Source: Micromonospora halophytica
GTDB taxonomy: Bacteria; Actinomycetota; Actinomycetes; Mycobacteriales; Micromonosporaceae
Direction: 5' to 3'
Assembly: GCF_900090245.1 (NCBI RefSeq)
Contig: NZ_FMDN01000002.1
Span: forward strand, 434,001 to 498,000
DNA length: 64,000 nt
The position numbers were made by a program, and so were the translations under genes. Under the pieces are notes generated by a model. That model saw only the letters and a program-made list of their open reading frames with translations. It searched no databases and was not told where the DNA came from. How positions within the stretch are numbered: the stretch's first letter is position 1; each line of letters opens with the position of its first letter. Shown here piece after piece: positions 1 to 64,000 of this stretch.

Positions 1-114
1 GAACAGCAGCGCCGCGCCCAGCCGTGGCCGGCGCAGCGGGTACCGGGCGACCAGCCCGGCGGCGAGCACCACCCAGAACCCGATCTCACACCCGACGATG
101 ACCGCCAGCAACAT
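1..114 (-). CDS. Membrane protein, N-terminal part only (cut by the window edge)
   Basis: The reverse strand reads an open frame from an ATG at 112-114 to the left edge. The first 38 residues begin MLLAVIVGCEIGFWVVLAAG, one clear hydrophobic segment, followed by an Arg/Pro-rich stretch (RYPLRRPR). A purine-rich GGGAGGG lies just upstream of the ATG. It is divergent from the histidine kinase gene at 308, so the two share a roughly 190-bp promoter region. Small membrane proteins often flank NarL-type kinase pairs in actinomycetes, which is the only context for its role. The family cannot be named from this fragment. Confidence 0.65.
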   Translation of the reverse strand, partial: MLLAVIVGCEIGFWVVLAAGLVARYPLRRPRLGAALLF

Positions 115-190
115 CCCCGACCCTCCCCGTTCGTCCGCCTTCAGCGTTTCCGGCGGCGACCGGCGGCACCTCGACGGCGGGAACGAGATC

Positions 191-240
191 GGCGTACCTC
201 CTTCGGCGGACCCCCGGGTCGGCGTACCTCCTTCGGCGGA
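191..240. repeat. 20-bp direct repeat, 30-bp period, in a divergent promoter region
   Basis: An identical 20-mer (GGCGTACCTCCTTCGGCGGA) occurs at 191-210 and 221-240, and a degenerate third copy follows near 251-269. On the reverse strand each unit contains an AAGGAGG ribosome-binding-like core. It lies between the divergent starts at 114 and 308 and may be a regulator site or a local tandem duplication. Confidence 0.7.
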
Positions 241-307
241 GGTCGCGGCCGGCGGCCTCCTCCGGCGGGCGGAGAGTGGGCGGCGCGGCGTGTGGTGGGA
301 TCGGGCC

Positions 308-1477
308 ATGCGGACCCCGGCCTGGATCGGCCCCGGCTCGCCGGCACGGGACCCGGCGCTGGCCGTGGCCTCGCTCGCCGGCGGGCTGGTCCTCTACGGC
401 GTGGGGTTGCAGCCGCAGTTCCCCTGGGACCCGGACGTGCCGGAGCAGCTCTTCCTGGCGCCGCTGCTGGTGGCCTGCGTCGCCGTCGGCCTGCGCCGGG
501 CGGCCACCCGGACCAGCCTGGCGCTCGGCACCGCCGCCGTGCTGGCCGACACGGCGCTCGGCGTGTCGCTGGGCACGGCCCTGGTCTACACCCAGGTGCT
601 CTACGACGCCTGCGTCTACGGCCCGCCCCCGGTCCGGCGTTGGCTGCTGCGGGTCACGGTCGGGCTCAGCGTGGCCGGCGTGGTGGTCGGCACCGTGCTG
701 TGGGGCTGGCGCGGCGCGGCGGCCGGGGTGCCGTTCGTGCTGGGCGGGGTGCTGCCGGTGCTGACCGGTGTGAGCGTGCGCCAGTACCGGGACCAGGCCG
801 CGGCCGAGCGGACCCGGGCCGAGCAGACCGCCCGGTTGGCCGAGCTGGACCGCCGCCGGGCGGTGCTCGCCGAACGCGCCCGGATGGCCCGGGAGCTGCA
901 CGACGTGGTGGCCAACCACCTGAGCGCGGTGGCCCTGCACGCCACCGCCGTGCTCTCCGCGCCCGAGCTGGACCGGGCCCGGGTCGACTCGGCGCTGCGG
1001 GTGATCCGGGAGAGCAGCGTGCAGGGCATGGCGGAGATGCGCCGGCTGATCGGCCTGCTCCGGGAGCCGGACGGCGGGGCCGAGGAGCCGACCCGGGTAC
1101 GCCTCGACGAACTGGACCGCCTGCTCGACCGGGTCGGCGCGGCCGGGCTGGCGGTACGCGCCACCGTCACCGGGCAGCCCCGCCCACTCCCGGTCGGGGT
1201 GGACCTGGCCGCGTACCGGATCGTGCAGGAGTCGCTGACCAACGCGCTGCGGTACGGCACCGGCACGGCGGAGCTGTGCGTCGCGTACGAGCCGACGGAG
1301 GTGGTGGTGACGGTGGAGAACCCGGTACGCGAGGGCGGCGGCCCGTTGGCCGGGGCGGGCGCCGGGCTGATCGGCATGCGGGAACGGGCCGCGCTGCTGG
1401 ACGGTCGGTTCTCCGCCGGTCCGGTGTACGGCCGGTGGCGGGTGCACGCGGCGCTGCCCACCGGGGTGGCCCGGTGA
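308..1477 (+). CDS. NarL-type sensor histidine kinase
   Basis: Membrane sensor kinase (389 aa from this start) of the HisKA_3/HATPase_c class that phosphorylates a LuxR-type response regulator. Four or five hydrophobic segments span about residues 15-155, followed by a charged coiled linker. The dimerisation box RELHDVVANHLSAVALHA holds the phospho-accepting His at about 198. ATPase boxes follow (QESLTNALRYG as the N box, GAGLIGMRER as a G box). An upstream extension in the same frame to 98 is open, but it runs through the direct repeat and lacks a membrane-protein-like start, so ATG 308 is preferred. Its stop overlaps the regulator start by 4 bp (GTGA). The stimulus is unknown. Confidence 0.88.
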   Translation: MRTPAWIGPGSPARDPALAVASLAGGLVLYGVGLQPQFPWDPDVPEQLFLAPLLVACVAVGLRRAATRTSLALGTAAVLADTALGVSLGTALVYTQVLYDACVYGPPPVRRWLLRVTVGLSVAGVVVGTVLWGWRGAAAGVPFVLGGVLPVLTGVSVRQYRDQAAAERTRAEQTARLAELDRRRAVLAERARMARELHDVVANHLSAVALHATAVLSAPELDRARVDSALRVIRESSVQGMAEMRRLIGLLREPDGGAEEPTRVRLDELDRLLDRVGAAGLAVRATVTGQPRPLPVGVDLAAYRIVQESLTNALRYGTGTAELCVAYEPTEVVVTVENPVREGGGPLAGAGAGLIGMRERAALLDGRFSAGPVYGRWRVHAALPTGVAR

Positions 1478-2142
1478 CCGCCCCGGTACGGGTCGTCCTC
1501 GCCGACGACCAGGCCGCCGTGCGGGCCGGGCTCGTCCTGATCCTCGCCGGCGATCCGGGCATCGAGGTGGTGGGCGAGGCCGGTGACGGCGAGGCGGCCG
1601 TACGGCTCTGCCGGGAGCTGCGCCCCGACGTCGCCGTCCTGGACATCCGGATGCCCCGGCTCGACGGCGTCTCGGCCACCCGGGAGATCGTCGCCGAGCA
1701 CCTGGCCGACGTCCTGGTGCTCACCACCTTCGACCTCGACGAGTACGTCTTCGGCGCGCTGCGGGCCGGCGCGGCCGGGTTCCTGCTCAAGGACACCGAC
1801 GCGGCGGGCCTGGTGGCGGCGGTGCGCACGGTCGCGCGCGGTGAGGGCGTCATCGCCCCGGCGGTGACCCGCCGGCTGATCAGCGCCTTCGCGGCGGCCC
1901 CGCCCGCCGCCCCGGCGGCGACCCGGGCGGCGGTGGCGACGCTGACCCCCCGGGAACGTGACGTGTTGGCCTGCCTCGGCGCCGGCCTGTCCAACCAGCA
2001 GATCGGCGGGCGGCTGGCGATGGCGGAGAGCACCGCCAAGACCCACGTCAGCCGGATCCTGGCCAAGCTGGAGCTGCGCAGCCGGGTGCAGGCCGCCATC
2101 CTCGCCCAGGAGCTGGGCCTGACCGCGCCCCCGACGCCGTGA
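1474..2142 (+). CDS. LuxR/NarL-family response regulator
   Basis: Cytoplasmic DNA-binding response regulator of 222 aa, partner of the preceding kinase. The receiver domain (about 1-120) has the acidic pair DD at 11-12, the phospho-acceptor Asp at about 57 (VLDIRMP) and the conserved Lys in FLLKD. A LuxR helix-turn-helix follows (LTPRERDVLACLGAGLSNQQ, then AESTAKTHVSRILAKL). The GTG start lies inside the kinase stop codon, so translation is coupled. Targets are unknown; by analogy with similar pairs it could control the divergent membrane gene. Confidence 0.92.
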   Translation: MTAPVRVVLADDQAAVRAGLVLILAGDPGIEVVGEAGDGEAAVRLCRELRPDVAVLDIRMPRLDGVSATREIVAEHLADVLVLTTFDLDEYVFGALRAGAAGFLLKDTDAAGLVAAVRTVARGEGVIAPAVTRRLISAFAAAPPAAPAATRAAVATLTPRERDVLACLGAGLSNQQIGGRLAMAESTAKTHVSRILAKLELRSRVQAAILAQELGLTAPPTP

Positions 2143-2301
2143 CCGCACCCGCCGGCCCGCCGTCGGGCCCTCGGACTCGTCACCGGCCGGCTCCTCGGAC
2201 GGGCCGCCGTCCCGGTGGCCGTCGTGCCGGCGACGCCGGGCGGGACCGGCCGGCCGGAGGCCGACGTGGTTGCCCTGGTCAGCACATGTCAGGCTGGACC
2301 G

Positions 2302-3549
2302 GTGAGTGAGCCGGGAGGTACCGAGCTGTCGGCCACGCTGCGCCGGATCGAGCGGGCGGCGGGGGCGCTGGCCACGGCCAGCGTCTCCCGGATGGACGAG
2401 ACCCTGCCCTGGTTCCGCGAGCTGCCGGCCGACCAGCGCTCCTGGGTCATGCTGGTGGCGCAGGCCGGCGTCCGGTCCCTGGTGCAGTGGCTGCACGGCG
2501 GCGGGGGCACGACGGACAGCACCCAGGAGGTCTCCGACGAGGTCTTCGCCACCGCACCGCAGGCCCTGGCGCGTTCGATCACCCTCCAGCAGACCGTGGC
2601 GCTGATCAAGGTGACCATCGACGTGGTCGAGGAGCAGGTGTCGCACCTGGCCGTCAAGGGTGAGGAGCAGCAGCTCCGCGAGGCCGTGCTGCGCTTCTCC
2701 CGGGAGATCGCCTTCGCCGCCGCCCGGGTGTACGCCCGCGCCGCCGAGTCGCGCGGCTCGTGGGACGCCCGGTTGCAGGCGCTGCTGGTGGACGCGCTGC
2801 TGCGGGGCGACTCCCGCGACGTGCTGGCCAGCCGGGCGGCGGCGCTGGGCTGGGCGGACGCCCCACCGGTCTCGGTGGCGGTGGGTCGCTCCCCCGGCGG
2901 TGAGGTGGCCGCCGTGCTGCACACCGTCTACCGCCAGGCCCGCCGGATCGGGGTGGAGGTGATCGGCGGCGTGCACGGCGACCGGCTGGTGATCGTCCTC
3001 GGCGGTGCCGCCGACCCGGTCGCCGCCACCGAGAAGCTGCTGCCCGCGTTCGGCGACGGTCCGGTGGTGGTCGGGCCGGGCGTACCCAGCCTGGACGAGG
3101 CGACGGAGTCGGCGCGGGCCGCGCTCGCCGGGTTCCGCGCGGCGCCGGCCTGGCCGACCGCACCGCGCCCGGTCTCCGCGGCGGACCTGCTGCCCGAGCG
3201 GGCCCTGGCCGGCGACGCGGAGGCCCGCCGCCGGCTGCGCCACGACGTGTACGCGACGCTGGTGCGCGCGAGCGGCGAGTTGCTGGAGACGCTGGACGCC
3301 TTCTTCGCCGCCGGCGGTACGCTGGAGAGCGCGGCCCGGTCCCTCTTCGTGCACCCGAACACGGTCCGCTACCGGCTGCGCCGGATCTCCGAGGTGACCG
3401 GCTTCTCCCCACTTGCCGCGCGGGACGCGTTCGCCCTTCAGGTGGCGCTGACGGTGGGCCGGCTCGACCCGGTCGTCCCGGCCGTCCCGACCCAGACAAT
3501 GACCCCAGGCGTCAGGAAAACTTCACAGACAGGTGATGAGCGCCGTTGA
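2302..3549 (+). CDS. fasR: PucR-type transcriptional regulator of fatty-acid synthesis (FasR-like)
   Basis: A 415-aa protein whose C-terminus carries the PucR helix-turn-helix (SLFVHPNTVRYRLRRISEVT). The N-terminal two thirds form a helical and GGDEF-like ligand module without recognisable catalytic residues. In Streptomyces the gene directly upstream of fabD with this architecture is FasR, an activator of the fabD-fabH-acpP-fabF operon; the same order here supports that role. The GTG at 2302 is chosen because the family starts near SEPGGTELSATLRRIE; the frame is open further back to 2215 without a good ribosome-binding site. The 88-bp gap before fabD contains an AT-rich stretch likely to hold the operon promoter. 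Confidence 0.85.
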   Translation: MSEPGGTELSATLRRIERAAGALATASVSRMDETLPWFRELPADQRSWVMLVAQAGVRSLVQWLHGGGGTTDSTQEVSDEVFATAPQALARSITLQQTVALIKVTIDVVEEQVSHLAVKGEEQQLREAVLRFSREIAFAAARVYARAAESRGSWDARLQALLVDALLRGDSRDVLASRAAALGWADAPPVSVAVGRSPGGEVAAVLHTVYRQARRIGVEVIGGVHGDRLVIVLGGAADPVAATEKLLPAFGDGPVVVGPGVPSLDEATESARAALAGFRAAPAWPTAPRPVSAADLLPERALAGDAEARRRLRHDVYATLVRASGELLETLDAFFAAGGTLESAARSLFVHPNTVRYRLRRISEVTGFSPLAARDAFALQVALTVGRLDPVVPAVPTQTMTPGVRKTSQTGDERR

Positions 3550-3636
3550 TTTTTGTAGATTCCCTCCAAAGGTCCTAGTGCGGTTTGGTTGGTGCCGACA
3601 CAGCGTTACCCACGCGTATCCGGGAGAGTCATAGAC

Positions 3637-4806
3637 GTGCTCGCCGTACTCTCTCCCGGCCAGGGTTCCCAGAAACCCGGCTTCCTGACCCCCTGGCTCG
3701 ACCTGGCCGGTGCCGAGGCGCGGCTGCGCTGGTGGTCCGCGCTCGCCGGGGTCGACCTGGCGCACCTCGGCACGAAGGCCGACGCCGACGAGATCAAGGA
3801 CACCGCCCGCACCCAGCCGCTGCTGGTGGCTGCCGCCCTGCTGGCCGCCGAGCACCTGCCGATGTACGACGTCTCGGTCACCGCCGGGCACAGCGTCGGC
3901 GAGCTTGGCGCCGCCACCCTGGCCGGGGTCCTCCCGGCCGAGGCGGCGATCACCCTCGCCGGGGTGCGCGGACGCGAGATGGCCGCCGCCTGCGCGCTGG
4001 AGCAGACCGGCATGGCCGCGGTGCTCGGCGGCGACTCCGACGAGGTCCTCGCCGCGCTCGACACGCACGGGCTGCACCCGGCCAACCGTAACGGCGCCGG
4101 CCAGATCGTCGCCGCCGGCAGCCTGGACGCGCTGGACAAGCTCGCCGCCGAGCCGCCCGCGAAGAGCCGGGTGATCCGACTCAAGGTGGCCGGGGCGTTC
4201 CACACCCCGTACATGGCGCCGGCCGAGGCCGCGCTGGCCGCGGTGGCCGCCGGCATCACCACCGCCGACCCGCGCCGGATCCTGCTGTCCAACCTGGACG
4301 GCGCGGCGGTCAACCACGGCCGGGAGACGGTACAGCGGCTGGTCCGTCAGGTCACCTCCCCGGTCCGCTGGGACCTGTGCATGCGCACCCTGGCCGACCT
4401 CGGCGTCACCGGCGTGATCGAACTGCCCCCGGCCGGCACCCTGGCCGGTCTGGTCAAGCGGGAGCTCAAGAAGACCGGCGTTCCGGAGATCGTCTCCCTG
4501 AACACCCCCGACGACCTGCCCGCCGCCCGCGACCTGATCGCCCGGCACAGCGGCCTGCGCGGCCACGAGCCGGTGATCCAGTTCCGGGTGGTCGTCTCGC
4601 CCGTCGCGGGCACCTTCGAACCGGACGCGGAGCTCGCCGAGGGCGCCGACCTCCGTACCGGCCAGGTGATCGGCCACATCGCCACCCGACAGGGGTCGGT
4701 CGAGGTGACCGCGCACGACAGCGGGCTGCTCACCGAGTGGCTCGCCCACCACGACGACCCGGTCGCACCGGGTCAGCCCCTCGCCCGCATCGGAGGCCAC
4801 GCATGA
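3637..4806 (+). CDS. fabD: Malonyl-CoA:ACP transacylase with C-terminal biotinyl/lipoyl-like domain
   Basis: Transfers malonyl from CoA to acyl carrier protein to feed fatty-acid elongation. GQGSQ is at 8-12, the nucleophile Ser at about 86 (GHSVGE), and the second catalytic His lies in GAFHTPYM near 190. The GTG start follows GGGAGAG. At 389 aa it is about 75 residues longer than the usual 310. The extra tail (about 311-389) reads like a biotin-carboxyl-carrier/lipoyl fold: SPVAGTF early, then ATRQGSVEV where carriers have the MKM motif, then GLLTEWLAHHDDPVAPGQPL. The modified lysine is replaced (TRQ), so the tail should not be biotinylated. It overlaps the next small ORF by 4 bp. Confidence 0.95.
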   Translation: MLAVLSPGQGSQKPGFLTPWLDLAGAEARLRWWSALAGVDLAHLGTKADADEIKDTARTQPLLVAAALLAAEHLPMYDVSVTAGHSVGELGAATLAGVLPAEAAITLAGVRGREMAAACALEQTGMAAVLGGDSDEVLAALDTHGLHPANRNGAGQIVAAGSLDALDKLAAEPPAKSRVIRLKVAGAFHTPYMAPAEAALAAVAAGITTADPRRILLSNLDGAAVNHGRETVQRLVRQVTSPVRWDLCMRTLADLGVTGVIELPPAGTLAGLVKRELKKTGVPEIVSLNTPDDLPAARDLIARHSGLRGHEPVIQFRVVVSPVAGTFEPDAELAEGADLRTGQVIGHIATRQGSVEVTAHDSGLLTEWLAHHDDPVAPGQPLARIGGHA

Positions 4807-4877
4807 GCGAGCGCATCATCAGGCACAGCGCCGTCACGCCTGATGCCGAGGCCGACCGCAGGGAGGCATCGGCATGA
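4803..4877 (+). CDS. 24-codon ORF bridging fabD and fabH by two ATGA overlaps
   Basis: An ATG inside the fabD stop (ATGA at 4803-4806) opens a frame of 24 codons, beginning MSERIIRHSAVTPDAEA, whose own stop overlaps the fabH ATG (ATGA at 4874-4877). The spacing gives unbroken translational coupling from fabD through this ORF to fabH. A GGGAGG sequence near its end serves as the fabH ribosome-binding site. The peptide has no recognisable domain. It may be a coupling device rather than a functional protein, or a genus-specific spacer sequence found before other genes. Confidence 0.55.
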   Translation: MSERIIRHSAVTPDAEADRREASA

Positions 4878-5830
4878 GCAGTCCCGTCACCGGCAGTCGG
4901 ATCCTCGCGCTCGGCCACTACCAGCCCGCGCGGGTGGTGACCAACGACGACCTCGCCCAGCTCGTCGACACCAACGACGAGTGGATCCGGGACCGGGTCG
5001 GCATCGTCTCCCGGCGGATCGCCGACGGCGAGACGGTGGCCGACATGGCGACCGCCGCCGCCGGCAAGGCCCTGGCCAACTCCGGCCTGACCGCCGCCGA
5101 CATCGACCTGGTCGTCGTCGCCACCTGCACGTCGATCGACCGCAGCCCGAACGTGGCCTGCCGGGTCGCCGCGAAGCTGGGCATCGCCGCCCCCGGGGCG
5201 TACGACATCAACACGGCCTGTTCGGGCTTCGCGTACGCGCTCGGCACGGTGGACCACGCGATCCGGGCCGGGGCGGCGCGCAACGCGATCGTCGTCGGCG
5301 CGGAGAAGCTCTCCGACTTCACCGACTGGACCGACCGCTCGACCTGCATCATCTTCGGTGACGGCGCCGGCGCGGCGGTGGTCACCGCCACCGGTGAGGG
5401 CGAGCCCGCCGGGGTCGGCCCGGTGGTCTGGGGATCGGTGCCGGAGAAGAGCGACGCGGTACGGATCGAGGGCTGGCGCCCGTACATCGCGCAGGAGGGG
5501 CAGGCGGTCTTCCGCTGGGCCACCACCGCGCTGGCCCCGCTGGCCCTGCAGGCCTGCGAGCGGGCCGGGGTCGCCCCGTCGGAGCTGGCCGCGTTCGTGC
5601 CGCACCAGGCCAACGGACGGATCATCGACGGCATCGCCAAGCGGCTGGGCATCTCGCAGGCCATCGTCGCCAAGGACATCGTCGAGTCCGGCAACACCTC
5701 GGCGGCGAGCGTGCCGCTGGCCCTGTCCAAGCTGGTCGAGCGGCGGGAGGTGCCCTCGGGCGCCCCGGTGCTGCTCTTCGGCTTCGGCGGCGGCCTGACC
5801 TACGCCGGTCAGGTCGTCCGCTGCCCCTGA
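4874..5830 (+). CDS. fabH: Beta-ketoacyl-ACP synthase III
   Basis: Condenses a starter acyl-CoA with malonyl-ACP to begin fatty-acid synthesis; in actinomycetes this enzyme usually accepts branched-chain starters. The 318-aa protein is normal length. The catalytic triad is visible: Cys at about 116 in NTACSGF, His in VPHQANGR and Asn in ESGNTSAAS. The ATG lies in the stop of the 24-codon ORF, with GGGAGG upstream. It is third in the fab operon, and the acpP start follows 77 bp downstream. Starter specificity cannot be read from the sequence. Confidence 0.96.
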   Translation: MSSPVTGSRILALGHYQPARVVTNDDLAQLVDTNDEWIRDRVGIVSRRIADGETVADMATAAAGKALANSGLTAADIDLVVVATCTSIDRSPNVACRVAAKLGIAAPGAYDINTACSGFAYALGTVDHAIRAGAARNAIVVGAEKLSDFTDWTDRSTCIIFGDGAGAAVVTATGEGEPAGVGPVVWGSVPEKSDAVRIEGWRPYIAQEGQAVFRWATTALAPLALQACERAGVAPSELAAFVPHQANGRIIDGIAKRLGISQAIVAKDIVESGNTSAASVPLALSKLVERREVPSGAPVLLFGFGGGLTYAGQVVRCP

Positions 5831-5907
5831 AGACCCGGCCCGGTCCTGCCGTGCCGTCCCGCCGTCCGGCGGAGAACTACCCCCTATGGAGAGGAAACCC
5901 AACCGCA

Positions 5908-6147
5908 ATGACCCGTGACGAGATCACCACCGGCCTCGCCGAGATCCTCGAAGAGGTTGCCGGGGTGAACCCGGACGACGTGGCCGAGGGGAAGTCCTTC
6001 ACCGACGACCTCGACGTCGACTCGCTCTCCATGGTGGAGGTCGTGGTGGCGGCCGAGGAGAAGTTCGGCGTCAAGATCCCGGACAACGAGGTGCAGAACC
6101 TGAAGACCGTCGGGGACGCCGTCAGCTACATCGAGGCGCAGTCCTGA
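5908..6147 (+). CDS. acpP: Acyl carrier protein
   Basis: A 79-aa acidic four-helix carrier that holds growing acyl chains on phosphopantetheine. The attachment Ser is at about 39 in DLDVDSLSMVEVVVAAEEKF. The ATG at 5908 follows GGAGAGG, which decides it over the longer upstream frame. Placement between fabH and fabF, with one base between its stop and the fabF ATG, matches the conserved actinobacterial operon. Confidence 0.97.
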   Translation: MTRDEITTGLAEILEEVAGVNPDDVAEGKSFTDDLDVDSLSMVEVVVAAEEKFGVKIPDNEVQNLKTVGDAVSYIEAQS

Positions 6148-6148
6148 T

Positions 6149-7375
6149 ATGAGTCGTCCCGACGTCGTCGTCACCGGGCTCGGCGCGACCACCCCGCTGG
6201 GCGGGGACGTCGCGTCGACCTGGGACGCCATGCTCGCCGGCCGCTCCGGGGTGGGTCCGCTCACCCAGGAGTGGGCCGGGCAGCTCCCCGTCCGGATCGC
6301 CGCCCAGCTGGCGGTCGATCCCGCCGAGGTGCTGGAGCGGGTCAAGCTTCGCCGACTGGACCGCTCCGAGGCGATCGCCCTGATCGCCGCCCACCAGGCG
6401 TGGGCCGACGCCGGCCTGGCCGACTCCGGGCTGGACCCGGAGCGGTTGGCCGTCAGCATCGGCTCCGGCATCGGCGGCGCCACCACCATGCTCGCCCAGG
6501 ACGACATCCTGGAGGCGTCCGGCCCGCGGCGGGTCTCCCCGCACACGGTGCCGATGCTGATGCCCAACGGTCCGGCCGCCTGGGTCGGGCTGGAACTGGG
6601 CGCCAAGGCCGGTGTGCACTCGGTGGCCAGCGCCTGCGCCACCGGCGCCGAGGCCATCGCGCTCGGTCTGGACATCATCCGCGCCGGCCGGGCCGACGTG
6701 GTGGTGGCCGGCGGCACCGAGGCGGTCATCCACCCGCTGCCGATCGCCGGGTTCGCCTCGATGCGGGCCATGTCGACCCGCAACGACGAGCCGGAGCGGG
6801 CCTCCCGCCCGTGGGACAAGGGCCGCGACGGCTTCGTCCTCGGTGAGGGTGCCGGCATCGTGGTGCTGGAACGCGCCGACCACGCCGCCGCGCGCGGTGC
6901 CCGGGTGTACGCGCGCCTCGCCGGCGCCGGCATCACCTCCGACGCGTACGACATGGTGCAGCCGCACGCCGAGGGCGAGGGCGCCATCAGGGCAATTCGG
7001 AAGGCGATCGCGGACGCCGACATCGCCAAGATGGACATCATGCACGTCAACGCGCACGCGACGTCGACGCCGGTGGGCGACATGCTGGAGATCGGGGCGC
7101 TGCACCAGGCGCTCGGGGACCACCCGGTGCTGACGGCGACCAAGTCCATGACCGGTCACCTGCTCGGCGCGGCCGGGGCGTTGGAGTCGATCGCCACCAT
7201 CCTGGCCATCCGCGACGGTGTCGTGCCTCCGACGATCAACCTGGACGACGCCGACGACGGGCTGACCATGGACGTGGCCGCACGCGAGCCGCGCCGCATG
7301 GAGATCCCCGCCGCGCTGAACAACGCGTTCGGCTTCGGCGGCCACAACGTGGCTCTCGTCTTCACGCGGGCCTGA
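6149..7375 (+). CDS. fabF: Beta-ketoacyl-ACP synthase II
   Basis: Elongates acyl-ACP by condensation with malonyl-ACP. The 408-aa thiolase-fold protein has the catalytic Cys at about 163 (ASACATGAEA) and the two His residues in HVNAHATSTP and KSMTGHLLGAAG, plus the C-terminal NNAFGFGGHN. It starts one base after the acpP stop, so it is translated from the same message. Regular length; no missing catalytic residue. Confidence 0.97.
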   Translation: MSRPDVVVTGLGATTPLGGDVASTWDAMLAGRSGVGPLTQEWAGQLPVRIAAQLAVDPAEVLERVKLRRLDRSEAIALIAAHQAWADAGLADSGLDPERLAVSIGSGIGGATTMLAQDDILEASGPRRVSPHTVPMLMPNGPAAWVGLELGAKAGVHSVASACATGAEAIALGLDIIRAGRADVVVAGGTEAVIHPLPIAGFASMRAMSTRNDEPERASRPWDKGRDGFVLGEGAGIVVLERADHAAARGARVYARLAGAGITSDAYDMVQPHAEGEGAIRAIRKAIADADIAKMDIMHVNAHATSTPVGDMLEIGALHQALGDHPVLTATKSMTGHLLGAAGALESIATILAIRDGVVPPTINLDDADDGLTMDVAAREPRRMEIPAALNNAFGFGGHNVALVFTRA

Positions 7376-7397
7376 GACCACAGCCTGGGAGGCTCAA

Positions 7398-8819
7398 GTG
7401 ACCACGACCGCCGTCAGCGCGGACACCTCGACAGCCGACCACCGCGATCCCGAGGTTCGGCTTCGGGCGCTGTTCGATGCTGGTTCGTTGCGGTTGTGTG
7501 TGCCACGGGACGCGTCGGGGGTGTTGTGGGCGCGCGGTGAGGTCGCTGGTGTGCCGGTGGTGGGGTACGCCACGGATGCCACTCGGATGGGTGGGGCGAT
7601 GGGCACCGAGGGGTGTCGGCGCGTGGTGGATGCGATCGACACGGCGGTGCGTGAGCGGGTGCCGGTGGTGGGGTTGTGGCATTCGGGTGGGGCGCGGCTG
7701 GCTGAGGGTGTGGTCGCGCTGGATGCGGTGGGTCAGGTGTTCGCCGCGATGGTGCGGGCGTCGGGGCGGGTGCCGCAGATTTCGGTGGTGCTGGGTCCGG
7801 CTGCGGGTGGTGCGGCGTACGGGCCGGCGTTGACCGACATCGTGGTGATGAGTGGGGCGGGGCGGATCTTCGTCACGGGGCCGGAGGTGGTGCGGTCGGT
7901 CACCGGTGAGCAGGTGGACATGGAGCGCCTGGGTGGGCCGGAGCCGCACGGGCGTCGGTCCGGAGTGGTGCATGTGACGTGTGCCGATGACGAGGCGGCG
8001 TTGGGTCAGGCGCGGACGTTGGCCGCGTTGCTGGGGCGTCAGGGGCGGCTGTCGCCGGACGATGTGCCGGTCGGTGACGCCGGTCATGACCTCGCGGCGA
8101 GGATGCCGGCCGAGACGAATCGCGCCTACGACGTCAAGCCGGTGGTCAAGGCGCTGCTGGACGCCCCGGGTGTGGAGTTGCACGCCAAGTGGGCGCCGAA
8201 CGTGGTCACGACTCTCGGTCGGTTCGCCGGGCGCACCGTCGGGGTCGTGGCGAACAATCCGCTGCGGCTGGGGGGCTGTCTCGACGCCTCGTCGGCGGAG
8301 AAGGCGGCCCGGTTCGTGCGCATGTGCGACAGCCTCGGGGTGCCGTTGATCGTGCTGGTCGACGTGCCCGGCTACCTGCCCGGCCTCGGTCAGGAATGGG
8401 ACGGCGTGGTGCGGCGCGGCGCGAAGCTGCTGCACGCGTTCGCCGAAGCGGTCGTGCCGCGGGTCACCCTGGTCACCCGCAAGGCCTACGGCGGCGCGTA
8501 CATCGCGATGAACTCCCGCAGCCTCGGCGCGACCGCCGTGTTCGCCTGGCCCGACGCCGAAGTCGCCGTCATGGGCGCCAGCGCCGCGGTCAACATCCTG
8601 CACCGCAAGAAACTCGCCGCCGCTCCCGCCGAGGAACGCGAAACCCTCCGCGCCCACCTGATCGACGAACAGATCCGCATCGCCGGTGGCGTCAACCGGG
8701 CCCTCGAGATCGGCGTCGTCGACGACGTCATCACACCCGCCGAGACCCGCCGCCGCATCGCCGAAGCCCTCGCCACCGCACCCGCCGCCCGAGGCGCGCA
8801 CGGCAACATTCCGCTGTGA
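7398..8819 (+). CDS. accD: Acyl-CoA carboxylase carboxyltransferase (beta) subunit
   Basis: Carboxyltransferase half of an acetyl/propionyl-CoA carboxylase, moving CO2 from biotin on a separate alpha subunit to acyl-CoA; it supplies malonyl-CoA for the fab genes just upstream. The 473-aa protein shows both crotonase-like halves: GLWHSGGARL and GPAAGGAAYGPAL in the first, VDVPGYLPG and RKAYGGAYIAMNS in the second. The GTG start follows GGGAGG, 22 bp after fabF. Codon usage is uneven: up to about 8,280 wobble positions are often G or T, then become almost all C, an abrupt intragenic change. No biotin domain is present, as expected for a beta subunit. Confidence 0.9.
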   Translation: MTTTAVSADTSTADHRDPEVRLRALFDAGSLRLCVPRDASGVLWARGEVAGVPVVGYATDATRMGGAMGTEGCRRVVDAIDTAVRERVPVVGLWHSGGARLAEGVVALDAVGQVFAAMVRASGRVPQISVVLGPAAGGAAYGPALTDIVVMSGAGRIFVTGPEVVRSVTGEQVDMERLGGPEPHGRRSGVVHVTCADDEAALGQARTLAALLGRQGRLSPDDVPVGDAGHDLAARMPAETNRAYDVKPVVKALLDAPGVELHAKWAPNVVTTLGRFAGRTVGVVANNPLRLGGCLDASSAEKAARFVRMCDSLGVPLIVLVDVPGYLPGLGQEWDGVVRRGAKLLHAFAEAVVPRVTLVTRKAYGGAYIAMNSRSLGATAVFAWPDAEVAVMGASAAVNILHRKKLAAAPAEERETLRAHLIDEQIRIAGGVNRALEIGVVDDVITPAETRRRIAEALATAPAARGAHGNIPL

Positions 8820-8835
8820 CACCGGACGTACCCCT

Positions 8836-8862
8836 GGGTCCGCGCTCGACGAGCGCGGACCC
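8836..8862. terminator. Terminator-like hairpin between convergent genes
   Basis: A perfect 12-bp stem (GGGTCCGCGCTC with its complement, 3-nt loop) lies between the accD stop and the stop of the opposite-strand small gene. No T-run follows, as is common in high-GC actinomycetes. It probably ends transcription from both sides. Confidence 0.75.
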
Positions 8863-8871
8863 GACGTCGTC

Positions 8872-9093
8872 TCAGCCCCGGTTGCGGGGGTGCTGGCGGG
8901 CGGTCCGTTCGTTGCCCCGGCGGTAGTTGCCCGTCCAGCGGGCCATCACCAGTTGCGGTTCCTCGCCGACCTCGGCGAGGAACTCCGCCGCCCGGCCGCC
9001 CCGCAGCGTGCCGGCCGCCCGGCCGTGGTGGGTGATCACCACCGAGCCGTCCGCCCGCTCCACGTATGCGAAACCCCGCGCGTCCTGTCCCAT
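8872..9093 (-). CDS. Small conserved actinobacterial protein of unknown function
   Basis: A 73-aa basic soluble protein beginning MGQDARGFAYVERADGSVVI, with GNYRRGNERTARQHPRNR at its end. I recognise this pattern from unnamed small proteins common in Micromonosporaceae and related actinomycetes, but no function is known to me. The ATG at 9091-9093 is chosen because the conserved pattern begins there, although the frame is open further upstream. It is convergent to accD and divergent from the lipoprotein gene at 9305. Confidence 0.75.
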   Translation of the reverse strand: MGQDARGFAYVERADGSVVITHHGRAAGTLRGGRAAEFLAEVGEEPQLVMARWTGNYRRGNERTARQHPRNRG

Positions 9094-9304
9094 GCCCGGC
9101 AGAGTGCCAGCGCCGGGCGGGTGTCGCATCCGGATTTCGGCCCCGGGACCGGGGCGGGTGTCCGGATCTCCACGGCAGCCGCCCTCCCGTCGGCGGTGGA
9201 GTGGCCGGCCGCCGCCCACACGGGCCAGCACGGGGCACCGCGCGTCGGCTAGCATCCGTCGGCCGCCGTATCGGCGGCGGGAACTTCGACGGGGAACGTG
9301 ACAC

Positions 9305-9958
9305 ATGAAGCGACAGGTGGCCGTGCTGGCCGCACTCACCCTGGCCGTGTCGACCGGCTGCGCCGAGACGAAGGAGCAGCCGGTCGCCGTGCCCGCACCG
9401 TCGGCGGCGACCTCCACCGGCGAACCGTGGTACGACGAGATCACCGCTGCCCCGGCGGGCGGGAACGTCGGTGGCGTGGGCAGCCCCTGCCCGCTGCCGA
9501 TCTCCTTCTCGTTGCCGGAGAAGTGGACACCGAAGCCGATCGAGATCCCCGAGGGGGAGCTGGCGGAGCTCCTCGGTGAGGCGTTCACCGCGCGGGGCGG
9601 CGCCACCGCCCGGTGCGAGGTGGACGGCCGGCGCGCCGGCGGCGGCTTCCTGCGGGTGTGGACGGCCGACGACCCGACCGTCGAGGCGCGACCGGCGCTG
9701 GAGGCGTTCGTCGCCGGTGGGGAGAAGGTCAGCGGTCAGGAGTACCGGTCGGTGAAGGCCGGCAGCATCGACGCGGTCGAGGCGACCTGGGTGTCCACCA
9801 GCGAGCTGACCGAGGACACCAACCGGTCCTGGGCCTTCGCGGTACGGGCGGGTGGGCGGACGGTGCTGGTCACGGTGAGCGAGAGTCTCCTCGCCGAGGC
9901 CACGGACCTTCTGCCCGGGTACCGGCTGGCCAGGTCGAGCGCCGGCCTGCCGAAGTGA
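9305..9958 (+). CDS. Secreted lipoprotein of unknown function
   Basis: A 217-aa protein with a lipoprotein signal: basic MKRQ, a hydrophobic stretch, and a lipobox ending at Cys 19 (AVSTGC). The mature part has one cysteine pair (PCPLP, ARCEV) and alternating strands; near the end it reads SWAFAVRAGGRTVLVTVS. It resembles the many unnamed actinobacterial lipoproteins of about 200 residues. A possible -10 element TAGCAT lies at 9250-9255. A strong hairpin follows the stop, so it appears monocistronic. Confidence 0.8.
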   Translation: MKRQVAVLAALTLAVSTGCAETKEQPVAVPAPSAATSTGEPWYDEITAAPAGGNVGGVGSPCPLPISFSLPEKWTPKPIEIPEGELAELLGEAFTARGGATARCEVDGRRAGGGFLRVWTADDPTVEARPALEAFVAGGEKVSGQEYRSVKAGSIDAVEATWVSTSELTEDTNRSWAFAVRAGGRTVLVTVSESLLAEATDLLPGYRLARSSAGLPK

Positions 9959-9963
9959 CCGGT

Positions 9964-9996
9964 GTGCCCCGGCCGCCGGTGGTGTGGCCGGGGCAC
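9964..9996 (+). terminator. Hairpin after the lipoprotein gene
   Basis: A perfect 11-bp stem (GTGCCCCGGCC and complement) with an 11-nt loop starts 6 bp after the stop at 9958. No T-run follows. Confidence 0.7.
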
Positions 9997-10097
9997 GGGT
10001 CGGCGGGCGTGGGCGCCCCGCTCCCGCTGGGCCGGCATCCCGACGAGTGAGAGCCCTGGCCCCGTACCGGCGGGGTTCCTCGCTCGGCGTGCCGCCG

Positions 10098-11825
10098 TCA
10101 GGCGCAGCTGGTGGCGGGCAGTCCCGGCACCGGCACCGGCGAACGACCGCCCGGCTCCGCCTTGCCGGCGAGCACCCGGGCGAGCGCGGTCATCGAGGTA
10201 CGGCTGGAGGAGTAGGTGGCCAGCAGCATCGGCGACGTCGCCTTCTCCAGCACGTACGGGGTGTCCATCGCGACGGTCACCGCCGCGCCGGCGCTGAGGT
10301 CACCGGCTGAGTCGCCGTAGCCGACCAGGTGCACCCTGGTGCCGCCGCTGGGGACCACCCGCACCCCCGCCTCGGTCAGCGCCTCCGTCAGCGCGGCGCG
10401 GGTGCGGTCCCGGCCGGCGGAGGAGGTCACCGTCACCGGGCCGCGTACCGGCGCGCCGCAGGTGCCGCGCAGCATGGTGACCGCCGCGGCGGCGAGGGCG
10501 TCGGCCGCCCTGCGGTGCTCGGGGCTGTTCAGGGTGGACATCGCCGGGGCGGGGCGGTCGGCGAGCTGGAACTTCATGGTCAGCACCCGGGTGGCCGCCT
10601 CGACCAGCCGGGCCCGGGGCAGCGACCCGTCGCGCAGCGCGACGAGCAGGCCGTCGTACGCCTGGCCGACGTGCGGCGGCATCAGGATCAGGTCGTTGCC
10701 GGCCAGCAGCGCCTTCACCGCGGCTTCGCCCGGCGGGTACCGCTTGGCCGGCGCCATGTTCATCCCGTCGGTGATCACCACGCCGGTGAAGCCGAGCTGC
10801 CCGCGCAGCACGTCGGTGAGCAGCTTGCGGGAGAAGGTGGCCGGGGTGCCCGGGTCGACCGCCTTGACGTCCAGGTGGGCCGACATCACCGCCATCGCGC
10901 CGGCGCCGATGCCGCCGGTGAACGGCGGGAAGGCGGTGCGGTCCAGTTGGGTGCGGGACTGGGCGATGACCGGCAGGTCCTTGTGCGAGTCGGCGGCGCT
11001 CAGGCCGTGCCCGGGGAAGTGCTTGACGCTGGCCGCGACCCCGGCGCTCTGCAGCCCCCGCACCGCGCCGGCGACCTGCTCGGAGGCCCGCTTCGGGTCG
11101 GCGCCGAAGGAGCGGGAGCCGATCACCCTGCTGCGGGTGGCGAGCACGTCGGCCACCGGTGCGAAGTCCAGGTTGATCCCCATGGCGGCCAGCTCCTGGC
11201 CGGCGGCCCGCCAGGCGGCCTCGGTGAGCGCCGGGTCGCCGGCCGCTCCGGCGGCCAGGGCGCTGGGCAGCGTGGTCACCCCGTCGGTGATCCGGGTGAC
11301 CACGCCGTACTCCTGGTCGGTGCCGATCAGGAAGGGCGCACTGCCGGCGGGGAGCCTGGCGGCGGCCTCGCGCAGCCCGCCGGTGAGTTCCCGGACCTGC
11401 CGGGGGTTGTCGACGTTGGTGGTGGCCTGGTTGCCGGAGGTGGGGTCGTCGGCGCTGAAGCCGACCAGGATCACGCCGCCGAGGCGGTACTTCGCCACCA
11501 TCTCGGCGGGAGTGTCGACCCCGGCCAGGGCGCGGTTGCCGGCGGCCGAGGCGGGCGTGACCTTCGTCGCCGCACTGCCGTACGCGTAGGGCATCAGCAC
11601 CTGGCCGGCCAGGTCCTCGTCGGTGAGCGTGCCGACCAGCGCGGCGGCGCGGGCGGCCGGGTCACCGGCGGGGGTGGGCGCGGGGCTGGGCGCGGTGGTC
11701 GAGGCCGACGGGCTCGGCCCGGGTCGCGGCGTGTCCGGCCTCGCCGAGCAGCCGGAGACGAGCAGCGCGGTCAGGGCGGCGAGGGCGACGCCGGCACGTC
11801 GCGGGGAAGTCGGCACGCGGCCCAT
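10098..11825 (-). CDS. Glycoside hydrolase family 3 lipoprotein (beta-N-acetylhexosaminidase-like)
   Basis: Membrane-anchored exo-glycosidase of 575 aa, likely acting on N-acetylglucosaminyl sugars from cell wall or chitin. The lipobox LLVSGC follows a basic start (MGRVPTSPRR), then a Pro/Ser/Thr linker. The GH3 barrel shows GTDQEYG, FAPVADV, the family hallmark KHFPGHG and the catalytic Asp motif VITDGMNM. A second, smaller domain (last 150 residues) matches the C-terminal region of longer GH3 members. ATG at 11823-11825 is preferred over the open frame to 11876 because it gives a normal signal peptide. The sugar specificity is inferred from the KHFPGHG subgroup. Confidence 0.88.
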   Translation of the reverse strand: MGRVPTSPRRAGVALAALTALLVSGCSARPDTPRPGPSPSASTTAPSPAPTPAGDPAARAAALVGTLTDEDLAGQVLMPYAYGSAATKVTPASAAGNRALAGVDTPAEMVAKYRLGGVILVGFSADDPTSGNQATTNVDNPRQVRELTGGLREAAARLPAGSAPFLIGTDQEYGVVTRITDGVTTLPSALAAGAAGDPALTEAAWRAAGQELAAMGINLDFAPVADVLATRSRVIGSRSFGADPKRASEQVAGAVRGLQSAGVAASVKHFPGHGLSAADSHKDLPVIAQSRTQLDRTAFPPFTGGIGAGAMAVMSAHLDVKAVDPGTPATFSRKLLTDVLRGQLGFTGVVITDGMNMAPAKRYPPGEAAVKALLAGNDLILMPPHVGQAYDGLLVALRDGSLPRARLVEAATRVLTMKFQLADRPAPAMSTLNSPEHRRAADALAAAAVTMLRGTCGAPVRGPVTVTSSAGRDRTRAALTEALTEAGVRVVPSGGTRVHLVGYGDSAGDLSAGAAVTVAMDTPYVLEKATSPMLLATYSSSRTSMTALARVLAGKAEPGGRSPVPVPGLPATSCA

Positions 11826-11921
11826 CAAACCCGGCGTCGCGTCGCTGCGGCAACCCGACCGGCCGGTCGCCCACACGGGGCGTGCCGGTCCGCACCCGGC
11901 TGTCCGGGTACGGCTCCGGCC

Positions 11922-12413
11922 TCAGCCGACGCGGGTGAGCAGGGTCACCGGGGCGCCGTCGCCGGCGTACCGGTAGGGCTCCAGCTCCGCGTCCCAGGCG
12001 GTGCCGAGCGCCTTGTCCAGGGCGTGCGCCAGCGCCTCCGGCGCGCGGGCGGCGGCCATGATGCCGCGCAGACGGTCCTCGCCGAGCTGGATGTCACCGG
12101 CGGCGCCGACGGTCGCCCGGAACAGCCCTCGGCCGGGGACGTACATGAAGCGCTCACCGTCGACACCCGCGCTGGGCTCCTCGGTCACCTCGAAACGGAT
12201 CATGGGCCACTGCCGGAGGGCAGCAGCCAGCTCGGCGCCCGTTCCCGGACGACCGGTCCACCCGCATTCGGCCCGGCGGGCGCCGGGATCGACGGGCTGA
12301 GCCGTCCACTGCAGGTTGACCGGCGCGGCGAGGACGCGCGCGATCGCCCACTCGACGTGTGAGCACACGGCGAGCGGGGTCGAGTGGACGTATACGACGC
12401 CACGCGTTGGCAC
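11922..12413 (-). CDS. DUF3145 family protein
   Basis: A 163-aa soluble protein beginning MPTRGVVYVHSTPLAVCSHV, the recognisable start of the DUF3145 family, which is conserved across actinomycetes and has no established function. Internal family features include a Trp-rich strand (AECGWTGRPGTG) and RFEVTEEPS. Length is normal. It is transcribed alone, away from the gene at 12733, leaving a 320-bp region that must hold both promoters. Confidence 0.88.
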   Translation of the reverse strand: MPTRGVVYVHSTPLAVCSHVEWAIARVLAAPVNLQWTAQPVDPGARRAECGWTGRPGTGAELAAALRQWPMIRFEVTEEPSAGVDGERFMYVPGRGLFRATVGAAGDIQLGEDRLRGIMAAARAPEALAHALDKALGTAWDAELEPYRYAGDGAPVTLLTRVG

Positions 12414-12732
12414 GGTGACCTCCCGGAGAGCGAGGTGCGTCTTCCCCTACGACCTCGGCCACCCGGGTGGCTTCTGCAACACATGATGACTGCTGGGACG
12501 GATGGTACGCCAGGGAATCGGAAAATTCGCCGGGTGGAATACCCGGACCGGTGACCTGGGTTGTGCTCCCCGACAGGCGCGGTGGCCAGCCAGGCATCGT
12601 GGTCGTGTACAGTTCTCCGGGCGGTTCTGTGCCGCCGTACATCTTCGCGGGCCGAGGCTCATCCCGGGCGTCACCCGCTACAGCCCCCGGACGTTCCCGC
12701 GTCCTCCCGTACGTCTTGCAAGGAGTACCTCC

Positions 12733-13062
12733 GTGGCGAGCAACACCTCTAAGACCGCGCGCGCGTCAGTCCGGGCCGGCCAGGCTGGCCAGGGTGGCGC
12801 CCTCAGCGTGCTGGGCGAGTTCAAGTACCTCATTCCGCTCAACGGCGGCAAGCACGCCTACGTGCGGAACCTGACCAACGGCAAGACCGCGCACCTGCGC
12901 ACCGACTCCGACGCCTTCGTCGAGGAGATCCGGGTGCTGGCCGCCGCCGGCCACGCCGCCAAGATCCGCGCCGAGATCAACAACCTCGCCGCGGCGCACC
13001 CGGGCGACGGCTGGGACAAGACCGAGAAGCGTCTCGTCGAGGCCGGCGTCTTCGAGGGCTGA
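12733..13062 (+). CDS. Small conserved basic protein, unknown function
   Basis: A 109-aa protein starting at GTG 12733 with a near-ideal AAGGAG ribosome-binding site. It begins with a Ser/Thr/Ala-rich tail, then a compact domain (GEFKYLIPLNGGKHAYVRNL, then EEIRVLAAAGHAAKIRAEIN). I recognise it only as a protein common in Micromonosporaceae. The long upstream region and very strong terminator suggest it is highly expressed and monocistronic. The tail followed by a small alpha/beta domain could bind nucleic acid, but nothing in the sequence proves that. Confidence 0.8.
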   Translation: MASNTSKTARASVRAGQAGQGGALSVLGEFKYLIPLNGGKHAYVRNLTNGKTAHLRTDSDAFVEEIRVLAAAGHAAKIRAEINNLAAAHPGDGWDKTEKRLVEAGVFEG

Positions 13063-13082
13063 GCCCTCCCCCGAGCCACACC

Positions 13083-13125
13083 GGAACCGCCCGTCGGGTC
13101 ACCCCGACGGGCGGTTCCGTCTTTT
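13083..13125 (+). terminator. Strong rho-independent terminator
   Basis: A perfect 16-bp G/C stem (left arm 13083-13098, right arm 13103-13118) with a TCAC loop is followed by GTCTTTT. It is the most canonical terminator in the window. Confidence 0.92.
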
Positions 13126-13191
13126 CCGGGCACGCCCACCCGCCGACCGTGATCCGCCACGCTCCCGGGCCACGACGCGCCCATCACGCAC

Positions 13192-13244
13192 GATCCCGGA
13201 TGTATTGGCCTCACGGCCTGGTCGAGGCCACTACATCCAGGATC
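13192..13244. repeat. Imperfect 21-bp inverted repeat, REP-like hairpin
   Basis: The left arm (13192-13212, GATCCCGGATGTATTGGCCTC) and right arm (13224-13244) pair with two mismatches around an 11-nt loop. It is separate from the preceding terminator and sits in a gap between convergent genes. Extra partial symmetry (GCACGATC) flanks it. Copies elsewhere in the genome would mark it as a dispersed palindromic repeat. Confidence 0.7.
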
Positions 13245-13336
13245 GAGCACGATCTGCGGAGGGTCGGCGCGGACAGGGCGGCGCGTCGGTGGCAGCAGAG
13301 CACCCGTGAGGCGTGAGGCCGGGCCGGCGGGCGGGG

Positions 13337-13951
13337 TCAGCGGTCCAGCAGGGCGACCTCGCCGGTGGCCAGGTCGTACAGGGCGCCGACGACGTCGACC
13401 TCGCCCGCCGCGACCGGCCCGGTCAGCAGGTCGTCGGCGCGCAGCGCGGCCACCGTGCGCAACACGTGCCGGCGTACCGCCATCGGGTGGGCGGCCGGGT
13501 CGTCCGGGCCCACCTCGGTCACCGCCGGGGCGATCTGGTCGACGACGTACGCCAGTGAGCCGCCCGGCGGCCGGCCGGTGCGCAGGGTCTGCACCGCCGA
13601 GGCGACCGCACCGCACCGCTCGTGCCCGAGCACCATCACCAGCGGCACCCCGAGCTGGCCCACCACGTACTCGATCGAGCCGCAGACCGCCCGGTCGAGC
13701 ACGTGCGCGCCGGTGCGGATCACACAGATCGACCCGAACGTCTGGTCGAAGATCGCCTCCAGCGGCACCCGGGAGTCGATGCAGCCGAGCAGCACGGCGT
13801 ACGGCTGCTGGTCACCGGAGGCCACGGCCGCCGCGGCGGTGACGTCGTGGCCGTGCACCGGCTGGCCGCTGACGAACCGCCGGTTGCCGGCGAGCAGCGC
13901 GGCCAGCGCGGCGCGGGGCGTTCGGGCAGCTCCGGGGCTTGCAGAGGTCAT
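13337..13951 (-). CDS. Beta-class carbonic anhydrase
   Basis: Interconverts CO2 and bicarbonate; bicarbonate is a substrate of acyl-CoA carboxylase. The 204-aa protein has the zinc ligands CIDSR and HERCGA with the Asp-Arg pair after the first Cys. It resembles the actinobacterial and plant beta type in SIEYVVGQLGVPLVMVLGH. ATG at 13949-13951 is chosen because GGGA lies upstream and the family start fits; the frame is open six codons further. It stands alone, divergent from the alpha/beta hydrolase gene. Confidence 0.92.
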   Translation of the reverse strand: MTSASPGAARTPRAALAALLAGNRRFVSGQPVHGHDVTAAAAVASGDQQPYAVLLGCIDSRVPLEAIFDQTFGSICVIRTGAHVLDRAVCGSIEYVVGQLGVPLVMVLGHERCGAVASAVQTLRTGRPPGGSLAYVVDQIAPAVTEVGPDDPAAHPMAVRRHVLRTVAALRADDLLTGPVAAGEVDVVGALYDLATGEVALLDR

Positions 13952-14099
13952 ACGTCCCAGCCTGGCCATCGATCAGATCCTGCGGGGCCGGCTTGCGAAT
14001 CTTCTCACCGGCACGGTTGGCGTGGTCTCATGTCGGGTAGCCGGTGTTACCGCCGGGTTACACCGGTGGATCGATCCCGGTCGGCCTGGGGAGGTGGCG

Positions 14100-15038
14100 A
14101 TGCCGGAGAAGCGGGAGGTACGACTCCCCGACGACGTACGCCTGCACGTCGAGGTGACCGGGCCGGCGGGCGCGGAGGTCACCGCGATCCTGCTGCACGG
14201 CTGGACGCTGGACGGGCGGGCCTGGCACCGGCAGCTCGCCGACCTGACCGCACGCTTCGGTGAGCGGGTACGCGTGGTCACCTACGACGCCCGTGGGCAC
14301 GGCCGGTCGAGCTGCATGGCGCTGCGGACGGCCACCCTGGCCCAGCTCGGCGACGACCTGGCCGCCGTGGTGGACGAGGTGTCCCCCACCGGCCGGGTGG
14401 TGCTCGTCGGGCACTCGATGGGCGGGATGACCGTGATGGAGTACGCCCACCGCCACCCCGAGCACTTCGCCACCCGTACCGCCGGGCTGGTCTTCGTCTC
14501 CACCACCGCCGAGGGGCACACCCACACCGTCTACGGCCTGTCGCCCCGGATCGCCCGGTTGATCCGGATCGCCGAGACCACCGGCGCCGGGGTGCTGGCC
14601 CGGTGCGGCTCCTGGCGTCCGCCGCGGGCGCTGCTGCGGGCGTTGCAGCCCAGCATCCGCTGGATGCTCTTCGGCGACCGCTGCGACCCGACCGACATCC
14701 GCCTGGTCACCTCGGCGGCGGCCCGCGCCTCGCTCCGCTCGATCGGCGGGTTCCGCGCCTCGATCGGCGCCCAGCACCGGCTGGAGACCCTGGCCGAGCT
14801 GGCCCACCTGCCGGCGGCGGCCCTGGTCGGCGACCGGGACCGGTTGACCCCGCCGCCGTGCGCGGAGTCGATCGCGGCCGCGTTGCCGGTGACCGAGCTG
14901 ACCGTCTGCCCCGGCGCGGGGCACATGCTGATGATGGAACGCCCCGACGAGGTGAACGCCGCGCTGGCCGGGGTACTCCAGCGGGTGCTGACCGGCCCGA
15001 CCGAGCCGACGCCGGCCGGCCCGCCCGTACCTGCCTGA
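14100..15038 (+). CDS. Alpha/beta-fold hydrolase
   Basis: A soluble 312-aa hydrolase beginning MPEKREVRLPDDVRLHVEVT. The oxyanion His-Gly is in LLHGWTLDGR, the nucleophile elbow is GHSMGG and the general base His is in PGAGHMLMM near the end; the acid Asp is probably in VGDRDRLTP. The ATG follows GGGGAGG at 14088, which settles the start. The substrate is unknown; related proteins include non-haem peroxidase-like hydrolases and esterases. Confidence 0.87.
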   Translation: MPEKREVRLPDDVRLHVEVTGPAGAEVTAILLHGWTLDGRAWHRQLADLTARFGERVRVVTYDARGHGRSSCMALRTATLAQLGDDLAAVVDEVSPTGRVVLVGHSMGGMTVMEYAHRHPEHFATRTAGLVFVSTTAEGHTHTVYGLSPRIARLIRIAETTGAGVLARCGSWRPPRALLRALQPSIRWMLFGDRCDPTDIRLVTSAAARASLRSIGGFRASIGAQHRLETLAELAHLPAAALVGDRDRLTPPPCAESIAAALPVTELTVCPGAGHMLMMERPDEVNAALAGVLQRVLTGPTEPTPAGPPVPA

Positions 15039-15308
15039 TCGGGCCGGGAGGTCGCGGCGACCCGCACGGGCGCAGAGCGCGACGCCGGTGGGACCGCACC
15101 CGCACTGCCGGACCGGGCACCGCGTCCGGACAGCGCGGTGCGGGGAGGACCGGAACGGGTCGTGGCCGGGGGCCGGGACCGTCGGCCGGACGTGGCCGAG
15201 GTCGCGGGAGGCGGCATGGCCTCGACACGGTCCGGCGTGCGGCCCGTACCCTCATTCCGCCTGGCGTGCGCCCGCGTCCGGCGCCGCCGTCGCACAGGAG
15301 CCCTCGCC

Positions 15309-17465
15309 TTGACCGACCACACCACCCTGGAACGGGAGATCGCCGCCGAGCAGCGGCATCTCGACCGGGTGTACGCCCGGCTGGCCGAACTGCGCCGCTC
15401 GGCCGCGCAGGCCGAGAAGGACGGCTACCGACTGGCCCGGGTCGGCAACTTCGGTGCGCTGGTCGAACGGGACGCGATGGTCTTCCACGCCGCGCAGCGG
15501 CGGTACGTGCTGGACGCCGAGCACGAGGGGCTGGTCTTCGGCCGGCTCGACCTGCGTACCGGCCAGGTGCTGCACGTGGGGCGGCTCGGGGTCCGCGGCG
15601 AGGAGGCCGAGACGTTGGTGGTCGACTGGCGGGCCCCGGCCGCCGCCGCCTTCTACCAGGCCACGCCCGCCGAGCCGCTGGGCGTGGTGCGGCGGCGCAC
15701 CATCCAGTCCTCGGGTGAGAAGGTGACCCGGATCGAGGACGACCTGCTCGACCCGGAGGCAGTGCCGGCGGACCTGGCGGTGGTCGGCGACGGGGCGCTG
15801 CTGGCCACCCTGTCCCGGGCCACCGGCCGGGGAATGCGGGACATCGTGGCGACCATCCAGCGGGAGCAGGACGAGGCGATCCGCTCCCCCGGCTCCGGTG
15901 TCACGATCGTCTCGGGCGGCCCGGGGACCGGCAAGACGGCCGTCGCCCTGCACCGTGCCGCGTACCTGCTCTACTCCGACCGCGCCCGGTACGCCGGCGG
16001 CGGCATCCTGGTGCTCGGCCCGTCGTCGGTCTTCGTCGAGTACATCGCCTCGGTGCTCCCCTCGCTCGGTGAGGAGACCGCCACCCTGCACTCGCTCGGC
16101 TCGCTCTTCCCCGGCATGTCGGCGACCCGCACCGACCCGCCGGAGGTGGCGGCGGTGAAGGGTTCGCTGCGGATGCGGCGGGTGTTGGAGCGCGCGGTAC
16201 GCGACGCGGTGCCGGACGGCCCCGAGGAGCTGCGCCTGCTCTACCGTGGCCAGCTGCTGCGGCTGGAGCGGCGGGAGCTGGACGGCGTCCGGGACCGGAC
16301 GCTGTCGCGGGGCGCGCGCCGCAACGAGGTCCGCCGGGCCGCCTTCGACGCCGTCCTCGCCGCGCTGTACGCCCAGGCGCGCCGGCTGGCCGTCCCGCGC
16401 CTGCCGGAGCAGCCCGCCTTCGAGGACGAGATCATCGAACGGCCGGAGTTCCGGGAGTTCCTCAAGGCGTGGTGGCCGCGGCTGCACCCCCGGCACGTGC
16501 TGGACTGGCTGGCCCGGCCGGCGCGGCTGCGCCGGTACGCCGCCGGTGTCCTGTCCCGGGCCGAGACCACGCTGCTGTCCGGGGCGTACCGGACGTTGGG
16601 GTCGCAGGGGCTGACGGTGGCCGACATCGCCCTGCTCGACGAGTTGGACGCGCTGCTGGGCCAGCCGGTGCGGCCGAAGCGGCCGAAGCGCGACCCGTTC
16701 CAGCTGGCCGGCGGGGTACGCGAGCTGAGCACCTTCGCCGACCGGCAGCGGGCCGCGCGGGCAGCGGCGCGGGAGCGCCCGGAGGACTACCGCGACTACG
16801 CGCACGTGGTGGTGGACGAGGCGCAGGACGTCTCGCCGATGCAGTGGCGGATGGTCGGCCGGCGCGGACGGCTGGCCTCCTGGACGGTGGTGGGCGACCC
16901 GGCGCAGACCGCGTGGACGGGTGACCCGCAGGAGCTGGACCGGGCCCGGGAGCAGGCGCTGGGCCGGCGTCGGCGGCACCGGTTCAACCTCACCACCAAC
17001 TACCGCAACTCGGCGGAGATCTTCGCGGTGGCGGCGGCGGAGATCCGCCGGCTCCACCCCGACCTGGAGCTGCCGGTCGCGGTCCGGTCCACCGGTGTCG
17101 AGCCGGTGGCGCTGACCGTCCCGGCGGCGGAGTTGGCCGCCACGACGGTGGAGGCCGTCCAGACGCTGCTCGGCGAGGTGGAGGGCACCGTCGGCGTGAT
17201 CACGCCGGTGCCGCGCCGCGACGAGGTGGCCGGCTGGCTGGACGGGCGCGGCGGCCCCCGGCTCCAGGTGGTGACCAGCCTCCAGGCCAAGGGCATGGAG
17301 TACGACGGGGTGGTGCTGGTCCACCCGGACGAGATCCGGGCCGAGCCCTCCGGCGCCCGAACCCTCTACGTGGCACTCTCCCGCGCCACCCAACGCCTCA
17401 CCACCATCACCCCCACCCCGGTTGATCATGAAGTTGTTGCCCCGCACGCCGTGTCGTGGCAATAA
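15309..17465 (+). CDS. HelD/HelR-type RNA polymerase recycling ATPase (UvrD-like superfamily 1)
   Basis: A 718-aa protein that, by family, removes stalled RNA polymerase from DNA; HelR members give rifamycin tolerance in Streptomyces. It has an N-terminal coiled coil (about 5-45, LEREIAAEQRHLDRVYARL), the Walker A GGPGTGKT at about 203, the DEAQD box near 502 and the motif LTTNYRNSAEI. The TTG at 15309 is chosen because AGGAG ends seven bases before it and the coiled coil begins there. The last 14 codons lie inside an inverted repeat (17424-17475), so the native C-terminus may have been replaced. Confidence 0.85.
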   Translation: MTDHTTLEREIAAEQRHLDRVYARLAELRRSAAQAEKDGYRLARVGNFGALVERDAMVFHAAQRRYVLDAEHEGLVFGRLDLRTGQVLHVGRLGVRGEEAETLVVDWRAPAAAAFYQATPAEPLGVVRRRTIQSSGEKVTRIEDDLLDPEAVPADLAVVGDGALLATLSRATGRGMRDIVATIQREQDEAIRSPGSGVTIVSGGPGTGKTAVALHRAAYLLYSDRARYAGGGILVLGPSSVFVEYIASVLPSLGEETATLHSLGSLFPGMSATRTDPPEVAAVKGSLRMRRVLERAVRDAVPDGPEELRLLYRGQLLRLERRELDGVRDRTLSRGARRNEVRRAAFDAVLAALYAQARRLAVPRLPEQPAFEDEIIERPEFREFLKAWWPRLHPRHVLDWLARPARLRRYAAGVLSRAETTLLSGAYRTLGSQGLTVADIALLDELDALLGQPVRPKRPKRDPFQLAGGVRELSTFADRQRAARAAARERPEDYRDYAHVVVDEAQDVSPMQWRMVGRRGRLASWTVVGDPAQTAWTGDPQELDRAREQALGRRRRHRFNLTTNYRNSAEIFAVAAAEIRRLHPDLELPVAVRSTGVEPVALTVPAAELAATTVEAVQTLLGEVEGTVGVITPVPRRDEVAGWLDGRGGPRLQVVTSLQAKGMEYDGVVLVHPDEIRAEPSGARTLYVALSRATQRLTTITPTPVDHEVVAPHAVSWQ

Positions 17466-17475
17466 CTTGATGATC
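17424..17475. repeat. Inverted repeat forming the end of the helD-like gene
   Basis: The left arm at 17424-17441 (GATCATGAAGTTGTTGCC) pairs with the right arm at 17458-17475, 16 of 18 bases matching, around a 16-nt G/C-rich middle. It is distinctly more AT-rich than the surroundings. It encodes the last residues and supplies the stop codon (TAA, rare in this genome) of the upstream gene. It looks like a dispersed intergenic palindrome. Confidence 0.7.
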
Positions 17476-17496
17476 ATCGGCGGGGGCGGGGGTCAC

Positions 17497-17520
17497 TTGC
17501 ACATATAGCGATGTGAGCAT
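17497..17520 (+). promoter_or_regulatory. Candidate metal-sensor operator before the CDF gene
   Basis: An AT-rich imperfect palindrome, CACAT-ATAGCG-ATGTG (core 17500-17515) extended by TTG/GCA at the sides, lies about 40 bp before the transporter start. Its shape resembles the sites of ArsR/SmtB zinc sensors. This is by resemblance only; no such regulator is adjacent. Confidence 0.35.
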
Positions 17521-17555
17521 AGGTTGGGTGCCGGGTCGGGGCGGCGACGGAGGGT

Positions 17556-18476
17556 GTGGGCGTGGGCGCAGGTCATGACCACCACGGGTCGGTCGCGAAC
17601 GCCGCGCACCGCCACCGGGGCCGACTCTGGACGGCCTTCGCGCTGCTCGCCGCCCTGATGCTGGTCGAGGCGGCGACGGCCGTCGTCACCGGCTCACTGG
17701 CCCTGCTCTCCGACGCCGGGCACATGTTCACCGACGTGCTCGGCATCGGGATGGCCCTGGCGGCGATCACCGCCGCCCGGCGGGCGGACCGGGACCCGCA
17801 GCGCACCTTCGGCCTCTACCGGCTGGAGGTGCTCGCCGCGCTCGCCAACGCGGTGCTGCTCAGTGGCGTCGCCGTCTACGTCCTGATCGAGGCGGTACGC
17901 CGGTTCGGCGACCCGCCGGAGGTCAGCACCGGGCCGATGCTGGTGGTGGCCGTGCTCGGCCTGCTCGCCAACGTCGTCGCCTTCGCCCTGCTCCGCGAGG
18001 GCGCGCAGGAGAGCATCAACCTGCGCGGGGCGTACCTGGAGGTGCTCGGCGACCTGCTCGGCTCACTCGGCGTGATCGGCGCCGCGCTGCTGATCGCCGG
18101 CACCGGCTGGTGGTGGGCCGACCCGGCGGTGGCGGTCGCGATCGCCCTGTTCATCCTTCCCCGCACCTGGCGGCTCGGCCGGGCGGCCGTCCGGATCCTG
18201 GTGCAGGCCGCCCCGGAGCATCTTCAGGTGACCGCGGTGCACGACCGGCTGGTCGCCGTCCCGGGCGTGGCCGAGGTGCACGACCTGCACGTCTGGACGC
18301 TCACCTCCGGCATGGAGGTGGCCTCGGCACACCTGACCATGCACCCCGGGGCCGAGGTGGGCACGGTGCTGGCCGCCGCCCGCAGCGCGCTGCACGAGGA
18401 CTTCCACATCGAGCACGCCACCCTCCAGATCGAGCCTGGAGCGGCACCGGGGGCCTGCGGCGCGATCGAGTGGTAA
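17556..18476 (+). CDS. Cation diffusion facilitator, CzcD/ZitB-type zinc exporter
   Basis: Inner-membrane antiporter of 306 aa that expels Zn2+ (possibly Cd2+ or Co2+) in exchange for protons. A His-rich N-terminus (GHDHHGS, HRHRG) is followed by six membrane segments. The metal-site motifs SDAGHMFTDV (segment 2) and GDLLGSLGV (segment 5) fit HxxxD/HxxxD-type members, with the second site starting in EVLGDLLGS. A ferredoxin-like cytoplasmic domain ends the protein (VHDLHVWTLTSGMEVASAHL). GTG 17556 follows GGAGGG; another GTG lies two codons on. The candidate operator upstream suggests metal-controlled expression. Confidence 0.9.
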   Translation: MGVGAGHDHHGSVANAAHRHRGRLWTAFALLAALMLVEAATAVVTGSLALLSDAGHMFTDVLGIGMALAAITAARRADRDPQRTFGLYRLEVLAALANAVLLSGVAVYVLIEAVRRFGDPPEVSTGPMLVVAVLGLLANVVAFALLREGAQESINLRGAYLEVLGDLLGSLGVIGAALLIAGTGWWWADPAVAVAIALFILPRTWRLGRAAVRILVQAAPEHLQVTAVHDRLVAVPGVAEVHDLHVWTLTSGMEVASAHLTMHPGAEVGTVLAAARSALHEDFHIEHATLQIEPGAAPGACGAIEW

Positions 18477-18569
18477 CACCAATTATCCACTTATGCACCT
18501 TTTGGCAGACTTACCTCCCGTACCCTCAGTCACGAACCGGGCATCAGCCACACCAGTACCGGTAGTCTC

Positions 18570-18735
18570 GGTTCCGGCCTCCGCCAGGCGGCACCCGACG
18601 GTGCCGGCGGTGGCCGCCGCCTAAACGCCCGCCAGGGCGTACCGGGGAACCAGGTACGTGGGGTGCATCCGCGCCAGCGGTAGGGATCTTCCGTCCCGAA
18701 CCCGTCAGCTAACCCGGTCGGCGGCTGACGGAAGG
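18570..18735 (+). ncRNA. c-di-AMP riboswitch (ydaO/yuaA type)
   Basis: The leader of the VanY-like gene carries the conserved blocks of this riboswitch in order: CCGGGGAACCAG near 18634, GGGTGCATCCGC near 18661, a GCGGTAGGG block, then CCCGAACCCGTCAGCTAACC ending near 18715, followed by GGTCGGCG and a purine-rich ribosome-binding site. In actinomycetes this class sits before cell-wall hydrolases and resuscitation factors and switches them off when c-di-AMP is high. Outer boundaries are approximate. It lies 10-170 bp before the start codon, so control could be transcriptional or on ribosome access. Confidence 0.93.
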
Positions 18736-18742
18736 ATTGTGC

Positions 18743-19801
18743 ATGCACGTACGACGTACCACTGTCCGACTGGTGGCCGCGGTCGCCGCCGCCCTCGCCC
18801 TCGGGGTGTCGTCGGCGCCACCGCCCGTGACCGCCGCCCCGCCCACCACCCGGCTCGCCGCACCCGGCGACGACGACGAGGGCGGCACCCCGGCCCTGCG
18901 CGCCCAACTCGACGCCGCCAGCAAGGGCTGGATCGACGCCAAGGCCGCGCTGGAGCGCTCCACCCGCCGCCAGCAGGAACTCAACAACCAGCTCAAGACC
19001 ATCGAGTCGGAGCTGACCCTGCGCAACGGCAAGGTCGGCGAGATCGCCGGGGTCGCGTACCGCACCGGCCGGCTCGGCCCCGTGTCGGCGCTGCTCAACA
19101 GCACCTCCCCCGAGGGCTTCCTGGACCGGGCCGCCGAGCTGGAGACGGTCGCCAGCAACGAGGACCGCGAACTGCGCAACCTGCTGCGCACCAAGGAGGA
19201 GGCCACCCGCACCCGGGTCGCGCTCGACACGGAGATCGTCGAGCAACGCAAGCAGATCGCGGTGATGGCCAAGCGCAAGCAGCAGGCCGAACGGGCGCTG
19301 GCGGTGGCCGCCGCCGACAAGCCCGCCCCGCGCGCCGACAGCGGCGCCAGCCGGGGCACCTCCACCGCGAACGCCCGACCGGCGCCGCGCAACTCGGACG
19401 GCTCCTGGCCGCGAGAGTCGTGCAGCGTCAACGACCCCACCCCGGCCAACGGGTGCATCACGCCCCGCATGCTGAACGCGCTCCAGCAGAGCCAGGCGGC
19501 CGGCTTCACCCGGTACGTCTCCTGCTACCGCCCCGGCGGCTCCGGCGAGCATCCCAAGGGCCGGGCCTGCGACTTCGCCGCGCAGAAGGGCGGCTTCGGC
19601 GGGGACGCGACCGGTGGCGACCGGACGTACGGCAACAACCTGGCCGCGTACCACGTCCGCAACGCCGACCGGCTCGGCGTGCTCTACGTGATCTGGTACC
19701 GGCAGATCTGGCTGCCCAGCAGCGGCTGGAAGTCGTACAGCGGGGCGGGTGGGGACCCGTCCAGCGACCACACCAACCACGTGCACCTGTCGGTGTACTG
19801 A
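18743..19801 (+). CDS. Secreted coiled-coil protein with VanY-like peptidase-fold domain
   Basis: A 352-aa exported protein. The signal peptide (MHVRRTTVRLVAAVAAALAL, cleavage around the AAP region) is followed by a long coiled coil (about 50-190, for example LDAASKGWIDAKAALERSTRR), a low-complexity linker, then a C-terminal domain with CSVNDPTPANGCITPRML and SCYRPGGSGEHPKGRACDF, ending DHTNHVHLSVY. The SGEHPKGRACDF/HVH arrangement is that of M15/VanY-like D,D-peptidase relatives. ATG 18743 follows GGAAGGA. The c-di-AMP riboswitch upstream ties it to wall turnover. Whether it cuts peptidoglycan or only binds it is not proven. Confidence 0.87.
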   Translation: MHVRRTTVRLVAAVAAALALGVSSAPPPVTAAPPTTRLAAPGDDDEGGTPALRAQLDAASKGWIDAKAALERSTRRQQELNNQLKTIESELTLRNGKVGEIAGVAYRTGRLGPVSALLNSTSPEGFLDRAAELETVASNEDRELRNLLRTKEEATRTRVALDTEIVEQRKQIAVMAKRKQQAERALAVAAADKPAPRADSGASRGTSTANARPAPRNSDGSWPRESCSVNDPTPANGCITPRMLNALQQSQAAGFTRYVSCYRPGGSGEHPKGRACDFAAQKGGFGGDATGGDRTYGNNLAAYHVRNADRLGVLYVIWYRQIWLPSSGWKSYSGAGGDPSSDHTNHVHLSVY

Positions 19802-19809
19802 CCCACACC

Positions 19810-19847
19810 GTGTGCGGGGCCCGTCCGTGCGGAGGGGCCCCGCACAC
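19810..19847. terminator. Terminator-like hairpin between convergent genes
   Basis: A perfect 13-bp stem (arms 19810-19822 and 19835-19847) with a 12-nt loop begins 8 bp after the stop at 19801 and precedes the stop of the opposite-strand gene at 19871. Confidence 0.8.
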
Positions 19848-19870
19848 GTACGCCGGTTCAGGCGCGGGCG

Positions 19871-20338
19871 TCAGCCGGCGACCGGGCCGCCGTCGGAGAG
19901 CCGGTCCAGCACCGCGCCGAGCCGATCCGCCAGCGCCAGGTGCGCGGCGCGGGCCTGGCGGAAGGCGTACCCGAACAGCGGCGCCGGGGCGGCCAGGGTG
20001 ATCTCCACGTCCACCCGCAGCACGCCGTCCTCCTCACGGAGCCGGGTGCGGTTGCGCACGGTCGTGCCGGGCTGCTGCCGAGCCACCGTGACGATCTCGT
20101 CGTCGGTGACCACCAGGACGTCCGCCTGGTACGTGACCGGAAAGCTCAGCGGCCCCAGCTCCAGCCGGTCGGTGATCGCGTAGCTGGCCCGCGCGCCCGG
20201 CCGCGGCGGCAGCTCGCGGACCCGGACGATCAGCGGATGCACCTCACCGTGCCTGGCGAGATCGCTCAACAGCGCCACCGCGTCCGCCCGTGAGCAGCGC
20301 GCCTGCACCGTGTAGCTGAACGTCTCCCGCCGGACCAC
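19871..20338 (-). CDS. SRPBCC-family (polyketide cyclase/START-like) protein
   Basis: A 155-aa soluble protein with the helix-grip pattern of the SRPBCC superfamily: RRETFSYTVQARCSRADAVA at the start, a central strand set (YAITDRLELGPLSFPVTYQA) and a long C-terminal helix (AYAFRQARAAHLALADRLG-like). The GTG at 20336-20338 is preferred because GGAGGGG lies just upstream, although the frame is open to 20419. Members bind lipids or hydrophobic metabolites; the ligand here is unknown. Confidence 0.78.
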   Translation of the reverse strand: MVRRETFSYTVQARCSRADAVALLSDLARHGEVHPLIVRVRELPPRPGARASYAITDRLELGPLSFPVTYQADVLVVTDDEIVTVARQQPGTTVRNRTRLREEDGVLRVDVEITLAAPAPLFGYAFRQARAAHLALADRLGAVLDRLSDGGPVAG

Positions 20339-20590
20339 TGCCCCTCCACTCCTCGTCGGTCGCACGATCGTCCCGTACCCGGGACGGGCTGGCAACGCCG
20401 ACGCCGCCCGGCCGCGCATGACGGGGACGGGACGTCTTCGAGGTGGAGATGCCGAAGCTGGAAACGGCCGTCAACCGGGACGCCGGGCGGTGCCGGCCGA
20501 GGCGTACGCGTCGGTCACCGCCGCCCGGGCGGTCGTGTGGGCGGCCGACGTCGACCTCTCCGGCCTCGCCGCAGAGTGTCGGGCGGCGGC

Positions 20591-20953
20591 TCAGGCGCCG
20601 GGCAGGACCTCGGGGGTGGCCGCACCGGCGAAGTACGGCTCCGGGGCGCCGAAGAGGCCGAGCAGGCCGGTCACCCAGAGCTGCCGGTGCACGAACCGGC
20701 TCGGCTCGGTGACCACCAGCTTGACGCCGCTGACCTCGGCGGTCTGGAACCCGGCGACCATCGCGCTGATGCCGACCGAGTCGATGAAGGTGACGAGTCG
20801 CATGTTGAGCTCGATCCGGGACGGACGGCCCTTCGCGAGCACCTCGGCGATCGCCTCACGCACCTCGTACGCGGTGTCGACGTCGATCTCCCCTCGCGGA
20901 GCGATCTCGATGACACCACCCGACAGAACCGACTTCACGATCGACAGGCTCAC
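20591..20953 (-). CDS. STAS-domain anti-sigma factor antagonist
   Basis: A 120-aa SpoIIAA/RsbV-like protein that, when unphosphorylated, releases a sigma factor from its anti-sigma kinase. It has the strand-helix pattern IEIAPRGEIDVDTAYEVREA and the phosphorylation loop FIDSVGISAMVAGF, with the Ser after Asp. The GTG start at 20953 follows GGAGGTG. No anti-sigma kinase or sigma gene is adjacent, so the partner is elsewhere. The last 20 residues are Gly/Ala/Pro-rich and variable. Confidence 0.9.
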   Translation of the reverse strand: MSLSIVKSVLSGGVIEIAPRGEIDVDTAYEVREAIAEVLAKGRPSRIELNMRLVTFIDSVGISAMVAGFQTAEVSGVKLVVTEPSRFVHRQLWVTGLLGLFGAPEPYFAGAATPEVLPGA

Positions 20954-21352
20954 GCGAGCACCTCCACTCGCCCGTTCACGGGCGCCTCATCAGTACGCGG
21001 GCCGCGACCGAGAGTATTCCTCTCACGGCCTCGGTCGCCACCCCTCGGGATGAGCAATTCGCGGATCCGGACGGTTCGGGCCGCCCTTCGCCGCATTTTT
21101 CCTGGTCCTGAACACTCCAACGAGCGACCCGGCGAGGCCGCTCCCAACCGCCCCAGGGTAGCCGTTCCGGTCCACTGCGGCCCGCACCCCGGCCCGGCGG
21201 CGGGTCCCGCCGGCCGGCCGCCGGAGCCGTGACCGGCGCGCCGCAGGTCGCGCCCGTGCGACACGCGCCCGATGAGCCGCGGGTCACCTGCCTGGTTGTC
21301 CGGGCCGCCTAGCCTCGGCGGCGAGAGGTCCACCACGACGGAAGGACGATCG
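20954..21352. other. Intergenic region between divergent genes, no gene seen
   Basis: This 399-bp stretch separates the STAS gene (reverse) from the mini-lipoprotein (forward). It includes an AT-richer patch (about 21,060-21,120, with CATTTTTCCTGG) that could hold a promoter, and GC-rich sequence with long open frames that look like composition artefacts. Confidence 0.6.
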
Positions 21353-21499
21353 ATGCTCAGGAGACTGCTCGGGCTGGCCGGTGTCGGCGCGCTGCTCGCC
21401 CTCGTACTGGCCTGCGGCTTCGGCGGCGGCGGGGACGACGACGATGACGACGACGGCGACGACTTCGCCCGTGGCGTCGCGGTGGTCGCGGTCCGCTGA
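21353..21499 (+). CDS. Tiny lipoprotein with poly-aspartate tail
   Basis: A 48-codon gene: ATG with GGAAGGA 8 bases upstream, basic MLRRLL, a hydrophobic run ending in the lipobox LVLAC (Cys at about 21), then GFGGGG, a run of seven Asp, GDDF and a short hydrophobic end. The pattern of signal and lipobox makes a lipid-anchored surface peptide likely. A stretch of Asp after a Gly linker could bind divalent cations. I know no named family. It precedes a membrane-anchored protein and a BON protein, suggesting an envelope cluster. Confidence 0.65.
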   Translation: MLRRLLGLAGVGALLALVLACGFGGGGDDDDDDDGDDFARGVAVVAVR

Positions 21500-21661
21500 C
21501 GGCGCGGGCCTGATCCACGACGCGGGTCCGCCGCGCCGACCCGGACGCTGGTTTGACGCCCGGTCGCACTGGGCACTGGCCTGGCAGGCGGACCGTGCCG
21601 CGCCGCAGACGTCGACGTGCGACGTGCCCGCAGACTTCGGCACCCCGAGGAGGTAACCCAG

Positions 21662-22063
21662 ATGTTCGGCAGCAACCTGCTGGAGCGCCGCAGCAAGCCG
21701 GAACGGATCGCCGACCAGGCCTGGCAGCAGCTCGTCACGACGGTCGGCTCCGCCGGCGACAGCGTCCGCGACGCCACCCGGTCGGTACGCGGCGGCGGCC
21801 CGCTGACCGACGCGGGCGACCTCGTCGGTTCGGCGGCGGACGAGGCCCGACGCCGGGCCACCCTGGCCTTCGACGCGCTCGCCGGGCGCCGCCCGGCGCT
21901 GCCGTGGGCCCTGCTGATCAGCGCCGCGCTGGTCGGTGCCGCGATCGGCTGGGCCGCCGGCACGGCCGCGCGGGCCGCCGGCAGCCGGGACGGCCGGCGG
22001 GTGGACGACATCGAGTTCGTCGACGTGGACCGGCCCAACTCCCCCGCCGGCCTCGACGGCTGA
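21662..22063 (+). CDS. Single-span membrane protein, unknown function
   Basis: A 133-aa protein whose ATG follows GAGGAGG. The N-terminal half is charged and helical (SKPERIADQAWQQLVTTVGS), then one membrane segment (LPWALLISAALVGAAIGW) and a short acidic tail (IEFVDVDRP). Such proteins recur in actinomycetes near BON genes, with no assigned role. The following gene begins 142 bp downstream with its own ribosome-binding site. Confidence 0.8.
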   Translation: MFGSNLLERRSKPERIADQAWQQLVTTVGSAGDSVRDATRSVRGGGPLTDAGDLVGSAADEARRRATLAFDALAGRRPALPWALLISAALVGAAIGWAAGTAARAAGSRDGRRVDDIEFVDVDRPNSPAGLDG

Positions 22064-22204
22064 CCGGCCCCGTCAACGACGTGGTCCAGCCCGTCGGCGC
22101 TCACCCGGAGCGGGCGAAGGTGACTCACCCCGGACGGCGACAGGATCGCGGTCGGCGGGCCGTACGGCCGCCGGAGTGCCCCAATCCTGCGGAGGAGTGA
22201 GCGC

Positions 22205-22885
22205 ATGGCCACCGCGACCACCGTCACGCGTACCGACCAGGACATCCAGACCGACGTGCTCGACGAGCTGACCTGGGATCCCCGGGTCAGCCCGACCGAG
22301 GTGGGGGTGACCGTCACCGAAGGGGTGGTGACGCTGACCGGCTGGGTGGACAGCTACGCCGCCAAGTGGGCCGCCGAGCGGGCCGCGCACCGGGTGGCCC
22401 GGGTCCGGGCCGTCGCCAACGACCTGACCGTCCGGATCGGCCCGTCGGCCGAGCGCACCGACCCGGAGATCGCCTCGGCCGCCGAGCGGGCCCTGGCCTG
22501 GGACGCCTTCGTGCCCGTGGAGAACCTGGAGGTCACGGTGGCCGGCGGCTGGGTGACGCTGCGCGGCACCGTCGAGTGGGAGTACCAGCGCCGGGCCGCC
22601 GAGCGGGTGGTGGGCCGGCTGACCGGCGTACGCGGGGTGAGCAACGGCGTCAGCGTGCGGCCGGCGACCCGGCCGTCCGGGGCCGACCTGCCCGACCGGA
22701 TCGTCGACGCGCTGGCCCGCAGCGGCGCCACCGAGCCGGACCGGATCAGCGTCCGGGTGTACGGCGACACCGTGGTCGTCGACGGGCTGGTCCACTCGGT
22801 GACCGAGCGGGACGAGGTGGAGCGGGTCGTCTGGTCCGCCCCCGGCATCCGGGAGGTGCACAACCACGTCACGGTGGCCCGCTGA
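22205..22885 (+). CDS. Triple BON-domain protein
   Basis: A 226-aa protein with three consecutive BON domains (about 8-75, 85-150, 158-226), each showing the pattern of a helix, then strand-turn-strand such as GVTVTEGVVTLTGWVDSYAA, VTVAGGWVTLRGTVEWEYQR and VRVYGDTVVVDGLVHSVTE. No signal peptide is visible, so it is probably cytoplasmic, unlike the periplasmic BON proteins of Gram-negatives. BON domains bind phospholipid and often accompany osmotic or heat stress responses. GGAGGAG precedes the ATG. Confidence 0.88.
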   Translation: MATATTVTRTDQDIQTDVLDELTWDPRVSPTEVGVTVTEGVVTLTGWVDSYAAKWAAERAAHRVARVRAVANDLTVRIGPSAERTDPEIASAAERALAWDAFVPVENLEVTVAGGWVTLRGTVEWEYQRRAAERVVGRLTGVRGVSNGVSVRPATRPSGADLPDRIVDALARSGATEPDRISVRVYGDTVVVDGLVHSVTERDEVERVVWSAPGIREVHNHVTVAR

Positions 22886-22940
22886 GACCACCCGGGCCGG
22901 GTGATCCGCCCTCACCCGGCCCGACGGCAGGGTGGGAGTC

Positions 22941-23438
22941 ATGACTGATTCCGACGGGCTGATCCGACCCGGGAGCCTGGCCCCCGACTTCTCCCTGCCG
23001 GCCACCCCGGACGGGCGGCGTACGGGTCCCGGACAGTTGCGCGGCCGGCCGGTGGTGCTGGCCTTCTACCCCGCCGACTGGACCCCGGTCTGCGGCGACC
23101 AGATGGCGCTCTACCAGGCGGCGATGCCGGAGTTCGACCGCTACGACGCGGCCGTGCTCGGCATCTCGGTGGACAGCCTCTGGTCGCACCGGGCGTTCGC
23201 CGAGGCCAAGGGCATCCGGTTCCCGCTGCTGGCGGACTTCGAGCCCAAGGGCGAGGTGTCCCGCCGGTACGGGGCGTACACCGCGCAGGGGCAGTCGGCC
23301 CGGGCGCTGGTGGTGCTCGACCGGGACCAGACGGTGGCCTGGAGCCACCTCTCCCCGCCCGAGGTGAACCCGGGTGCCGACGGCATCCTCGACGCGCTGG
23401 AACAGCTCGGCGCGCAGCGGCGGGTGGTGATCCGGTGA
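22941..23438 (+). CDS. Peroxiredoxin (AhpE/BCP-like)
   Basis: A 165-aa thiol peroxidase that reduces hydroperoxides. The N-terminal GSLAPDFSLPAT and the peroxidatic motif DWTPVCGDQ (Cys after Pro-Val) are in place; the later Arg and Trp of the active site fit. No clear resolving Cys is seen, pointing to a one-cysteine type. ATG 22941 is preferred over GTG three codons earlier because of the GGGTGGGAG before it. It overlaps the following DsbA-like gene by 4 bp. Confidence 0.88.
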   Translation: MTDSDGLIRPGSLAPDFSLPATPDGRRTGPGQLRGRPVVLAFYPADWTPVCGDQMALYQAAMPEFDRYDAAVLGISVDSLWSHRAFAEAKGIRFPLLADFEPKGEVSRRYGAYTAQGQSARALVVLDRDQTVAWSHLSPPEVNPGADGILDALEQLGAQRRVVIR

Positions 23439-23986
23439 GTAGCACGCCGTTGCAGGTCAACGCCCGGCTGCGGGTGCCGGTGGACGGCACCGACCACGTT
23501 CGTGGGCCGGTGGACGCGCCGGTGACCGTGGTGCAGTACGGCGACTTCCAGTGCCACTTCTGCGGGGCGGCGTACCCGGACCTGGCCGAGGTGCTGCGCC
23601 AGCGGGGCGACACGGTCCGGCTGGTCTACCGGCACTTCCCGATCGCCAACGTGCACCCGTACGCGGAGGCCGCGGCCGAGGTCGCCGAGGCGGCCGGGCG
23701 GCGGGACCGGTTCTGGGAGATGCACGACTGGCTCTACGAGCACCAGGACCAGCTGGACCCGGTGCACCTGTCACTCGGCGTCGAACAACTCGGGCTGCCG
23801 CCCGACGAGGTCGACGCGGAGATCGGGCGGCAGGCGTACGCGGACCGGGTGCGGCGGGACTTCGTCGGCGGGATCCGCAGCGGGGTGAACGGCACCCCCA
23901 CCCTCTTCGTCAACGACGTCCGCCACGAGGGCGGGTACGACCTGCCGGAGCTGCTCGCCGCGGTGGACGCGGCCGCCGGCGCCTGA
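23435..23986 (+). CDS. DsbA-like thioredoxin-fold protein
   Basis: A 183-aa cytoplasmic protein of the Thioredoxin_4/DsbA group. The redox motif is CHFC in QYGDFQCHFCGAAYPDL, with the cis-Pro in SGVNGTPTLFVN and a helical insert between. There is no signal peptide, as in cytoplasmic FrnE/DsbA-like proteins. The GTG start lies in the stop of the peroxiredoxin gene, so the two are translated together; it may recycle oxidised peroxiredoxin or substrate. Confidence 0.88.
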   Translation: MSSTPLQVNARLRVPVDGTDHVRGPVDAPVTVVQYGDFQCHFCGAAYPDLAEVLRQRGDTVRLVYRHFPIANVHPYAEAAAEVAEAAGRRDRFWEMHDWLYEHQDQLDPVHLSLGVEQLGLPPDEVDAEIGRQAYADRVRRDFVGGIRSGVNGTPTLFVNDVRHEGGYDLPELLAAVDAAAGA

Positions 23987-24058
23987 CCCGCTCTCCTGCC
24001 GTCCGCCGCCGGGATCGCACCGCCCGGCGGCGGGCGGCACCACGTCGGGGCCGGGCGG

Positions 24059-26749
24059 TCACAGCAGCCGCAGCTCGCGGGCCCGGCGGACCGCCTCGCG
24101 GCGGCGGGTCGCGTCGAGCTTGCGGTAGATGTTGCGTACGTGCGTCTTGACGGTGTTGACCGACAGCGACAGTTCACTGGCGATCTCCACGTTGGACAGG
24201 ATGCTCTGCAGGTACCGCAGGATGGTCAGCTCCCGTTCGGTCAGCGGCTCGTCCAGCGCCCGTTCCGCCCCGACCGGCCCCCGCACGGCCGGCTCCTCGG
24301 CGCCCCGGACCAGGTCGCTCACCGTCGGCCAGTGCGCGGTGCCGGAGTCCAGGTGGGCGGCGAGCAGGTCGCGTACCGCCGGCTCGGCGCGGGTGAACAC
24401 CCGCCGGTAGCCCTCCGGCGCGGCCAGGTCGAGCACCCGTTCCAGCAGCCGGCCGGCCCGCCGGTCGTCGCCGCCGCGCCGGGCCAGCACCGCGTCCAGC
24501 ACCCCGGCGGCGAGGCGTACCGGCAGCGGCCAGCCCTCGGCGACCGGGGTGTCCCACTCCGGCAGGGCGTACCCGGCGGCGCGCACGTCACCGGCCCGCA
24601 GCTCCACCCGGGCCAGCGCCACCGCCAGCGCCGGCGCCGGGTCGGGTTCCCGCGCCCGGTCGGCGATCAGGCCCCGGGCGGTGTCCACGTCTCCCTGCTC
24701 CCCGCGCAGGTCGGCCTCCAGGGCGAGCAACCGGTCCGCGAGTTCCCCGTCCGGCCACCCCTCGGCCCGCGCCGCGGCTGCCAGCCGGGCCGCCGCGGCG
24801 GCCTCACCGGCGTCGCGCAGCAGCAAGGCCCGGCAGAGCGCCGCCGCGGCCGCGCCGGTGCTCTCCGCACCGGCGGCGCCGGTGAGGCAGAGCTGCGCGG
24901 TCGCCTCCTCGGGCTGGTCACGGTGCAACGCCACCAGCGCCAACGCCAGATGCAGGTGGGCGCACTCGACCCGACTCGACCAGCCCTGGCAGGGCGGCAT
25001 CTCCAGCGCCGCCCGGGCGGTCCGCTCGGCCGCACGCAACTCGCCGGCCAGGGCGCGCAGCAGGGCCAGCCGGGCCGCGCAGACCAGCGCGGTACGCGGC
25101 CGTCCGGCCTCCCGGGCGGCGTCGTACGCGCCACCCAGCCGGGCCGCCGCCGCCCGCAGGTCACCCTCGGCGAGGTCGACCAGGCCGAGCGCCGCCCCGG
25201 CCACCGCCCGCACGTCGGCGTCCTCCCCGGCACCGGTACGCGGGTCCGCGTCCACGGTGGAGCCGGCCGGGGCACGGGTGCCCAGCAGCCGGGCGGCGGC
25301 GGCGCGTACCTCCCGGTGGTCGCCGGCCAGCCGGGCCAGGCTGAGCTCCACGGCGGTGGCCAGCCGGCGGAACCGGTCCCGGCGCGGGACGGGCAGGGAC
25401 TGCGCCGCCGCCACCGCGTCGCGCAGCCGGGCCCCGGCCGCCTCGGCGTCCCCGGCGTACGCCCGCTCGGCGGCGCAGGCCAGCGCCAGCTCCGGGTCAC
25501 GGCGGAGCGCCTCCACCGGGGGCGGTGGGGGTGGCGAGGTGGCCGGGGCCCGGTGGTCGTACGGGGCGAGTTCCGGCCAGCCGGTGAGCAGCAGCTCGCT
25601 CGCCCGGTCCCACTCCCGCGCGGCGAGCGCGTGCCGCAGCGCCTCGGCGGGGCGGTCGTGCGCGGCGTACCAGCCGGCGGCGCGCAGGTGCAGTTCCCGC
25701 CGGTCCCGCTCGTCCAGCCCGCCGAACTCGTCGCGCAGCAGGTCGGCCAGGAGCGGGTGGGCCCGGTACCACGGCGGGTCGCTGTCGTCGGCGTGCAGGA
25801 AACCGCCGTCGCGGGCCAGCCCGGCGAGCACCTGCCCACCGTCGTCGCGGCCGGTCAGCACGTCGGCGAGGTCGGCCCGCACGACCGGGCTGACCGCGGT
25901 ACGCCGCAGCAGCTCCCGCGCCTGCGGCGGCAGCCCGCCCAGCACCTCCGTGCGCAGGTACGCGGCGATCTCCGGCTGGTCGCCGCCGAACCGCTCCGCC
26001 CAGCGTTCCGGGTCCGGGCGCTCCCGGGCGGCCAGCGCGGCGAACCGCAGGCCGGCGGGCCAGCCGCCGGTGCGCTCCCGCAGCCGGGTGACCGCCGCCG
26101 CGGGCAGTGGGGTGCCGTGCGCGACGAGCAGGTCGGCGACCTCGTCGACGGTGAAGGCCAGCTCGTCCGGGCCGATCTCGGTCAGCTCGCCGGCCAGGCG
26201 CAGCCGGTGCAGCGGCAGCGGCAGCTCGCCCCGGGCCCCGGCGACCAGCCGCAACCGCCCGTCGGTGTGCCGCAGCAGGAACTCCAGCCCGGTCAGCGCG
26301 GCCGGATCAGCCACCCGGTGCAGGTCGTCCAGGACCAGCACCACCGGCTGCTCCCGGGCGGCCAGCGCGGCGGCGAGCAGTTCCAGCTGGTCGGGGCGGG
26401 GCGTGGTGGCCGGCACGGGCGGCCCGGGCTCGTGCCCGGCCACGCCGTGCAGCGCCGCCGCCAGGTACGCCCAGAGCCGTTCCCCGGTGTCGCCCTCCTC
26501 GGCCTGCACCCAGGCCGGCGCGGGCTCCGACGTGCCGCGCGCCCAGGTCGCCAGCAGCGTGGTCTTGCCCCAGCCGGCGGGCGCGCGGACCAGGGTGACC
26601 GGGCCGGCGGTCCCGGTGTCCAGGCGGGCGGTCAGCCGGGGCCGCAGCAGCAACGGCTCGGGCGGGGCGGGCGGCGTCAGCCGGGAGGCGAGCAGGGGCG
26701 GGCCGGCGGACGCCTCGGCCATCCCGTTGGTGCTGCGCTGTTGCGGCAT
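24059..26749 (-). CDS. MalT-like (LAL) LuxR-family ATPase regulator
   Basis: An 896-aa signal-responsive regulator. An N-terminal AAA+/STAND ATPase has Walker A (VRAPAGWGKTTLL, about 55-70) and VLVLDDLH as Walker B, followed by a large helical repeat region, and a C-terminal LuxR HTH (LTERELTILRYLQSILSNVE, then SVNTVKTHVRNIYRKL). ATG 26749 is preferred because a G-rich site precedes it; the frame is open to a GTG at 26758. It is divergent from the small-protein/dehydrogenase operon at 26925, the most obvious candidate target. The ligand is unknown. Confidence 0.88.
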   Translation of the reverse strand: MPQQRSTNGMAEASAGPPLLASRLTPPAPPEPLLLRPRLTARLDTGTAGPVTLVRAPAGWGKTTLLATWARGTSEPAPAWVQAEEGDTGERLWAYLAAALHGVAGHEPGPPVPATTPRPDQLELLAAALAAREQPVVLVLDDLHRVADPAALTGLEFLLRHTDGRLRLVAGARGELPLPLHRLRLAGELTEIGPDELAFTVDEVADLLVAHGTPLPAAAVTRLRERTGGWPAGLRFAALAARERPDPERWAERFGGDQPEIAAYLRTEVLGGLPPQARELLRRTAVSPVVRADLADVLTGRDDGGQVLAGLARDGGFLHADDSDPPWYRAHPLLADLLRDEFGGLDERDRRELHLRAAGWYAAHDRPAEALRHALAAREWDRASELLLTGWPELAPYDHRAPATSPPPPPPVEALRRDPELALACAAERAYAGDAEAAGARLRDAVAAAQSLPVPRRDRFRRLATAVELSLARLAGDHREVRAAAARLLGTRAPAGSTVDADPRTGAGEDADVRAVAGAALGLVDLAEGDLRAAAARLGGAYDAAREAGRPRTALVCAARLALLRALAGELRAAERTARAALEMPPCQGWSSRVECAHLHLALALVALHRDQPEEATAQLCLTGAAGAESTGAAAAALCRALLLRDAGEAAAAARLAAAARAEGWPDGELADRLLALEADLRGEQGDVDTARGLIADRAREPDPAPALAVALARVELRAGDVRAAGYALPEWDTPVAEGWPLPVRLAAGVLDAVLARRGGDDRRAGRLLERVLDLAAPEGYRRVFTRAEPAVRDLLAAHLDSGTAHWPTVSDLVRGAEEPAVRGPVGAERALDEPLTERELTILRYLQSILSNVEIASELSLSVNTVKTHVRNIYRKLDATRRREAVRRARELRLL

Positions 26750-26924
26750 CCGTGCCACCCCCGTCGGACGCGGTCCTCCCCCGGTCGGCGGCGGTTACCC
26801 GGCCCGGGGCGGTTCACCCCTTCGGGGGGAGCCGGGTTCACCCGGGCCGCGCCGACCATGGGCCTACGCGGGCGACCGGTCGCGCGTGACCGGTCGCCCG
26901 TACCGAGAGCGGCGGGAGGGACAG

Positions 26925-27332
26925 GTGGTACGGATGGGACGGCAGGCCCTGGCGGCGCTGCGCACGCTGGTCGTACCCCGGCGGAGGAGCCGGCCGGACG
27001 CCGATCCGCGACCGGGCCGCTGGCAGGTGGTGACCGTGGACCGGCCGGCGGCCGAGGTGCTGCCCGGCGGGCGGTGGCCCGAGCCGCTGCGCCCGCTGGA
27101 CGGCGCGGTGGAGCTGTGGCTGCGCCCGGCTCCGGGCGGGCGCGGCACCGAACTGGCCGCCCGCCCGCTGGGCGGCGTGGCCACCCTGCCGGGGATGGCC
27201 GCCCACCTGGTCGGCGACGATCCCGGCCTGTTCCTGCGGGACACCCTGCGCCGGGTCAAGCAGCTCGTGGAGACCGGCGAGGTGCTGCGTGCGGACCGCT
27301 CGCCGATGGACCGGCCGGCGGTGCCCGGGTGA
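26925..27332 (+). CDS. Small protein coupled to the zinc dehydrogenase
   Basis: A 135-aa protein starting at GTG 26925 with GGGAGG five bases upstream; ATG 26934 is the alternative. It contains RWQVVTVDRPAAEVLPGG and WLRPAPGGRGTELAARPLGG, then a helical end that reads RRVKQLVETGEVLRAD. Similar unnamed proteins occur beside zinc alcohol dehydrogenases in other actinomycetes. The pattern is weakly SRPBCC-like. Its stop overlaps the dehydrogenase start (GTGA at 27329-27332), implying a matched product ratio. Confidence 0.75.
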   Translation: MVRMGRQALAALRTLVVPRRRSRPDADPRPGRWQVVTVDRPAAEVLPGGRWPEPLRPLDGAVELWLRPAPGGRGTELAARPLGGVATLPGMAAHLVGDDPGLFLRDTLRRVKQLVETGEVLRADRSPMDRPAVPG

Positions 27333-28504
27333 GGGCGCTGTGCTGGGAGGGCGCGAACTCCCTCGCGGTACGCCAGGTGCCCGACCCGGAGCTGCGCAAC
27401 GCCCACGACATGATCGTCCGGGTGCGCCGCAGCGCCACCTGCGGGGCGGACCTGCCGCTGCTCGCCGGGCGCTCGCCCTTCCTCGCCGCCGGGGACGTGC
27501 TGGGGCACGAGTTCCTCGGCGAGGTCACGGAGGTGGGACCGCAGGTACGCCGGCACCGGGTGGGCGACCGGGTGGTGGTCTGCGCCGCGGTCGCCTGCGG
27601 GAGCTGCTGGTACTGCCGGCAGGGGCTGTACTCCTGCTGCGACAACGGCGGCGCCTCGACGGCGGCGGCCGAGGCGGCCTGGGGGCAGCCCACCGGCGGC
27701 TGCTACGGCCACCCCCGCGCCACGGGCGGCTTCGCCGGCAGCCACGCGGAGTACGTCCGGGTGCCGTACGCCGACGTCGGGGCGTTCACCGTGCCCGAGA
27801 CGGTCAGCGACGACCGGGCGGTCTTCGCCTCGGACGCCGCCCCGGCCGGCTGGATGGGCGCTGAACTGGGCGAGGTGGGCCCCGGCGACGTGGTGGCGGT
27901 CTGGGGGGCGGGCGCGGTCGGCCAGTTGACCGCGCAGGCGGCGACCCTGCTCGGCGCGGACCGGGTGATCGTCATCGACCGGCACCCGGATCGGCTGCGG
28001 ATGGCCGAGGCGCACACCGGGGCCGAGACGCTCAACTTCGAGCTGACCGACGTCCCCGCCGAGTTGCGCGAGCGCAGCGGGGGCCGGGGCCCGGACGTCT
28101 GCGTGGAGGCCGTCGGGGCGGCCGACGGCGGTGGCCGGCCGGCCTCGCTGGCCGAGCGGTTCACCGGCCGGCGGGACGGCCCGGTGGAGGACCCGCTCGC
28201 CGTGCGGGAGGCGGTGCACGCCTGCCGCAAGGGCGGCACGGTCTTCGTCTCCGGCACCTTCACCGGCTTCGTCGACACCTTCCCCCTGGGTGCGGTGATG
28301 AACAAGGGGCTGACCCTGCGCAGCGCCCGGCAGCACGGACAACGCTGGATCCCGATGCTGCTGGACCGGATGGCCCGGGACGAGCTGCGCACCGAGCACC
28401 TGGCCACCCACCGGCTCCCGCTGGATCAGGGCCCGGCCGGGTACGCGCTGTTCCGGGACCGGGCGGACGGCTGCGTGCGGGCGGTCTTCACGCCGGAGGG
28501 GTGA
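27329..28504 (+). CDS. Zinc-dependent medium-chain alcohol dehydrogenase (formaldehyde dehydrogenase-like)
   Basis: A 391-aa NAD(P)-dependent oxidoreductase. Zinc-ligand motifs: CGADLPL near the start, GHEFLGEV, and the structural four-Cys cluster in CAAVACGSCWYCRQGLYSCC. The Rossmann motif is VAVWGAGAVGQ. It resembles glutathione-independent formaldehyde dehydrogenase and related threonine-dehydrogenase-like enzymes in its long middle insertion. It is coupled to the upstream small protein, lies divergent from the LuxR ATPase, and its substrate is not determined. Confidence 0.85.
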   Translation: MRALCWEGANSLAVRQVPDPELRNAHDMIVRVRRSATCGADLPLLAGRSPFLAAGDVLGHEFLGEVTEVGPQVRRHRVGDRVVVCAAVACGSCWYCRQGLYSCCDNGGASTAAAEAAWGQPTGGCYGHPRATGGFAGSHAEYVRVPYADVGAFTVPETVSDDRAVFASDAAPAGWMGAELGEVGPGDVVAVWGAGAVGQLTAQAATLLGADRVIVIDRHPDRLRMAEAHTGAETLNFELTDVPAELRERSGGRGPDVCVEAVGAADGGGRPASLAERFTGRRDGPVEDPLAVREAVHACRKGGTVFVSGTFTGFVDTFPLGAVMNKGLTLRSARQHGQRWIPMLLDRMARDELRTEHLATHRLPLDQGPAGYALFRDRADGCVRAVFTPEG

Positions 28505-28534
28505 AGACCGGCTCGCGAGTGGCACACTCGGCGG

Positions 28535-29716
28535 ATGCGCGACGACCGCCCGTACGACCTCGTCCTGTTCGGCGCGACCGGCTTCACCGGCGGCCTGACC
28601 GCCGAGTACCTGGCCCGGCACGCCCCCACCGGGCTGCGTTGGGCGCTCGCCGGGCGCAACCCGGCGAAGCTGGCGGCGGTCCGCGACCGGGTGGCCGACA
28701 TCGACCCGGGCCTGGCCGAGCTGCCGCTGCTCGCCGCCGACGTCACCGACGCCGCGTCGGTGCGGGCGGTCGCGGAGAGCGCCCGGGTGGTCGCGACCAC
28801 CGTCGGGCCGTACGTCCACCACGGGGAGCCGCTCGTCGCCGCCTGCGCCGCGGCCGGCACCGACTATGTCGACATCACCGGCGAGCCGGAGTTCGTCGAC
28901 CTGATGTACCTGCGACACCACGCCGAGGCGGTGCGTACCGGGGCCCGGCTGGTGCACACCTGCGGGTTCGACTCGATCCCGCACGACCTGGGCGTCTGGT
29001 ACACGCTCAAGCACCTGCCGACGGACGGGCCGGTCACCGTGGACGGGTTCGTCCGGGCCGGCGGGAAGTTCTCCGCCGGGACGTACCACTCGGCGTTGAC
29101 CGCGTTCTCCCGGTCCGGGGAGATGAGCCGGGCGGCGAAGGCGCGCCGGGCGGTCGAGCCCCGCCCGCAGGGGCGGCGGATCCGCGCCGTACCGGGGAAG
29201 GTGAGCCGGCCGGCGGAGATCGGCCGTTGGGCGGTGCCGCTGCCGACCATCGATCCGCAGGTGGTCCGCCGGTCCGCGGCGGCCTGCCCGGAGTACGGCC
29301 CGGACTTCCGTTACCGGCACTTCGCGGCGGTGAAGCGGCTGCCGACGATCCTGGCCGCCGGGGTGGGGATGGCCGGCCTGGTCGGCCTGGTCAAGTTGCC
29401 GCCAGCCCGGCGTTGGCTGCTCGGTCGGCTCTCCTCCGGCCAGGGGCCGAGCGCCGAGGACCGGGCGAAGTCGTGGTTCACGGTCCGGTTCGTCGGCGAG
29501 GGCGGGGGCCGCAAGGTGCTCACCGAGGTGGCCGGCGGCGACCCCGGGTACGACGAGACCGCGAAGATGCTCGCCGAGTCGGCGCTCTGCCTGGCGCTGG
29601 ACGACCTGCCGGTCACCTCGGGTCAGGTCACCCCGGTCACCGCGATGGGTGACGCGCTGCTGGACCGCCTCGTCACGGCGGGGATGACCTTCCGGGTGCT
29701 GGACGGGGCGCGCTGA
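28535..29716 (+). CDS. Saccharopine dehydrogenase-like / trans-acting enoyl reductase family protein
   Basis: A 393-aa Rossmann protein whose N-terminal nucleotide site is LFGATGFTGGLTAEYLARH, followed by AGRNPAKLAAVRDRV. The family (Mycobacterium Rv2953-type and relatives) includes trans-acting enoyl reductases of phenolic lipid synthesis and many uncharacterised members. A C-terminal hydrophobic stretch (LAAGVGMAGLVGLVKLPP) may anchor it at membranes. It follows the dehydrogenase by 30 bp, perhaps co-transcribed. No lipid synthase is nearby, so its real substrate is open. Confidence 0.82.
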   Translation: MRDDRPYDLVLFGATGFTGGLTAEYLARHAPTGLRWALAGRNPAKLAAVRDRVADIDPGLAELPLLAADVTDAASVRAVAESARVVATTVGPYVHHGEPLVAACAAAGTDYVDITGEPEFVDLMYLRHHAEAVRTGARLVHTCGFDSIPHDLGVWYTLKHLPTDGPVTVDGFVRAGGKFSAGTYHSALTAFSRSGEMSRAAKARRAVEPRPQGRRIRAVPGKVSRPAEIGRWAVPLPTIDPQVVRRSAAACPEYGPDFRYRHFAAVKRLPTILAAGVGMAGLVGLVKLPPARRWLLGRLSSGQGPSAEDRAKSWFTVRFVGEGGGRKVLTEVAGGDPGYDETAKMLAESALCLALDDLPVTSGQVTPVTAMGDALLDRLVTAGMTFRVLDGAR

Positions 29717-29764
29717 GCCGGCGCGCTTGACCCTCAACCTGGTGGAGGCCACAGGATCCTCGGT

Positions 29765-30850
29765 GTGGAGAGCGAGCTGCGCAGCATCGGCGAGCTGGCC
29801 CGGGCCAGCGGCCTGACGGTCAGCGCCCTGCGGTTCTACGACCGCACCGGGGTGCTCGCCCCGGCGCTGGTCGATCCGGTGACCGGCTACCGCTGGTACA
29901 CCGACGAGCAGGTGATCCCGGCCCGGCTGGTGGCCGGGCTGCGCCGGGTGGGCCTGCCGCTGACCGAGATCGGTGTCGCGCTGCGGCACCGGCACGAGCC
30001 GGCGGTGGTCGGGCGGCTGCTCGACGCGCACCTGCGCCGGCTGGAGGACGGCCTCGCCGACGCCCGCCGTGAACTCTCCCGCGTCCGCGCCCTGCTCGCA
30101 CCCGAGGAGAACCTGATGACCACCAGACTGTTCCTGTCCCGCGCCGACCTGGCCGCCGCCGTCGACGCCGTCCGTTTCGCGGTGGGCGCCGACCCGGACC
30201 TGCCGGTGCTGGCCGGCGTGCTGCTCGACGTCGAGCCGGACGGCCTACGGCTGGTCGCCACCGACCGGCACCGGCTGGCGGTGGCCCGGGCCGCCGGCAG
30301 GGTCGACGGCCCGCCCGTGCGGGCGCTGCTGCCGGTCGACGCGGTGGACGAACTGCGGACCCTGCTGGACACCGGCGAAGGAGCGACCCCGGAGGTGGGC
30401 GTGATGCTGACCGACGGTCGGGTCACCGCCTCGGTCGCCGGCCGGGAGGTCACCGCCACCGCCCTGCCGTACGACTTCCCCGACTACCGGCGGCTGCTGC
30501 GTCGGACGGCCGACGACGGGCCGACCCGGCGGGTCCCGGTCGACGCGGCGGCGCTGCGCGACGACACCGCGCCCACCGTCACCCGGGAGCATGACGGCGT
30601 GCCGCTGGCGGTGACCGTGCTCGGTGTCCGCGACGCCGACGGGCTGCGTCTGGTCGGCGCGGACGAGCCGGCCGGGGACGACCCCGACGAGCTGCGTGTC
30701 GGGGTGAACGGGGGTTACCTGCTCGACGCGCTGGACGCCGCCGGGGCGCCGCAGCTGGTGCTGGAGCTGGACGGCCCGATCGCACCGCTGGCGATCCGTC
30801 GTCCGGACGACGCGGACGCCTTCTCCATCCTGATGCCGATCCGCCTCTGA
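29765..30850 (+). CDS. MerR-type regulator fused to a DNA sliding-clamp (DnaN)-like domain
   Basis: A 361-aa two-part protein. Residues about 5-110 are a MerR winged helix (SIGELARASGLTVSALRFYD, then the wing RWYTDEQVIPARLVAGLRRV) with a dimerisation helix. Residues about 118-361 resemble domains 2-3 of the DNA polymerase III beta subunit: RHRLAVARA near 175, VNGGYLLDALDAAG near 313 and the C-terminal ILMPIRL that in beta clamps closes the peptide pocket region. The first clamp domain is missing. The GTG at 29765 is the only good start. It is known as an actinobacterial 'MerR with beta-clamp' annotation, but with no role established to my knowledge. Confidence 0.85.
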   Translation: MESELRSIGELARASGLTVSALRFYDRTGVLAPALVDPVTGYRWYTDEQVIPARLVAGLRRVGLPLTEIGVALRHRHEPAVVGRLLDAHLRRLEDGLADARRELSRVRALLAPEENLMTTRLFLSRADLAAAVDAVRFAVGADPDLPVLAGVLLDVEPDGLRLVATDRHRLAVARAAGRVDGPPVRALLPVDAVDELRTLLDTGEGATPEVGVMLTDGRVTASVAGREVTATALPYDFPDYRRLLRRTADDGPTRRVPVDAAALRDDTAPTVTREHDGVPLAVTVLGVRDADGLRLVGADEPAGDDPDELRVGVNGGYLLDALDAAGAPQLVLELDGPIAPLAIRRPDDADAFSILMPIRL

Positions 30851-30904
30851 CAGCCCGCCCGGACCGCTCCGGCTCGCCCTGGCCTCCCCGCCCTGGCCCC
30901 GGTG

Positions 30905-31079
30905 TGCGGGCTGTTCGGGCTCGACTCACCAGTCACGGTGAGTGGTTGCACTGCCCGCTCCGGCCCCCTCGCTCGCACGCTTTGCTCTGCACCCACCCAC
31001 GCACCGGCGACGCAGCGTGGCTGGCGCGTGGAGGTAAGCAGAGCAAAGCGTGTGAGGAGGGTGGTCGAGCCCGGACAGG
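30905..31079. repeat. Nested inverted repeats, about 170 bp, in the leader region of serS
   Basis: Outer arms: GGCTGTTCGGGCTCGAC near 30911 pairs with GTCGAGCCCGGACAGGC near 31062 (two mismatches). Inner arms: a perfect 15-mer (CACGCTTTGCTCTGC, 30976-30990) pairs with 31038-31052, with symmetry continuing on both sides. The result is a large two-level hairpin. No gene fits here, and frames on both strands are poor. It might be a non-autonomous element, a structured RNA or a cruciform. Confidence 0.6.
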
Positions 31080-31177
31080 CCGGTCCGCAAAGCACCTGGT
31101 AGGAGAGGTCGAGCCGACGACGCATCCGGCAGGGGCCGGCCCAGCCGCCGCAGCCAACCACGCAGCGTCACCAGATC

Positions 31178-31218
31178 GCGCAGCCGACGACCGCGTCACA
31201 CACCGTCATCGGCTGCGC
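31178..31218. repeat. 14-bp inverted repeat before serS
   Basis: GCGCAGCCGACGAC at 31178-31191 pairs with 31205-31218, 13 of 14 bases, around a 13-nt loop. It belongs to the same structured 560-bp gap between the MerR-clamp gene and serS; it could end transcription from upstream. Confidence 0.55.
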
Positions 31219-31413
31219 GGGCCGACGACATCCGGCACGGAGGACAGCGGCGAGCTGGACGAGCAGTGGTGAACGAGGGCGGGTCGACGGGCGACGACGA
31301 CGGGTGGGCGGCGACAGGGTCGGCTCCTCCGGGCCGTCCCGGGCGCAGCGGGCCGCGACGGTAGCATCGGGGGGTTACCACCTGACTTCCCGGACGGAGG
31401 CGTACGGAGCAGC

Positions 31414-32700
31414 ATGCTCGACATGGAGTTGATCCGGAAGGATCGCGAGGCGGTGGCCACCGCACTCGCGAAGCGTCTGGATCCCGCCGAGGTCAATCGG
31501 GTCCTGGACGAGGTCCAGCGGCTCGACCAGGAACGCCGTGCCCTGATCACCGAGATCGACGCCGAGCGGCAGCGCCGCAAGGCCGAGGCGCGGGCGTACG
31601 CGGCGGCCAAGCGCGCCGGCGCCGAGCCGGAGGTCTCCGCGCCGGAGGCCGGCCGGAAGCAGCTCGCGGAGCTGGAGTCCGAGCTGGACGAGGTGCAGTC
31701 CCGGCTGCGTACCACGATGAGCGAGCTGCCCAACCTGCCCGCCGACGACGTCGTCCCCGGCGGCAAGGAGGCCAACCGGGTGGTCCGGACCTTCGGTGCG
31801 CCGCCGGCCATCGAGAAGGTCCGCGACCACGTCGAGCTGAGCCGCGCGCTGGGCCTGGTCGACCACGAGCGGGGGGTCAAGCTCGGCGGCTCCGGCTTCT
31901 GGATGTACACCGGCCTCGGCGCCCGGCTGGAGTGGGCGCTGCTCAACTGGCTGATCGAGCAGAACATCGAGGCCGGCTACGAGTTCCTGCTCCCGCCGCA
32001 TCTGCTGCTGGACAGCGCCGGCTTCGCCGCCGGGCAGTTCCCGAAGTTCTACGACGACGTCTACCACCTGGACCGGGAGTCCGCGCCGCGTGGGCAGTTC
32101 CTGCTGCCCACCGCGGAGACGGCGATCCTCGGGGCGTACCAGGACGAGATCCTGGACACCGCGGCACTGCCGCTGAAGCGGTTCGCTTACACCCCCTGCT
32201 ACCGCCGTGAGGCGGCCGGTTCGCACTCCGACGAGCGCGGCACCGTACGGGGCCACCAGTTCAACAAGGTGGAGATCTTCCAGTTCACCCTGCCGGAGCA
32301 GGCGGACGCCGCGCTGGAGGCGATGGTCGGCCACGTGGAGAGCCTGGTCCAGAGGCTGGGCCTGCACCACCAGACCAGCCTGCTCGCGGCCGGCGACGCC
32401 AGCGCCGCGATGCGCAAGACGCTCGACATCGAGGTCTGGATGCCGAGCACCGGCAAGTACAAGGAGGTGTCGTCGGTCTCCTGGGGCGGCGACTACCAGG
32501 CTCGCCGGGCGGCCATCCGCTACCGCGAGCCGGGCGGCAAGCAGACCCGCTTCGTGCACACCCTCAACGGCTCGGCGCTGGCGACCAGCCGGCTCTTCCC
32601 GGCCATCCTGGAGCAGTTCCAGCAGCCCGACGGGTCGGTGCTGCTGCCCGAGGTGCTCCGCGACCGGCTGGGCACCGACCGGCTCACCCCGGTCCGCTGA
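31414..32700 (+). CDS. serS: Seryl-tRNA synthetase
   Basis: Charges tRNA-Ser with serine. The 428-aa class II enzyme has the N-terminal antiparallel coiled coil (about 25-110, DEVQRLDQERRALITEIDAE), motif 2 in CYRREAAGSHSDERGTVRGH with QFNKVEIF after it, and motif 3 in NGSALATSRLFPAILEQFQQ. Length is normal. GGAGG and GGAGC both lie upstream of the ATG; a second ATG follows three codons later. Motif 2 deviates from the usual FRSEAGSAG wording (here YRREAAGSHSDERG), as in a subset of actinobacterial enzymes. I see no T-box leader, only the inverted repeats. Confidence 0.95.
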   Translation: MLDMELIRKDREAVATALAKRLDPAEVNRVLDEVQRLDQERRALITEIDAERQRRKAEARAYAAAKRAGAEPEVSAPEAGRKQLAELESELDEVQSRLRTTMSELPNLPADDVVPGGKEANRVVRTFGAPPAIEKVRDHVELSRALGLVDHERGVKLGGSGFWMYTGLGARLEWALLNWLIEQNIEAGYEFLLPPHLLLDSAGFAAGQFPKFYDDVYHLDRESAPRGQFLLPTAETAILGAYQDEILDTAALPLKRFAYTPCYRREAAGSHSDERGTVRGHQFNKVEIFQFTLPEQADAALEAMVGHVESLVQRLGLHHQTSLLAAGDASAAMRKTLDIEVWMPSTGKYKEVSSVSWGGDYQARRAAIRYREPGGKQTRFVHTLNGSALATSRLFPAILEQFQQPDGSVLLPEVLRDRLGTDRLTPVR

Positions 32701-32716
32701 CCCACTGACCGAACGA

Positions 32717-32752
32717 CGACGGCGGGGGTCGGGCCACCCGATCCCCCGCCGT
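32717..32752 (+). terminator. Hairpin after serS
   Basis: GGCGGGGGTCGGG pairs with CCCGATCCCCCGCC across a short loop, with a one-base bulge, starting 17 bp after the serS stop. No T-run. Confidence 0.65.
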
Positions 32753-32787
32753 CCGTCCGGCGCCACCGCGAACAGCCGCGCCGGAGG

Positions 32788-33161
32788 TCAGCCGGCCAGT
32801 GCCGCGACCCGGCGGGTGAGGTCCTCGCCGTCGAGGAATCCCTGGTGGACCACCCTGCCGTCCAGAGCACCACCGGCTTCCCGGCCAGCTCCGCGGCGGA
32901 GAACGCCGTACCGTCGAGGGTCTTCGCGCTGAACCGCAGCGTGTCCGGCACCTGCACCGGGGCCGCCGGGGCGCCGCTCGCCGGGACGCCGGACGACAGC
33001 GGCGCGGCGGTGCCCACCGGAACCACGGCCTCGGTGGCCGACCGCGCCGGGTCGTCGCCGGCCGCGCAGCCGGCGGCGGCGAACAGGACACCGACCAGCA
33101 CGGCGGCGGCGAGCCGCCCGGGCGGTCGTCGGTCCGGCCGCTTCCTCCGGTACGACCGCAT
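32788..33161 (-). pseudogene. Thioredoxin-like lipoprotein gene with internal deletion
   Basis: From an ATG at 33159-33161 the frame gives a basic start, a lipobox (FAAAGC) and the beginning of a TlpA/DsbE-like domain (LRFSAKTLDGTAFSAAELAG, then KPVVLW). Just where the CxxC motif should follow, coding sense stops. In the next frame, directly after that point (about 32,855-32,863), the reverse strand reads GRVVHQGFLDGEDLTRRVAA and ends in a stop at 32788-32790, which is the normal C-terminal helix of the same family. The middle, about 90-100 residues including the redox cysteines, is gone and the ends are out of frame. A short repeat (CTGG) lies at the join. Confidence 0.75.
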
Positions 33162-33183
33162 CGGCGTCTCCTCTCGCTGGTGA

Positions 33184-34650
33184 CTACTTGGCGTCGACGA
33201 GTCGCAACGCCAGCTCGGGGCAGACCTTGACGGCCTTCATCGCGCCCTCCTTGAGCCAGGTCGGCACGGGGGTGGCGGGGAAGGCGGGGTATCCGTTGTG
33301 GTCGAGCCGGATGAAGTCGGGCACGACGTGCGCGCAGAGTCCGTGCCCGTCGCAGCGGGACCAGTCCAGGGTCAGCTTCTGCGGGTTGGCGTCGGGCGCG
33401 CCGGGCAGACCCATCACGCCCTTGACCCGCTTGCCGCAGCCCTCACCGGTGGTGTGCAGGCGCAGGTCCTCGGCGAACACCTCCATCGCGGACAGCGCGA
33501 ACCGGGACGTACCGTCGGGGTGGCTGCACGCGCCGCGACCCTTGACGTCGCCGGCGGCGGCCCGCACGACCTCCACCGGCGCGCTGCCGGAGACCGCCAG
33601 GTCGACGGCGCGGGCCAGGTCGGGCAGGCCCCGCTTGCACGGCCCGCACTGGCCGGCGGACTCCCCGGCCAGGTAGCGGACCACCTGCGCGGCCTCGCCG
33701 AGCGGGCAGGTGTCCCTGCCGAGCGGGAGGATGATGCCGGCGCCGAGGGTGCCGCCGACCATGGTCAGGCTCTTGCGGGAGACCTCCGCCCGGTCCGCCG
33801 CCTCCGGGGTGATCCAGCAGCCGTGGTAGCCGCCCAGCAGGATGCCCGGCCCGTCCGGCACCTCGCACAGGTCGAGGATCTCGCGCAGCGGGGTGCCGGC
33901 GGCGCACTCCACGACCGCCGGGCGCTCGGCCGCGCCGGTCACGGTGAGCAGCACGGTCCCGGGCTCGTCGTCGGTGCCGAGCGCCGCGTACTCGTACGGG
34001 CCGAGCCGGGCGGCGATGGCGACCTGGGCGTACGTCTCGGCGTTGGAGAGCAGGGTCGGCAGGTTCCGGACGCCGGAGTCGCTGGAGCGCTTCTTGGTGC
34101 CGGGCGGGATGTGCGGCAGCCCGTTGATGCCGTTGACCAGCGCGCCGCCCTCACCGGAGATGAACCGGTGCGGCACGGTGACGATGCTGGTCTCGACGGG
34201 CATCCGACGCTCGGCGAGGGCCTCGGTGAGCGAGTCCCGGCCGATCAGGTCGTCGGCGACGCAGAGCACGATCTCGTCGGCGTCCAGCGCGTACGCGGCC
34301 AGCGCCGCGCCGTCGAGGATCAGGTGCGGCGCGCGGGTGAGCAGCACCTTGTCCTTCCAGCTGGCCGGCTCGCCCTCGGAGGCGTTGACCACCACCACGG
34401 CGGGCAGGTCCTGCCGCTCACAGGACTCCAGCACCGCCTTGATCTTGCGGAAGAACGGGAACCCCGCGCCACCCTTGCCCTTGAGCTGGATGCTCTCGGC
34501 CAGCCGGAGCAGGTTGGCCGGTTCCATCGGGCCGATCGGGCCGTGCACCATCTCGTGCGCGACCAGGTCGAGCCGGCCGAACTCGGCGAACCCGGCGGTG
34601 AGCCGGGGCTCGCCGATGCAGGCCACCGGGGGGACCTTGGTCCGGCTCAC
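33184..34650 (-). CDS. NuoF-like flavo-iron-sulfur protein with C-terminal ferredoxin domain
   Basis: A 488-aa protein related to the 51-kDa NADH-oxidising subunit of complex I. Visible are the FMN/NAD region (LKGKGGAGFPFFRKIKAV, then VNASEGEPASWKDK), the SLBB region, and the 4Fe-4S site SAGQCGPCKRGLPDLAR with the fourth Cys in GACSH. A ferredoxin-like tail of about 65 residues begins near DWSRCDGHGLCAH and ends with VCPELAL, giving a C-x5-C...C-P pattern of a 3Fe-4S or modified cluster. The GTG start overlaps the stop of the upstream cytochrome gene by 4 bp. Together they probably pass electrons between NAD(P)H or a flavin and a membrane haem. Confidence 0.85.
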   Translation of the reverse strand: MSRTKVPPVACIGEPRLTAGFAEFGRLDLVAHEMVHGPIGPMEPANLLRLAESIQLKGKGGAGFPFFRKIKAVLESCERQDLPAVVVVNASEGEPASWKDKVLLTRAPHLILDGAALAAYALDADEIVLCVADDLIGRDSLTEALAERRMPVETSIVTVPHRFISGEGGALVNGINGLPHIPPGTKKRSSDSGVRNLPTLLSNAETYAQVAIAARLGPYEYAALGTDDEPGTVLLTVTGAAERPAVVECAAGTPLREILDLCEVPDGPGILLGGYHGCWITPEAADRAEVSRKSLTMVGGTLGAGIILPLGRDTCPLGEAAQVVRYLAGESAGQCGPCKRGLPDLARAVDLAVSGSAPVEVVRAAAGDVKGRGACSHPDGTSRFALSAMEVFAEDLRLHTTGEGCGKRVKGVMGLPGAPDANPQKLTLDWSRCDGHGLCAHVVPDFIRLDHNGYPAFPATPVPTWLKEGAMKAVKVCPELALRLVDAK

Positions 34651-36314
34651 TTGGCCTCACCCCGCAGCCCCGCCCAGTACGCCCCGTCCACCTCGGCCGC
34701 GTTGGCCCGGCGTCCCCGCCGGCCCCGGCCCTCGCCGGAGGACCGCATCTTCCGGCGGGAGGCCAGGTCGACCAGGGTGGGGGTGTCGTCGACGGGCAGG
34801 TCGTCCCCGGCGTACCGGGCCGGCGGGCGCCAGTAGTCCGGCTCCTCCGGCACGTCGTCGTCGACGCTGTGCCGGCCGGCGCCGCTGCGCGGGGTCGCGG
34901 AGATCGGCTCGGCCGAGACCGGCGAGGTGGCCTCCCAGCGGCGCGGACTGTCCCAGGGCTCCTCGGGCTCGTCGGTGCGCGAGCGGGGCGGCGCGGAGTA
35001 GCGGACGACAAGGTCGTCGTCGCGCCGCGCGCGCCGACCGGTCGACACCGGACGCACGTCCTCGTCGTCGCGCCGCGCCCGCCGGCCCGTGGACACCGGA
35101 CGCACGTCCTCGTCGTCGCGCCGCGCCCGCCGACCCGTGGACACCGGACGCACGTCCTCCTCGTAGCGGGACCGCCGGCCGCCGGAGACGGGGGCGACGT
35201 CCTCCTCGCCCCGGCGGCGGCCGGAACGCTCCTCGTCCCGCCGACGCTCGGTGCGGTCGCCGGAGCGGCGGGCGGCCGGTTCCAGGCCGCGCTCCCGGCG
35301 CCGCGGCTCCGGCTCCTCGACCTCGCGGCGGAACCGGCCGGCGCGGACCGGCTCGCGCAGGGTGCCCGGCTCGGGCACCACCGGCACGGTGAACCGGTCG
35401 GGGTCGCGCCGCCGGGCAGCCGCGCCCGACGGACCCCACGAGCCGGCGGCGGTGGTCTCCGCCCAGCCGCCCCGGGCACCCCGGCTCTCCTCCTCCGCCT
35501 CGCCCTTCCTGCGGCCGAGCCCGCCGAGCAGCGTGCGGGCCGTGCCGTCCTCGCTGCCCTTGCCGGTCATCGCCGCGTTCAGGGCGGCGGCCTGGTGCTG
35601 TTCCCGGCTGCGCCTGCCGAGGTACAGCGAGAACCGGACCAGCAGCGCGATCACCACGAGCAGCACGCAGGCCAGGTAGCTGAGGGTCACCCAGGACTTG
35701 GCGGCACGACCGGCGTTGAGGCCGTGGACCAGCGCGAAGGGCCAGGACACGTACGCCATCGAGTGCAGTGCGCGCCAGAACCACTTCGGCCCGGCCCCGG
35801 CGAAGCGGACCCGGACGATGCCCGTCCACAGCACGCTGACCATGAGGAACGCCGCGACGGTGCCGAGGCCGACGTAGAGGCCGGAGCCGCCGATGAACGG
35901 CACCACGGCGTCGGTGGGGCCGGCCCGGCCGATCGAGATCTTGGTGATGATGTGGAAGCCCAGTCCGGCGACGCCGAGGATGCCGGTGGCCCGGTGCGCG
36001 GACTGCAGCAGCACCCGGTGCGGGATCTGCAGCACGAGCCGGTCGGTGGCGAGCAGTCCCATCATGACGGTGAGGCTGAGCGAGACCAGGGCCACCACTC
36101 CGGCGAAGAACTCCGTGAAGACGAAGCCGTAGGCGTACATGGCGCCGCCGTTGCCGGACATCTCGACACCCGCCCACAGCATGCCGAGGGCGGAGGCGGC
36201 CATCAGTGCCATCGCGGACTTCGACACGGTGCGGACACCACGGCTGCTGGTGGTGGTCCGGACGGTCGCCGCCTTCTGGTTCTGCCTTGCCCGGGCCATC
36301 TGCTCCTCGATCAT
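34647..36314 (-). CDS. Ferric-reductase-like cytochrome b membrane protein with long disordered repeat tail
   Basis: A 555-aa protein. The first about 230 residues form six membrane segments with paired His typical of haem b in ferric reductases: HRATGILG and FHIITK in one helix region, HSMAYV and VHGLN in another. The remaining 320 residues are charged, Arg/Asp/Pro-rich and look disordered, with three exact copies of a 16-residue unit (DVRPVSTGRRARRDDE) and a fourth diverged copy. ATG at 36312-36314 begins MIEEQMARARQNQ. It is the first gene of a two-gene operon with the NuoF-like protein. Confidence 0.82.
   Translation of the reverse strand: MIEEQMARARQNQKAATVRTTTSSRGVRTVSKSAMALMAASALGMLWAGVEMSGNGGAMYAYGFVFTEFFAGVVALVSLSLTVMMGLLATDRLVLQIPHRVLLQSAHRATGILGVAGLGFHIITKISIGRAGPTDAVVPFIGGSGLYVGLGTVAAFLMVSVLWTGIVRVRFAGAGPKWFWRALHSMAYVSWPFALVHGLNAGRAAKSWVTLSYLACVLLVVIALLVRFSLYLGRRSREQHQAAALNAAMTGKGSEDGTARTLLGGLGRRKGEAEEESRGARGGWAETTAAGSWGPSGAAARRRDPDRFTVPVVPEPGTLREPVRAGRFRREVEEPEPRRRERGLEPAARRSGDRTERRRDEERSGRRRGEEDVAPVSGGRRSRYEEDVRPVSTGRRARRDDEDVRPVSTGRRARRDDEDVRPVSTGRRARRDDDLVVRYSAPPRSRTDEPEEPWDSPRRWEATSPVSAEPISATPRSGAGRHSVDDDVPEEPDYWRPPARYAGDDLPVDDTPTLVDLASRRKMRSSGEGRGRRGRRANAAEVDGAYWAGLRGEAK
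35013..35208. repeat. 48-bp in-frame tandem repeat, 3 near-identical copies plus 1 diverged
   Basis: Within the cytochrome gene the unit GACACCGGACGCACGTCCTC plus 28 more bases recurs every 48 bp from about 35013 to 35160, with one diverged copy to 35208. The unit encodes 16 residues (see the gene), so gains or losses keep the frame. Copies differ by only one or two bases, showing recent duplication. Confidence 0.85.
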
Positions 36315-36474
36315 GTCTCACGGCGACGCCGCCACCGGCCGACCTGCTCCTTCATCCAGTACGGACGTCCGGCGCGTACGGATCAGTGCGGGTGTCGAAT
36401 TTCTCGCGGGATTCTTCGAACCACCGCGGCCCGGAGCGCGTGTAGCGCCCTGCGCAACGACACATGTCCATCCG

Positions 36475-36504
36475 TTGACAGTTCTTGCAACACGCTTGTA
36501 ACCT
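36475..36504 (+). promoter_or_regulatory. Amylase promoter overlapped by a TTGCA-type operator
   Basis: TTGACA (36475-36480) and TAACCT (36499-36504) are separated by 18 bp, a near-consensus housekeeping promoter. The spacer and -10 region carry TTCTTGCAACACGCTTGTAA (36482-36501), two TTGCAA-like half sites. A reverse-oriented CGCAAGAA lies near 36527. The same motif recurs at the other two starch genes of this window. Confidence 0.65.
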
Positions 36505-36591
36505 TGCCGAAAATTTCAGCACGGCTCGCAAGAAGTCGTCAGCTGAGCCCTCCCCCGCGCTGCCACCATCCCCCGACCCCCAGGAGCACCG

Positions 36592-38037
36592 ATGCATCGT
36601 CGTCGATACCGATCGGCGCTTGTCGCCCTCGGCGCGCTCGCCAGCCTGCTCGTACCCACCGTCGTCGCGGCACCCCCGGCCGCCGCGGCGCCGTCCGGCA
36701 CGAAGACCGTCATCGCCAACCTCTTCGAGTGGAACTGGCCCTCGGTGGCCAGCGAGTGCACCAACGTGCTCGGCCCGAAGGGCTACGGCTACGTCCAGGT
36801 GTCACCGCCCCAGGAGCACGTCCGGGGCAACCAGTGGTGGGTGGCGTACCAGCCGGTCAGCTACCGGATCGAGTCCCGCAAGGGCACCCGGGCGCAGTTC
36901 CAGTCCATGGTGAACACCTGCCACGCCGCAGGTGTGAAGGTCATCGTCGACACGGTGATCAACCACATGTCCGGCCAGGACGCGGGCGGCACCGGCTGGG
37001 CCGGCTCGTCGTACGGGCACTACAACTACCCGGGCATCTACCAGTCGCAGGACTTCCACTACTGCGGCACCTCCGGCAACGAGATCACCAGCTACTACGA
37101 CCGCTGGCAGGTGCAGAACTGCGAGCTGGTCAACCTCTCCGACCTCAAGACCGAGTCGGACTACGTGCGGTCGCGGATCGCGGCGTACATGAACGACCTG
37201 CTCTCCCTCGGCGTGGACGGCTTCCGGCTGGACGCCAGCAAGCACATGCCGGCCGCCGACATCGCCGCCATCAAGGGCAAGCTCTCCCGGTCGGCGTACA
37301 TCGTGCAGGAGGTCATCTACGGCGCCGGCGAGCCGATCGGCCCGGGTGAGTACACCGGCAACGGCGACGTGCACGAGTTCCGGTACGGCAAGGACCTCGC
37401 CCGGATGTTCAACAACGAGCGCCTGGCGTACCTGAGGAACTTCGGCGAGGCGTGGGGCTACCTGCCCAACAGCAAGGCGGCCGTCTTCGTGGACAACCAC
37501 GACACCCAGCGCGACGTGGGCGGGGTGCTGACGTACAAGAACGGCCGCACCTACGCCCTGGCCAACGCCTTCATGCTGGCCTGGCCGTACGGCTCCAAGA
37601 CGGTCCAGTCCAGCTACACCTTCAGCAACCGGGACGCCGGCCCGCCCTCGGACGCCAACAACAAGACCTTGAACACCACCTGCTTCTCCGGCTGGGAGTG
37701 CGAGCACCGCTGGCAGGTCATCGCCAACATGGTCGGCTTCCACAACGCCACCCAGGGCGCCGGCGTCAGCAACTGGTACGACAACGGCTACCAGCACATC
37801 GCCTTCAGCCGGACCGGCAAGGGCTACCTGAGCGTCAACGACGAGAACTTCGCGATCAACGGCCGGTCCTACTACGCCGGGCTGCCGGCGGGCCGTTACT
37901 GCGACGTCATCCACGGCACCTTCAGCAACGGCTCGTGCAGCGGACCGGTGATCACCGTGGACTCCGCCGGCTGGTTCGCCGCCAACATCCCGGCGCACGA
38001 CGCGGTCGCCATCCACGTGGGCGCCAAGCTGTCCTGA
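36592..38037 (+). CDS. Secreted alpha-amylase, GH13, without starch-binding domain
   Basis: Hydrolyses internal alpha-1,4 bonds in starch. The 481-aa protein begins with a signal peptide (about 1-33, MHRRRYRSALVALGALASLL, cleaved near AAA-APSG). The GH13 barrel motifs are complete: TVINHM, the nucleophile Asp at about 214 (GFRLDASKH), the acid Glu at about 240 (IVQEVIY) and the Asp of FVDNHD at about 303. The ending is the usual domain C. It belongs to the actinobacterial (GH13_32) group. It has no CBM20, unlike the longer amylase at 52500. GGAGCACCG precedes the ATG. Confidence 0.93.
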   Translation: MHRRRYRSALVALGALASLLVPTVVAAPPAAAAPSGTKTVIANLFEWNWPSVASECTNVLGPKGYGYVQVSPPQEHVRGNQWWVAYQPVSYRIESRKGTRAQFQSMVNTCHAAGVKVIVDTVINHMSGQDAGGTGWAGSSYGHYNYPGIYQSQDFHYCGTSGNEITSYYDRWQVQNCELVNLSDLKTESDYVRSRIAAYMNDLLSLGVDGFRLDASKHMPAADIAAIKGKLSRSAYIVQEVIYGAGEPIGPGEYTGNGDVHEFRYGKDLARMFNNERLAYLRNFGEAWGYLPNSKAAVFVDNHDTQRDVGGVLTYKNGRTYALANAFMLAWPYGSKTVQSSYTFSNRDAGPPSDANNKTLNTTCFSGWECEHRWQVIANMVGFHNATQGAGVSNWYDNGYQHIAFSRTGKGYLSVNDENFAINGRSYYAGLPAGRYCDVIHGTFSNGSCSGPVITVDSAGWFAANIPAHDAVAIHVGAKLS

Positions 38038-38054
38038 CCCAGCCGGCACCCGCA

Positions 38055-38098
38055 CCAGGGGCCTCGTCCGACGGATTCTCCTCGGGCGGGGCCCCTGG
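38055..38098 (+). terminator. Hairpin after the amylase gene
   Basis: CCAGGGGCC (38055-38063) pairs perfectly with 38090-38098 around a 26-nt loop containing GGATTC. It ends about 15 bp before the next -10 element. Confidence 0.6.
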
Positions 38099-38112
38099 CC
38101 CTTTCGGTGCTC

Positions 38113-38125
38113 TAGAGTAGTTTTG
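38113..38125 (+). promoter_or_regulatory. -10 element placed for a leaderless transcript
   Basis: TAGAGT (38113-38118) ends six bases before the GTG start codon of the L,D-transpeptidase at 38125, so transcription would begin at or next to that codon. No Shine-Dalgarno sequence is present in the intervening AGTTTT. No good -35 is visible. Confidence 0.5.
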
Positions 38126-39048
38126 TGCTGTTTGACCGTTTGACCTCCCGCTTCGGCGTCGGCCCGCTGGCCACCGCGTTCGGCGTACCGGCGCTGCTCG
38201 CGCTCGCCCTGCTGGTCAACTCGGCGCTGCACCACGACGGCGTGTCCCCGCCGGCCGCCCTCGCCCTGCCACCGACGGCCGCACCGCCCACTGCGACCAC
38301 CCCGACGACCGCACCACCGGCCGACGAGCCGGTGCCGGTGGCCGGTCCGGTGCCCGCCGGGCTCCCCGTGGTCGACTACGACCCCGCCCCCGCCGGATTC
38401 CCCGCCGACCCGCACCCGCACGACACCACGCCGCTGACCGAGGGCCTGTCACCGGCCCGGCGGATCGCCGCGTACGACGCACCGGGCGGGCGGCCGATCG
38501 CCCTGCTCGCCCCGACCATCAGCGGCGTCGAACTCACCATGCCGGTGGTCCAGCGCCGCGCCGGTTGGACGGCGGTGCTGCTCCCCTCGGCCAACCGGCG
38601 CATCGCCTGGCTCCCCGAGGGCGGCTGGAGCACCGTGGTGTTACGCGACCAGATCGTGGTGGAACGCCGGCCGCACCGGCTGACCTGGTACCGGCACGGC
38701 GAGCCGGTGCACTCCTGGCCGGTCGCCCTCGGCAAGCCGGGGCAGCTCACGCCGCTGGGCCGTACCTTCGTCCTCGGTCGCACTCCCCCGCCCCAGGACG
38801 TCTACGGCGGGGTCGACATCTTCGCCCTCGGCGCGATCCCCGACGACCCGGAGGCGGTGCCGACCGGCCTGCGCGGCGCGCACATCGGCCTGCACAGCTG
38901 GTACGACGACGCCACCCTCGGCCGGAACGTCACCAACGGCTGCATCCGGCTGACCCGCAGCGCCCAGCGCAAGCTCCTCGACGAGGTCCCGTCGGGCACC
39001 CCGCTGGTCGTCGTCGACCAGCTACCCACCCCGCCCGCCACTGCCTGA
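38125..39048 (+). CDS. L,D-transpeptidase (YkuD domain)
   Basis: A 307-aa membrane-anchored cell-wall cross-linking enzyme or lipoprotein/peptide-linking relative. A signal anchor (LATAFGVPALLALALLVNSA) is followed by a Pro/Thr-rich linker and a SH3-like segment. The YkuD catalytic motif is complete: HIGLHSW, then TNGCIRLT with the nucleophile Cys. It makes 3-3 cross-links between diaminopimelic residues in actinobacterial walls. The frame begins at GTG 38125; the promoter arrangement suggests a leaderless mRNA. It stands between the amylase and two reverse-strand small genes. Confidence 0.9.
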   Translation: MLFDRLTSRFGVGPLATAFGVPALLALALLVNSALHHDGVSPPAALALPPTAAPPTATTPTTAPPADEPVPVAGPVPAGLPVVDYDPAPAGFPADPHPHDTTPLTEGLSPARRIAAYDAPGGRPIALLAPTISGVELTMPVVQRRAGWTAVLLPSANRRIAWLPEGGWSTVVLRDQIVVERRPHRLTWYRHGEPVHSWPVALGKPGQLTPLGRTFVLGRTPPPQDVYGGVDIFALGAIPDDPEAVPTGLRGAHIGLHSWYDDATLGRNVTNGCIRLTRSAQRKLLDEVPSGTPLVVVDQLPTPPATA

Positions 39049-39058
39049 GCACGCGCGG

Positions 39059-39313
39059 TCACCGCCAGCGGAAACGTCGGGAACAGCCGCCGTCGTGCTC
39101 GGGTCGCAGCAGGCAGCGCAGGCCCCCGGGCATCATCCGGTCGCAGAAGGCCCAGTGGCGTACGTTCTGGTCGTCCTCGGCCGAGACGGTGGTGCCGCCG
39201 GGCTCGGTCTGCGGCAGGACGTGCGTCCAGTGCGCGACCACCCGGGCCAGCCGCTGGGCGGAGAGCAGGTCGTTGGCGACCACCGGCAGGTGGATGACCC
39301 AACGTTCGCTCAC
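39059..39313 (-). CDS. Small hypothetical protein
   Basis: An 84-aa protein from the GTG at 39311-39313, which overlaps the stop of the upstream DivIVA-like gene as GTGA. The middle contains LLSAQRLARVVAHWTHVLPQ and an odd C-terminal pair of Cys (WAFCDRM, RCLLRPEHDGGC), possibly metal-binding (Cys/His). No family recognised. The coupling suggests joint function with the DivIVA-like protein. Confidence 0.72.
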   Translation of the reverse strand: MSERWVIHLPVVANDLLSAQRLARVVAHWTHVLPQTEPGGTTVSAEDDQNVRHWAFCDRMMPGGLRCLLRPEHDGGCSRRFRWR

Positions 39314-39624
39314 CGGTCGCACCCCCGCTCGTTGCGGGCCCGGGCCTGCTCGGACTGCCAGCGGCGCAGCGCGTCCTTGACCCGCTCGGTCTCCCGGCGA
39401 CTCTGGGCGAGCGCGTCGTAGACGACGGCCAGGTCCCCGGCCACCCGGTCGAGGAACTCCTCCACCTCACCCGGGTCGAGCCCACGCCGGCCGAGCGGGG
39501 TCGGCCGGAACCGGCGCTCGCGCACCTGCCAGGGCCGCAACGGATGGTAGGACGCCGAGCGGTAGCAGGTCGGCCCGAGGACCGACCGCTGGCGACGCCG
39601 GGCACGCCGGAAGAACACGCGCAT
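39310..39624 (-). CDS. DivIVA-domain protein (short)
   Basis: A 104-aa protein. The segment RERRFRPTPLGRRGLDPGEV and the following EEFLDRVAGDLAVVYDALAQ match the DivIVA N-terminal domain and helix, which marks membrane curvature and recruits polarity or septation partners. The N-terminus (MRVFFRRARRRQ) is basic and the C-terminus a short coiled coil. It is shorter than Wag31/DivIVA (about 260 aa) and is not the main polar-growth protein. It is coupled to the following 84-aa gene. Confidence 0.78.
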   Translation of the reverse strand: MRVFFRRARRRQRSVLGPTCYRSASYHPLRPWQVRERRFRPTPLGRRGLDPGEVEEFLDRVAGDLAVVYDALAQSRRETERVKDALRRWQSEQARARNERGCDR

Positions 39625-39965
39625 GACAGGACCTGCCTCTCACCGTCGAGATCGAACTGTGGAAGGGGCGGGCCCACCGACCCGCCCCCGCACCGACGGA
39701 CCCACCCCGGCACCTACCACCGCAGCCTTCGATCGGCGGTACGGCAGCAGGGCACACATGGCCGCTGAGCAGTACGAACTCCACAGTGGCCGCAGAGGCA
39801 GTCAAGCACCGCATCTAGTCAAATGCAACGTCTAAGAAACGCTGACGTATATGGGGCTAGCACTCGTGATAGAACTCAGCGTGACGTGTCTATTGTTTCT
39901 GATACGACCGAGGCGTTTAATTGGACAGTCGCGTGCCCACCACGACCTGACCATCGGAGGCAGGG
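39625..39965. other. Divergent promoter region with symmetric arms
   Basis: The 341-bp gap between the DivIVA-like and XRE genes is AT-richer toward the right. AGAAACGCTGA near 39835 has mirrored partners: TCAGCGT near 39879 and GTTTCT near 39896. These form nested 6-7-bp inverted arms about 60 bp apart that may be regulator sites. No gene fits; a short forward frame near 39851 lacks a start signal. Confidence 0.5.
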
Positions 39966-40871
39966 GTGTCACAGGCTGTAACGGGATCGACCATGCTTCG
40001 GCGGCAACTCGGCAGGAAGCTCGAAGCGCTTCGCAAAGCAGCCGGGCTGACCATGGAGAAGGCAGCCGAGGAACTGGATCGAGCGAGGGCAACTCTGTAC
40101 CGAATCGAGAGCGGTGCCGAGAACGTCCGCTTCCGGGCGGCCGACGTCAAGGAGATGCTCAAGCTCTACGGCGCCTCCGATGAGGACACCGAATTGGTCC
40201 TCGCGATGGCGGCGGCCACCCGCGAGAACAAGAACTGGTGGCACGACTACGTCGGCTCAGGCCTGCCCCGCTGGTTTCAGCTCTACATCGGACTCGAAGC
40301 CGCCGCCTCCGACATTCGCAAGTACCAACCCGAGCTGATCCCTGGCCTCTTCCAGACCCGCGCCTACGCCGAGCAGGTCTTCAACATGCCCGGCGGTTCG
40401 ATCGACGCCCAGGACAGCGACGAGCGGCAGCGAGCCGTCCAACTCCGGATTGAACGGCAAGGGCTTCTCACCCGATTCGCAGCCCCGCAACTGAGCGTAA
40501 TAATGAACGAGGCGGTGTTGCGTCGGCCGGTTGGCAGCGCCACGCTCATGGCAGAGCAGTTGCACCAGATCCTGAAGGCCTCCGAACTACCCAACGTAAC
40601 CGTCCGAGTGCTGCCATTTTCTTCCGGGCTGCACGCCGGGGCGATGGCCGGAGCATTCTCGATCATGGCGTTCCCTCGGGACAGCAGCGGGAAGGAGATG
40701 GAACCGCCGGTGGCGTACCTTGAGGCCGCAACGGGGGCGATCTATCTCGACAAGCCGCACGAGATCGCCGCCTACGAGGCCATCTGGGCTGACATGGCGG
40801 GCCGCGCTCTCAACGAGTCCCGATCGAAGAATCTGATCCAGCAAGTCGCAGAGGAGTACTCCCGTGCCTGA
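39966..40871 (+). CDS. XRE-family HTH regulator with DUF5753 (Scr1-type) domain
   Basis: A 301-aa regulator. The N-terminal HTH (LGRKLEALRKAAGLTMEKAA, then RATLYRIESGAENVRFR) is followed by the DUF5753 domain (KYQPELIPGLFQTRAYAEQV, then LRIERQGLL and AMAGAFSIMAF). This family is abundant in actinomycetes and almost always paired with a DUF397 protein, sometimes controlling development or antibiotic production. The GTG start follows GGAGGCAG. The end overlaps the next DUF397 start by 8 bp. Confidence 0.92.
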   Translation: MSQAVTGSTMLRRQLGRKLEALRKAAGLTMEKAAEELDRARATLYRIESGAENVRFRAADVKEMLKLYGASDEDTELVLAMAAATRENKNWWHDYVGSGLPRWFQLYIGLEAAASDIRKYQPELIPGLFQTRAYAEQVFNMPGGSIDAQDSDERQRAVQLRIERQGLLTRFAAPQLSVIMNEAVLRRPVGSATLMAEQLHQILKASELPNVTVRVLPFSSGLHAGAMAGAFSIMAFPRDSSGKEMEPPVAYLEAATGAIYLDKPHEIAAYEAIWADMAGRALNESRSKNLIQQVAEEYSRA

Positions 40872-41064
40872 CCTGACCGGTGCCGTCTGGCGCAAGTCGA
40901 CCCGCAGCAACAACGGCGGCGACTGCGTCGAGGTCACCGACAACCTCCCCGGCGTCGTCGGGCTCCGCGACAGCAAGGACCCGTCCGGTCCAGTCCTCGC
41001 CTACGAGCCGAACAGTTGGGCTGCCTTCATCCGGGCCGTGAAGCACGAGACGCTGAGCTGCTGA
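40864..41064 (+). CDS. DUF397 small protein (first copy)
   Basis: A 66-aa protein with the family signature WRKSTRSNNGGDCVEVTDN and GVVGLRDSKDPSGPVL. DUF397 proteins are paired with XRE/DUF5753 regulators and may bind or counteract them. GTG at 40864 sits within the end of the regulator gene, 8 bp before its stop. It is followed by a strong hairpin at 41073-41110. Confidence 0.9.
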   Translation: MPDLTGAVWRKSTRSNNGGDCVEVTDNLPGVVGLRDSKDPSGPVLAYEPNSWAAFIRAVKHETLSC

Positions 41065-41072
41065 CCTGATTG

Positions 41073-41110
41073 CCTGCGCCGCCTCCGAAATCCCGGAGAG
41101 GCGGCGCAGG
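41073..41110 (+). terminator. Hairpin between the two DUF397 copies
   Basis: A perfect 13-bp stem (41073-41085 and 41098-41110) with a 12-nt loop, starting 9 bp after the first DUF397 stop. Confidence 0.8.
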
Positions 41111-41174
41111 CATCGTCTGCGTACTGACACTGCGGTGCGCGGTCCCTCGGCGCGGGTGCCGATACCGTGCCTCC

Positions 41175-41393
41175 ATGAGCCCTTCGCATGAGATCACGAC
41201 GAACACCGGCGCCGTCTGGCGCAAGTCCAGCCGCAGCAACAACGGCGGCAACTGCGTCGAGGTCGCCGACAACCTCCCCGGCGTCGTCGGGCTCCGCGAC
41301 AGCAAGGACCCGTCCGGCCCGATCCTCACCTTCGGCCCGAGTGAGTGGTCGCACTTCGTCGCGGACGTCAAGCACGGGACGTTCACGCGCTGA
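41175..41393 (+). CDS. DUF397 small protein (second, duplicated copy)
   Basis: A 72-aa protein nearly identical to the first copy over the core (WRKSSRSNNGGNCVEVADN, GVVGLRDSKDPSGP), with few base differences across more than 100 bp. It has its own ATG after TGCCTCC, separated from the first by a terminator, so it may have a separate promoter. The strong nucleotide identity implies recent tandem duplication of the DUF397 gene, while the XRE gene was not copied. Confidence 0.88.
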   Translation: MSPSHEITTNTGAVWRKSSRSNNGGNCVEVADNLPGVVGLRDSKDPSGPILTFGPSEWSHFVADVKHGTFTR

Positions 41394-41399
41394 GCGGAC

Positions 41400-41439
41400 G
41401 AAGGCCGCCTCCCGCACGCTATGCGAGGAGGCGGCCTTC
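41400..41439. terminator. Hairpin after the second DUF397 gene
   Basis: Perfect 13-bp stem (41400-41412 with 41427-41439), loop of 14 nt. It lies between convergent genes and can serve both. Confidence 0.8.
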
Positions 41440-41482
41440 GGACTACTGCCCGACAGGGCGGGTCAACGCCCGACCGGAGGGG

Positions 41483-42622
41483 TCAGAGCGGCGCCACCCA
41501 GTACGGTGCCACGTCCATCCAGCCGTTGGCGCCCGCGCCGTACTTCCGACCACTGCTGGTGGTGCTCAGGGTGTACCAGGCGTCCACGAAGTCCGGGTCG
41601 TCGGTGTACCAGGAGGTCGGGATGGCGTCCAGGATCGCGTTGACCAGCGGGGCGTAAGCGCCGCCGTCCACGATCACCAGCAGTGCGTTGGCGATCGCCT
41701 TGACCAGCGCCGAGTAGTTGGTGTCACCGTCGTCCTCCATCATGACCACGTCGGCGAGGTTGTACTTGTACGCCGAGAAGTGCACCAGGAGCTGGTTCGG
41801 GTAGTACGTCGTGTCGTCGTGGTCCAGGTACGGCATCTGCACCAGGTCGACCTTGGCCTTGCCGTCCAGCCCGAACCCGGCCACGACGTTGTAGATCTCG
41901 GCCGCGCCCTTGATCCAGGGCTCCTTGTCGTCGCTGAGTCGGACGGCCTTGACCTTGGTGGCCCAGTAGCCGGATGCGGCGGTGACCCCGGCGGCGGTGG
42001 TACGGGACGCGGGCCCCGTCGAGTCAGCTTGACCGATGCCCCGCTGGCTCAGCCCTTCGCGCATCAGCTTCAGGCCGGCGGAGAGCGCCCGCTCGACGTC
42101 CACCTCGACCAGCAGCACCGGCCGCTGCGGCACCTGTGCGGCGTCCAGCACCACCGTGGCACCGGAGCGGTCGTAGGCGGTCACGCTCGTCGCCGAATCG
42201 TCGGTCGAGGCGGCGGCCACCAGCGGCGCCTCGCCGCGGGCCAGCGCCGCGCGCATGTCCGGGTGACCCAACCGCAGCCGGAGCAGCGAGCCGGTGTCGG
42301 CCGGCAGCCCCTTGGCGATCAGCAGCCGCTGGTTGGCGGCACGCAGGTCACCGGCGAGCCGGCCGTTCACCTTGGCGGCGAGCAGGTCAACCGGGCCGCT
42401 CGCGGCAGTGGCGCTCAGGCGGTCGCCGGTGAGCCGGTCGGCGACCGCCACCTGGCGAGCCACACCGTCGATGATGGCGAGCACCGGGCTGGTGGTGACG
42501 GCCGCCGGTTCCGGGGTGACGTGGTCGGGACGGGCGTACGCCGGGCTGGCAACCAGTACGGCCAGGGTGGTGGCCGCGATGCCGAACGACCGGACGGCGC
42601 GATGGAAGGTACGTGGATTCAC
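41483..42622 (-). CDS. Secreted DUF3103-type protein
   Basis: A 379-aa exported protein. GTG at 42620-42622 with GAGGAG upstream starts a signal peptide (VNPRTFHRAVRSFGIAATTL, cleaved after AYA). The rest is an alternating-strand protein with VEVDVERALSAGLKLMREGL and a C-terminal PTSWYTDDPDFVDAWYTLST. The layout fits DUF3103, a family of secreted proteins of unknown role, and I am fairly but not fully sure of the family. Frame extends upstream to 42784 but has no signal-like start. Confidence 0.75.
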   Translation of the reverse strand: MNPRTFHRAVRSFGIAATTLAVLVASPAYARPDHVTPEPAAVTTSPVLAIIDGVARQVAVADRLTGDRLSATAASGPVDLLAAKVNGRLAGDLRAANQRLLIAKGLPADTGSLLRLRLGHPDMRAALARGEAPLVAAASTDDSATSVTAYDRSGATVVLDAAQVPQRPVLLVEVDVERALSAGLKLMREGLSQRGIGQADSTGPASRTTAAGVTAASGYWATKVKAVRLSDDKEPWIKGAAEIYNVVAGFGLDGKAKVDLVQMPYLDHDDTTYYPNQLLVHFSAYKYNLADVVMMEDDGDTNYSALVKAIANALLVIVDGGAYAPLVNAILDAIPTSWYTDDPDFVDAWYTLSTTSSGRKYGAGANGWMDVAPYWVAPL

Positions 42623-42814
42623 GTGGGCTCCTCTGCGTGTCCCGGCCACCCGCTTGTCGGCGGATGATCGGGAGTGTGACGGCGCGGAACTCATAGATAT
42701 ATGCAGATGATTTTGCACGTCAAGGGCCTGGCGGTGAACGCGACGCGAATCGACCGCTGGGCACCGTTTCCAGCCTGTCCACACCAGTCGGATCCGCCGC
42801 CTTGCCGGCGAACT

Positions 42815-44959
42815 TCAGGCGCTGGCCCGATCGACCGCCTCACCCGGCGGGACCTGACGCGGCACAGTGGAGAACGGCCCGGTCAGTTTCCGCCACAGGA
42901 ACTCCAGCGTCAGCGCCCACACGAAGGCGCGCTGCTCGCTGTTCGCCGCCGCGCCGTGGCCACCATCGACGTTCTCGTGGTACGCCACCTCGTGGCCGTG
43001 CTCGTGCAGCCGGGCCGCCATCTTGCGGGCATGCGCCGGATGCACCCGGTCGTCGCGGGTCGAGGTGACGAGCAGCATCGGCGGGTACGGCCGTCCGCGC
43101 CGAACGCTGTGGTAGGGCGAGTACCGGCGCAGGTAGGACCAGTCGGCTTCCCGGTCCGGGTCACCGTACTCGGCCATCCACGAGGCACCGGCCAGCAGGC
43201 GGTGGTAGCGCCGCATGTCCAGCACCGGCACATGAGCGACGACCGCGCCGAACAAATCCGGGTAGTGGGTCAGCATCACCCCCATCAGCAGCCCGCCGTT
43301 GCTGCCGCCCTCGATGCCCAGCCGCTGCGGCGTGGTGATTCCACGCGTCACCAGGTCGGCGGCCACCGCCGCGAAGTCCTCGTACGCCCGGGGCCGGTTC
43401 TCCCGCAGCGCGGCGCGGTGCCACCGGGGGCCGTACTCGCCGCCGCCCCGGATGTTCGCCACCACGTAGGTGCCGCCCCGCGCCAGCCAACCCCGGCCGA
43501 TGACCCCGTTGTGGTGTGGGGTCAGGGAGATCTCGTAGCCGCCGTACCCGGTGAGCAGCGTCGGCCCGCCGGTCACGTCCGGATCCCCCACCACGAAGTA
43601 CGGCACCCGCGTGCCGTCGGCCGAGGTGGCGAAGAACTGGCGCGCCGTCAGGCCGTCCGGGTCGAAGAACGCCGGCTCGCGCTTGAGCGTCTCCACCGGG
43701 CCGCCGACCTGCCCGAGGCGGAGCATCGCCGGTTGCAGGAATCCTTCCGAGCCGAGCAGGTAGGCGTCGCTGTGCTCGGAGTCGGTCTCCACGATCTGGC
43801 TGTGCTCGTCCGCCGGCACACCCGCGAGCGGCTCACGCCGCCAGCGCGGCCCGTCGGGCGTCAGCACCTCCAGCCGGCTCCGTACGTCGACGAGGGTGGC
43901 CAGGATCAGATGATGTCGGGTCCACGCGTAGCCGCTCAGCGCGGTACGGTCGTCCGGCCGGAACAGCACCGTCAACTCCCGCCCGCCGGCGAGGAACGCG
44001 TCGAACCGGGCCGCCAGCAGCGCACCCGCCGGATGCGTGACCCCGTCGACCGTCCACGGCGAGCGCAGCCGGATCAGCAGCCACTCCCGGTGCGCGTCCC
44101 ACTGGGCGTCCTCCGGCACGTCAATCCGGATCCGCTCGCCCGCGCCGGTCAGCAGATGGTTCTCGGTGCGGTAGAAGTCCAGGCAGCGGCCCACGAAGTC
44201 GCGCTCGAAGCCGGGTGTCGGGTCGTGCGAGGCGTAGACGGCGACGTCGTCGGGGCGCCCCTCGTGCACGACGGCGGCCTCGGAGAGCGGGGTGCCCCGC
44301 CGCCAGCGCTTGACCACGCGCGGATGCCCGGACACGGTCAGCGACCCGGGCCCGAAGTCGGTGCCGACGAAGACGTGGTCGGCGTCGATCCAGCAGACAT
44401 CGGTCTTCGCCTCGGGGAGCGTGAAGCCGTCCTCGACGAAGGCCCGCCGCACCAGGTCGAACTCCCGCACCACGACCGCGTCGGCGCCACCCCGGGACAG
44501 GCTGATCAGGCAGCGCTGGTAGCCGGGGCGCAGCACCGTCGCCTGCTGCCAGACCCAGTTCTCGCCTTCGTCGGCGGCGAGGGCGTCCAGGTCGAGCAGC
44601 ACGTCCCACTCCGGCTCGGACCGGCGGTACTGCTCCAGGGTGGTGCGCCGCCAGATCCCGCGCGGGTGCGTCGCATCGGTCCAGTAGTTGTAGTAGAAGC
44701 CGTCCCCACGCCAGCCGGGGTAGGGGATACGGTCGTCCGCGTCGAGCACCTGCCGGAGCTCCGCCCGCAGGGCGGCGAACGTCTCGCCCCCGGTCAGCGC
44801 GGCGACGGTTTCCGCGTTCCGCTCCCGCACCCACCCGGCGGCGCGCTCACCGTCAAGATCCTCCAGCCAGAGGTACGGGTCGTCACCTTCATCGATCAGC
44901 GCCCCCACCCTCGCCACTATCCCGTTGAGTGCCCGGGATCCAGGTCCAGCTGTCAGCAT
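42815..44959 (-). CDS. Prolyl oligopeptidase family serine peptidase (S9)
   Basis: A 714-aa cytoplasmic peptidase or acylaminoacyl-peptidase. A seven-bladed propeller (about 40-430) is followed by an alpha/beta-hydrolase domain: VANIRGGGEYGPRWHRAALR, the nucleophile Ser in GGSNGGLLMG, Asp in VTSTRDDRVHPAHA and His in NVDGGHGAAA. The start MLTAGPG is weakly supported; a GTG at 44914 (residues VARVGALIDEGDDPYLWLED) is an alternative and better matches the family start. It cleaves short Pro-containing peptides by family. Confidence 0.88.
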   Translation of the reverse strand: MLTAGPGSRALNGIVARVGALIDEGDDPYLWLEDLDGERAAGWVRERNAETVAALTGGETFAALRAELRQVLDADDRIPYPGWRGDGFYYNYWTDATHPRGIWRRTTLEQYRRSEPEWDVLLDLDALAADEGENWVWQQATVLRPGYQRCLISLSRGGADAVVVREFDLVRRAFVEDGFTLPEAKTDVCWIDADHVFVGTDFGPGSLTVSGHPRVVKRWRRGTPLSEAAVVHEGRPDDVAVYASHDPTPGFERDFVGRCLDFYRTENHLLTGAGERIRIDVPEDAQWDAHREWLLIRLRSPWTVDGVTHPAGALLAARFDAFLAGGRELTVLFRPDDRTALSGYAWTRHHLILATLVDVRSRLEVLTPDGPRWRREPLAGVPADEHSQIVETDSEHSDAYLLGSEGFLQPAMLRLGQVGGPVETLKREPAFFDPDGLTARQFFATSADGTRVPYFVVGDPDVTGGPTLLTGYGGYEISLTPHHNGVIGRGWLARGGTYVVANIRGGGEYGPRWHRAALRENRPRAYEDFAAVAADLVTRGITTPQRLGIEGGSNGGLLMGVMLTHYPDLFGAVVAHVPVLDMRRYHRLLAGASWMAEYGDPDREADWSYLRRYSPYHSVRRGRPYPPMLLVTSTRDDRVHPAHARKMAARLHEHGHEVAYHENVDGGHGAAANSEQRAFVWALTLEFLWRKLTGPFSTVPRQVPPGEAVDRASA

Positions 44960-45031
44960 GGCGACTCAACGGGCCTGCTTCCCAGGACGCGCCATACCGG
45001 CCCACGAGCGGCGGCCTGCCCGACTCGACTG

Positions 45032-45163
45032 TCAGTCCCAGGTTTCACTGATGTCGAGAATCTCCATCCCGGGCGGCGCCGCCGGTGCCAGGGCCTTGGG
45101 GTCCCGGGTGACCAGGCAGCAGCGGTAGAGCACTGCGGTCGCGACGGCACGGGAAACGGTCAT
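45032..45163 (-). pseudogene. Possible remnant of a PIN-domain gene
   Basis: A short open frame (43 aa) from the ATG at 45161-45163 reads MTVSRAVATAVLYRCCLVTR, then DPKALAPAAPPGMEILDISE and a stop at 45032. The order 'small-Ala-x-Leu-x-x-x-Leu-VTRDPKAL ... ILDI' is like the C-terminal end of PIN-domain toxins. The N-terminal catalytic part and antitoxin are not visible upstream, so this would be a leftover piece. The resemblance is weak. Confidence 0.35.
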
Positions 45164-45225
45164 CCGTCGGATGAGGTGACCTTTCGCTCTGGCATGGGAC
45201 GCCGCTCCGGGGGTATGACGGACCC

Positions 45226-46368
45226 ATGAGGGCTAGCTTCCGGATTGGCCGGATCGCGGGCGTACCCGTCGGGGTCAACTGGAGCGTCCTGGTCATCTTC
45301 ATACTGATCGCCTGGGGGCTGTCGGCCAACCATTTCCCCCGGGCGTACCCGGACCGGCCGGTCGCCGCGTACGTCGCGGCCGGGCTCGCCGCGGCGGTGG
45401 TGTTCTTCCTCGGACTGCTCGCCCACGAGGTCTCCCACGCGGTCGTCGCCAAACGCAACGGCCTCCAGGTCGAGGGGATCACCCTGTGGCTGTTCGGCGG
45501 CGTCGCCGAGCTGCGCGGCGAGGCGCCCAACCCGGGCGCGGAGCTGCGCATCGCCGGGGTCGGTCCGCTGGTCAGCCTGCTGCTCGGGTTCTTCTTCGGC
45601 GGCATCGCCCTGGTGCTCACCCTGGCCGGGGTGGGCGGGCTGCTGCTCGGGTCGCTGGCCTGGCTGGCCGGGATCAACGTGCTGCTGGCGGTCTTCAACG
45701 TCCTGCCGGCCGCGCCGCTGGACGGCGGCCGGCTGCTGCGGGCCGCCGTGTGGAAGGCGACCGGGGACCGGACGAAGGCGTCGGTGGTGGCCGCCCGCGC
45801 CGGCTGGGTGCTCGGCGCGCTGCTGATCGGCCTCGGGCTCTTCCAGTTCCTGGTCGGCTTCGGGGTGGGCGGGCTCTGGCTGGCGCTGATCGGCTGGTTC
45901 CTGATCGGGGCGGCCGGCGTGGAGGAACGCCAGGCCCGGATGGGCAGCGCGCTGGCCGGCGTCCGGGTCGCCGACGTGATGACCCCGCAGCCGCAGACCG
46001 CCTCGGCGGAGATGACGGTCGCCGACTTCGTCGACCACTACCTCTTCGCGTACCGGCACTCGGCGCTGCCGTTGACCGAGAACGACCGGCCGGTCGGCCT
46101 GGTCACCCTCGACCGGGTACGCGGCATCCCCGCCGACCGGCGGGCCACCACCACCCTCGCCGAGGTCTCCTGCCGGGCCGAGGACCTGGTGCTGGCCCGG
46201 CCGGAGGAGCAGCTCAACGACCTGTTGCCCCGGCTCAGTGAGTGCGCCGACGGCCGGGCGCTGGTCGTGGTCGACCAGCGGCTGGTCGGCATCGTCTCGC
46301 CCAGCGACATCAGCCGGGCCGTGCAGCGCGGCAGCCTCCGCCACCAGTCGACCACCGACCGGCGCTGA
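45226..46368 (+). CDS. Site-2 protease family membrane metalloprotease with CBS pair
   Basis: A 380-aa membrane protein of the M50 (SpoIVFB-like) group that cleaves substrates inside the membrane. Zinc motif HEVSH is in segment 2-3; the second motif NVLPAAPLDGGRLLRA is in a later segment. Four to six membrane segments precede a C-terminal pair of CBS domains (VRVADVMTPQPQTASAEMTV, then LVVVDQRLVGIVSPSDISRA), which may sense nucleotides. Substrate and partner unknown. It is next to a reverse-strand TetR gene and about 180 bp from the prolyl oligopeptidase. Confidence 0.92.
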   Translation: MRASFRIGRIAGVPVGVNWSVLVIFILIAWGLSANHFPRAYPDRPVAAYVAAGLAAAVVFFLGLLAHEVSHAVVAKRNGLQVEGITLWLFGGVAELRGEAPNPGAELRIAGVGPLVSLLLGFFFGGIALVLTLAGVGGLLLGSLAWLAGINVLLAVFNVLPAAPLDGGRLLRAAVWKATGDRTKASVVAARAGWVLGALLIGLGLFQFLVGFGVGGLWLALIGWFLIGAAGVEERQARMGSALAGVRVADVMTPQPQTASAEMTVADFVDHYLFAYRHSALPLTENDRPVGLVTLDRVRGIPADRRATTTLAEVSCRAEDLVLARPEEQLNDLLPRLSECADGRALVVVDQRLVGIVSPSDISRAVQRGSLRHQSTTDRR

Positions 46369-46392
46369 CCGCCCCGCCGGGCCTGCCCCCGC

Positions 46393-46989
46393 TCAGGCGG
46401 GCGGTGTGCGTACCCCGTACACCCGTAGGACGCTGGCTCGCAGCGCGGCGAGGGCGTCGGGGGCGGGCATCCGGCCGGCGGCGGCCTCGGTCCCGGCGGC
46501 GTGCCCGAGCGCGACGGTGGCCGCGATCAGCCAGCCCGGCGACAGCTCCGGGTCGAACTCGCCGGCCTGCTGCCCGCGCCGGATCAGTCGTTCCAGCCGG
46601 TCGAACACCGGCCGGTGCAGATCGTCGTCGGCGGCCTCGGGGACGGCGCTGAGCAGTGGGAACCGGTCGAAGATCGACCAGCTCACCTCGACCACCCGCA
46701 GCAGCGCCCCGGCGGCGGGACCCTGATCGAGATCGGCGGCGTCCATCGCCGCCACGGCCTCGTCGGTGAGCCGGTGCGCCACCGCGCCGAGCAGTGCGTC
46801 CCGGGACGGGAAGTGGGCGTAGACGGTCTGCCGGGAGACGCCGGCCGCGGCGGCCACCTCGTCCATGCTGGCCTGCGGCCGGTCACCGAGGACCCGCAGC
46901 GCCGCGTCGAGGATGGCGGCGACGCTGCGCCGTCCCTCGGAGCGCATCCGCCGCGGCCGTCCCGCCTTCATCTCTGACACGGTTGTCAA
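46393..46989 (-). CDS. TetR-family regulator of the adjacent divergent pair
   Basis: A TetR protein of about 198 aa. The HTH is in AILDAALRVLGDRPQASMDE with VAAAAGVSRQTVYAHFPSRD; the ligand domain follows. A TTG at 46989, five bases after GGAGG, is chosen; an ATG at 47001 and an ATG at 46971 are alternatives, the latter being the first codon of the conserved region (MKAGRPRRMRSE). Two palindromes over its start and the opposite promoter (46975-46988, 47009-47028) suggest it represses both itself and the genes at 47042. Confidence 0.85.
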   Translation of the reverse strand: MTTVSEMKAGRPRRMRSEGRRSVAAILDAALRVLGDRPQASMDEVAAAAGVSRQTVYAHFPSRDALLGAVAHRLTDEAVAAMDAADLDQGPAAGALLRVVEVSWSIFDRFPLLSAVPEAADDDLHRPVFDRLERLIRRGQQAGEFDPELSPGWLIAATVALGHAAGTEAAAGRMPAPDALAALRASVLRVYGVRTPPA

Positions 46990-47028
46990 CGCTACCTCCA
47001 TCCCTTAGCCTTGACAGCACTGTCAAGG
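46975..47028. promoter_or_regulatory. Candidate TetR operators between divergent genes
   Basis: Two related palindromes lie between the TetR gene and the NTF2-like gene: CCTTGACAG-CA-CTGTCAAGG at 47009-47028 (perfect 9-bp arms) and TGACACGGTTGTCA at 46975-46988. Both contain TGACA/TGTCA half-sites, as expected of repeated operator copies. Confidence 0.7.
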
Positions 47029-47041
47029 TTAAGGAGGCGAC

Positions 47042-47428
47042 ATGACCACGCTGCCCGGCAGCGACCTCGCCGGCTACCTACGGTCCTACGTCCAGGAGAT
47101 GGGCTTCGGCACCGAGGATCCCGAGGTCGTCCTGGACCGCTACCACACCCCGGATCTCGTCTGGCACAACGACGGGATCGTGCTCGACCGGCACCGGCTG
47201 ATCGCCCACGCCCGACCGGTCCGCCGCACCGCGACCGAGGGGCACCTCGACATCCACGACACGCTGACCTGCGGCGACCGGGTCGCGGCCCGGTACACCC
47301 TGCACGCCGTGTCCCGTGGCCGCCCACTCGCGACCGACATCCACCTCTTCGGCCGGCTCGCGCCCGACGGCCGGCTGTGCCGCATCGACCAGCTCACCCG
47401 GATCGTGCCCGCCGGTGCGGCGTCGTGA
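47042..47428 (+). CDS. SnoaL/NTF2-like protein
   Basis: A 128-aa protein of the NTF2-like fold (cone-shaped pocket). Patterns: EMGFGTEDPEVVLDRYHTPD, VWHNDGIVLDRHRLIAHAR and a final strand RIDQLTRIV. Family members include polyketide cyclases and many ligand-binding proteins; which applies here is unclear. AAGGAGG precedes the ATG. It is translationally coupled to the following DUF1772 gene and under the candidate TetR operator. Confidence 0.85.
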   Translation: MTTLPGSDLAGYLRSYVQEMGFGTEDPEVVLDRYHTPDLVWHNDGIVLDRHRLIAHARPVRRTATEGHLDIHDTLTCGDRVAARYTLHAVSRGRPLATDIHLFGRLAPDGRLCRIDQLTRIVPAGAAS

Positions 47429-47907
47429 CCGACCACCCCCGGCTGCTCCCCGTCGCACGCGGGCTCGCACTGCTCTTCACCGGCCTGCTCGCCGGGGCCT
47501 TCGGATACGGCGCGGTCAACGTCGTCCAGACCTTCAAGGCCGTGCCGCTGGACGTCCGGCTCGCCTTCCACACCGCGCTGATGCGGATGAACGGCCCGGT
47601 CATCCAGTCCACGATGGCGCTGGCGTTCCTCAGCTCACTGGTGCTGGCCGTGCTGATGCACGGCTTCGCCCGCCGGGTGGCCGCCACCGCGTCCGTGCTG
47701 GTGGCGACCTCGTTCCTGGTGACCCGGCTCGGCAACGTGCCGATCAACGGTCGGATCAAGGTCTGGGCCGTCACCGGCGCGCCGCCCGACCACGCGGCGA
47801 TCCTGCGCCGCTGGGAGCTGTTCAACGACGTACGGACCGTCGCCGCCCTGGTGGCGTTCCTGCTGCTGCTCACCCTGGTCACCCCGCTGGCGCGGCAGCG
47901 ACGCTGA
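47425..47907 (+). CDS. DUF1772-like membrane protein
   Basis: A 160-aa protein with four hydrophobic segments: LPVARGLALLFTGLLAGAFG, then ALAFLSSLVLAVLMHG, a third and a fourth (AALVAFLLLLTLV). NVPINGRIKVWAVTG between segments and LRRWELFNDVRTVAALVAFL are the family's landmarks. The GTG lies inside the preceding stop codon. Unknown function; DUF1772 proteins often sit next to TetR and SnoaL-like genes. Confidence 0.82.
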   Translation: MTDHPRLLPVARGLALLFTGLLAGAFGYGAVNVVQTFKAVPLDVRLAFHTALMRMNGPVIQSTMALAFLSSLVLAVLMHGFARRVAATASVLVATSFLVTRLGNVPINGRIKVWAVTGAPPDHAAILRRWELFNDVRTVAALVAFLLLLTLVTPLARQRR

Positions 47908-47915
47908 GGACCGGC

Positions 47916-47948
47916 CGCGTCGCTGCCGGGTCCGCCGGCAGCGACGCG
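47916..47948. terminator. Terminator hairpin between convergent genes
   Basis: A perfect 14-bp stem (47916-47929 and 47935-47948) with a GTCCG loop, located just after the stop at 47907 and 9 bp before the opposite stop at 47957. Confidence 0.82.
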
Positions 47949-47956
47949 GGGGCGAA

Positions 47957-48823
47957 TCAGGCCGCCGTGCGCTCCACCGGGATCCACAGCTCGGCGTCCG
48001 CCTGCGTGCCGTCCGCCGAGAGCCGGGTACGGGAGATCTCCGGCCCCGGCCGGCTGCGGTACGGGTTGGCCGGGAACCACTGGGTGAACACGTCCCGCCA
48101 CAGGTGCTGCACCGCCGCCGGGAACTCACCCGAGGTCTCGAAGACCGCCCACGTCCCGGCCGGCACGGTCACCTGCTCCAGCCCTTCCGGCACCTCGGCA
48201 CCGGTCACCACGGCGTACCAGTAGTCCAGCTCGGCGCCCTCCTCACGGTCGTCGCCCAGCTTGTCGCTGGCGTGCACGATCCCCGCCGGCTCCTGGTCGG
48301 ACAGGGCCTCGATCCGGGCCACCGTCTCCGGGGCGATGCTCCGGACGAACGCCACGATCGCCGGGTTCATCCCCTCGTGGACCAGGGGCACCCGGGCCCG
48401 CCTCCCCACCAGCCTGAACTCCGGCTTCTCCACCACGTGGTACCGCATGCTGCCACTCCCTTCGACGACGAGACGGAAGGAGAGCCGCTGCTGCGAGCGC
48501 AGGACCGCGCCCGTGCGCCGGGCCTCGCCGGGCCCGACCCCGTGCATCGCACGGAACGCCCGGTTGAACGCCTCGGTCGAGCCGTACCCGTGCCGGACCG
48601 CGATGTCCAGCAGGGTCCGCTCGCCCGCCGTCACCTCGGCCGCGGCGATGGTGAGCCGCCGCCGGCGGACGTACTCGGACAGCGGCATCCCAGCCAGCGC
48701 GGAGAACATCCGCCGGAAGTGGTACTCCGACGTCAACGCGATCCGTGCCAGCTCTGCGACGTCGATCCGCTGGTCCAGGTGACACTCGACGTGCGCCATG
48801 GCCTCGTTCAACCGCTCCAGCAC
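47957..48823 (-). CDS. AraC-family regulator with GyrI-like effector domain
   Basis: A 288-aa transcription factor. Two HTH motifs (IDVAELARIALTSEYHFRRM, LLDIAVRHGYGSTEAFNRAF) form the N-terminal AraC domain; the C-terminal half (MRYHVVEKPEFRLVGRRARV onwards) is a SOUL/GyrI-like ligand-binding domain. This order (AraC then GyrI) is that of the Rob/BltR-type multidrug-sensing regulators. The likely target is not visible in the window. Confidence 0.87.
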   Translation of the reverse strand: MLERLNEAMAHVECHLDQRIDVAELARIALTSEYHFRRMFSALAGMPLSEYVRRRRLTIAAAEVTAGERTLLDIAVRHGYGSTEAFNRAFRAMHGVGPGEARRTGAVLRSQQRLSFRLVVEGSGSMRYHVVEKPEFRLVGRRARVPLVHEGMNPAIVAFVRSIAPETVARIEALSDQEPAGIVHASDKLGDDREEGAELDYWYAVVTGAEVPEGLEQVTVPAGTWAVFETSGEFPAAVQHLWRDVFTQWFPANPYRSRPGPEISRTRLSADGTQADAELWIPVERTAA

Positions 48824-48906
48824 CGGGTCTCCCTCCTGTTTCCGGGATCCACGCTAGGGATCCGGCCGGTCGGCGGACCCGACATCCGGTGCCCGCTGCG
48901 GTCGGG

Positions 48907-50157
48907 TCAGCGGCGGGGGAACCAGTGGTCCAGCAGGTCGGTGCGGAACTTCCCGGCCGGGTCCCGCTCGGCCAGCAGGTCGAGAAAGTCGGCGTACCGG
49001 GGGAAGGTGGCGGCCACCGCCGACGGGTCGAGGGCGAAGACCTTGCCCCAGTGCGGGCGGGGCGCGAACGGGGCGAGCCGCCGTTCCACCTCGGCCACCA
49101 CCGGCAGCACCGCCGCCGCGTCGTCGACCCAGGTGAAGTGGACGGCGAGGGTGTCCCGGCCCTGGTTCGGGCTCAGCCACAGCCCGTCGGCGGCCACCGT
49201 ACGCAGCTCGCAGACCTGGAGCACCGGGGCGATCCGGTCGCGCATCCCGGCCAGCGCGGCCAGCGCGTCGGGCCCGGCCGCCCGGGGCAGGTGGTACTCG
49301 GACTGGAGTTCGTCGCCGCTGCTCGGGGTGAAGCCGAGCCGGAAGTGCGGCAGCCGCTCGTGCCACGGGCCGGGCTCGCCGAGCTGCCCGGTGCAGTTGA
49401 CCGGGTCCATGCCGGGCACCGGGTGGGCGGCTTCCGTGGCCGCCGTGGCACCGAGCCAGTCGGCGGGTGGGGGCGGCTGGTCGGCGAGCTGCTTGCGCCA
49501 CACCATGTCGATCCGCGACGACCGCCAGGAGGTGAACGCGCTGACGCTGTACGCCGAGGCGAACGCCGCGTCGAGGGCGTCGGCGGGCAGGTCGCGGTGC
49601 ACGTACTGCCGGACGGCGAAGGTGGGCGTCACGTCCAGGGTGACCCGGGTGACCACGCCCAGCGCGCCGAGCGAGACGACGTGGCCGGCGAACCGGTCGC
49701 CGTCGGCCCGGCTCACCGTGACCAGTTCCCCGTCGGCGGTGACCAGTTCGAGGCCGGCCACCGCCGCGGCCAGGTTGCGGTTGCCGTCACCGGAGCCGTG
49801 GGTGCCGGTGGCCACCGCGCCGGCCACCGAGATGTGCGGCAGCGAGGCGAGGTTGGCCAGGGCCAGCCCTTCGGCGTGCAGCCGCCTCGCCAGGTCGCCG
49901 TAGCGCAGGGCGGCGGCAACGGTGACCGTGCCGCGCTCCCGGTCGATCTCGACGGTCGGCGGCAGCCCGGCGAGGGAGACCAGGTCGCCGGTGGTGTCGC
50001 CGAGGCGGTTGAAGGAGTGGCCGGTGCCGACCGCCCGGATCCGGTCACTGCCGGCGACCAGCCTGCGCAGCTCGTCCACGGTGGTGGGCCGGTGGAAGGC
50101 CCGGGCGGCGTACGCGACGTTGCCGGCCCAGTTGCGGCGCGGGAGGTCGGTCACCAT
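48907..50157 (-). CDS. FAD-dependent alditol/sugar-lactone oxidase
   Basis: A 416-aa flavoprotein of the VAO/PCMH group. The FAD-binding N-terminal half contains RIRAVGTGHSFNRLGDTTGD with the His that can covalently hold FAD, and GALAVTGTHGSG-like text (VAGAVATGTHGSGDGNRNLA). The C-terminal cap ends with LLDHWFPRR, like actinobacterial alditol oxidase and D-arabinono-lactone oxidases. ATG at 50155-50157 is one base after the upstream gene's stop. It oxidises sugar alcohols with oxygen by family; the exact substrate is unknown. Confidence 0.87.
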   Translation of the reverse strand: MVTDLPRRNWAGNVAYAARAFHRPTTVDELRRLVAGSDRIRAVGTGHSFNRLGDTTGDLVSLAGLPPTVEIDRERGTVTVAAALRYGDLARRLHAEGLALANLASLPHISVAGAVATGTHGSGDGNRNLAAAVAGLELVTADGELVTVSRADGDRFAGHVVSLGALGVVTRVTLDVTPTFAVRQYVHRDLPADALDAAFASAYSVSAFTSWRSSRIDMVWRKQLADQPPPPADWLGATAATEAAHPVPGMDPVNCTGQLGEPGPWHERLPHFRLGFTPSSGDELQSEYHLPRAAGPDALAALAGMRDRIAPVLQVCELRTVAADGLWLSPNQGRDTLAVHFTWVDDAAAVLPVVAEVERRLAPFAPRPHWGKVFALDPSAVAATFPRYADFLDLLAERDPAGKFRTDLLDHWFPRR

Positions 50158-50158
50158 G

Positions 50159-50884
50159 TCACCCCGGTTCCTCGGTGAGGGCGGCGACGAGGGCGTCCAG
50201 CGCCTCGTCGACCTGGAGCACACTGTAGCCGCGGTTGGCGCGGGCCAGACCGGTCGCCCGGGCCCGGTCGATCTCGGCGCGGGCCGCCCGGCACAGCTCC
50301 GGATCGCCGGAGGCGAGCGCGTCGCGCCCCTGGCGGACCAGCGCGTCGACCGCCTCGGTCCGGTAGCCGCGCAGCGCGACGGTGAAGTCCGGGTCGGCGA
50401 ACGTGCTCCGGCGTCGCGCCCGGGCGTCGAGGAAGCGGTCGCCCGCGTGGCGGGCCAGCGCCGCCGCGAGCTGGTCGGGCGACTCGCGGATCCCGGCGAG
50501 GTCGAGCAGGTCCACCGCCGGCCGGTCGTCGAACGGGTGGCGGGCCCGCGCCGGGCCGAGGCGGGCGCCGGGGGCGGGCACGGCGAGCAGGCGCGGCGCG
50601 GCGGGGACGCCGGAGCGGGGCGCGGGCTGGTCGAGCACCACCGCGTCCAGCTCCGTCCAGCCGACGCGGCGGCGCAGGCCGGGCCGCCGGACGGTCAGCC
50701 CGTCGGCGTCGACGACGAACCGGAAGGGGCGCAGGGCACCGGCGAGCACCGTGCCGCCGAGCGCGATGCCGCCCAGGGCCACCAGCGTCCGCAGCAGCCC
50801 GTGGCCGATCGTCAGCAGCACGACGCCGGCCAGGACGCAGATCAGCGGCAGCACCAGCCGGCCCGGTCGCCGGTGCAGCTCCAC
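50159..50884 (-). CDS. Membrane protein with PH-like region and DivIVA-type helices
   Basis: A protein of about 241 aa (GTG 50884 follows a GGGGGT site; the frame is open to a GTG at 50941, 19 codons longer). Two hydrophobic segments (LVLPLICVLAGVVLLTIGHG, LRTLVALGGIALGGTVLAGA) are followed by a PH-like stretch (FRFVVDADGLTVRRPGLRRR). Near the end two short helices GYRTEAVDALVRQGRDAL and GYSVLQVDEALDALVAAL repeat the 'GY-x-x-x-x-VDxLV' pattern found in DivIVA-type proteins. Function not known; it is immediately before the alditol oxidase gene. Confidence 0.7.
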   Translation of the reverse strand: MELHRRPGRLVLPLICVLAGVVLLTIGHGLLRTLVALGGIALGGTVLAGALRPFRFVVDADGLTVRRPGLRRRVGWTELDAVVLDQPAPRSGVPAAPRLLAVPAPGARLGPARARHPFDDRPAVDLLDLAGIRESPDQLAAALARHAGDRFLDARARRRSTFADPDFTVALRGYRTEAVDALVRQGRDALASGDPELCRAARAEIDRARATGLARANRGYSVLQVDEALDALVAALTEEPG

Positions 50885-50957
50885 GTCGCACCCCCGTCCG
50901 TCCGCTGCATCATCCGACACGCGGTTGTCCGCGACGTCCACGGGGCACCATGGACCG

Positions 50958-51263
50958 ATGAGCAGCTACCGCGATCCCATCCTGCACGGCGACGTCCACC
51001 CCTCCGAGGAGGAGATGGACCCGACCGGCGTCGGTCTGGAGCCGGAGGACGCGCCGTCGGCGGCGTACCCGACGACCGCGCCGACGCCGGCCCCCACGCC
51101 CGAGCCGGAGCCGCCGGCGCCGGGGCCCAAGCCGGCCCCGCGCGCGGGCGACCGGCGTGCGGGCCGACCGGCCTGGATGGCCATGGTCGACTTCATGTCG
51201 GCGACATGGTGGCGTCGGGGCCGACCGGATACCGCGATGCCGCTGACATGGTGCCCGGCCTGA
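50958..51263 (+). CDS. Proline-rich hypothetical protein
   Basis: A 101-aa predicted disordered protein beginning MSSYRDPILHGDVHPSEEEM, with a Pro/Glu/Thr run (TPAPTPEPEPPAPGPKPAPR) and a short ordered end with Trp. No membrane segment and no motif recognised. Base composition at third positions is as for the neighbouring genes, supporting coding, but the ribosome-binding site is weak. It stands between the reverse-strand PH-like gene and the LLM gene. Confidence 0.6.
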   Translation: MSSYRDPILHGDVHPSEEEMDPTGVGLEPEDAPSAAYPTTAPTPAPTPEPEPPAPGPKPAPRAGDRRAGRPAWMAMVDFMSATWWRRGRPDTAMPLTWCPA

Positions 51264-51323
51264 CCGGCGCACGCCCGGCCGTCCGGCGTGCGCGTCGGGT
51301 ACCGCCCGCGCGGGCCGGACGGC

Positions 51324-52253
51324 TCAGAGCTGCGGGACGACCTCGGCGGCGACCAGCTCCAGGTGGTCCAGGTCGGCCAGGTCGAGCAGCTGGAGGTAGA
51401 TCCGCTCGGTGCCCGCCTGCGCGTACCGGCCGATCTTGTCGACCAGCTCGGCGGGGGTGCCGGCCAGGCCGTTCTCGCGCAGCTCGGCGGGTTCCCGGCC
51501 GATCGCCGCGGCCCGGCGGGCGATCTCGGCCTCGTCCCGCCCGCAGCACAGCACCAGGGCGTTGGACCAGCGCATCGTGGCGGGGTCGCGGCCGATCTCC
51601 GCGCACGCCTCGCGGACCCGACCGAACTGGGCCACGGTGTCGTCGATGGAGACGAAGGGGAGGTTGAACTCGTCGGCGTAGCGGGCGGCCAGCCGCGGGG
51701 TGCGCTTCGGGCCCATGCCGCCGAGCAGGATCGGCGGGCGGGGCTGCTGCACCGGCTTGGGCAGCGCGGGCGAGTCGGCCACCGGGTAGTACCTGCCGTC
51801 GAAGTCGAACGTCTTGCCGGCCGGGGTCTCCCAGAGCCCGGTGACGACCGCGAGCTGCTCCTCCAGCCGGGCGAACCGCTCCCCCAGCGCCGGGAACGGG
51901 ATGCCGTACGCGGTGTGCTCCTCGGCGTACCAGCCGGTGCCGATGCCGAGTTCGACCCGGCCGCCGCTCATCTGGTCGACCTGCGCCACGGTGATGGCGA
52001 GCGGGCCGGGCAGGCGGAAGGTGGCCGCCGTCATGAGCGTGCCGAGGCGGATCCGGGAGGTGTCCCGGGCCAGCCCGGCCAGGGTGGTCCAGGCGTCGGT
52101 CGGCCCCGGCTCCCCGCTCACCGCGCCCATCTTCAGGTAGTGGTCGGAGCGGAAGAAGGCTCCGTACCCGGCGTCCTCGGCGGCGCGGGCCACGGCGAGC
52201 AGCTGGTCGTAGCTGGCGCCCTGCTGAGGTTCGGTGAAGATCCGCAGTTCCAT
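51324..52253 (-). CDS. LLM-class F420-dependent oxidoreductase
   Basis: A 309-aa TIM-barrel protein beginning MELRIFTEPQQGASYDQLLA. The conserved GYGAFFRSDHY and GRVELGIGTGWYAEEH match F420-dependent members. Such enzymes use the reduced deazaflavin F420 for hydride transfer to many substrates. The ATG is preceded by TATGCT and no clear ribosome-binding site, so it could be leaderless. It is divergent from the CBM20 amylase promoter region. Confidence 0.87.
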   Translation of the reverse strand: MELRIFTEPQQGASYDQLLAVARAAEDAGYGAFFRSDHYLKMGAVSGEPGPTDAWTTLAGLARDTSRIRLGTLMTAATFRLPGPLAITVAQVDQMSGGRVELGIGTGWYAEEHTAYGIPFPALGERFARLEEQLAVVTGLWETPAGKTFDFDGRYYPVADSPALPKPVQQPRPPILLGGMGPKRTPRLAARYADEFNLPFVSIDDTVAQFGRVREACAEIGRDPATMRWSNALVLCCGRDEAEIARRAAAIGREPAELRENGLAGTPAELVDKIGRYAQAGTERIYLQLLDLADLDHLELVAAEVVPQL

Positions 52254-52382
52254 GGTCCGAGCATATGGAGTGGACGGCTCCGTCGCTTCCGGACGTCGAG
52301 GCGCGGGGAGTCGAAAAGTCTTGCACGCATTTCATATGCCCGCAGGCGACTTTACGCCACGCGGAGACGGGGAAATCCACGG

Positions 52383-52446
52383 TTCACAATCAGCCTCGCC
52401 ACTGTTACCGTCTCGGGAACCCGAAACTTCTTGCGTAACTTGCAGG
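52383..52446 (+). promoter_or_regulatory. CBM20 amylase promoter and TTGCA-type operator
   Basis: TTCACA (52383-52388), 17 bp, TACCGT (52406-52411) form a good promoter. About 15 bp further, TTCTTGCGTAACTTGCAGG (52428-52446) is a two-half-site motif of the same type as at the other starch genes, placed where a repressor would block early elongation. The GGAGAG ribosome-binding site follows near 52490. Confidence 0.65.
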
Positions 52447-52499
52447 AAACTCCACCCCGCGTGGCAACGCTCCCACTCCGTCCCCCCGAGGAGAGCTCC

Positions 52500-54707
52500 A
52501 TGAGGTTCCCCCGATCGCGTGCCGCCGTACCGGCGGCCGCGCTGGCCGTCGGCCTCGCCGCGACCACCCTCACCACCGTCGCGGCGGCCGACCCGCAACC
52601 GGCCGCCGCCGCCCCCACCGTCCGCGCCAACGGCGACGCCATCGTCCACCTGTTCCAGTGGCGGTGGGACTCCATCGCCGACGAGTGCGAATCCACCCTC
52701 GGCCCCGACGGCTGGGGTGGCGTGCAGGTCTCGCCACCGCAGGAGCATGTGGTGATCGCCAACGCCGAGGGCGCCACCCACCCCTGGTGGCAGGACTACC
52801 AGCCGGTGTCGTACCGGCTGGACAAGACCCGCCGGGGCACCAGGGCCGACTTCGTCGACATGGTCGAGCGGTGTCGGGACCAGGGCGTCAAGGTCTACGT
52901 CGACATGGTGCTCAACCACATGAGCGGCAGCGGCTCGCAGGGCAACGGCCCGGGCAGCGCCGGCACCGTCTACTCGAAGTACAGCTACCCCAACCTCTTC
53001 GACGACGGCTCCGGCGACAGCTACGGCTACGCCGACTTCGCCTCCTGCTACCGGCGGATCAGCAACTGGGGCAGCAAGAACGAGGTGCAGGACTGCGAAC
53101 TGCTCGACCTCGCCGACCTGGACACCGCCAACCCCGAGGTACGCCGCAAGATCGCCAAGTACATGAACGCGGTGATCGACCTCGGCGTGGCCGGCTTCCG
53201 GGTGGACGCCGCCAAGCACGTGGCCGAGCCGGAGCTGGCCGACATCTACCAGCGGCTGCACGACGTGCCGGGCTTCGGCGGCCGGCCGGACATCTTCCAG
53301 GAGGTGTACGGCGACGCCACCACCCCGTACACCTCGTACGCGGGCCTCGGCGCGGTGACCAACTTCGACTACCAGCAGTCGGTCGCCTCGGCCTTCCGCA
53401 ACGGCACCATCTCCGGGCTGGCCTCGATGCCGAACCACGGCGGGCTGACCGGCGCGCAGTCGATCACCTTCATCGACAACCACGACACCCAGCGGGCCAC
53501 CCCGACGCTGACGTACAAGAACGGCGCGCGCTACTACCTGGCCGACGCGTTCATGCTGGCCCACCCGTACGGCCGGCCACAGCTGATGTCCAGCTACGCG
53601 TTCGACTCCGTCACCGCGCAAGGGCCGCCGAGCAGCGCCGACGGCACCACGAACGCGACCGACTGCGCCCGCGCCGAGTGGATCTGCGAACACCGCGACG
53701 AGCAGGTCGCCGGGATGCCCTCGTTCCGCAACGCGGTGGCCGGCACCGGGATCGACGACGTGGTCACCGACGGCTCCGGCCGGCTCGGCTTCGCCCGGGG
53801 CGACAAGGGGTACGCCGCCTTCAACGCCACCGGCAGCGCGTGGAGCCGTACCTTCACCACCGCCCTGCCGAACGGCACCTACTGCAACGTGGCCCGCGGC
53901 ACCTTCGACCGGAGGACCGGCGTCTGCGCCGACGGCACGGTGACCGTCGCCGGCGGCGCCTTCACCACCAGCATTCCCGCCGACCGCGCGGTGGCGCTGC
54001 ACGTCGACGCCCGGATCGACGGCGCCTCGCCGTCCCCGACCGCCTCGCCGTCGCCCAGCGCGTCGCCCTCGCCGAACCCGAACGAGACCCCGACCCCGAC
54101 CCCGACGACGACCGCGCCGGCCGGGCAGACCCGCATTACGGCCACCGTGCAGACCGACCCCGGCCAGGAGGTGTACGTCGTCGGCTCACTGCCGCAGCTC
54201 GGCGCCTGGAACCCGGCCGACGGGGTGAAGCTCTCCACCTCCGCCGCCGACTACCCCTCCTGGACCGGTTCGGTGGACCTGCCCGCCGGCACCCCGTTCG
54301 AGTGGAAGCTGGTCAAGGTCGGCAACGGCGGCGTGGTCTGGGAGAACGACCCGAACCGCAGCGGCTCGGGCGGCACCGCGCTCAACGTCACCTGGAACCA
54401 GCAGACCGCGAGCACCCCGGCCACCGCGCCGGTGAGCTTCCGGGCAACCGTGTCGACCGTGCCGGGGCAGAACGTCGTCGTGGTGGGTGACATCCCGGCC
54501 CTGGGCGGCTGGGACCCGGCCCGTGGCCTGCCGCTGTCGGCGGCGAGCTACCCGACCTGGACGGGGAGCCTGACCCTGCCGGCCGGCACCGGCTTCTCCT
54601 ACAAGTACGTCAAGCGCGCCGACGACGGCACCGTGGTCTGGGAGTCCGGCGCGAACCGTACGGTCACCGCGACCGGTGCGGTGACGCTCACCGACACCTG
54701 GCGCTGA
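52500..54707 (+). CDS. Secreted alpha-amylase GH13 with two CBM20 starch-binding domains
   Basis: A 735-aa starch-degrading enzyme. Signal peptide (MRFPRSRAAVPAAALAVGLA, cleaved about residue 35-40), GH13 barrel with MVLNHMSGSG, the nucleophile Asp in AGFRVDAAKH, Glu in FQEVYGDA and Asp in FIDNHD, then domain C. A Ser/Pro/Thr linker (about 515-545, many PSPS and PTPT) leads to two CBM20 modules of about 95 residues each (ITATVQTDPGQEVYVVGSLP; FRATVSTVPGQNVVVVGDIP), each with the two Trp-containing starch-binding patches. It is the fullest starch enzyme here, likely acting on raw granules. ATG 52500 is preceded by GGAGAG; a longer open frame upstream is not supported. Confidence 0.95.
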   Translation: MRFPRSRAAVPAAALAVGLAATTLTTVAAADPQPAAAAPTVRANGDAIVHLFQWRWDSIADECESTLGPDGWGGVQVSPPQEHVVIANAEGATHPWWQDYQPVSYRLDKTRRGTRADFVDMVERCRDQGVKVYVDMVLNHMSGSGSQGNGPGSAGTVYSKYSYPNLFDDGSGDSYGYADFASCYRRISNWGSKNEVQDCELLDLADLDTANPEVRRKIAKYMNAVIDLGVAGFRVDAAKHVAEPELADIYQRLHDVPGFGGRPDIFQEVYGDATTPYTSYAGLGAVTNFDYQQSVASAFRNGTISGLASMPNHGGLTGAQSITFIDNHDTQRATPTLTYKNGARYYLADAFMLAHPYGRPQLMSSYAFDSVTAQGPPSSADGTTNATDCARAEWICEHRDEQVAGMPSFRNAVAGTGIDDVVTDGSGRLGFARGDKGYAAFNATGSAWSRTFTTALPNGTYCNVARGTFDRRTGVCADGTVTVAGGAFTTSIPADRAVALHVDARIDGASPSPTASPSPSASPSPNPNETPTPTPTTTAPAGQTRITATVQTDPGQEVYVVGSLPQLGAWNPADGVKLSTSAADYPSWTGSVDLPAGTPFEWKLVKVGNGGVVWENDPNRSGSGGTALNVTWNQQTASTPATAPVSFRATVSTVPGQNVVVVGDIPALGGWDPARGLPLSAASYPTWTGSLTLPAGTGFSYKYVKRADDGTVVWESGANRTVTATGAVTLTDTWR

Positions 54708-54713
54708 CGACGA

Positions 54714-54739
54714 GGGGCGGTCCCGCGTGGGACCGCCCC
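54714..54739 (+). terminator. Terminator hairpin after the CBM20 amylase
   Basis: A perfect 11-bp stem (GGGGCGGTCCC, GCGT loop, complement) starts 7 bp after the stop. The tail is CGCATTCCTTG. Confidence 0.85.
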
Positions 54740-54779
54740 CGCATTCCTTGCAGGCGGATGAACAGCGGGGCCTATCGTG

Positions 54780-55061
54780 ATGGTGTCCGTCGACGCCTTC
54801 GCCGTCCTGGCCGAGCCGACCCGGCGGCGGATCCTCGACACGCTCCGGCACGCGGAGCACAGCGTCGGCGAACTCGTCGACGCGCTGGGCATGAGCCAGC
54901 CGGCCGTCTCCAAGCACCTCAAGGTGCTCCGCGAGGCCGGCTTCGTCTCCTGCCGCACGGCGGCGCAGCAGCGCATCTACCGCATCGACCCGAGCCCGCT
55001 GCGCGCCGTGGACGGCTGGCTGGAACCGTACCGCGAGCTGTGGGCGGAACACCCGGACTGA
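54780..55061 (+). CDS. ArsR-family HTH regulator
   Basis: A 93-aa winged-helix protein: MVSVDAFAVLAEPTRRRILD, then GELVDALGMSQPAVSKHLKV and the wing RTAAQQRIYRID. The ArsR family senses metals or other signals; the Cys in SCRTAAQ is not the usual CVC metal motif, so metal binding is doubtful. A GTG 3 bp upstream and another GTG downstream are alternative starts; no clear ribosome-binding site is present. It is a single gene between the amylase terminator and convergent genes. Confidence 0.83.
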   Translation: MVSVDAFAVLAEPTRRRILDTLRHAEHSVGELVDALGMSQPAVSKHLKVLREAGFVSCRTAAQQRIYRIDPSPLRAVDGWLEPYRELWAEHPD

Positions 55062-55134
55062 TCCGGGCCGGGTTGCGGCGAGGCCGCGGCCCGGCCCGGC
55101 CGCACGGCTGAGCGAGCCGGTCAGCGCGGCCCGC

Positions 55135-56172
55135 TCAGCCGTACGGCTTCGTCGCGTACGCCGCCCGCAGCGCGGCCAGCCCGGTCGCCTTCGGCGAGAG
55201 GGTCCCCCAGCCGGAGTTGAAGTAGTTGGTCCGCACGATCCGGGGACCCCGCTCGGCGTTGAGCTGGGCGATGGCCGGGGGCACCGTGGCGATCCAGGCG
55301 GCCTGATCGGGGAACTCGGCCACCCGCACCCCCCACTCGGCGATGATCACCGGGCGGGCGAGCGCCACCGGCCCGAGGTCGGCGACCGCCCAGTCCTTCG
55401 TCCGGCGGAACCGGGCCAGCGCGGTGTGGCCCGGGTCGGTGGCGTAGACGTTCCACTGCAGGAAGTCCAGCCGGGACATCAACGACTCCGGGTGGGTACG
55501 CCGGAAGCAGGCCCGGTCGAAGCCCCCCGAACCGACGGAGAAGGTGGTGCCGGCCGGAAGCGGGCGGGCCTTGAACCAGTTCACGATGTAGGTCATCGCC
55601 TGCACCGCACGGGCGTCGGAGTCCGCCCAGTCGTACGCCACCCCCGACTCGGTGGTGCCGAACTCGTGGTCGGTGTCCAACTCGGAGGCGAGTTGGATGG
55701 TCACCGGGAAGCCCATGGTGCGGTACTGCGACAGCGCCCGGGCGAAGAGCCCGTCGCAGAGGCCGGCGAGCACCTGGCCGTACCCGTACGCCTTCGGCCA
55801 GGTCGTCCCCGGACGCTGCTGGATGGTCATCGCGGGCGCCGGGACGGTGTAGCCGACGCCGTCCACGGTGAAGGTCTGCGGGCCGGTGTTGGCGGCCCCG
55901 TAGTGCTTCAGCTCCAGCACCATGTTGATCGCGAACCCGTTGCGGCCGAGGGTGAGCAGCCAGGGCTTGTTCCAGCCGGGGAAGAGGTAGCCGTCGGCGA
56001 AGCTGCGGTACTGGGTGAGCGAGCGGAAGTTGCCGCCGGCCATGTCGGCCGTCGGGTCGCCGTTGCCGGAGAGGTAGTAGCCGCCCAGCACCGGCGGGGC
56101 GATGGCGTAGTCGGCGGTCGCGGTCGCGGTCCGCCCGCCGGAGTCCCGGACGGTGACAGTGACCCGGGGCAT
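55135..56172 (-). CDS. Secreted/phage-like glycosidase-fold protein
   Basis: A 345-aa protein beginning MPRVTVTVRDSGGRTATATA, an Ig-like strand, then a large domain with NKPWLLTLGRNGFAINMVLE, RSGVAYDWADSDARAVQAMT, and VALARPVIIAEWGVRVAEFP with EWG, the cellulase-family (clan A) sort of acid-base motif, plus TDPGHTALARFRRTKDW. It resembles a TIM-barrel glycosidase. No signal peptide is visible in the chosen start. Its ATG overlaps the stop of the preceding Ig-like gene (TGATG), so it is coupled to it. It may come from a phage or bacteriocin tail, or be a carbohydrate-degrading enzyme. Confidence 0.6.
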   Translation of the reverse strand: MPRVTVTVRDSGGRTATATADYAIAPPVLGGYYLSGNGDPTADMAGGNFRSLTQYRSFADGYLFPGWNKPWLLTLGRNGFAINMVLELKHYGAANTGPQTFTVDGVGYTVPAPAMTIQQRPGTTWPKAYGYGQVLAGLCDGLFARALSQYRTMGFPVTIQLASELDTDHEFGTTESGVAYDWADSDARAVQAMTYIVNWFKARPLPAGTTFSVGSGGFDRACFRRTHPESLMSRLDFLQWNVYATDPGHTALARFRRTKDWAVADLGPVALARPVIIAEWGVRVAEFPDQAAWIATVPPAIAQLNAERGPRIVRTNYFNSGWGTLSPKATGLAALRAAYATKPYG

Positions 56173-56441
56173 CACGCCACCGCCCGGTAGACGGCCACCG
56201 CACCGGTGTCGGAGATCCGGGTCCAGGTCCGCCCGGAGTCGTCGCTGACGGTGACGGTGAGCGGGTCGATGACGGCGGTGACGCTGACCGGGGCGCTGCT
56301 GTTGCCCTGGGCGTCGGTCACCACGATCGTGACGGTGACGGGCCGGGTGTCCGGGTCGCCGTAGCTGAGGGTGAGCGTCATCGGATCGCCCGGGGAGTAG
56401 GTCGAGGCGTTGAGGCTGGCACTGACGGTGGGAGCGGCCAT
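56172..56441 (-). CDS. Small Ig-like (beta-sandwich) protein coupled to the glycosidase-like gene
   Basis: An 89-aa protein, MAAPTVSASLNASTYSPGDP then LTLSYGDPDTRPVTVTIVVT, all beta and Ser/Thr-rich, in the pattern of bacterial Ig-like domains. GGAGGGGGCGGAG precedes the ATG, so the start is well marked. Its end VTVSDDSGRTW and the following gene's VTVRDSGGRTAT are similar, as if the two once formed a single polypeptide or repeat. The stop and next start overlap by one base in TGATG. Confidence 0.6.
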   Translation of the reverse strand: MAAPTVSASLNASTYSPGDPMTLTLSYGDPDTRPVTVTIVVTDAQGNSSAPVSVTAVIDPLTVTVSDDSGRTWTRISDTGAVAVYRAVA

Positions 56442-56863
56442 CTCCGCCCCCTCCTTCCTTGCTCGTGCGCGCGGGCAGCCGCCGGCGCGTCCGGTCATCC
56501 CGGCAGGGACCGCCGTCGTTCGGTACGGCGTCGACCGGAGGTGGGATGACGTCCTTGTCCTGACGGGGCGACGCCGCCGGCGGGTGCCGGGGGCGTCGGC
56601 CGGGCCACGGCCGGGTCGCGCATGCGGTCGGACCGGCGGGGACCGGGTCCGCCGACGGCGTCGGGGCCGGGCTCGGCGGTGCGGCGTCCGGCGGCGGCAC
56701 GGGGCCGCCACCGGGGCCGGAGGGATGGGACGTGGCCCGCCGTCGCAGCCTCTCCACCTGCATAAACAATGCTCCGACGAGGGGTACGACGTCTTGTCGG
56801 CCATCCGACTGCCGGACTGTCAGCCACCTGGTTGCGCCGCCGACGGAGGCGGCCGATTGCGGG
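56442..56863. other. Uncertain region before the Ig-like gene
   Basis: A 422-bp GC-rich stretch in which several overlapping reverse frames are open, including one Pro-rich frame (MQVERLRRRATSHPSGPGGG) that runs on into the glycosidase-like gene. None has a good ribosome-binding site or a recognisable domain. A protein in this region cannot be excluded. Confidence 0.4.
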
Positions 56864-57259
56864 TCAGCCGGCCCGGTGTCGGCGTGCCAGGCGGGCGAGG
56901 ACGCTCACCAGGGCGGTCCCGGTGGCCGTGCCGACCAGGACGAGCGCCGCCCCCACCGCCCAGAGCCCGCTGTCGTCGGTGGCCGCGGCGTGCCCCGCCC
57001 AGGCACTGGTGAACGCCACCGTCATCACCGGGACCACCAGCCACGGGCTGAGCCGCCACCCGGCGACGGCGGCGACCACGGCCAGGGTGAGCACACAGCC
57101 GGCCACCTGCCACCACGAGTACGGGCCACTGGTCGCGCCGGTCTCCGGGTCCGTCGTGTAGCCGGTGTCCCAGCTCAGCCAGGCCGCCCAGGTCGCGACC
57201 GTCACGGCCGCGAGGATCAGTCCACCGAGGAGGGTACGGGTGCGCATGGTGTCGTTCAC
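56864..57259 (-). CDS. Small multispan membrane protein
   Basis: A 131-aa protein from GTG 57259 (GGAAGGA upstream), with four hydrophobic segments: LLGGLILAAVTVATWAAWLS, VAGCVLTLAVVAAVAGW, LVVPVMTVAFTSAWAGHAA and AVGAALVLVGTATGTALVSV. A short extracytoplasmic loop contains GYTTDPETGATSGPYSWWQ. The family is not recognised beyond 'hypothetical membrane protein'; it may form a unit with the DUF305 gene upstream. Confidence 0.78.
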   Translation of the reverse strand: MNDTMRTRTLLGGLILAAVTVATWAAWLSWDTGYTTDPETGATSGPYSWWQVAGCVLTLAVVAAVAGWRLSPWLVVPVMTVAFTSAWAGHAAATDDSGLWAVGAALVLVGTATGTALVSVLARLARRHRAG

Positions 57260-57347
57260 GCCTCGATCCTTCCCGCTGCGGCCGCCGGATGGTTGAGCAC
57301 CCGTACTCACGACCGGCCCGGCGGTCGGCGGCCCGCCTCGCCCGGGC

Positions 57348-57929
57348 TCACCGCCGGGCGGCCGGCAACGTCGCCATCAGCTCGACCTCGGCGGTCCGTG
57401 ACTGCTCGATCCGCCGGGCCAGGTCACGCACCCGCTCGCTGACGCCGGCCCGCACCTGCGCCCGGGCCAGGTCCGCCGCCGTCCGCTGGTGCGCGCCGAG
57501 CACGTCGAGCAGCACCCGGTCCACCTGGCCGGCCGGGGCCTTGCGGAGGCGGGCCAGTCCGGCCGGTGCGTCGCTGTGCCCGGAGTGGTCGTGCCGGGCG
57601 GCGGCGGCCTGCGCCGAGGGACCGGCGTCGGACAGCCAGCCCCGCATCGTGGCCAGCTCGTCGGTCTCGGTCACCTCGATCGCGGCGACCAGGGTACGCA
57701 GGTCGGCGTCCGTCGCCCGGGCCCGACCGAGCCGGACGATCTCCAGGGTCTCTGCGGTGTGCGCCACCATCATGGTCAGGAACAGCACATCGATGCCGCT
57801 GGTCGGGACGTCGGCGGCCGGGACGGATCCCGAGGCGGTCGCCGGCTGCGCCGACGGCGCGGGCCCGTCGGCGCAGCCGGCGGTGGCGAGCAGGGTCACG
57901 AGCAGGGCGGTGGCGATCAGGCGCTGCAT
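57348..57929 (-). CDS. DUF305-type copper-related lipoprotein
   Basis: A 193-aa lipoprotein. MQRLIATALLVTLLATAGCA is a standard lipobox signal. The DUF305 pattern is in DVLFLTMMVAHTAETLEIVR (here with the His motif MMVAH) and the second copy LLDVLGAHQRTAADLARAQ. DUF305 proteins are four-helix bundles often linked to copper or metals. GGAGG precedes the ATG. The DHSGHSD stretch in the middle could bind metal. It lies upstream (in transcription) of the small membrane protein. Confidence 0.82.
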   Translation of the reverse strand: MQRLIATALLVTLLATAGCADGPAPSAQPATASGSVPAADVPTSGIDVLFLTMMVAHTAETLEIVRLGRARATDADLRTLVAAIEVTETDELATMRGWLSDAGPSAQAAAARHDHSGHSDAPAGLARLRKAPAGQVDRVLLDVLGAHQRTAADLARAQVRAGVSERVRDLARRIEQSRTAEVELMATLPAARR

Positions 57930-58003
57930 GCCGTCCTCCGTCACAGGGAGCCGGGATCGGGTCCGGGTGCGGCACACCGGGCGCGTGGGCCGCACCCGGA
58001 CGG

Positions 58004-58741
58004 TCAGACCTGGGTCCAGAGCGCCGGCACGTTCGGCGGCTCCCAGCCGGCGATGGCGGTGTGCGCCTGCCGGCAGCGGTACGTCAGGCCGTTGTAGGTG
58101 ACCTGGTCGCCGACCTGGTAGGACCGGCCCGCGGTCCAGGTGCCGCCCGGTGCCGGCGTGCTGGTCGGGCTGGCCGTCGGGGTCGGGCTGGGCGACGGGC
58201 TGGTCGGGGTCGGCGTGGGTGTCGGGCCACCGCCGCCGATCTGGAGGTCCACGCAGGAGTAGAAGGCGTTGGCGGTGTCGGCGATGTTCCAGATCGCGAG
58301 GAGCTTCTGCCGGCCGGAGAACCCGCCCAGGTTGACGGTGTGCGAGACGGTCGCGCCGGGCTGCTGACCGCCCCCGTTGACGACCGCGACCCGGGTGCCG
58401 CCGATCCAGTACTCCCAGTTGCTGGTGGCGTGCCGGGCGGTGTTGACCCAGGTGAAGGTGACCGAACTGCCGACGGAGGTGGCCGGCCAGCCTCGACTGT
58501 CGTCGTTGAGCACGGCGAACTGGGGGATCCCGGCGTGGCAGCTGCGCAGGCCCTTGGGACCTTCGACGCTCTGCGGCTCGTACTTGATCTGGCCGCAGTC
58601 GGGCACCCGGTTCTGCGCGCAGAGCGCCTGCCGGCTGGGCGGGGACGAGACATAGCCGTGCGCCTGGGCGGGCGCGGCGACGGCCAGGGTGGACGCGACG
58701 ACGCCGGTCGTCACGAGCGGGATGGTGATCCTTCGACGCAT
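58004..58741 (-). CDS. Lytic polysaccharide monooxygenase (AA10) with CBM5/12
   Basis: A 245-aa copper enzyme that cleaves crystalline chitin or cellulose oxidatively. After the signal peptide (MRRRITIPLVTTGVVASTLA, ending AQA) the mature chain starts with His (HGYVSSPPSRQALC), the first copper-brace ligand; the second His is in WVNTARHATSNWEYW. Four Cys form the usual pairs. A Pro/Thr linker precedes a C-terminal CBM5/12-like domain (SYQVGDQVTYNGLTYRCRQA, then HTAIAGWEPP). GGAGCTGCC precedes the ATG. The AA10 C5/C1 specificity cannot be read reliably; chitin is the commonest with this CBM. Confidence 0.95.
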   Translation of the reverse strand: MRRRITIPLVTTGVVASTLAVAAPAQAHGYVSSPPSRQALCAQNRVPDCGQIKYEPQSVEGPKGLRSCHAGIPQFAVLNDDSRGWPATSVGSSVTFTWVNTARHATSNWEYWIGGTRVAVVNGGGQQPGATVSHTVNLGGFSGRQKLLAIWNIADTANAFYSCVDLQIGGGGPTPTPTPTSPSPSPTPTASPTSTPAPGGTWTAGRSYQVGDQVTYNGLTYRCRQAHTAIAGWEPPNVPALWTQV

Positions 58742-58857
58742 GGTGGCAGCTCCTTCGGGGGACGGCTGGCTGCGGGAGATGCCCACCAAGTTAAATTAAA
58801 CCTTGTTAACAGTAAAGACCCCCGTCGATGATGTCCCGCCATCCGGCGGGCAAGAGC

Positions 58858-58897
58858 GGTGCGGGGCACGGCGGGTCGACCCGCCGTGCCCCGCACC
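58858..58897. terminator. Perfect 40-bp palindrome (terminator)
   Basis: A loopless palindrome with 20-bp arms (left GGTGCGGGGCACGGCGGGTC) lies 14 bp after the stop of the lipase gene, between it and the LPMO gene's promoter region. It likely ends lipase transcription. AT-rich sequence with TTAAATTAAACC is adjacent at 58790. Confidence 0.85.
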
Positions 58898-58911
58898 GGT
58901 GCCTGATGAGG

Positions 58912-59763
58912 TCAGGTGGAAGTCTGGTAGTAGCAGGCGTTCCTGGCCCAACGGATGGGGCCGACCCGGGTGCCCCAGGAACTCCAACCGTCGGCGGTTG
59001 CGGTGTGCCAGTACCTCGCCAGGTAGCTGCCCGTCGCCGTCCGCAGTTCGGTGTGGTCGAGGCCGTCGTCGTACTGGATCTTGTGCTGGGCGCTCATGGC
59101 GATGCCGGACGCGGCGTCCACGTCTCCGTCGTCGAATGACGAGACCACCGTCCAGTCGGTCCCCATCGCCGACTGCGGACGGGCCGCCAGCCCGTTCAGG
59201 AAGCTGCTGCCGGCCTGCATCTCCTTGCACTGGAGCCAGAGCGTGAGGCTGCACCATCCGGCGAACTTCGCACCACCGTGCGGGGTGCCCAGCGTCACGA
59301 CGTCCTCGACGTAGACATAGGGCGGGTAGCCGGTGGTCCCCTTGGCCACCTCGGTGAGAGCGGAGCGGATCACCAGCCCACCCATGGAGTGCCCGACCAC
59401 GTCGACCTTCACGCCCTTGGCCGAGTAGCGGTTGTAGATCTCGTTGGCCAGCGCTCTTCCCACCGTCTTGATCGACGTCGTGGTGGTGTCACCGTTGTAC
59501 TTGATGTCGCAGTTCGTGTTACCCGAGTAGTAGCCGAACGTCGTCAGTTCCCCCGTCCAGCCCGTGTTCGTGAACACGGGCGTCACGGCCGACCAGTATG
59601 CGTCGCAGTCCGCGTTGCCGTCGGGACTCCAGCCATGGATGAAGATGACCGGGTTCGCCACGCCGTTGACCCGCGCCGGGGCGGCGAGCGCCGGCGTCTG
59701 CGCCACGAGCGTGAACCCTCCGGTGAGCACCAGAGTGGCGAGCAGCGCCAGCGTTCTTCGCAT
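58912..59763 (-). CDS. Secreted lipase/esterase (alpha/beta hydrolase)
   Basis: A 283-aa exported lipase like Streptomyces LipA and Actinobacterial triacylglycerol lipases. ATG at 59763 with AAGGACGG upstream opens MRRTLALLATLVLTGGFTLV, cleaved near ALA-AP. Motifs: FIHGWSPDGNADCDAYW, the nucleophile elbow GHSMGGLVIR, and later GTPHGGAKF and the His LDHTELRTATG. A Cys-rich pattern (NCD, WCS, QCK, AC) suggests two disulfides. An upstream in-frame ATG at 59781 (MNKDGQ) is less well supported. Confidence 0.88.
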   Translation of the reverse strand: MRRTLALLATLVLTGGFTLVAQTPALAAPARVNGVANPVIFIHGWSPDGNADCDAYWSAVTPVFTNTGWTGELTTFGYYSGNTNCDIKYNGDTTTTSIKTVGRALANEIYNRYSAKGVKVDVVGHSMGGLVIRSALTEVAKGTTGYPPYVYVEDVVTLGTPHGGAKFAGWCSLTLWLQCKEMQAGSSFLNGLAARPQSAMGTDWTVVSSFDDGDVDAASGIAMSAQHKIQYDDGLDHTELRTATGSYLARYWHTATADGWSSWGTRVGPIRWARNACYYQTST

Positions 59764-60235
59764 CTGTCCGTCCTTGTTCATGTGAGCCGGGGGGATCCGC
59801 ACACACGGCGAGCCCGCCGTGAACGGTGATCGGCATTGTGGCACCCCGCTGCATGAGCCACGACCGCTGCCGGCAGCACCCGATCAATCCCGGCAGATGT
59901 CATCATGCGTGGTGACCAGTTCCGTGACCACGACTGGGCGGGCTGCCTCGACGTCCGCGACCCGCGACCTCGGTGACCTCCGGCTCACCAACGGCGGCCA
60001 GACCCGGCGCGGGGCGGTGGTCCGGGCCGACCACCCAGCTCGCGCCGTCGCCGCTTGCGGGGCTCACTGAAGACGACTTCGTGACGCTGCGCAACCGGCT
60101 CCTCGGCTGCTCGACCACCGCCGCCTGATTCGCATTCCCGTCAACCGTTGCCGATACGGCTTTCATTGACACCCGAACTGATGGCGGGGAAGGGCCAGCC
60201 CCTCCCCCACCCTCGAGTTCGCCTGGTCGGACGGG
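59764..60235. other. Intergenic region with possible gene remnants
   Basis: This 472-bp gap between the lipase and isoamylase genes holds no intact gene that I can support. Short stretches look coding but change frame (for example TRDLGDLRLTNGG near 59960 and EDDFVTLRNRLLG near 60070), suggesting a decayed gene on the forward strand. AT-rich parts near 60140 (TTTCATTG) could be promoter. Confidence 0.4.
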
Positions 60236-62560
<2,325 letters not shown>

Positions 62561-62570
62561 CGCAGGTTCC

Positions 62571-62690
62571 TCAGCTTGGCCGGTGGGGTGGGGGGACGGC
62601 CGCCGCGACCCACGGGACAGTGGCGCGGCCGGGCACGAAGCCGGCAGCCAGGGCGGCAGCGGGCAGCATGGAGCACACGACGGGGTTCAT
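62571..62690 (-). CDS. 39-codon leader ORF before the isoamylase gene
   Basis: ATG at 62688-62690 has GAGGAGG upstream, the best ribosome-binding site in the leader. It encodes 39 residues (MNPVVCSMLPAAALAAGFVP then GRATVPW), hydrophobic with an Ala-rich core and ending 10 bp before the enzyme's ATG. It could be a leader peptide influencing translation of the enzyme, or a small secreted peptide. No family recognised. Confidence 0.5.
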   Translation of the reverse strand: MNPVVCSMLPAAALAAGFVPGRATVPWVAAAVPPPHRPS

Positions 62691-62766
62691 GGGGAAGACC
62701 TCCTCGCTGACGGGGGGTGGTGCGAGGAAGGTTGGCTGATGGGCCCATCCGTCAACCGTTGATCAA

Positions 62767-62820
62767 TGCAAGAACTTGCAATGTTTCCGAGACGCTACCA
62801 TCTAAATACATCGAAGTGAA
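62767..62820 (-). promoter_or_regulatory. Isoamylase promoter and TTGCA-type operator
   Basis: On the reverse strand, TTCACT (62820-62815), 17 bp, TAGCGT (62797-62792) form the promoter, and TGCAAG-AACTTGCA (62767-62780), a 14-bp palindrome, lies just after the expected start point. The promoter geometry and site match the CBM20 amylase gene. Confidence 0.65.
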
Positions 62821-62936
62821 CGGCCACGTGAGCGATCATCAGGGCGGACCAGCCGTCCAGGTCGGAGGCGTGCGGTGCAAGCAGCAGAAACCTGTTGCAG
62901 GCATGGCAAGGGCTGTCACGCCTGCCGTCCGCCAGT

Positions 62937-62963
62937 GGGTGCTGACGACGGGCGTCAGCACCC
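62937..62963 (+). terminator. Orphan hairpin in the isoamylase-GNAT gap
   Basis: A perfect 11-bp stem (GGGTGCTGACG, ACGGG loop, complement). No gene clearly ends before it. It could end read-through from the left, or structure the leader of the GNAT gene. Confidence 0.45.
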
Positions 62964-63038
62964 GAGGGCTTGTTGCGGAGGCCGACCTGGTCGAGTAGTT
63001 TTCCGGGCACGCCGACGAGCTGGGAGGAGGTCAGAACA

Positions 63039-63089
63039 ATGTCCGATGTTCTGCGCCTCGCCCGCGTCCCGGCGTTCACGCGGGTCTGA
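63039..63089 (+). CDS. 16-codon upstream ORF before the GNAT gene
   Basis: GGAGGAGG seven bases before an ATG at 63039 opens MSDVLRLARVPAFTRV and stop at 63087-63089, 33 bp before the GNAT ATG. The site is one of the strongest ribosome-binding sites in this part of the window, and the spacing suggests a leader peptide or initiation aid. No sequence family. Confidence 0.4.
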   Translation: MSDVLRLARVPAFTRV

Positions 63090-63121
63090 GCCGGGGCGTT
63101 CGCTTTCCGGAGGATCAACCC

Positions 63122-64000
63122 ATGACCGACCTGGTCATCCGTCCGCTCGTCGCGGGCGAGGAGAATCTCTTCGAGTCCATGCCCGATCCGCTGCCTCAAC
63201 TGCGGCAGGTCAGTTACGCCGACGGAATCGCCGGTGGCGGTTACCGGCCCGAGAACACCTGGGTCGCCCTGCGAGCCGGTCGCGTCATCGGCCGGGCGGC
63301 CTGGCTCCTCCCACCGGGGGCGGTCGGCGCCCCCTGGCTGGAACGGTTCGACTTGGACGCCGAGCCAGAGGTGGGTGCCGCGCTGCTGCGCGCCGCCCAC
63401 GAGGCACTCGGCGGTCCCCACAGGTACTACGCCGCCATGCCGGCACACTGGCGGCGCCGGCCGGAGGTACTCGCCGTGGTCGAGGCGCCGATGGCGGCGG
63501 CCCGCCTTGCCGGGCTGGTCGAGCGCGGCGAGCGGGTGAGGCTCTCCTGGACGGGCACACCGCTGCCGACGACTTCCGGGCGTTACACCTTCCGTTCGGC
63601 CGCCGACGCGGCGGAGATCAACGCGATGGTCGCCCGAATCAGCGAACCGGACGTGCTCACCGGCAAGGAGATCGCGCTGGCGGTCGGCGGAGTGGACCTG
63701 GCGACCGACCCACTGGCCTGGCTGAACGGCCCGACCGAAGCTTGGCGCATCGCGACAGACGCCGGGGAGCCGGTCGGCCTGGTCGGCACGGCCGGGGATG
63801 CGTGCTACCCGCTCATTGCCTACCTCGGCCTGCTCGACGAAGCCGTCCGAGGCGAGCTGCTGGCCGAGGTGGTGCGGGTACTGGCCACCGGCGGCGCCCG
63901 AGAGGTGCTGGCCGACGTGGACGCCCACCGGGTGGTGGTGCTGGCGGAACTGGAACGGACCGGGTTCCGACGGTTGCGGTCCCGGGTCCTCTTCGAACCC
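63122..64000 (+). CDS. GNAT-family N-acetyltransferase, cut by the window edge
   Basis: An open frame from ATG 63122 (GGAGG upstream) runs to the end of the window (293 codons so far). It begins MTDLVIRPLVAGEENLFESM. Early part YRPENTWVALRAGRVIGRAA and a later EAWRIATDAGEPVGLVGTAG resemble two GNAT-type acetyl-CoA folds, the final LAELERTGFRRLRSRVLFEP being the usual end motif. It is probably a double-GNAT protein with its stop just beyond the edge. Substrate unknown. Confidence 0.78.
   Translation, partial: MTDLVIRPLVAGEENLFESMPDPLPQLRQVSYADGIAGGGYRPENTWVALRAGRVIGRAAWLLPPGAVGAPWLERFDLDAEPEVGAALLRAAHEALGGPHRYYAAMPAHWRRRPEVLAVVEAPMAAARLAGLVERGERVRLSWTGTPLPTTSGRYTFRSAADAAEINAMVARISEPDVLTGKEIALAVGGVDLATDPLAWLNGPTEAWRIATDAGEPVGLVGTAGDACYPLIAYLGLLDEAVRGELLAEVVRVLATGGAREVLADVDAHRVVVLAELERTGFRRLRSRVLFEP

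Follow-up and report, generated by a model that had tools for sequence, protein, structure and literature searches.

Regulators of the MerR family with varied effector domains are already known. In those of the BmrR type, multidrug sensors with a GyrI-like domain, an effector pocket controls a MerR promoter. In BlaR1 and MecR1, the sensor domain is a relative of an antibiotic target or of a resistance enzyme. The closest described system to the one presented here is the TipA class. TipAL of Streptomyces lividans is described (PMC7762955) as a MerR N-terminus and coiled coil, followed by a C-terminal ligand domain. The tipA gene autoregulates, from a self-activated promoter, and makes both TipAL and a predominant, drug-sequestering TipAS from two start codons, the second producing the ligand domain alone (PMC7762955).

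The beta sliding clamp, DnaN, has a pocket, in domains II and III, for proteins and antibiotics. Amplification of dnaN is described as resistance to clamp antibiotics. Producers of griselimycin and mycoplanecin carry second DnaN copies, griR and mypR, for self-resistance, and the clamp is called a validated target for tuberculosis (PMC10817943).

Here, we describe a gene, from Micromonospora halophytica, in which a MerR regulator is fused to part of the clamp. As in TipA, a MerR N-terminus and coiled coil precede a C-terminal domain, here a putative ligand domain, and the self-activated promoter and second start have predicted counterparts. Unlike TipA, the putative ligand domain is a pair of clamp domains, II and III, instead of TipAS, and a link to dnaN and oriC is predicted in one genus. 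Among solved structures, the MerR half best matches BmrR, but the effector is a clamp fold, the copy of a replication protein. While the fusion shares with DnaN the pocket and the predicted fold of domains II and III, it has no domain I, the interface of domain III is shortened, and the whole is joined to a DNA-binding regulator. BlaR1 and MecR1 differ in signalling through a membrane protease, and are unrelated proteins. GriR and MypR are similar in being extra clamp copies that answer a clamp antibiotic but, as described in PMC10817943, they are DnaN-encoding genes of antibiotic pathways rather than regulators. The new part would be the sliding-clamp sensor. Among the matches listed by a literature search, with partial open-access coverage, there was no regulator with such a sensor; for the promoter, the search gave one match, which is unrelated. 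In a comparative paper on MerR proteins (PMC5045206), there is nothing on DnaN, the clamp, or polymerase III.

A MerR regulator joined to two domains of the sliding clamp

The window, by which we mean the whole stretch of 64,000 nucleotides analysed, contains the following features of the locus. The main subfamily is defined below.

29727-29757, + strand: MerR-type promoter, conserved in every main-subfamily locus read
29765-30850, + strand: MerR-DnaN(II-III) fusion gene, GTG start, 361 amino acids plus stop
29783-29986, + strand: MerR winged-helix DNA-binding domain (residues 7-74; PF13411; pLDDT about 90)
29999-30097, + strand: long helix (residues 79-111), located where MerR proteins have their dimerisation coiled coil; from the secondary structure of the model
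30104-30109, + strand: candidate internal ribosome-binding site, GAGGAG; a Shine-Dalgarno (SD) and start pair is common at the junction
30116-30118, + strand: candidate internal start, ATG, codon 118, of a predicted mini-clamp (residues 118-361), from sequence signals
30122-30499, + strand: clamp domain II (about residues 120-245; PF02767 and structure match)
30500-30847, + strand: clamp domain III (about residues 246-361; structure match, Pfam under cut-off)

Residues 1-112 comprise the MerR winged helix and coiled coil, and residues 118-361 domains II and III of DnaN. In the first part, Pfam model MerR_1 (PF13411) matches residues 7-74 (E 4.2e-12; 46.4 bits, cut-off 21.6) and PF00376 scores 40.4 bits (cut-off 28.2). 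The best match of this half to a solved structure, using phmmer, is the Bmr regulator (residues 4-72, E 1.2e-12). By analogy with the MerR family, helix 79-111 would serve dimer formation. In the second part, DNA_pol3_beta_2 (PF02767) matches residues 125-240 (E 2.4e-15; 57.3 bits, cut-off 27). DNA_pol3_beta_3 matches residues 308-360 weakly (23.3 bits, under the cut-off of 27), and PF00712 (23.5 bits against a cut-off of 24.4) falls on domain II, which is a related fold. Residues 120-361 align, by phmmer, with domains II and III of solved clamps (best E 1.4e-17), and a profile search agrees. Domain I is lacking; the clamp part has 244 amino acids and the alignment begins at the start of domain II. 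Each chain has only these two domains, compared with three in DnaN. Together with the structure match below, these results bear out the sequence-only reading of the gene as a MerR regulator with a truncated clamp, having domains 2 and 3 and no domain 1.

A complete DnaN, of 377 amino acids, is encoded at a separate place in the host genome. The clamp half is 26% identical to it over 227 positions, and the fusion is under the equivalog threshold of the DnaN model TIGR00663 (78.2 bits, cut-off 137.65). None of the NCBIfam models matches the fusion at its cut-off. The TipAS domain, PF07739, gives no match up to E 1; the C-terminus matches DnaN.

A few genes off, at 24059-26758 of the window (- strand), is an 899-residue open reading frame that we named, by eye, a large LuxR-type regulator. 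Elsewhere in the same genome, Pfam detects a fusion of MerR to a PP2C phosphatase (G000:C46:2838-3302; L002:1339-2565), with a possible ATG at its junction, noted by eye. The combination of MerR with a separable effector may be a wider actinobacterial theme.

Distribution of the fusion

Since homologues are found in many genomes, across Micromonospora and the Micromonosporaceae, a chance fusion or reading-frame artefact is ruled out. With E<=1e-35 as the threshold, the fusion is matched in 59 of 61 Micromonospora genomes. Among these, G309 has a distant homologue only and G333 is frameshifted; G301, matched in two pieces of one open frame, was counted as intact. The same threshold, with distant homologues included, gives 70 of 150 Micromonosporaceae genomes and 16 of 44 genera. 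In the class, 28 of 296 genomes match at E<=1e-30, or 27 once G136 is set aside, its match being, by reading, a MerR-phosphatase fusion. There are two subfamilies, main and distant. Outside the Micromonosporaceae, the main subfamily includes 11 loci (L026-L036, from families f20, f21 and f41) and two Pseudonocardia records. Note that L035 was kept in the fusion count, although its match begins at position 33 and there seems to be a frameshift close to the 5' end. The distant subfamily comprises 13 loci (L037-L049). Pfam was run on five of the 24 proteins of L026-L049 (L026, L034, L038, L039 and L043) and found MerR and DnaN domains in all five.

All Micromonospora loci read have the fusion flanked by sacDH (dehydrogenase-like, upstream), serS (downstream), or both. 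Neither neighbour was beside the fusion in the 12 loci read elsewhere. Hence, the gene works in different places, and we do not count sacDH and serS as parts of the system or its targets. In the distant subfamily, a small TPR gene is directly 3' of the fusion at 11 of 13 loci (L037-L041 and L044-L049). At L038, TPR and fusion are in one open frame.

Predicted fold and conservation of the clamp pocket

The whole fusion was modelled with AlphaFold using 15 sequences (mean pLDDT 77.1, pTM 0.55). The MerR part and domain II are mostly confident. Domain III scores between 54 and 71, in blocks of 10 residues, and the last residue 30. When the clamp half was predicted alone (pLDDT 73.0, pTM 0.68), confidence in domain III was again modest. 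The predicted fold of the C-terminal part is that of clamp domains II and III, as supposed from the sequence; it superimposes on residues 121-366 of the E. coli clamp over 227 residues (Z 23.4, rmsd 2.7). Further matches are the clamps of M. tuberculosis (Z 22.9), M. smegmatis, solved with a natural product (Z 21.9), and E. coli with mycoplanecin (Z 20.5). Foldseek agrees with the clamp match. The pocket residues of the window protein are as follows.

Domain II, most of pocket subsite I: L149, T166, R168, H169, R170, L171, P239, R243, L244
Domain III, pocket residues kept: N315, Y318, I355, M357, P358, R360

We aligned 21 pocket columns. These are the residues of a published list, without V344, and four more (Y154, F241, S346 and V361) that we take to be pocket neighbours. 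The list is that of a review, PMC11139829, and was mapped through the E. coli protein. Loci L019, L036, L138, L143, L145, L147, L151, L154 and L155 were left out of the main-subfamily alignment, and L040 and L046 out of that for the distant subfamily. The window protein keeps equivalents of T172, H175, R176, L177, P242, M362, P363 and R365. Position 174 is R in the window protein, in 49 of 49 main-subfamily fusions, and in all 38 actinobacterial DnaN proteins aligned. Equivalents of L155, T172, R176, M362 and P363 are invariant in the 49 fusions; P242 and R365 are each kept in 48, R246 in 46, and L177 in 40 (M in the other 9). Domain III is shorter on the side that forms the contact with domain I in DnaN. 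In this stretch, where the alignment is uncertain, E. coli I272 and L273 align with D and T of the window protein. Mycoplanecin contacts Arg365 of the clamp and moves Met362 (PMC10817943); the fusion keeps both equivalents.

In the main subfamily, mean entropy is 0.45 in the pocket columns and 1.37 elsewhere in the clamp half (21 versus 221 columns, p 4e-7). Hence, within this half, it is mostly the pocket that is conserved. The contrast is smaller in the 38 DnaN proteins (0.54 versus 0.98). In 11 distant-subfamily members the values are 0.85 and 1.36; N320 and Y323 are not kept, and R365 is found in only 4 of 11. One could argue that the clamp half has become a scaffold, or a degenerate domain, that senses a small molecule away from the pocket or a partner protein. 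The 26% identity to host DnaN, the shortened domain III, and the distant subfamily's lack of several subsite II residues all fit such a view, and the TPR protein encoded 3' of distant fusions might be the partner. We think this improbable, however, given that pocket residues, on whose presence in homologues the sequence-only reading depended, are present and form the best-conserved section of the main-subfamily clamp half.

A probably leaderless promoter and a candidate internal start

The -35 element of the fusion's promoter, TTGACC (29727-29732), and the -10-like element, CAGGAT (29752-29757), are 19 bp apart, which is the spacing of MerR-activated promoters. The spacer contains the near-palindrome CCTCAACCTGGTGGAGG, the first base of which is the last of the -35 element. 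The GTG start codon is 7 nt after CAGGAT. Because this is where transcription should begin, the mRNA is probably leaderless. The motif is present at 16 of 16 loci aligned and, with up to two mismatches, at 45 of 45 re-scanned (15 of the first 16 included). It was found in all 11 main-subfamily loci outside the family (33.0-46.3 bits) and in all 14 read from other genera of the family (34.9-49.3 bits); the 13 distant-subfamily loci all have a related, weaker promoter (11.3-28.9 bits). Within the window, the promoter scores 47.8 bits and the next best place 8.4. Judged by these sequences, autoregulation looks to be a general feature of the fusion.

The junction between the two halves reads GAGGAGAACCTGATG, with ATG, in frame, as codon 118. 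An SD-like sequence, followed by ATG or GTG, occurs at the junction of 36 of 55 main-subfamily fusions, compared with 30 of 1286 other in-frame ATG or GTG codons. Note that the associated Fisher p value, 1.6e-38, comes from sequences that are not independent, and that EE linker codons help to form the SD. The count covers the main subfamily only, without L019 (partial), L036 (which has N) and L155 (no anchor). The signals occur in members from families f20 and f41, Pseudonocardia and Micromonospora, with a candidate at 8 of 14 loci from other genera of the family. They are missing in 19 of the 55: 17 are from Micromonospora and two from family f21. The start-less Micromonospora that were placed on a serS tree are all in one clade. 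If used, the start would yield a free mini-clamp, as for TipAL and TipAS. If so, other actinobacterial MerR fusions may likewise release their sensor domain by way of an internal start.

The gene's resemblance to tipA lies in its promoter and the candidate internal start, neither of which the sequence-only reading mentions. Our main reading, with a probability of roughly 0.5, is that it is a TipA-like, one-gene sensor and decoy, in which the sensor is a truncated copy of the antibiotic target. What it senses is probably an attack on, or occupation of, the clamp ring, to which it would make the cell respond. In this scheme, a dimer of the MerR half would occupy the 19-bp spacer, which is overlong, in the probably leaderless promoter of the gene. 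Since it lacks domain I, the clamp half should be unable to form the usual ring, but it would keep the pocket in domains II and III, which in the real clamp is the binding site for polymerase motifs, griselimycin and mycoplanecin. A ligand in the pocket would flip the MerR dimer to activation. The resulting transcript would encode the full regulator and, from the internal start, a mini-clamp that soaks up ligand. The likeliest ligand would be a clamp-binding natural product, such as griselimycin or mycoplanecin. From the architecture, predicted fold, pocket conservation, promoter, its twin at dnaN (below) and the internal start signals, all read from sequence, we infer the DNA binding, activation, ligand and decoy role. 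If true, an essential replication protein would have given rise to a sensor that mimics an antibiotic target, and the fusion would be a natural biosensor with which to look for new antibiotics against the clamp.

A second promoter site upstream of dnaN

We searched the 6.27 Mb host genome with the 22-bp core of the promoter, allowing up to three mismatches. This gave 27 places, compared with 9 for a reversed-pattern control; two are perfect, none has one mismatch, two have two, and 23 have three. One of the perfect places is the promoter of the fusion itself and the other is at C31:176115-176136 (- strand), within a whole promoter at C31:176106-176136. The latter is between the end of dnaA and a cluster of TTGTCCACA-like boxes, presumably DnaA boxes given their consensus, and reads towards dnaN. 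Its TTGACC is 691 bp before the dnaN ATG.

In 61 Micromonospora genomes, with at most one mismatch, there are 123 places, compared with 1 for the reversed control. These places are 55 fusion promoters, 20 sites upstream of dnaN, and 48 elsewhere. By this measure, the dnaN site is in only 20 of the 61 genomes. A matrix made from 24 distinct fusion promoters finds it in 56 of 61, 688-714 bp upstream, at 13.6-49.5 bits; 305 shuffles reach at most 2.4 bits. When the matrix is restricted to promoters from outside the genus (22 of them), the same 56 sites, all 688-714 bp upstream, score 7.5-43.4 bits, each above the shuffles (305; at most 5.4 bits). Many are weaker than the perfect site, with a changed half or a -35 element such as TGGACT (one clade), and the weakest are those of G303 and G319.

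Conversely, the site was found in none of the 24 fusion genomes read elsewhere in the class (the best place, at 3.1 bits, lies within dnaA by eye), and in none of the 19 read, of 54 found, from other genera of the family (best -7.2 bits). It was also absent from fusion-less genomes, 5 from elsewhere in the class and 11 from other genera of the family. Universal control of dnaN by the fusion is hence ruled out, given the 43 fusion genomes read outside Micromonospora. For the same reason, control of dnaN, as predicted from sequence, is probably an addition made in Micromonospora. There, because the same promoter is found 691 bp upstream of dnaN, the response would also raise dnaN, which is the target, although from a distance and across oriC. 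The expectation, from sequence alone, of sites near replication genes thus holds, in the sequence, for Micromonospora, at dnaN and oriC, but no dnaN site was found in the genomes read outside the genus. The roles first suggested, as open alternatives, were a module for ligand binding or protein docking and a coupling of transcription to replication; these are supported in part.

An ATG or GTG is 5-7 nt after the -10 element at 54 of the 56 dnaN-upstream sites (e.g. L072, about 2600, - strand). We rejected a conserved protein behind this promoter, as the frames vary in length and sequence among clades. The codon may mark a leaderless peptide, or a preference in transcription start. Second DnaN genes, 43-78% identical to the query clamp, occur at G303:C1:708685, G327:C18:118622 and G329:C1:2030268, and also in G018, G191 and G261. 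They are candidates for antibiotic-resistant clamp copies. No promoter site was found upstream of them on the dnaN strand (best -0.7 bits for G303, -10.5 for G327 and -14.2 for G329).

A tentative extension is that the clamp has been turned into a transcription-factor sensor of pocket occupancy, which feeds back on transcription at dnaN and oriC, with the mini-clamp as decoy or brake. If this is true, there would be a direct protein link from the state of the replisome, or attack on it, to dnaN/oriC transcription, and a testable control circuit in Micromonospora.

Fusion and dnaN site are lost together

Five of the 61 Micromonospora genomes are without the dnaN site: G336, G309, G307, G333 and G095. 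In the first three, the stretch from the dehydrogenase-like gene to serS is short (98, 102 and 286 bp, respectively). Hence, the fusion is cleanly absent there. A divergent copy is found elsewhere in G307; for G309 there is just the distant homologue. The fusion of G333 carries a frameshift, and the best-scoring place there, 690 bp upstream of dnaN, has -7.1 bits and looks like a spoilt site. The counterexample is G095, with an intact fusion and no dnaN site. Fusion and serS are both missing from G344, in which the site is kept (26.1 bits). As serS is the usual neighbour, an assembly gap probably explains the missing fusion. Two gene trees place G307, G309 and G336 in a single clade; G333, which is in the serS tree only, lies apart. 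There have therefore been about two independent co-losses of fusion and site. The site is present in 55 of 57 genomes with the fusion, the two exceptions being G307 and G095, and in 0 of 3 without (Fisher p 0.00029, G344 omitted). With G344 counted as fusion-less, p is 0.0011. Both values ignore kinship.

Such co-loss would also be expected if the fusion serves replication homeostasis. In that case, the pocket would bind proteins with which the cell's clamp normally interacts (polymerase, clamp loader, repair proteins), and a free excess of these, or scarcity of the clamp, would make the regulator switch dnaN transcription. Transcription through oriC would perhaps also open it, and the mini-clamp would be a brake that titrates clamp-binding proteins. 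The kept pocket is equally expected with such a ligand, and the promoter twin, which in 56 of 61 Micromonospora genomes is upstream of dnaN and borders the cluster of DnaA boxes, also speaks for this function. The near-universal presence of the fusion in Micromonospora leans the same way, fitting a housekeeping role at least as well. However, the internal start, and exporters under the motif (below), look like a drug response, towards which the missing dnaN site elsewhere leans also. Since fusion genomes read outside Micromonospora have no such site, clamp homeostasis is not the general role. We consider this explanation, the main rival of our reading, rather unlikely, although sequence alone cannot separate drug sensing from sensing of the cell's own proteins.

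Other genes preceded by the motif

Returning to the sensor and decoy, the motif also precedes exporter genes in some clades, and these could form part of the response. We read 20 stretches around 20 of the 48 other motif places in Micromonospora. Downstream of the motif, an MFS gene of one kind is found in four stretches (L161-L164) and another MFS gene in at least two (L170 by Pfam, L179 by reading). For the first, the matches to TIGR00900, an H+ antiporter model, and to drug-efflux models are all under cut-off. A motif place 40-54 kb from dnaN occurs in 10 of 61 Micromonospora genomes, of which four (L161-L164) were read. Five stretches have a TPR gene (L165-L167, L172 and L174), with a weaker match in L175, and two a YunG-like gene (L168, from Pfam, and L177, from reading). 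As TPR genes also adjoin distant-subfamily fusions, their position suggests a functional tie to the fusion. One query, which is a weak test, found no such gene in the host. When up to one mismatch is allowed in 11 genomes outside the family, the motif occurs at 10 of the fusions' own promoters and one other place. Hence, no exporter is tied to the motif in those genomes, and control of exporters by the fusion is a prediction from the Micromonospora sequences.

Exporter promoters are typical MerR targets. This, with the presence of other MerR proteins in the host, and of motif-bearing genes far from the fusion in other genomes, could mean that a different MerR-family protein uses the dnaN-upstream site and that the fusion regulates only itself. 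We would be surprised if this were so. The host has no third perfect place, nor any with one mismatch, and the surroundings of five other MerR-like matches, those read, score at most 12.7 bits, compared with 47.8 and 49.5 for the two sites. Furthermore, a motif derived from the fusions of other genera predicts the dnaN site, and fusion and site are lost together. Several of the motif places precede unrelated genes. Finally, L098 too has an exporter-like MFS gene with a fusion-type promoter.
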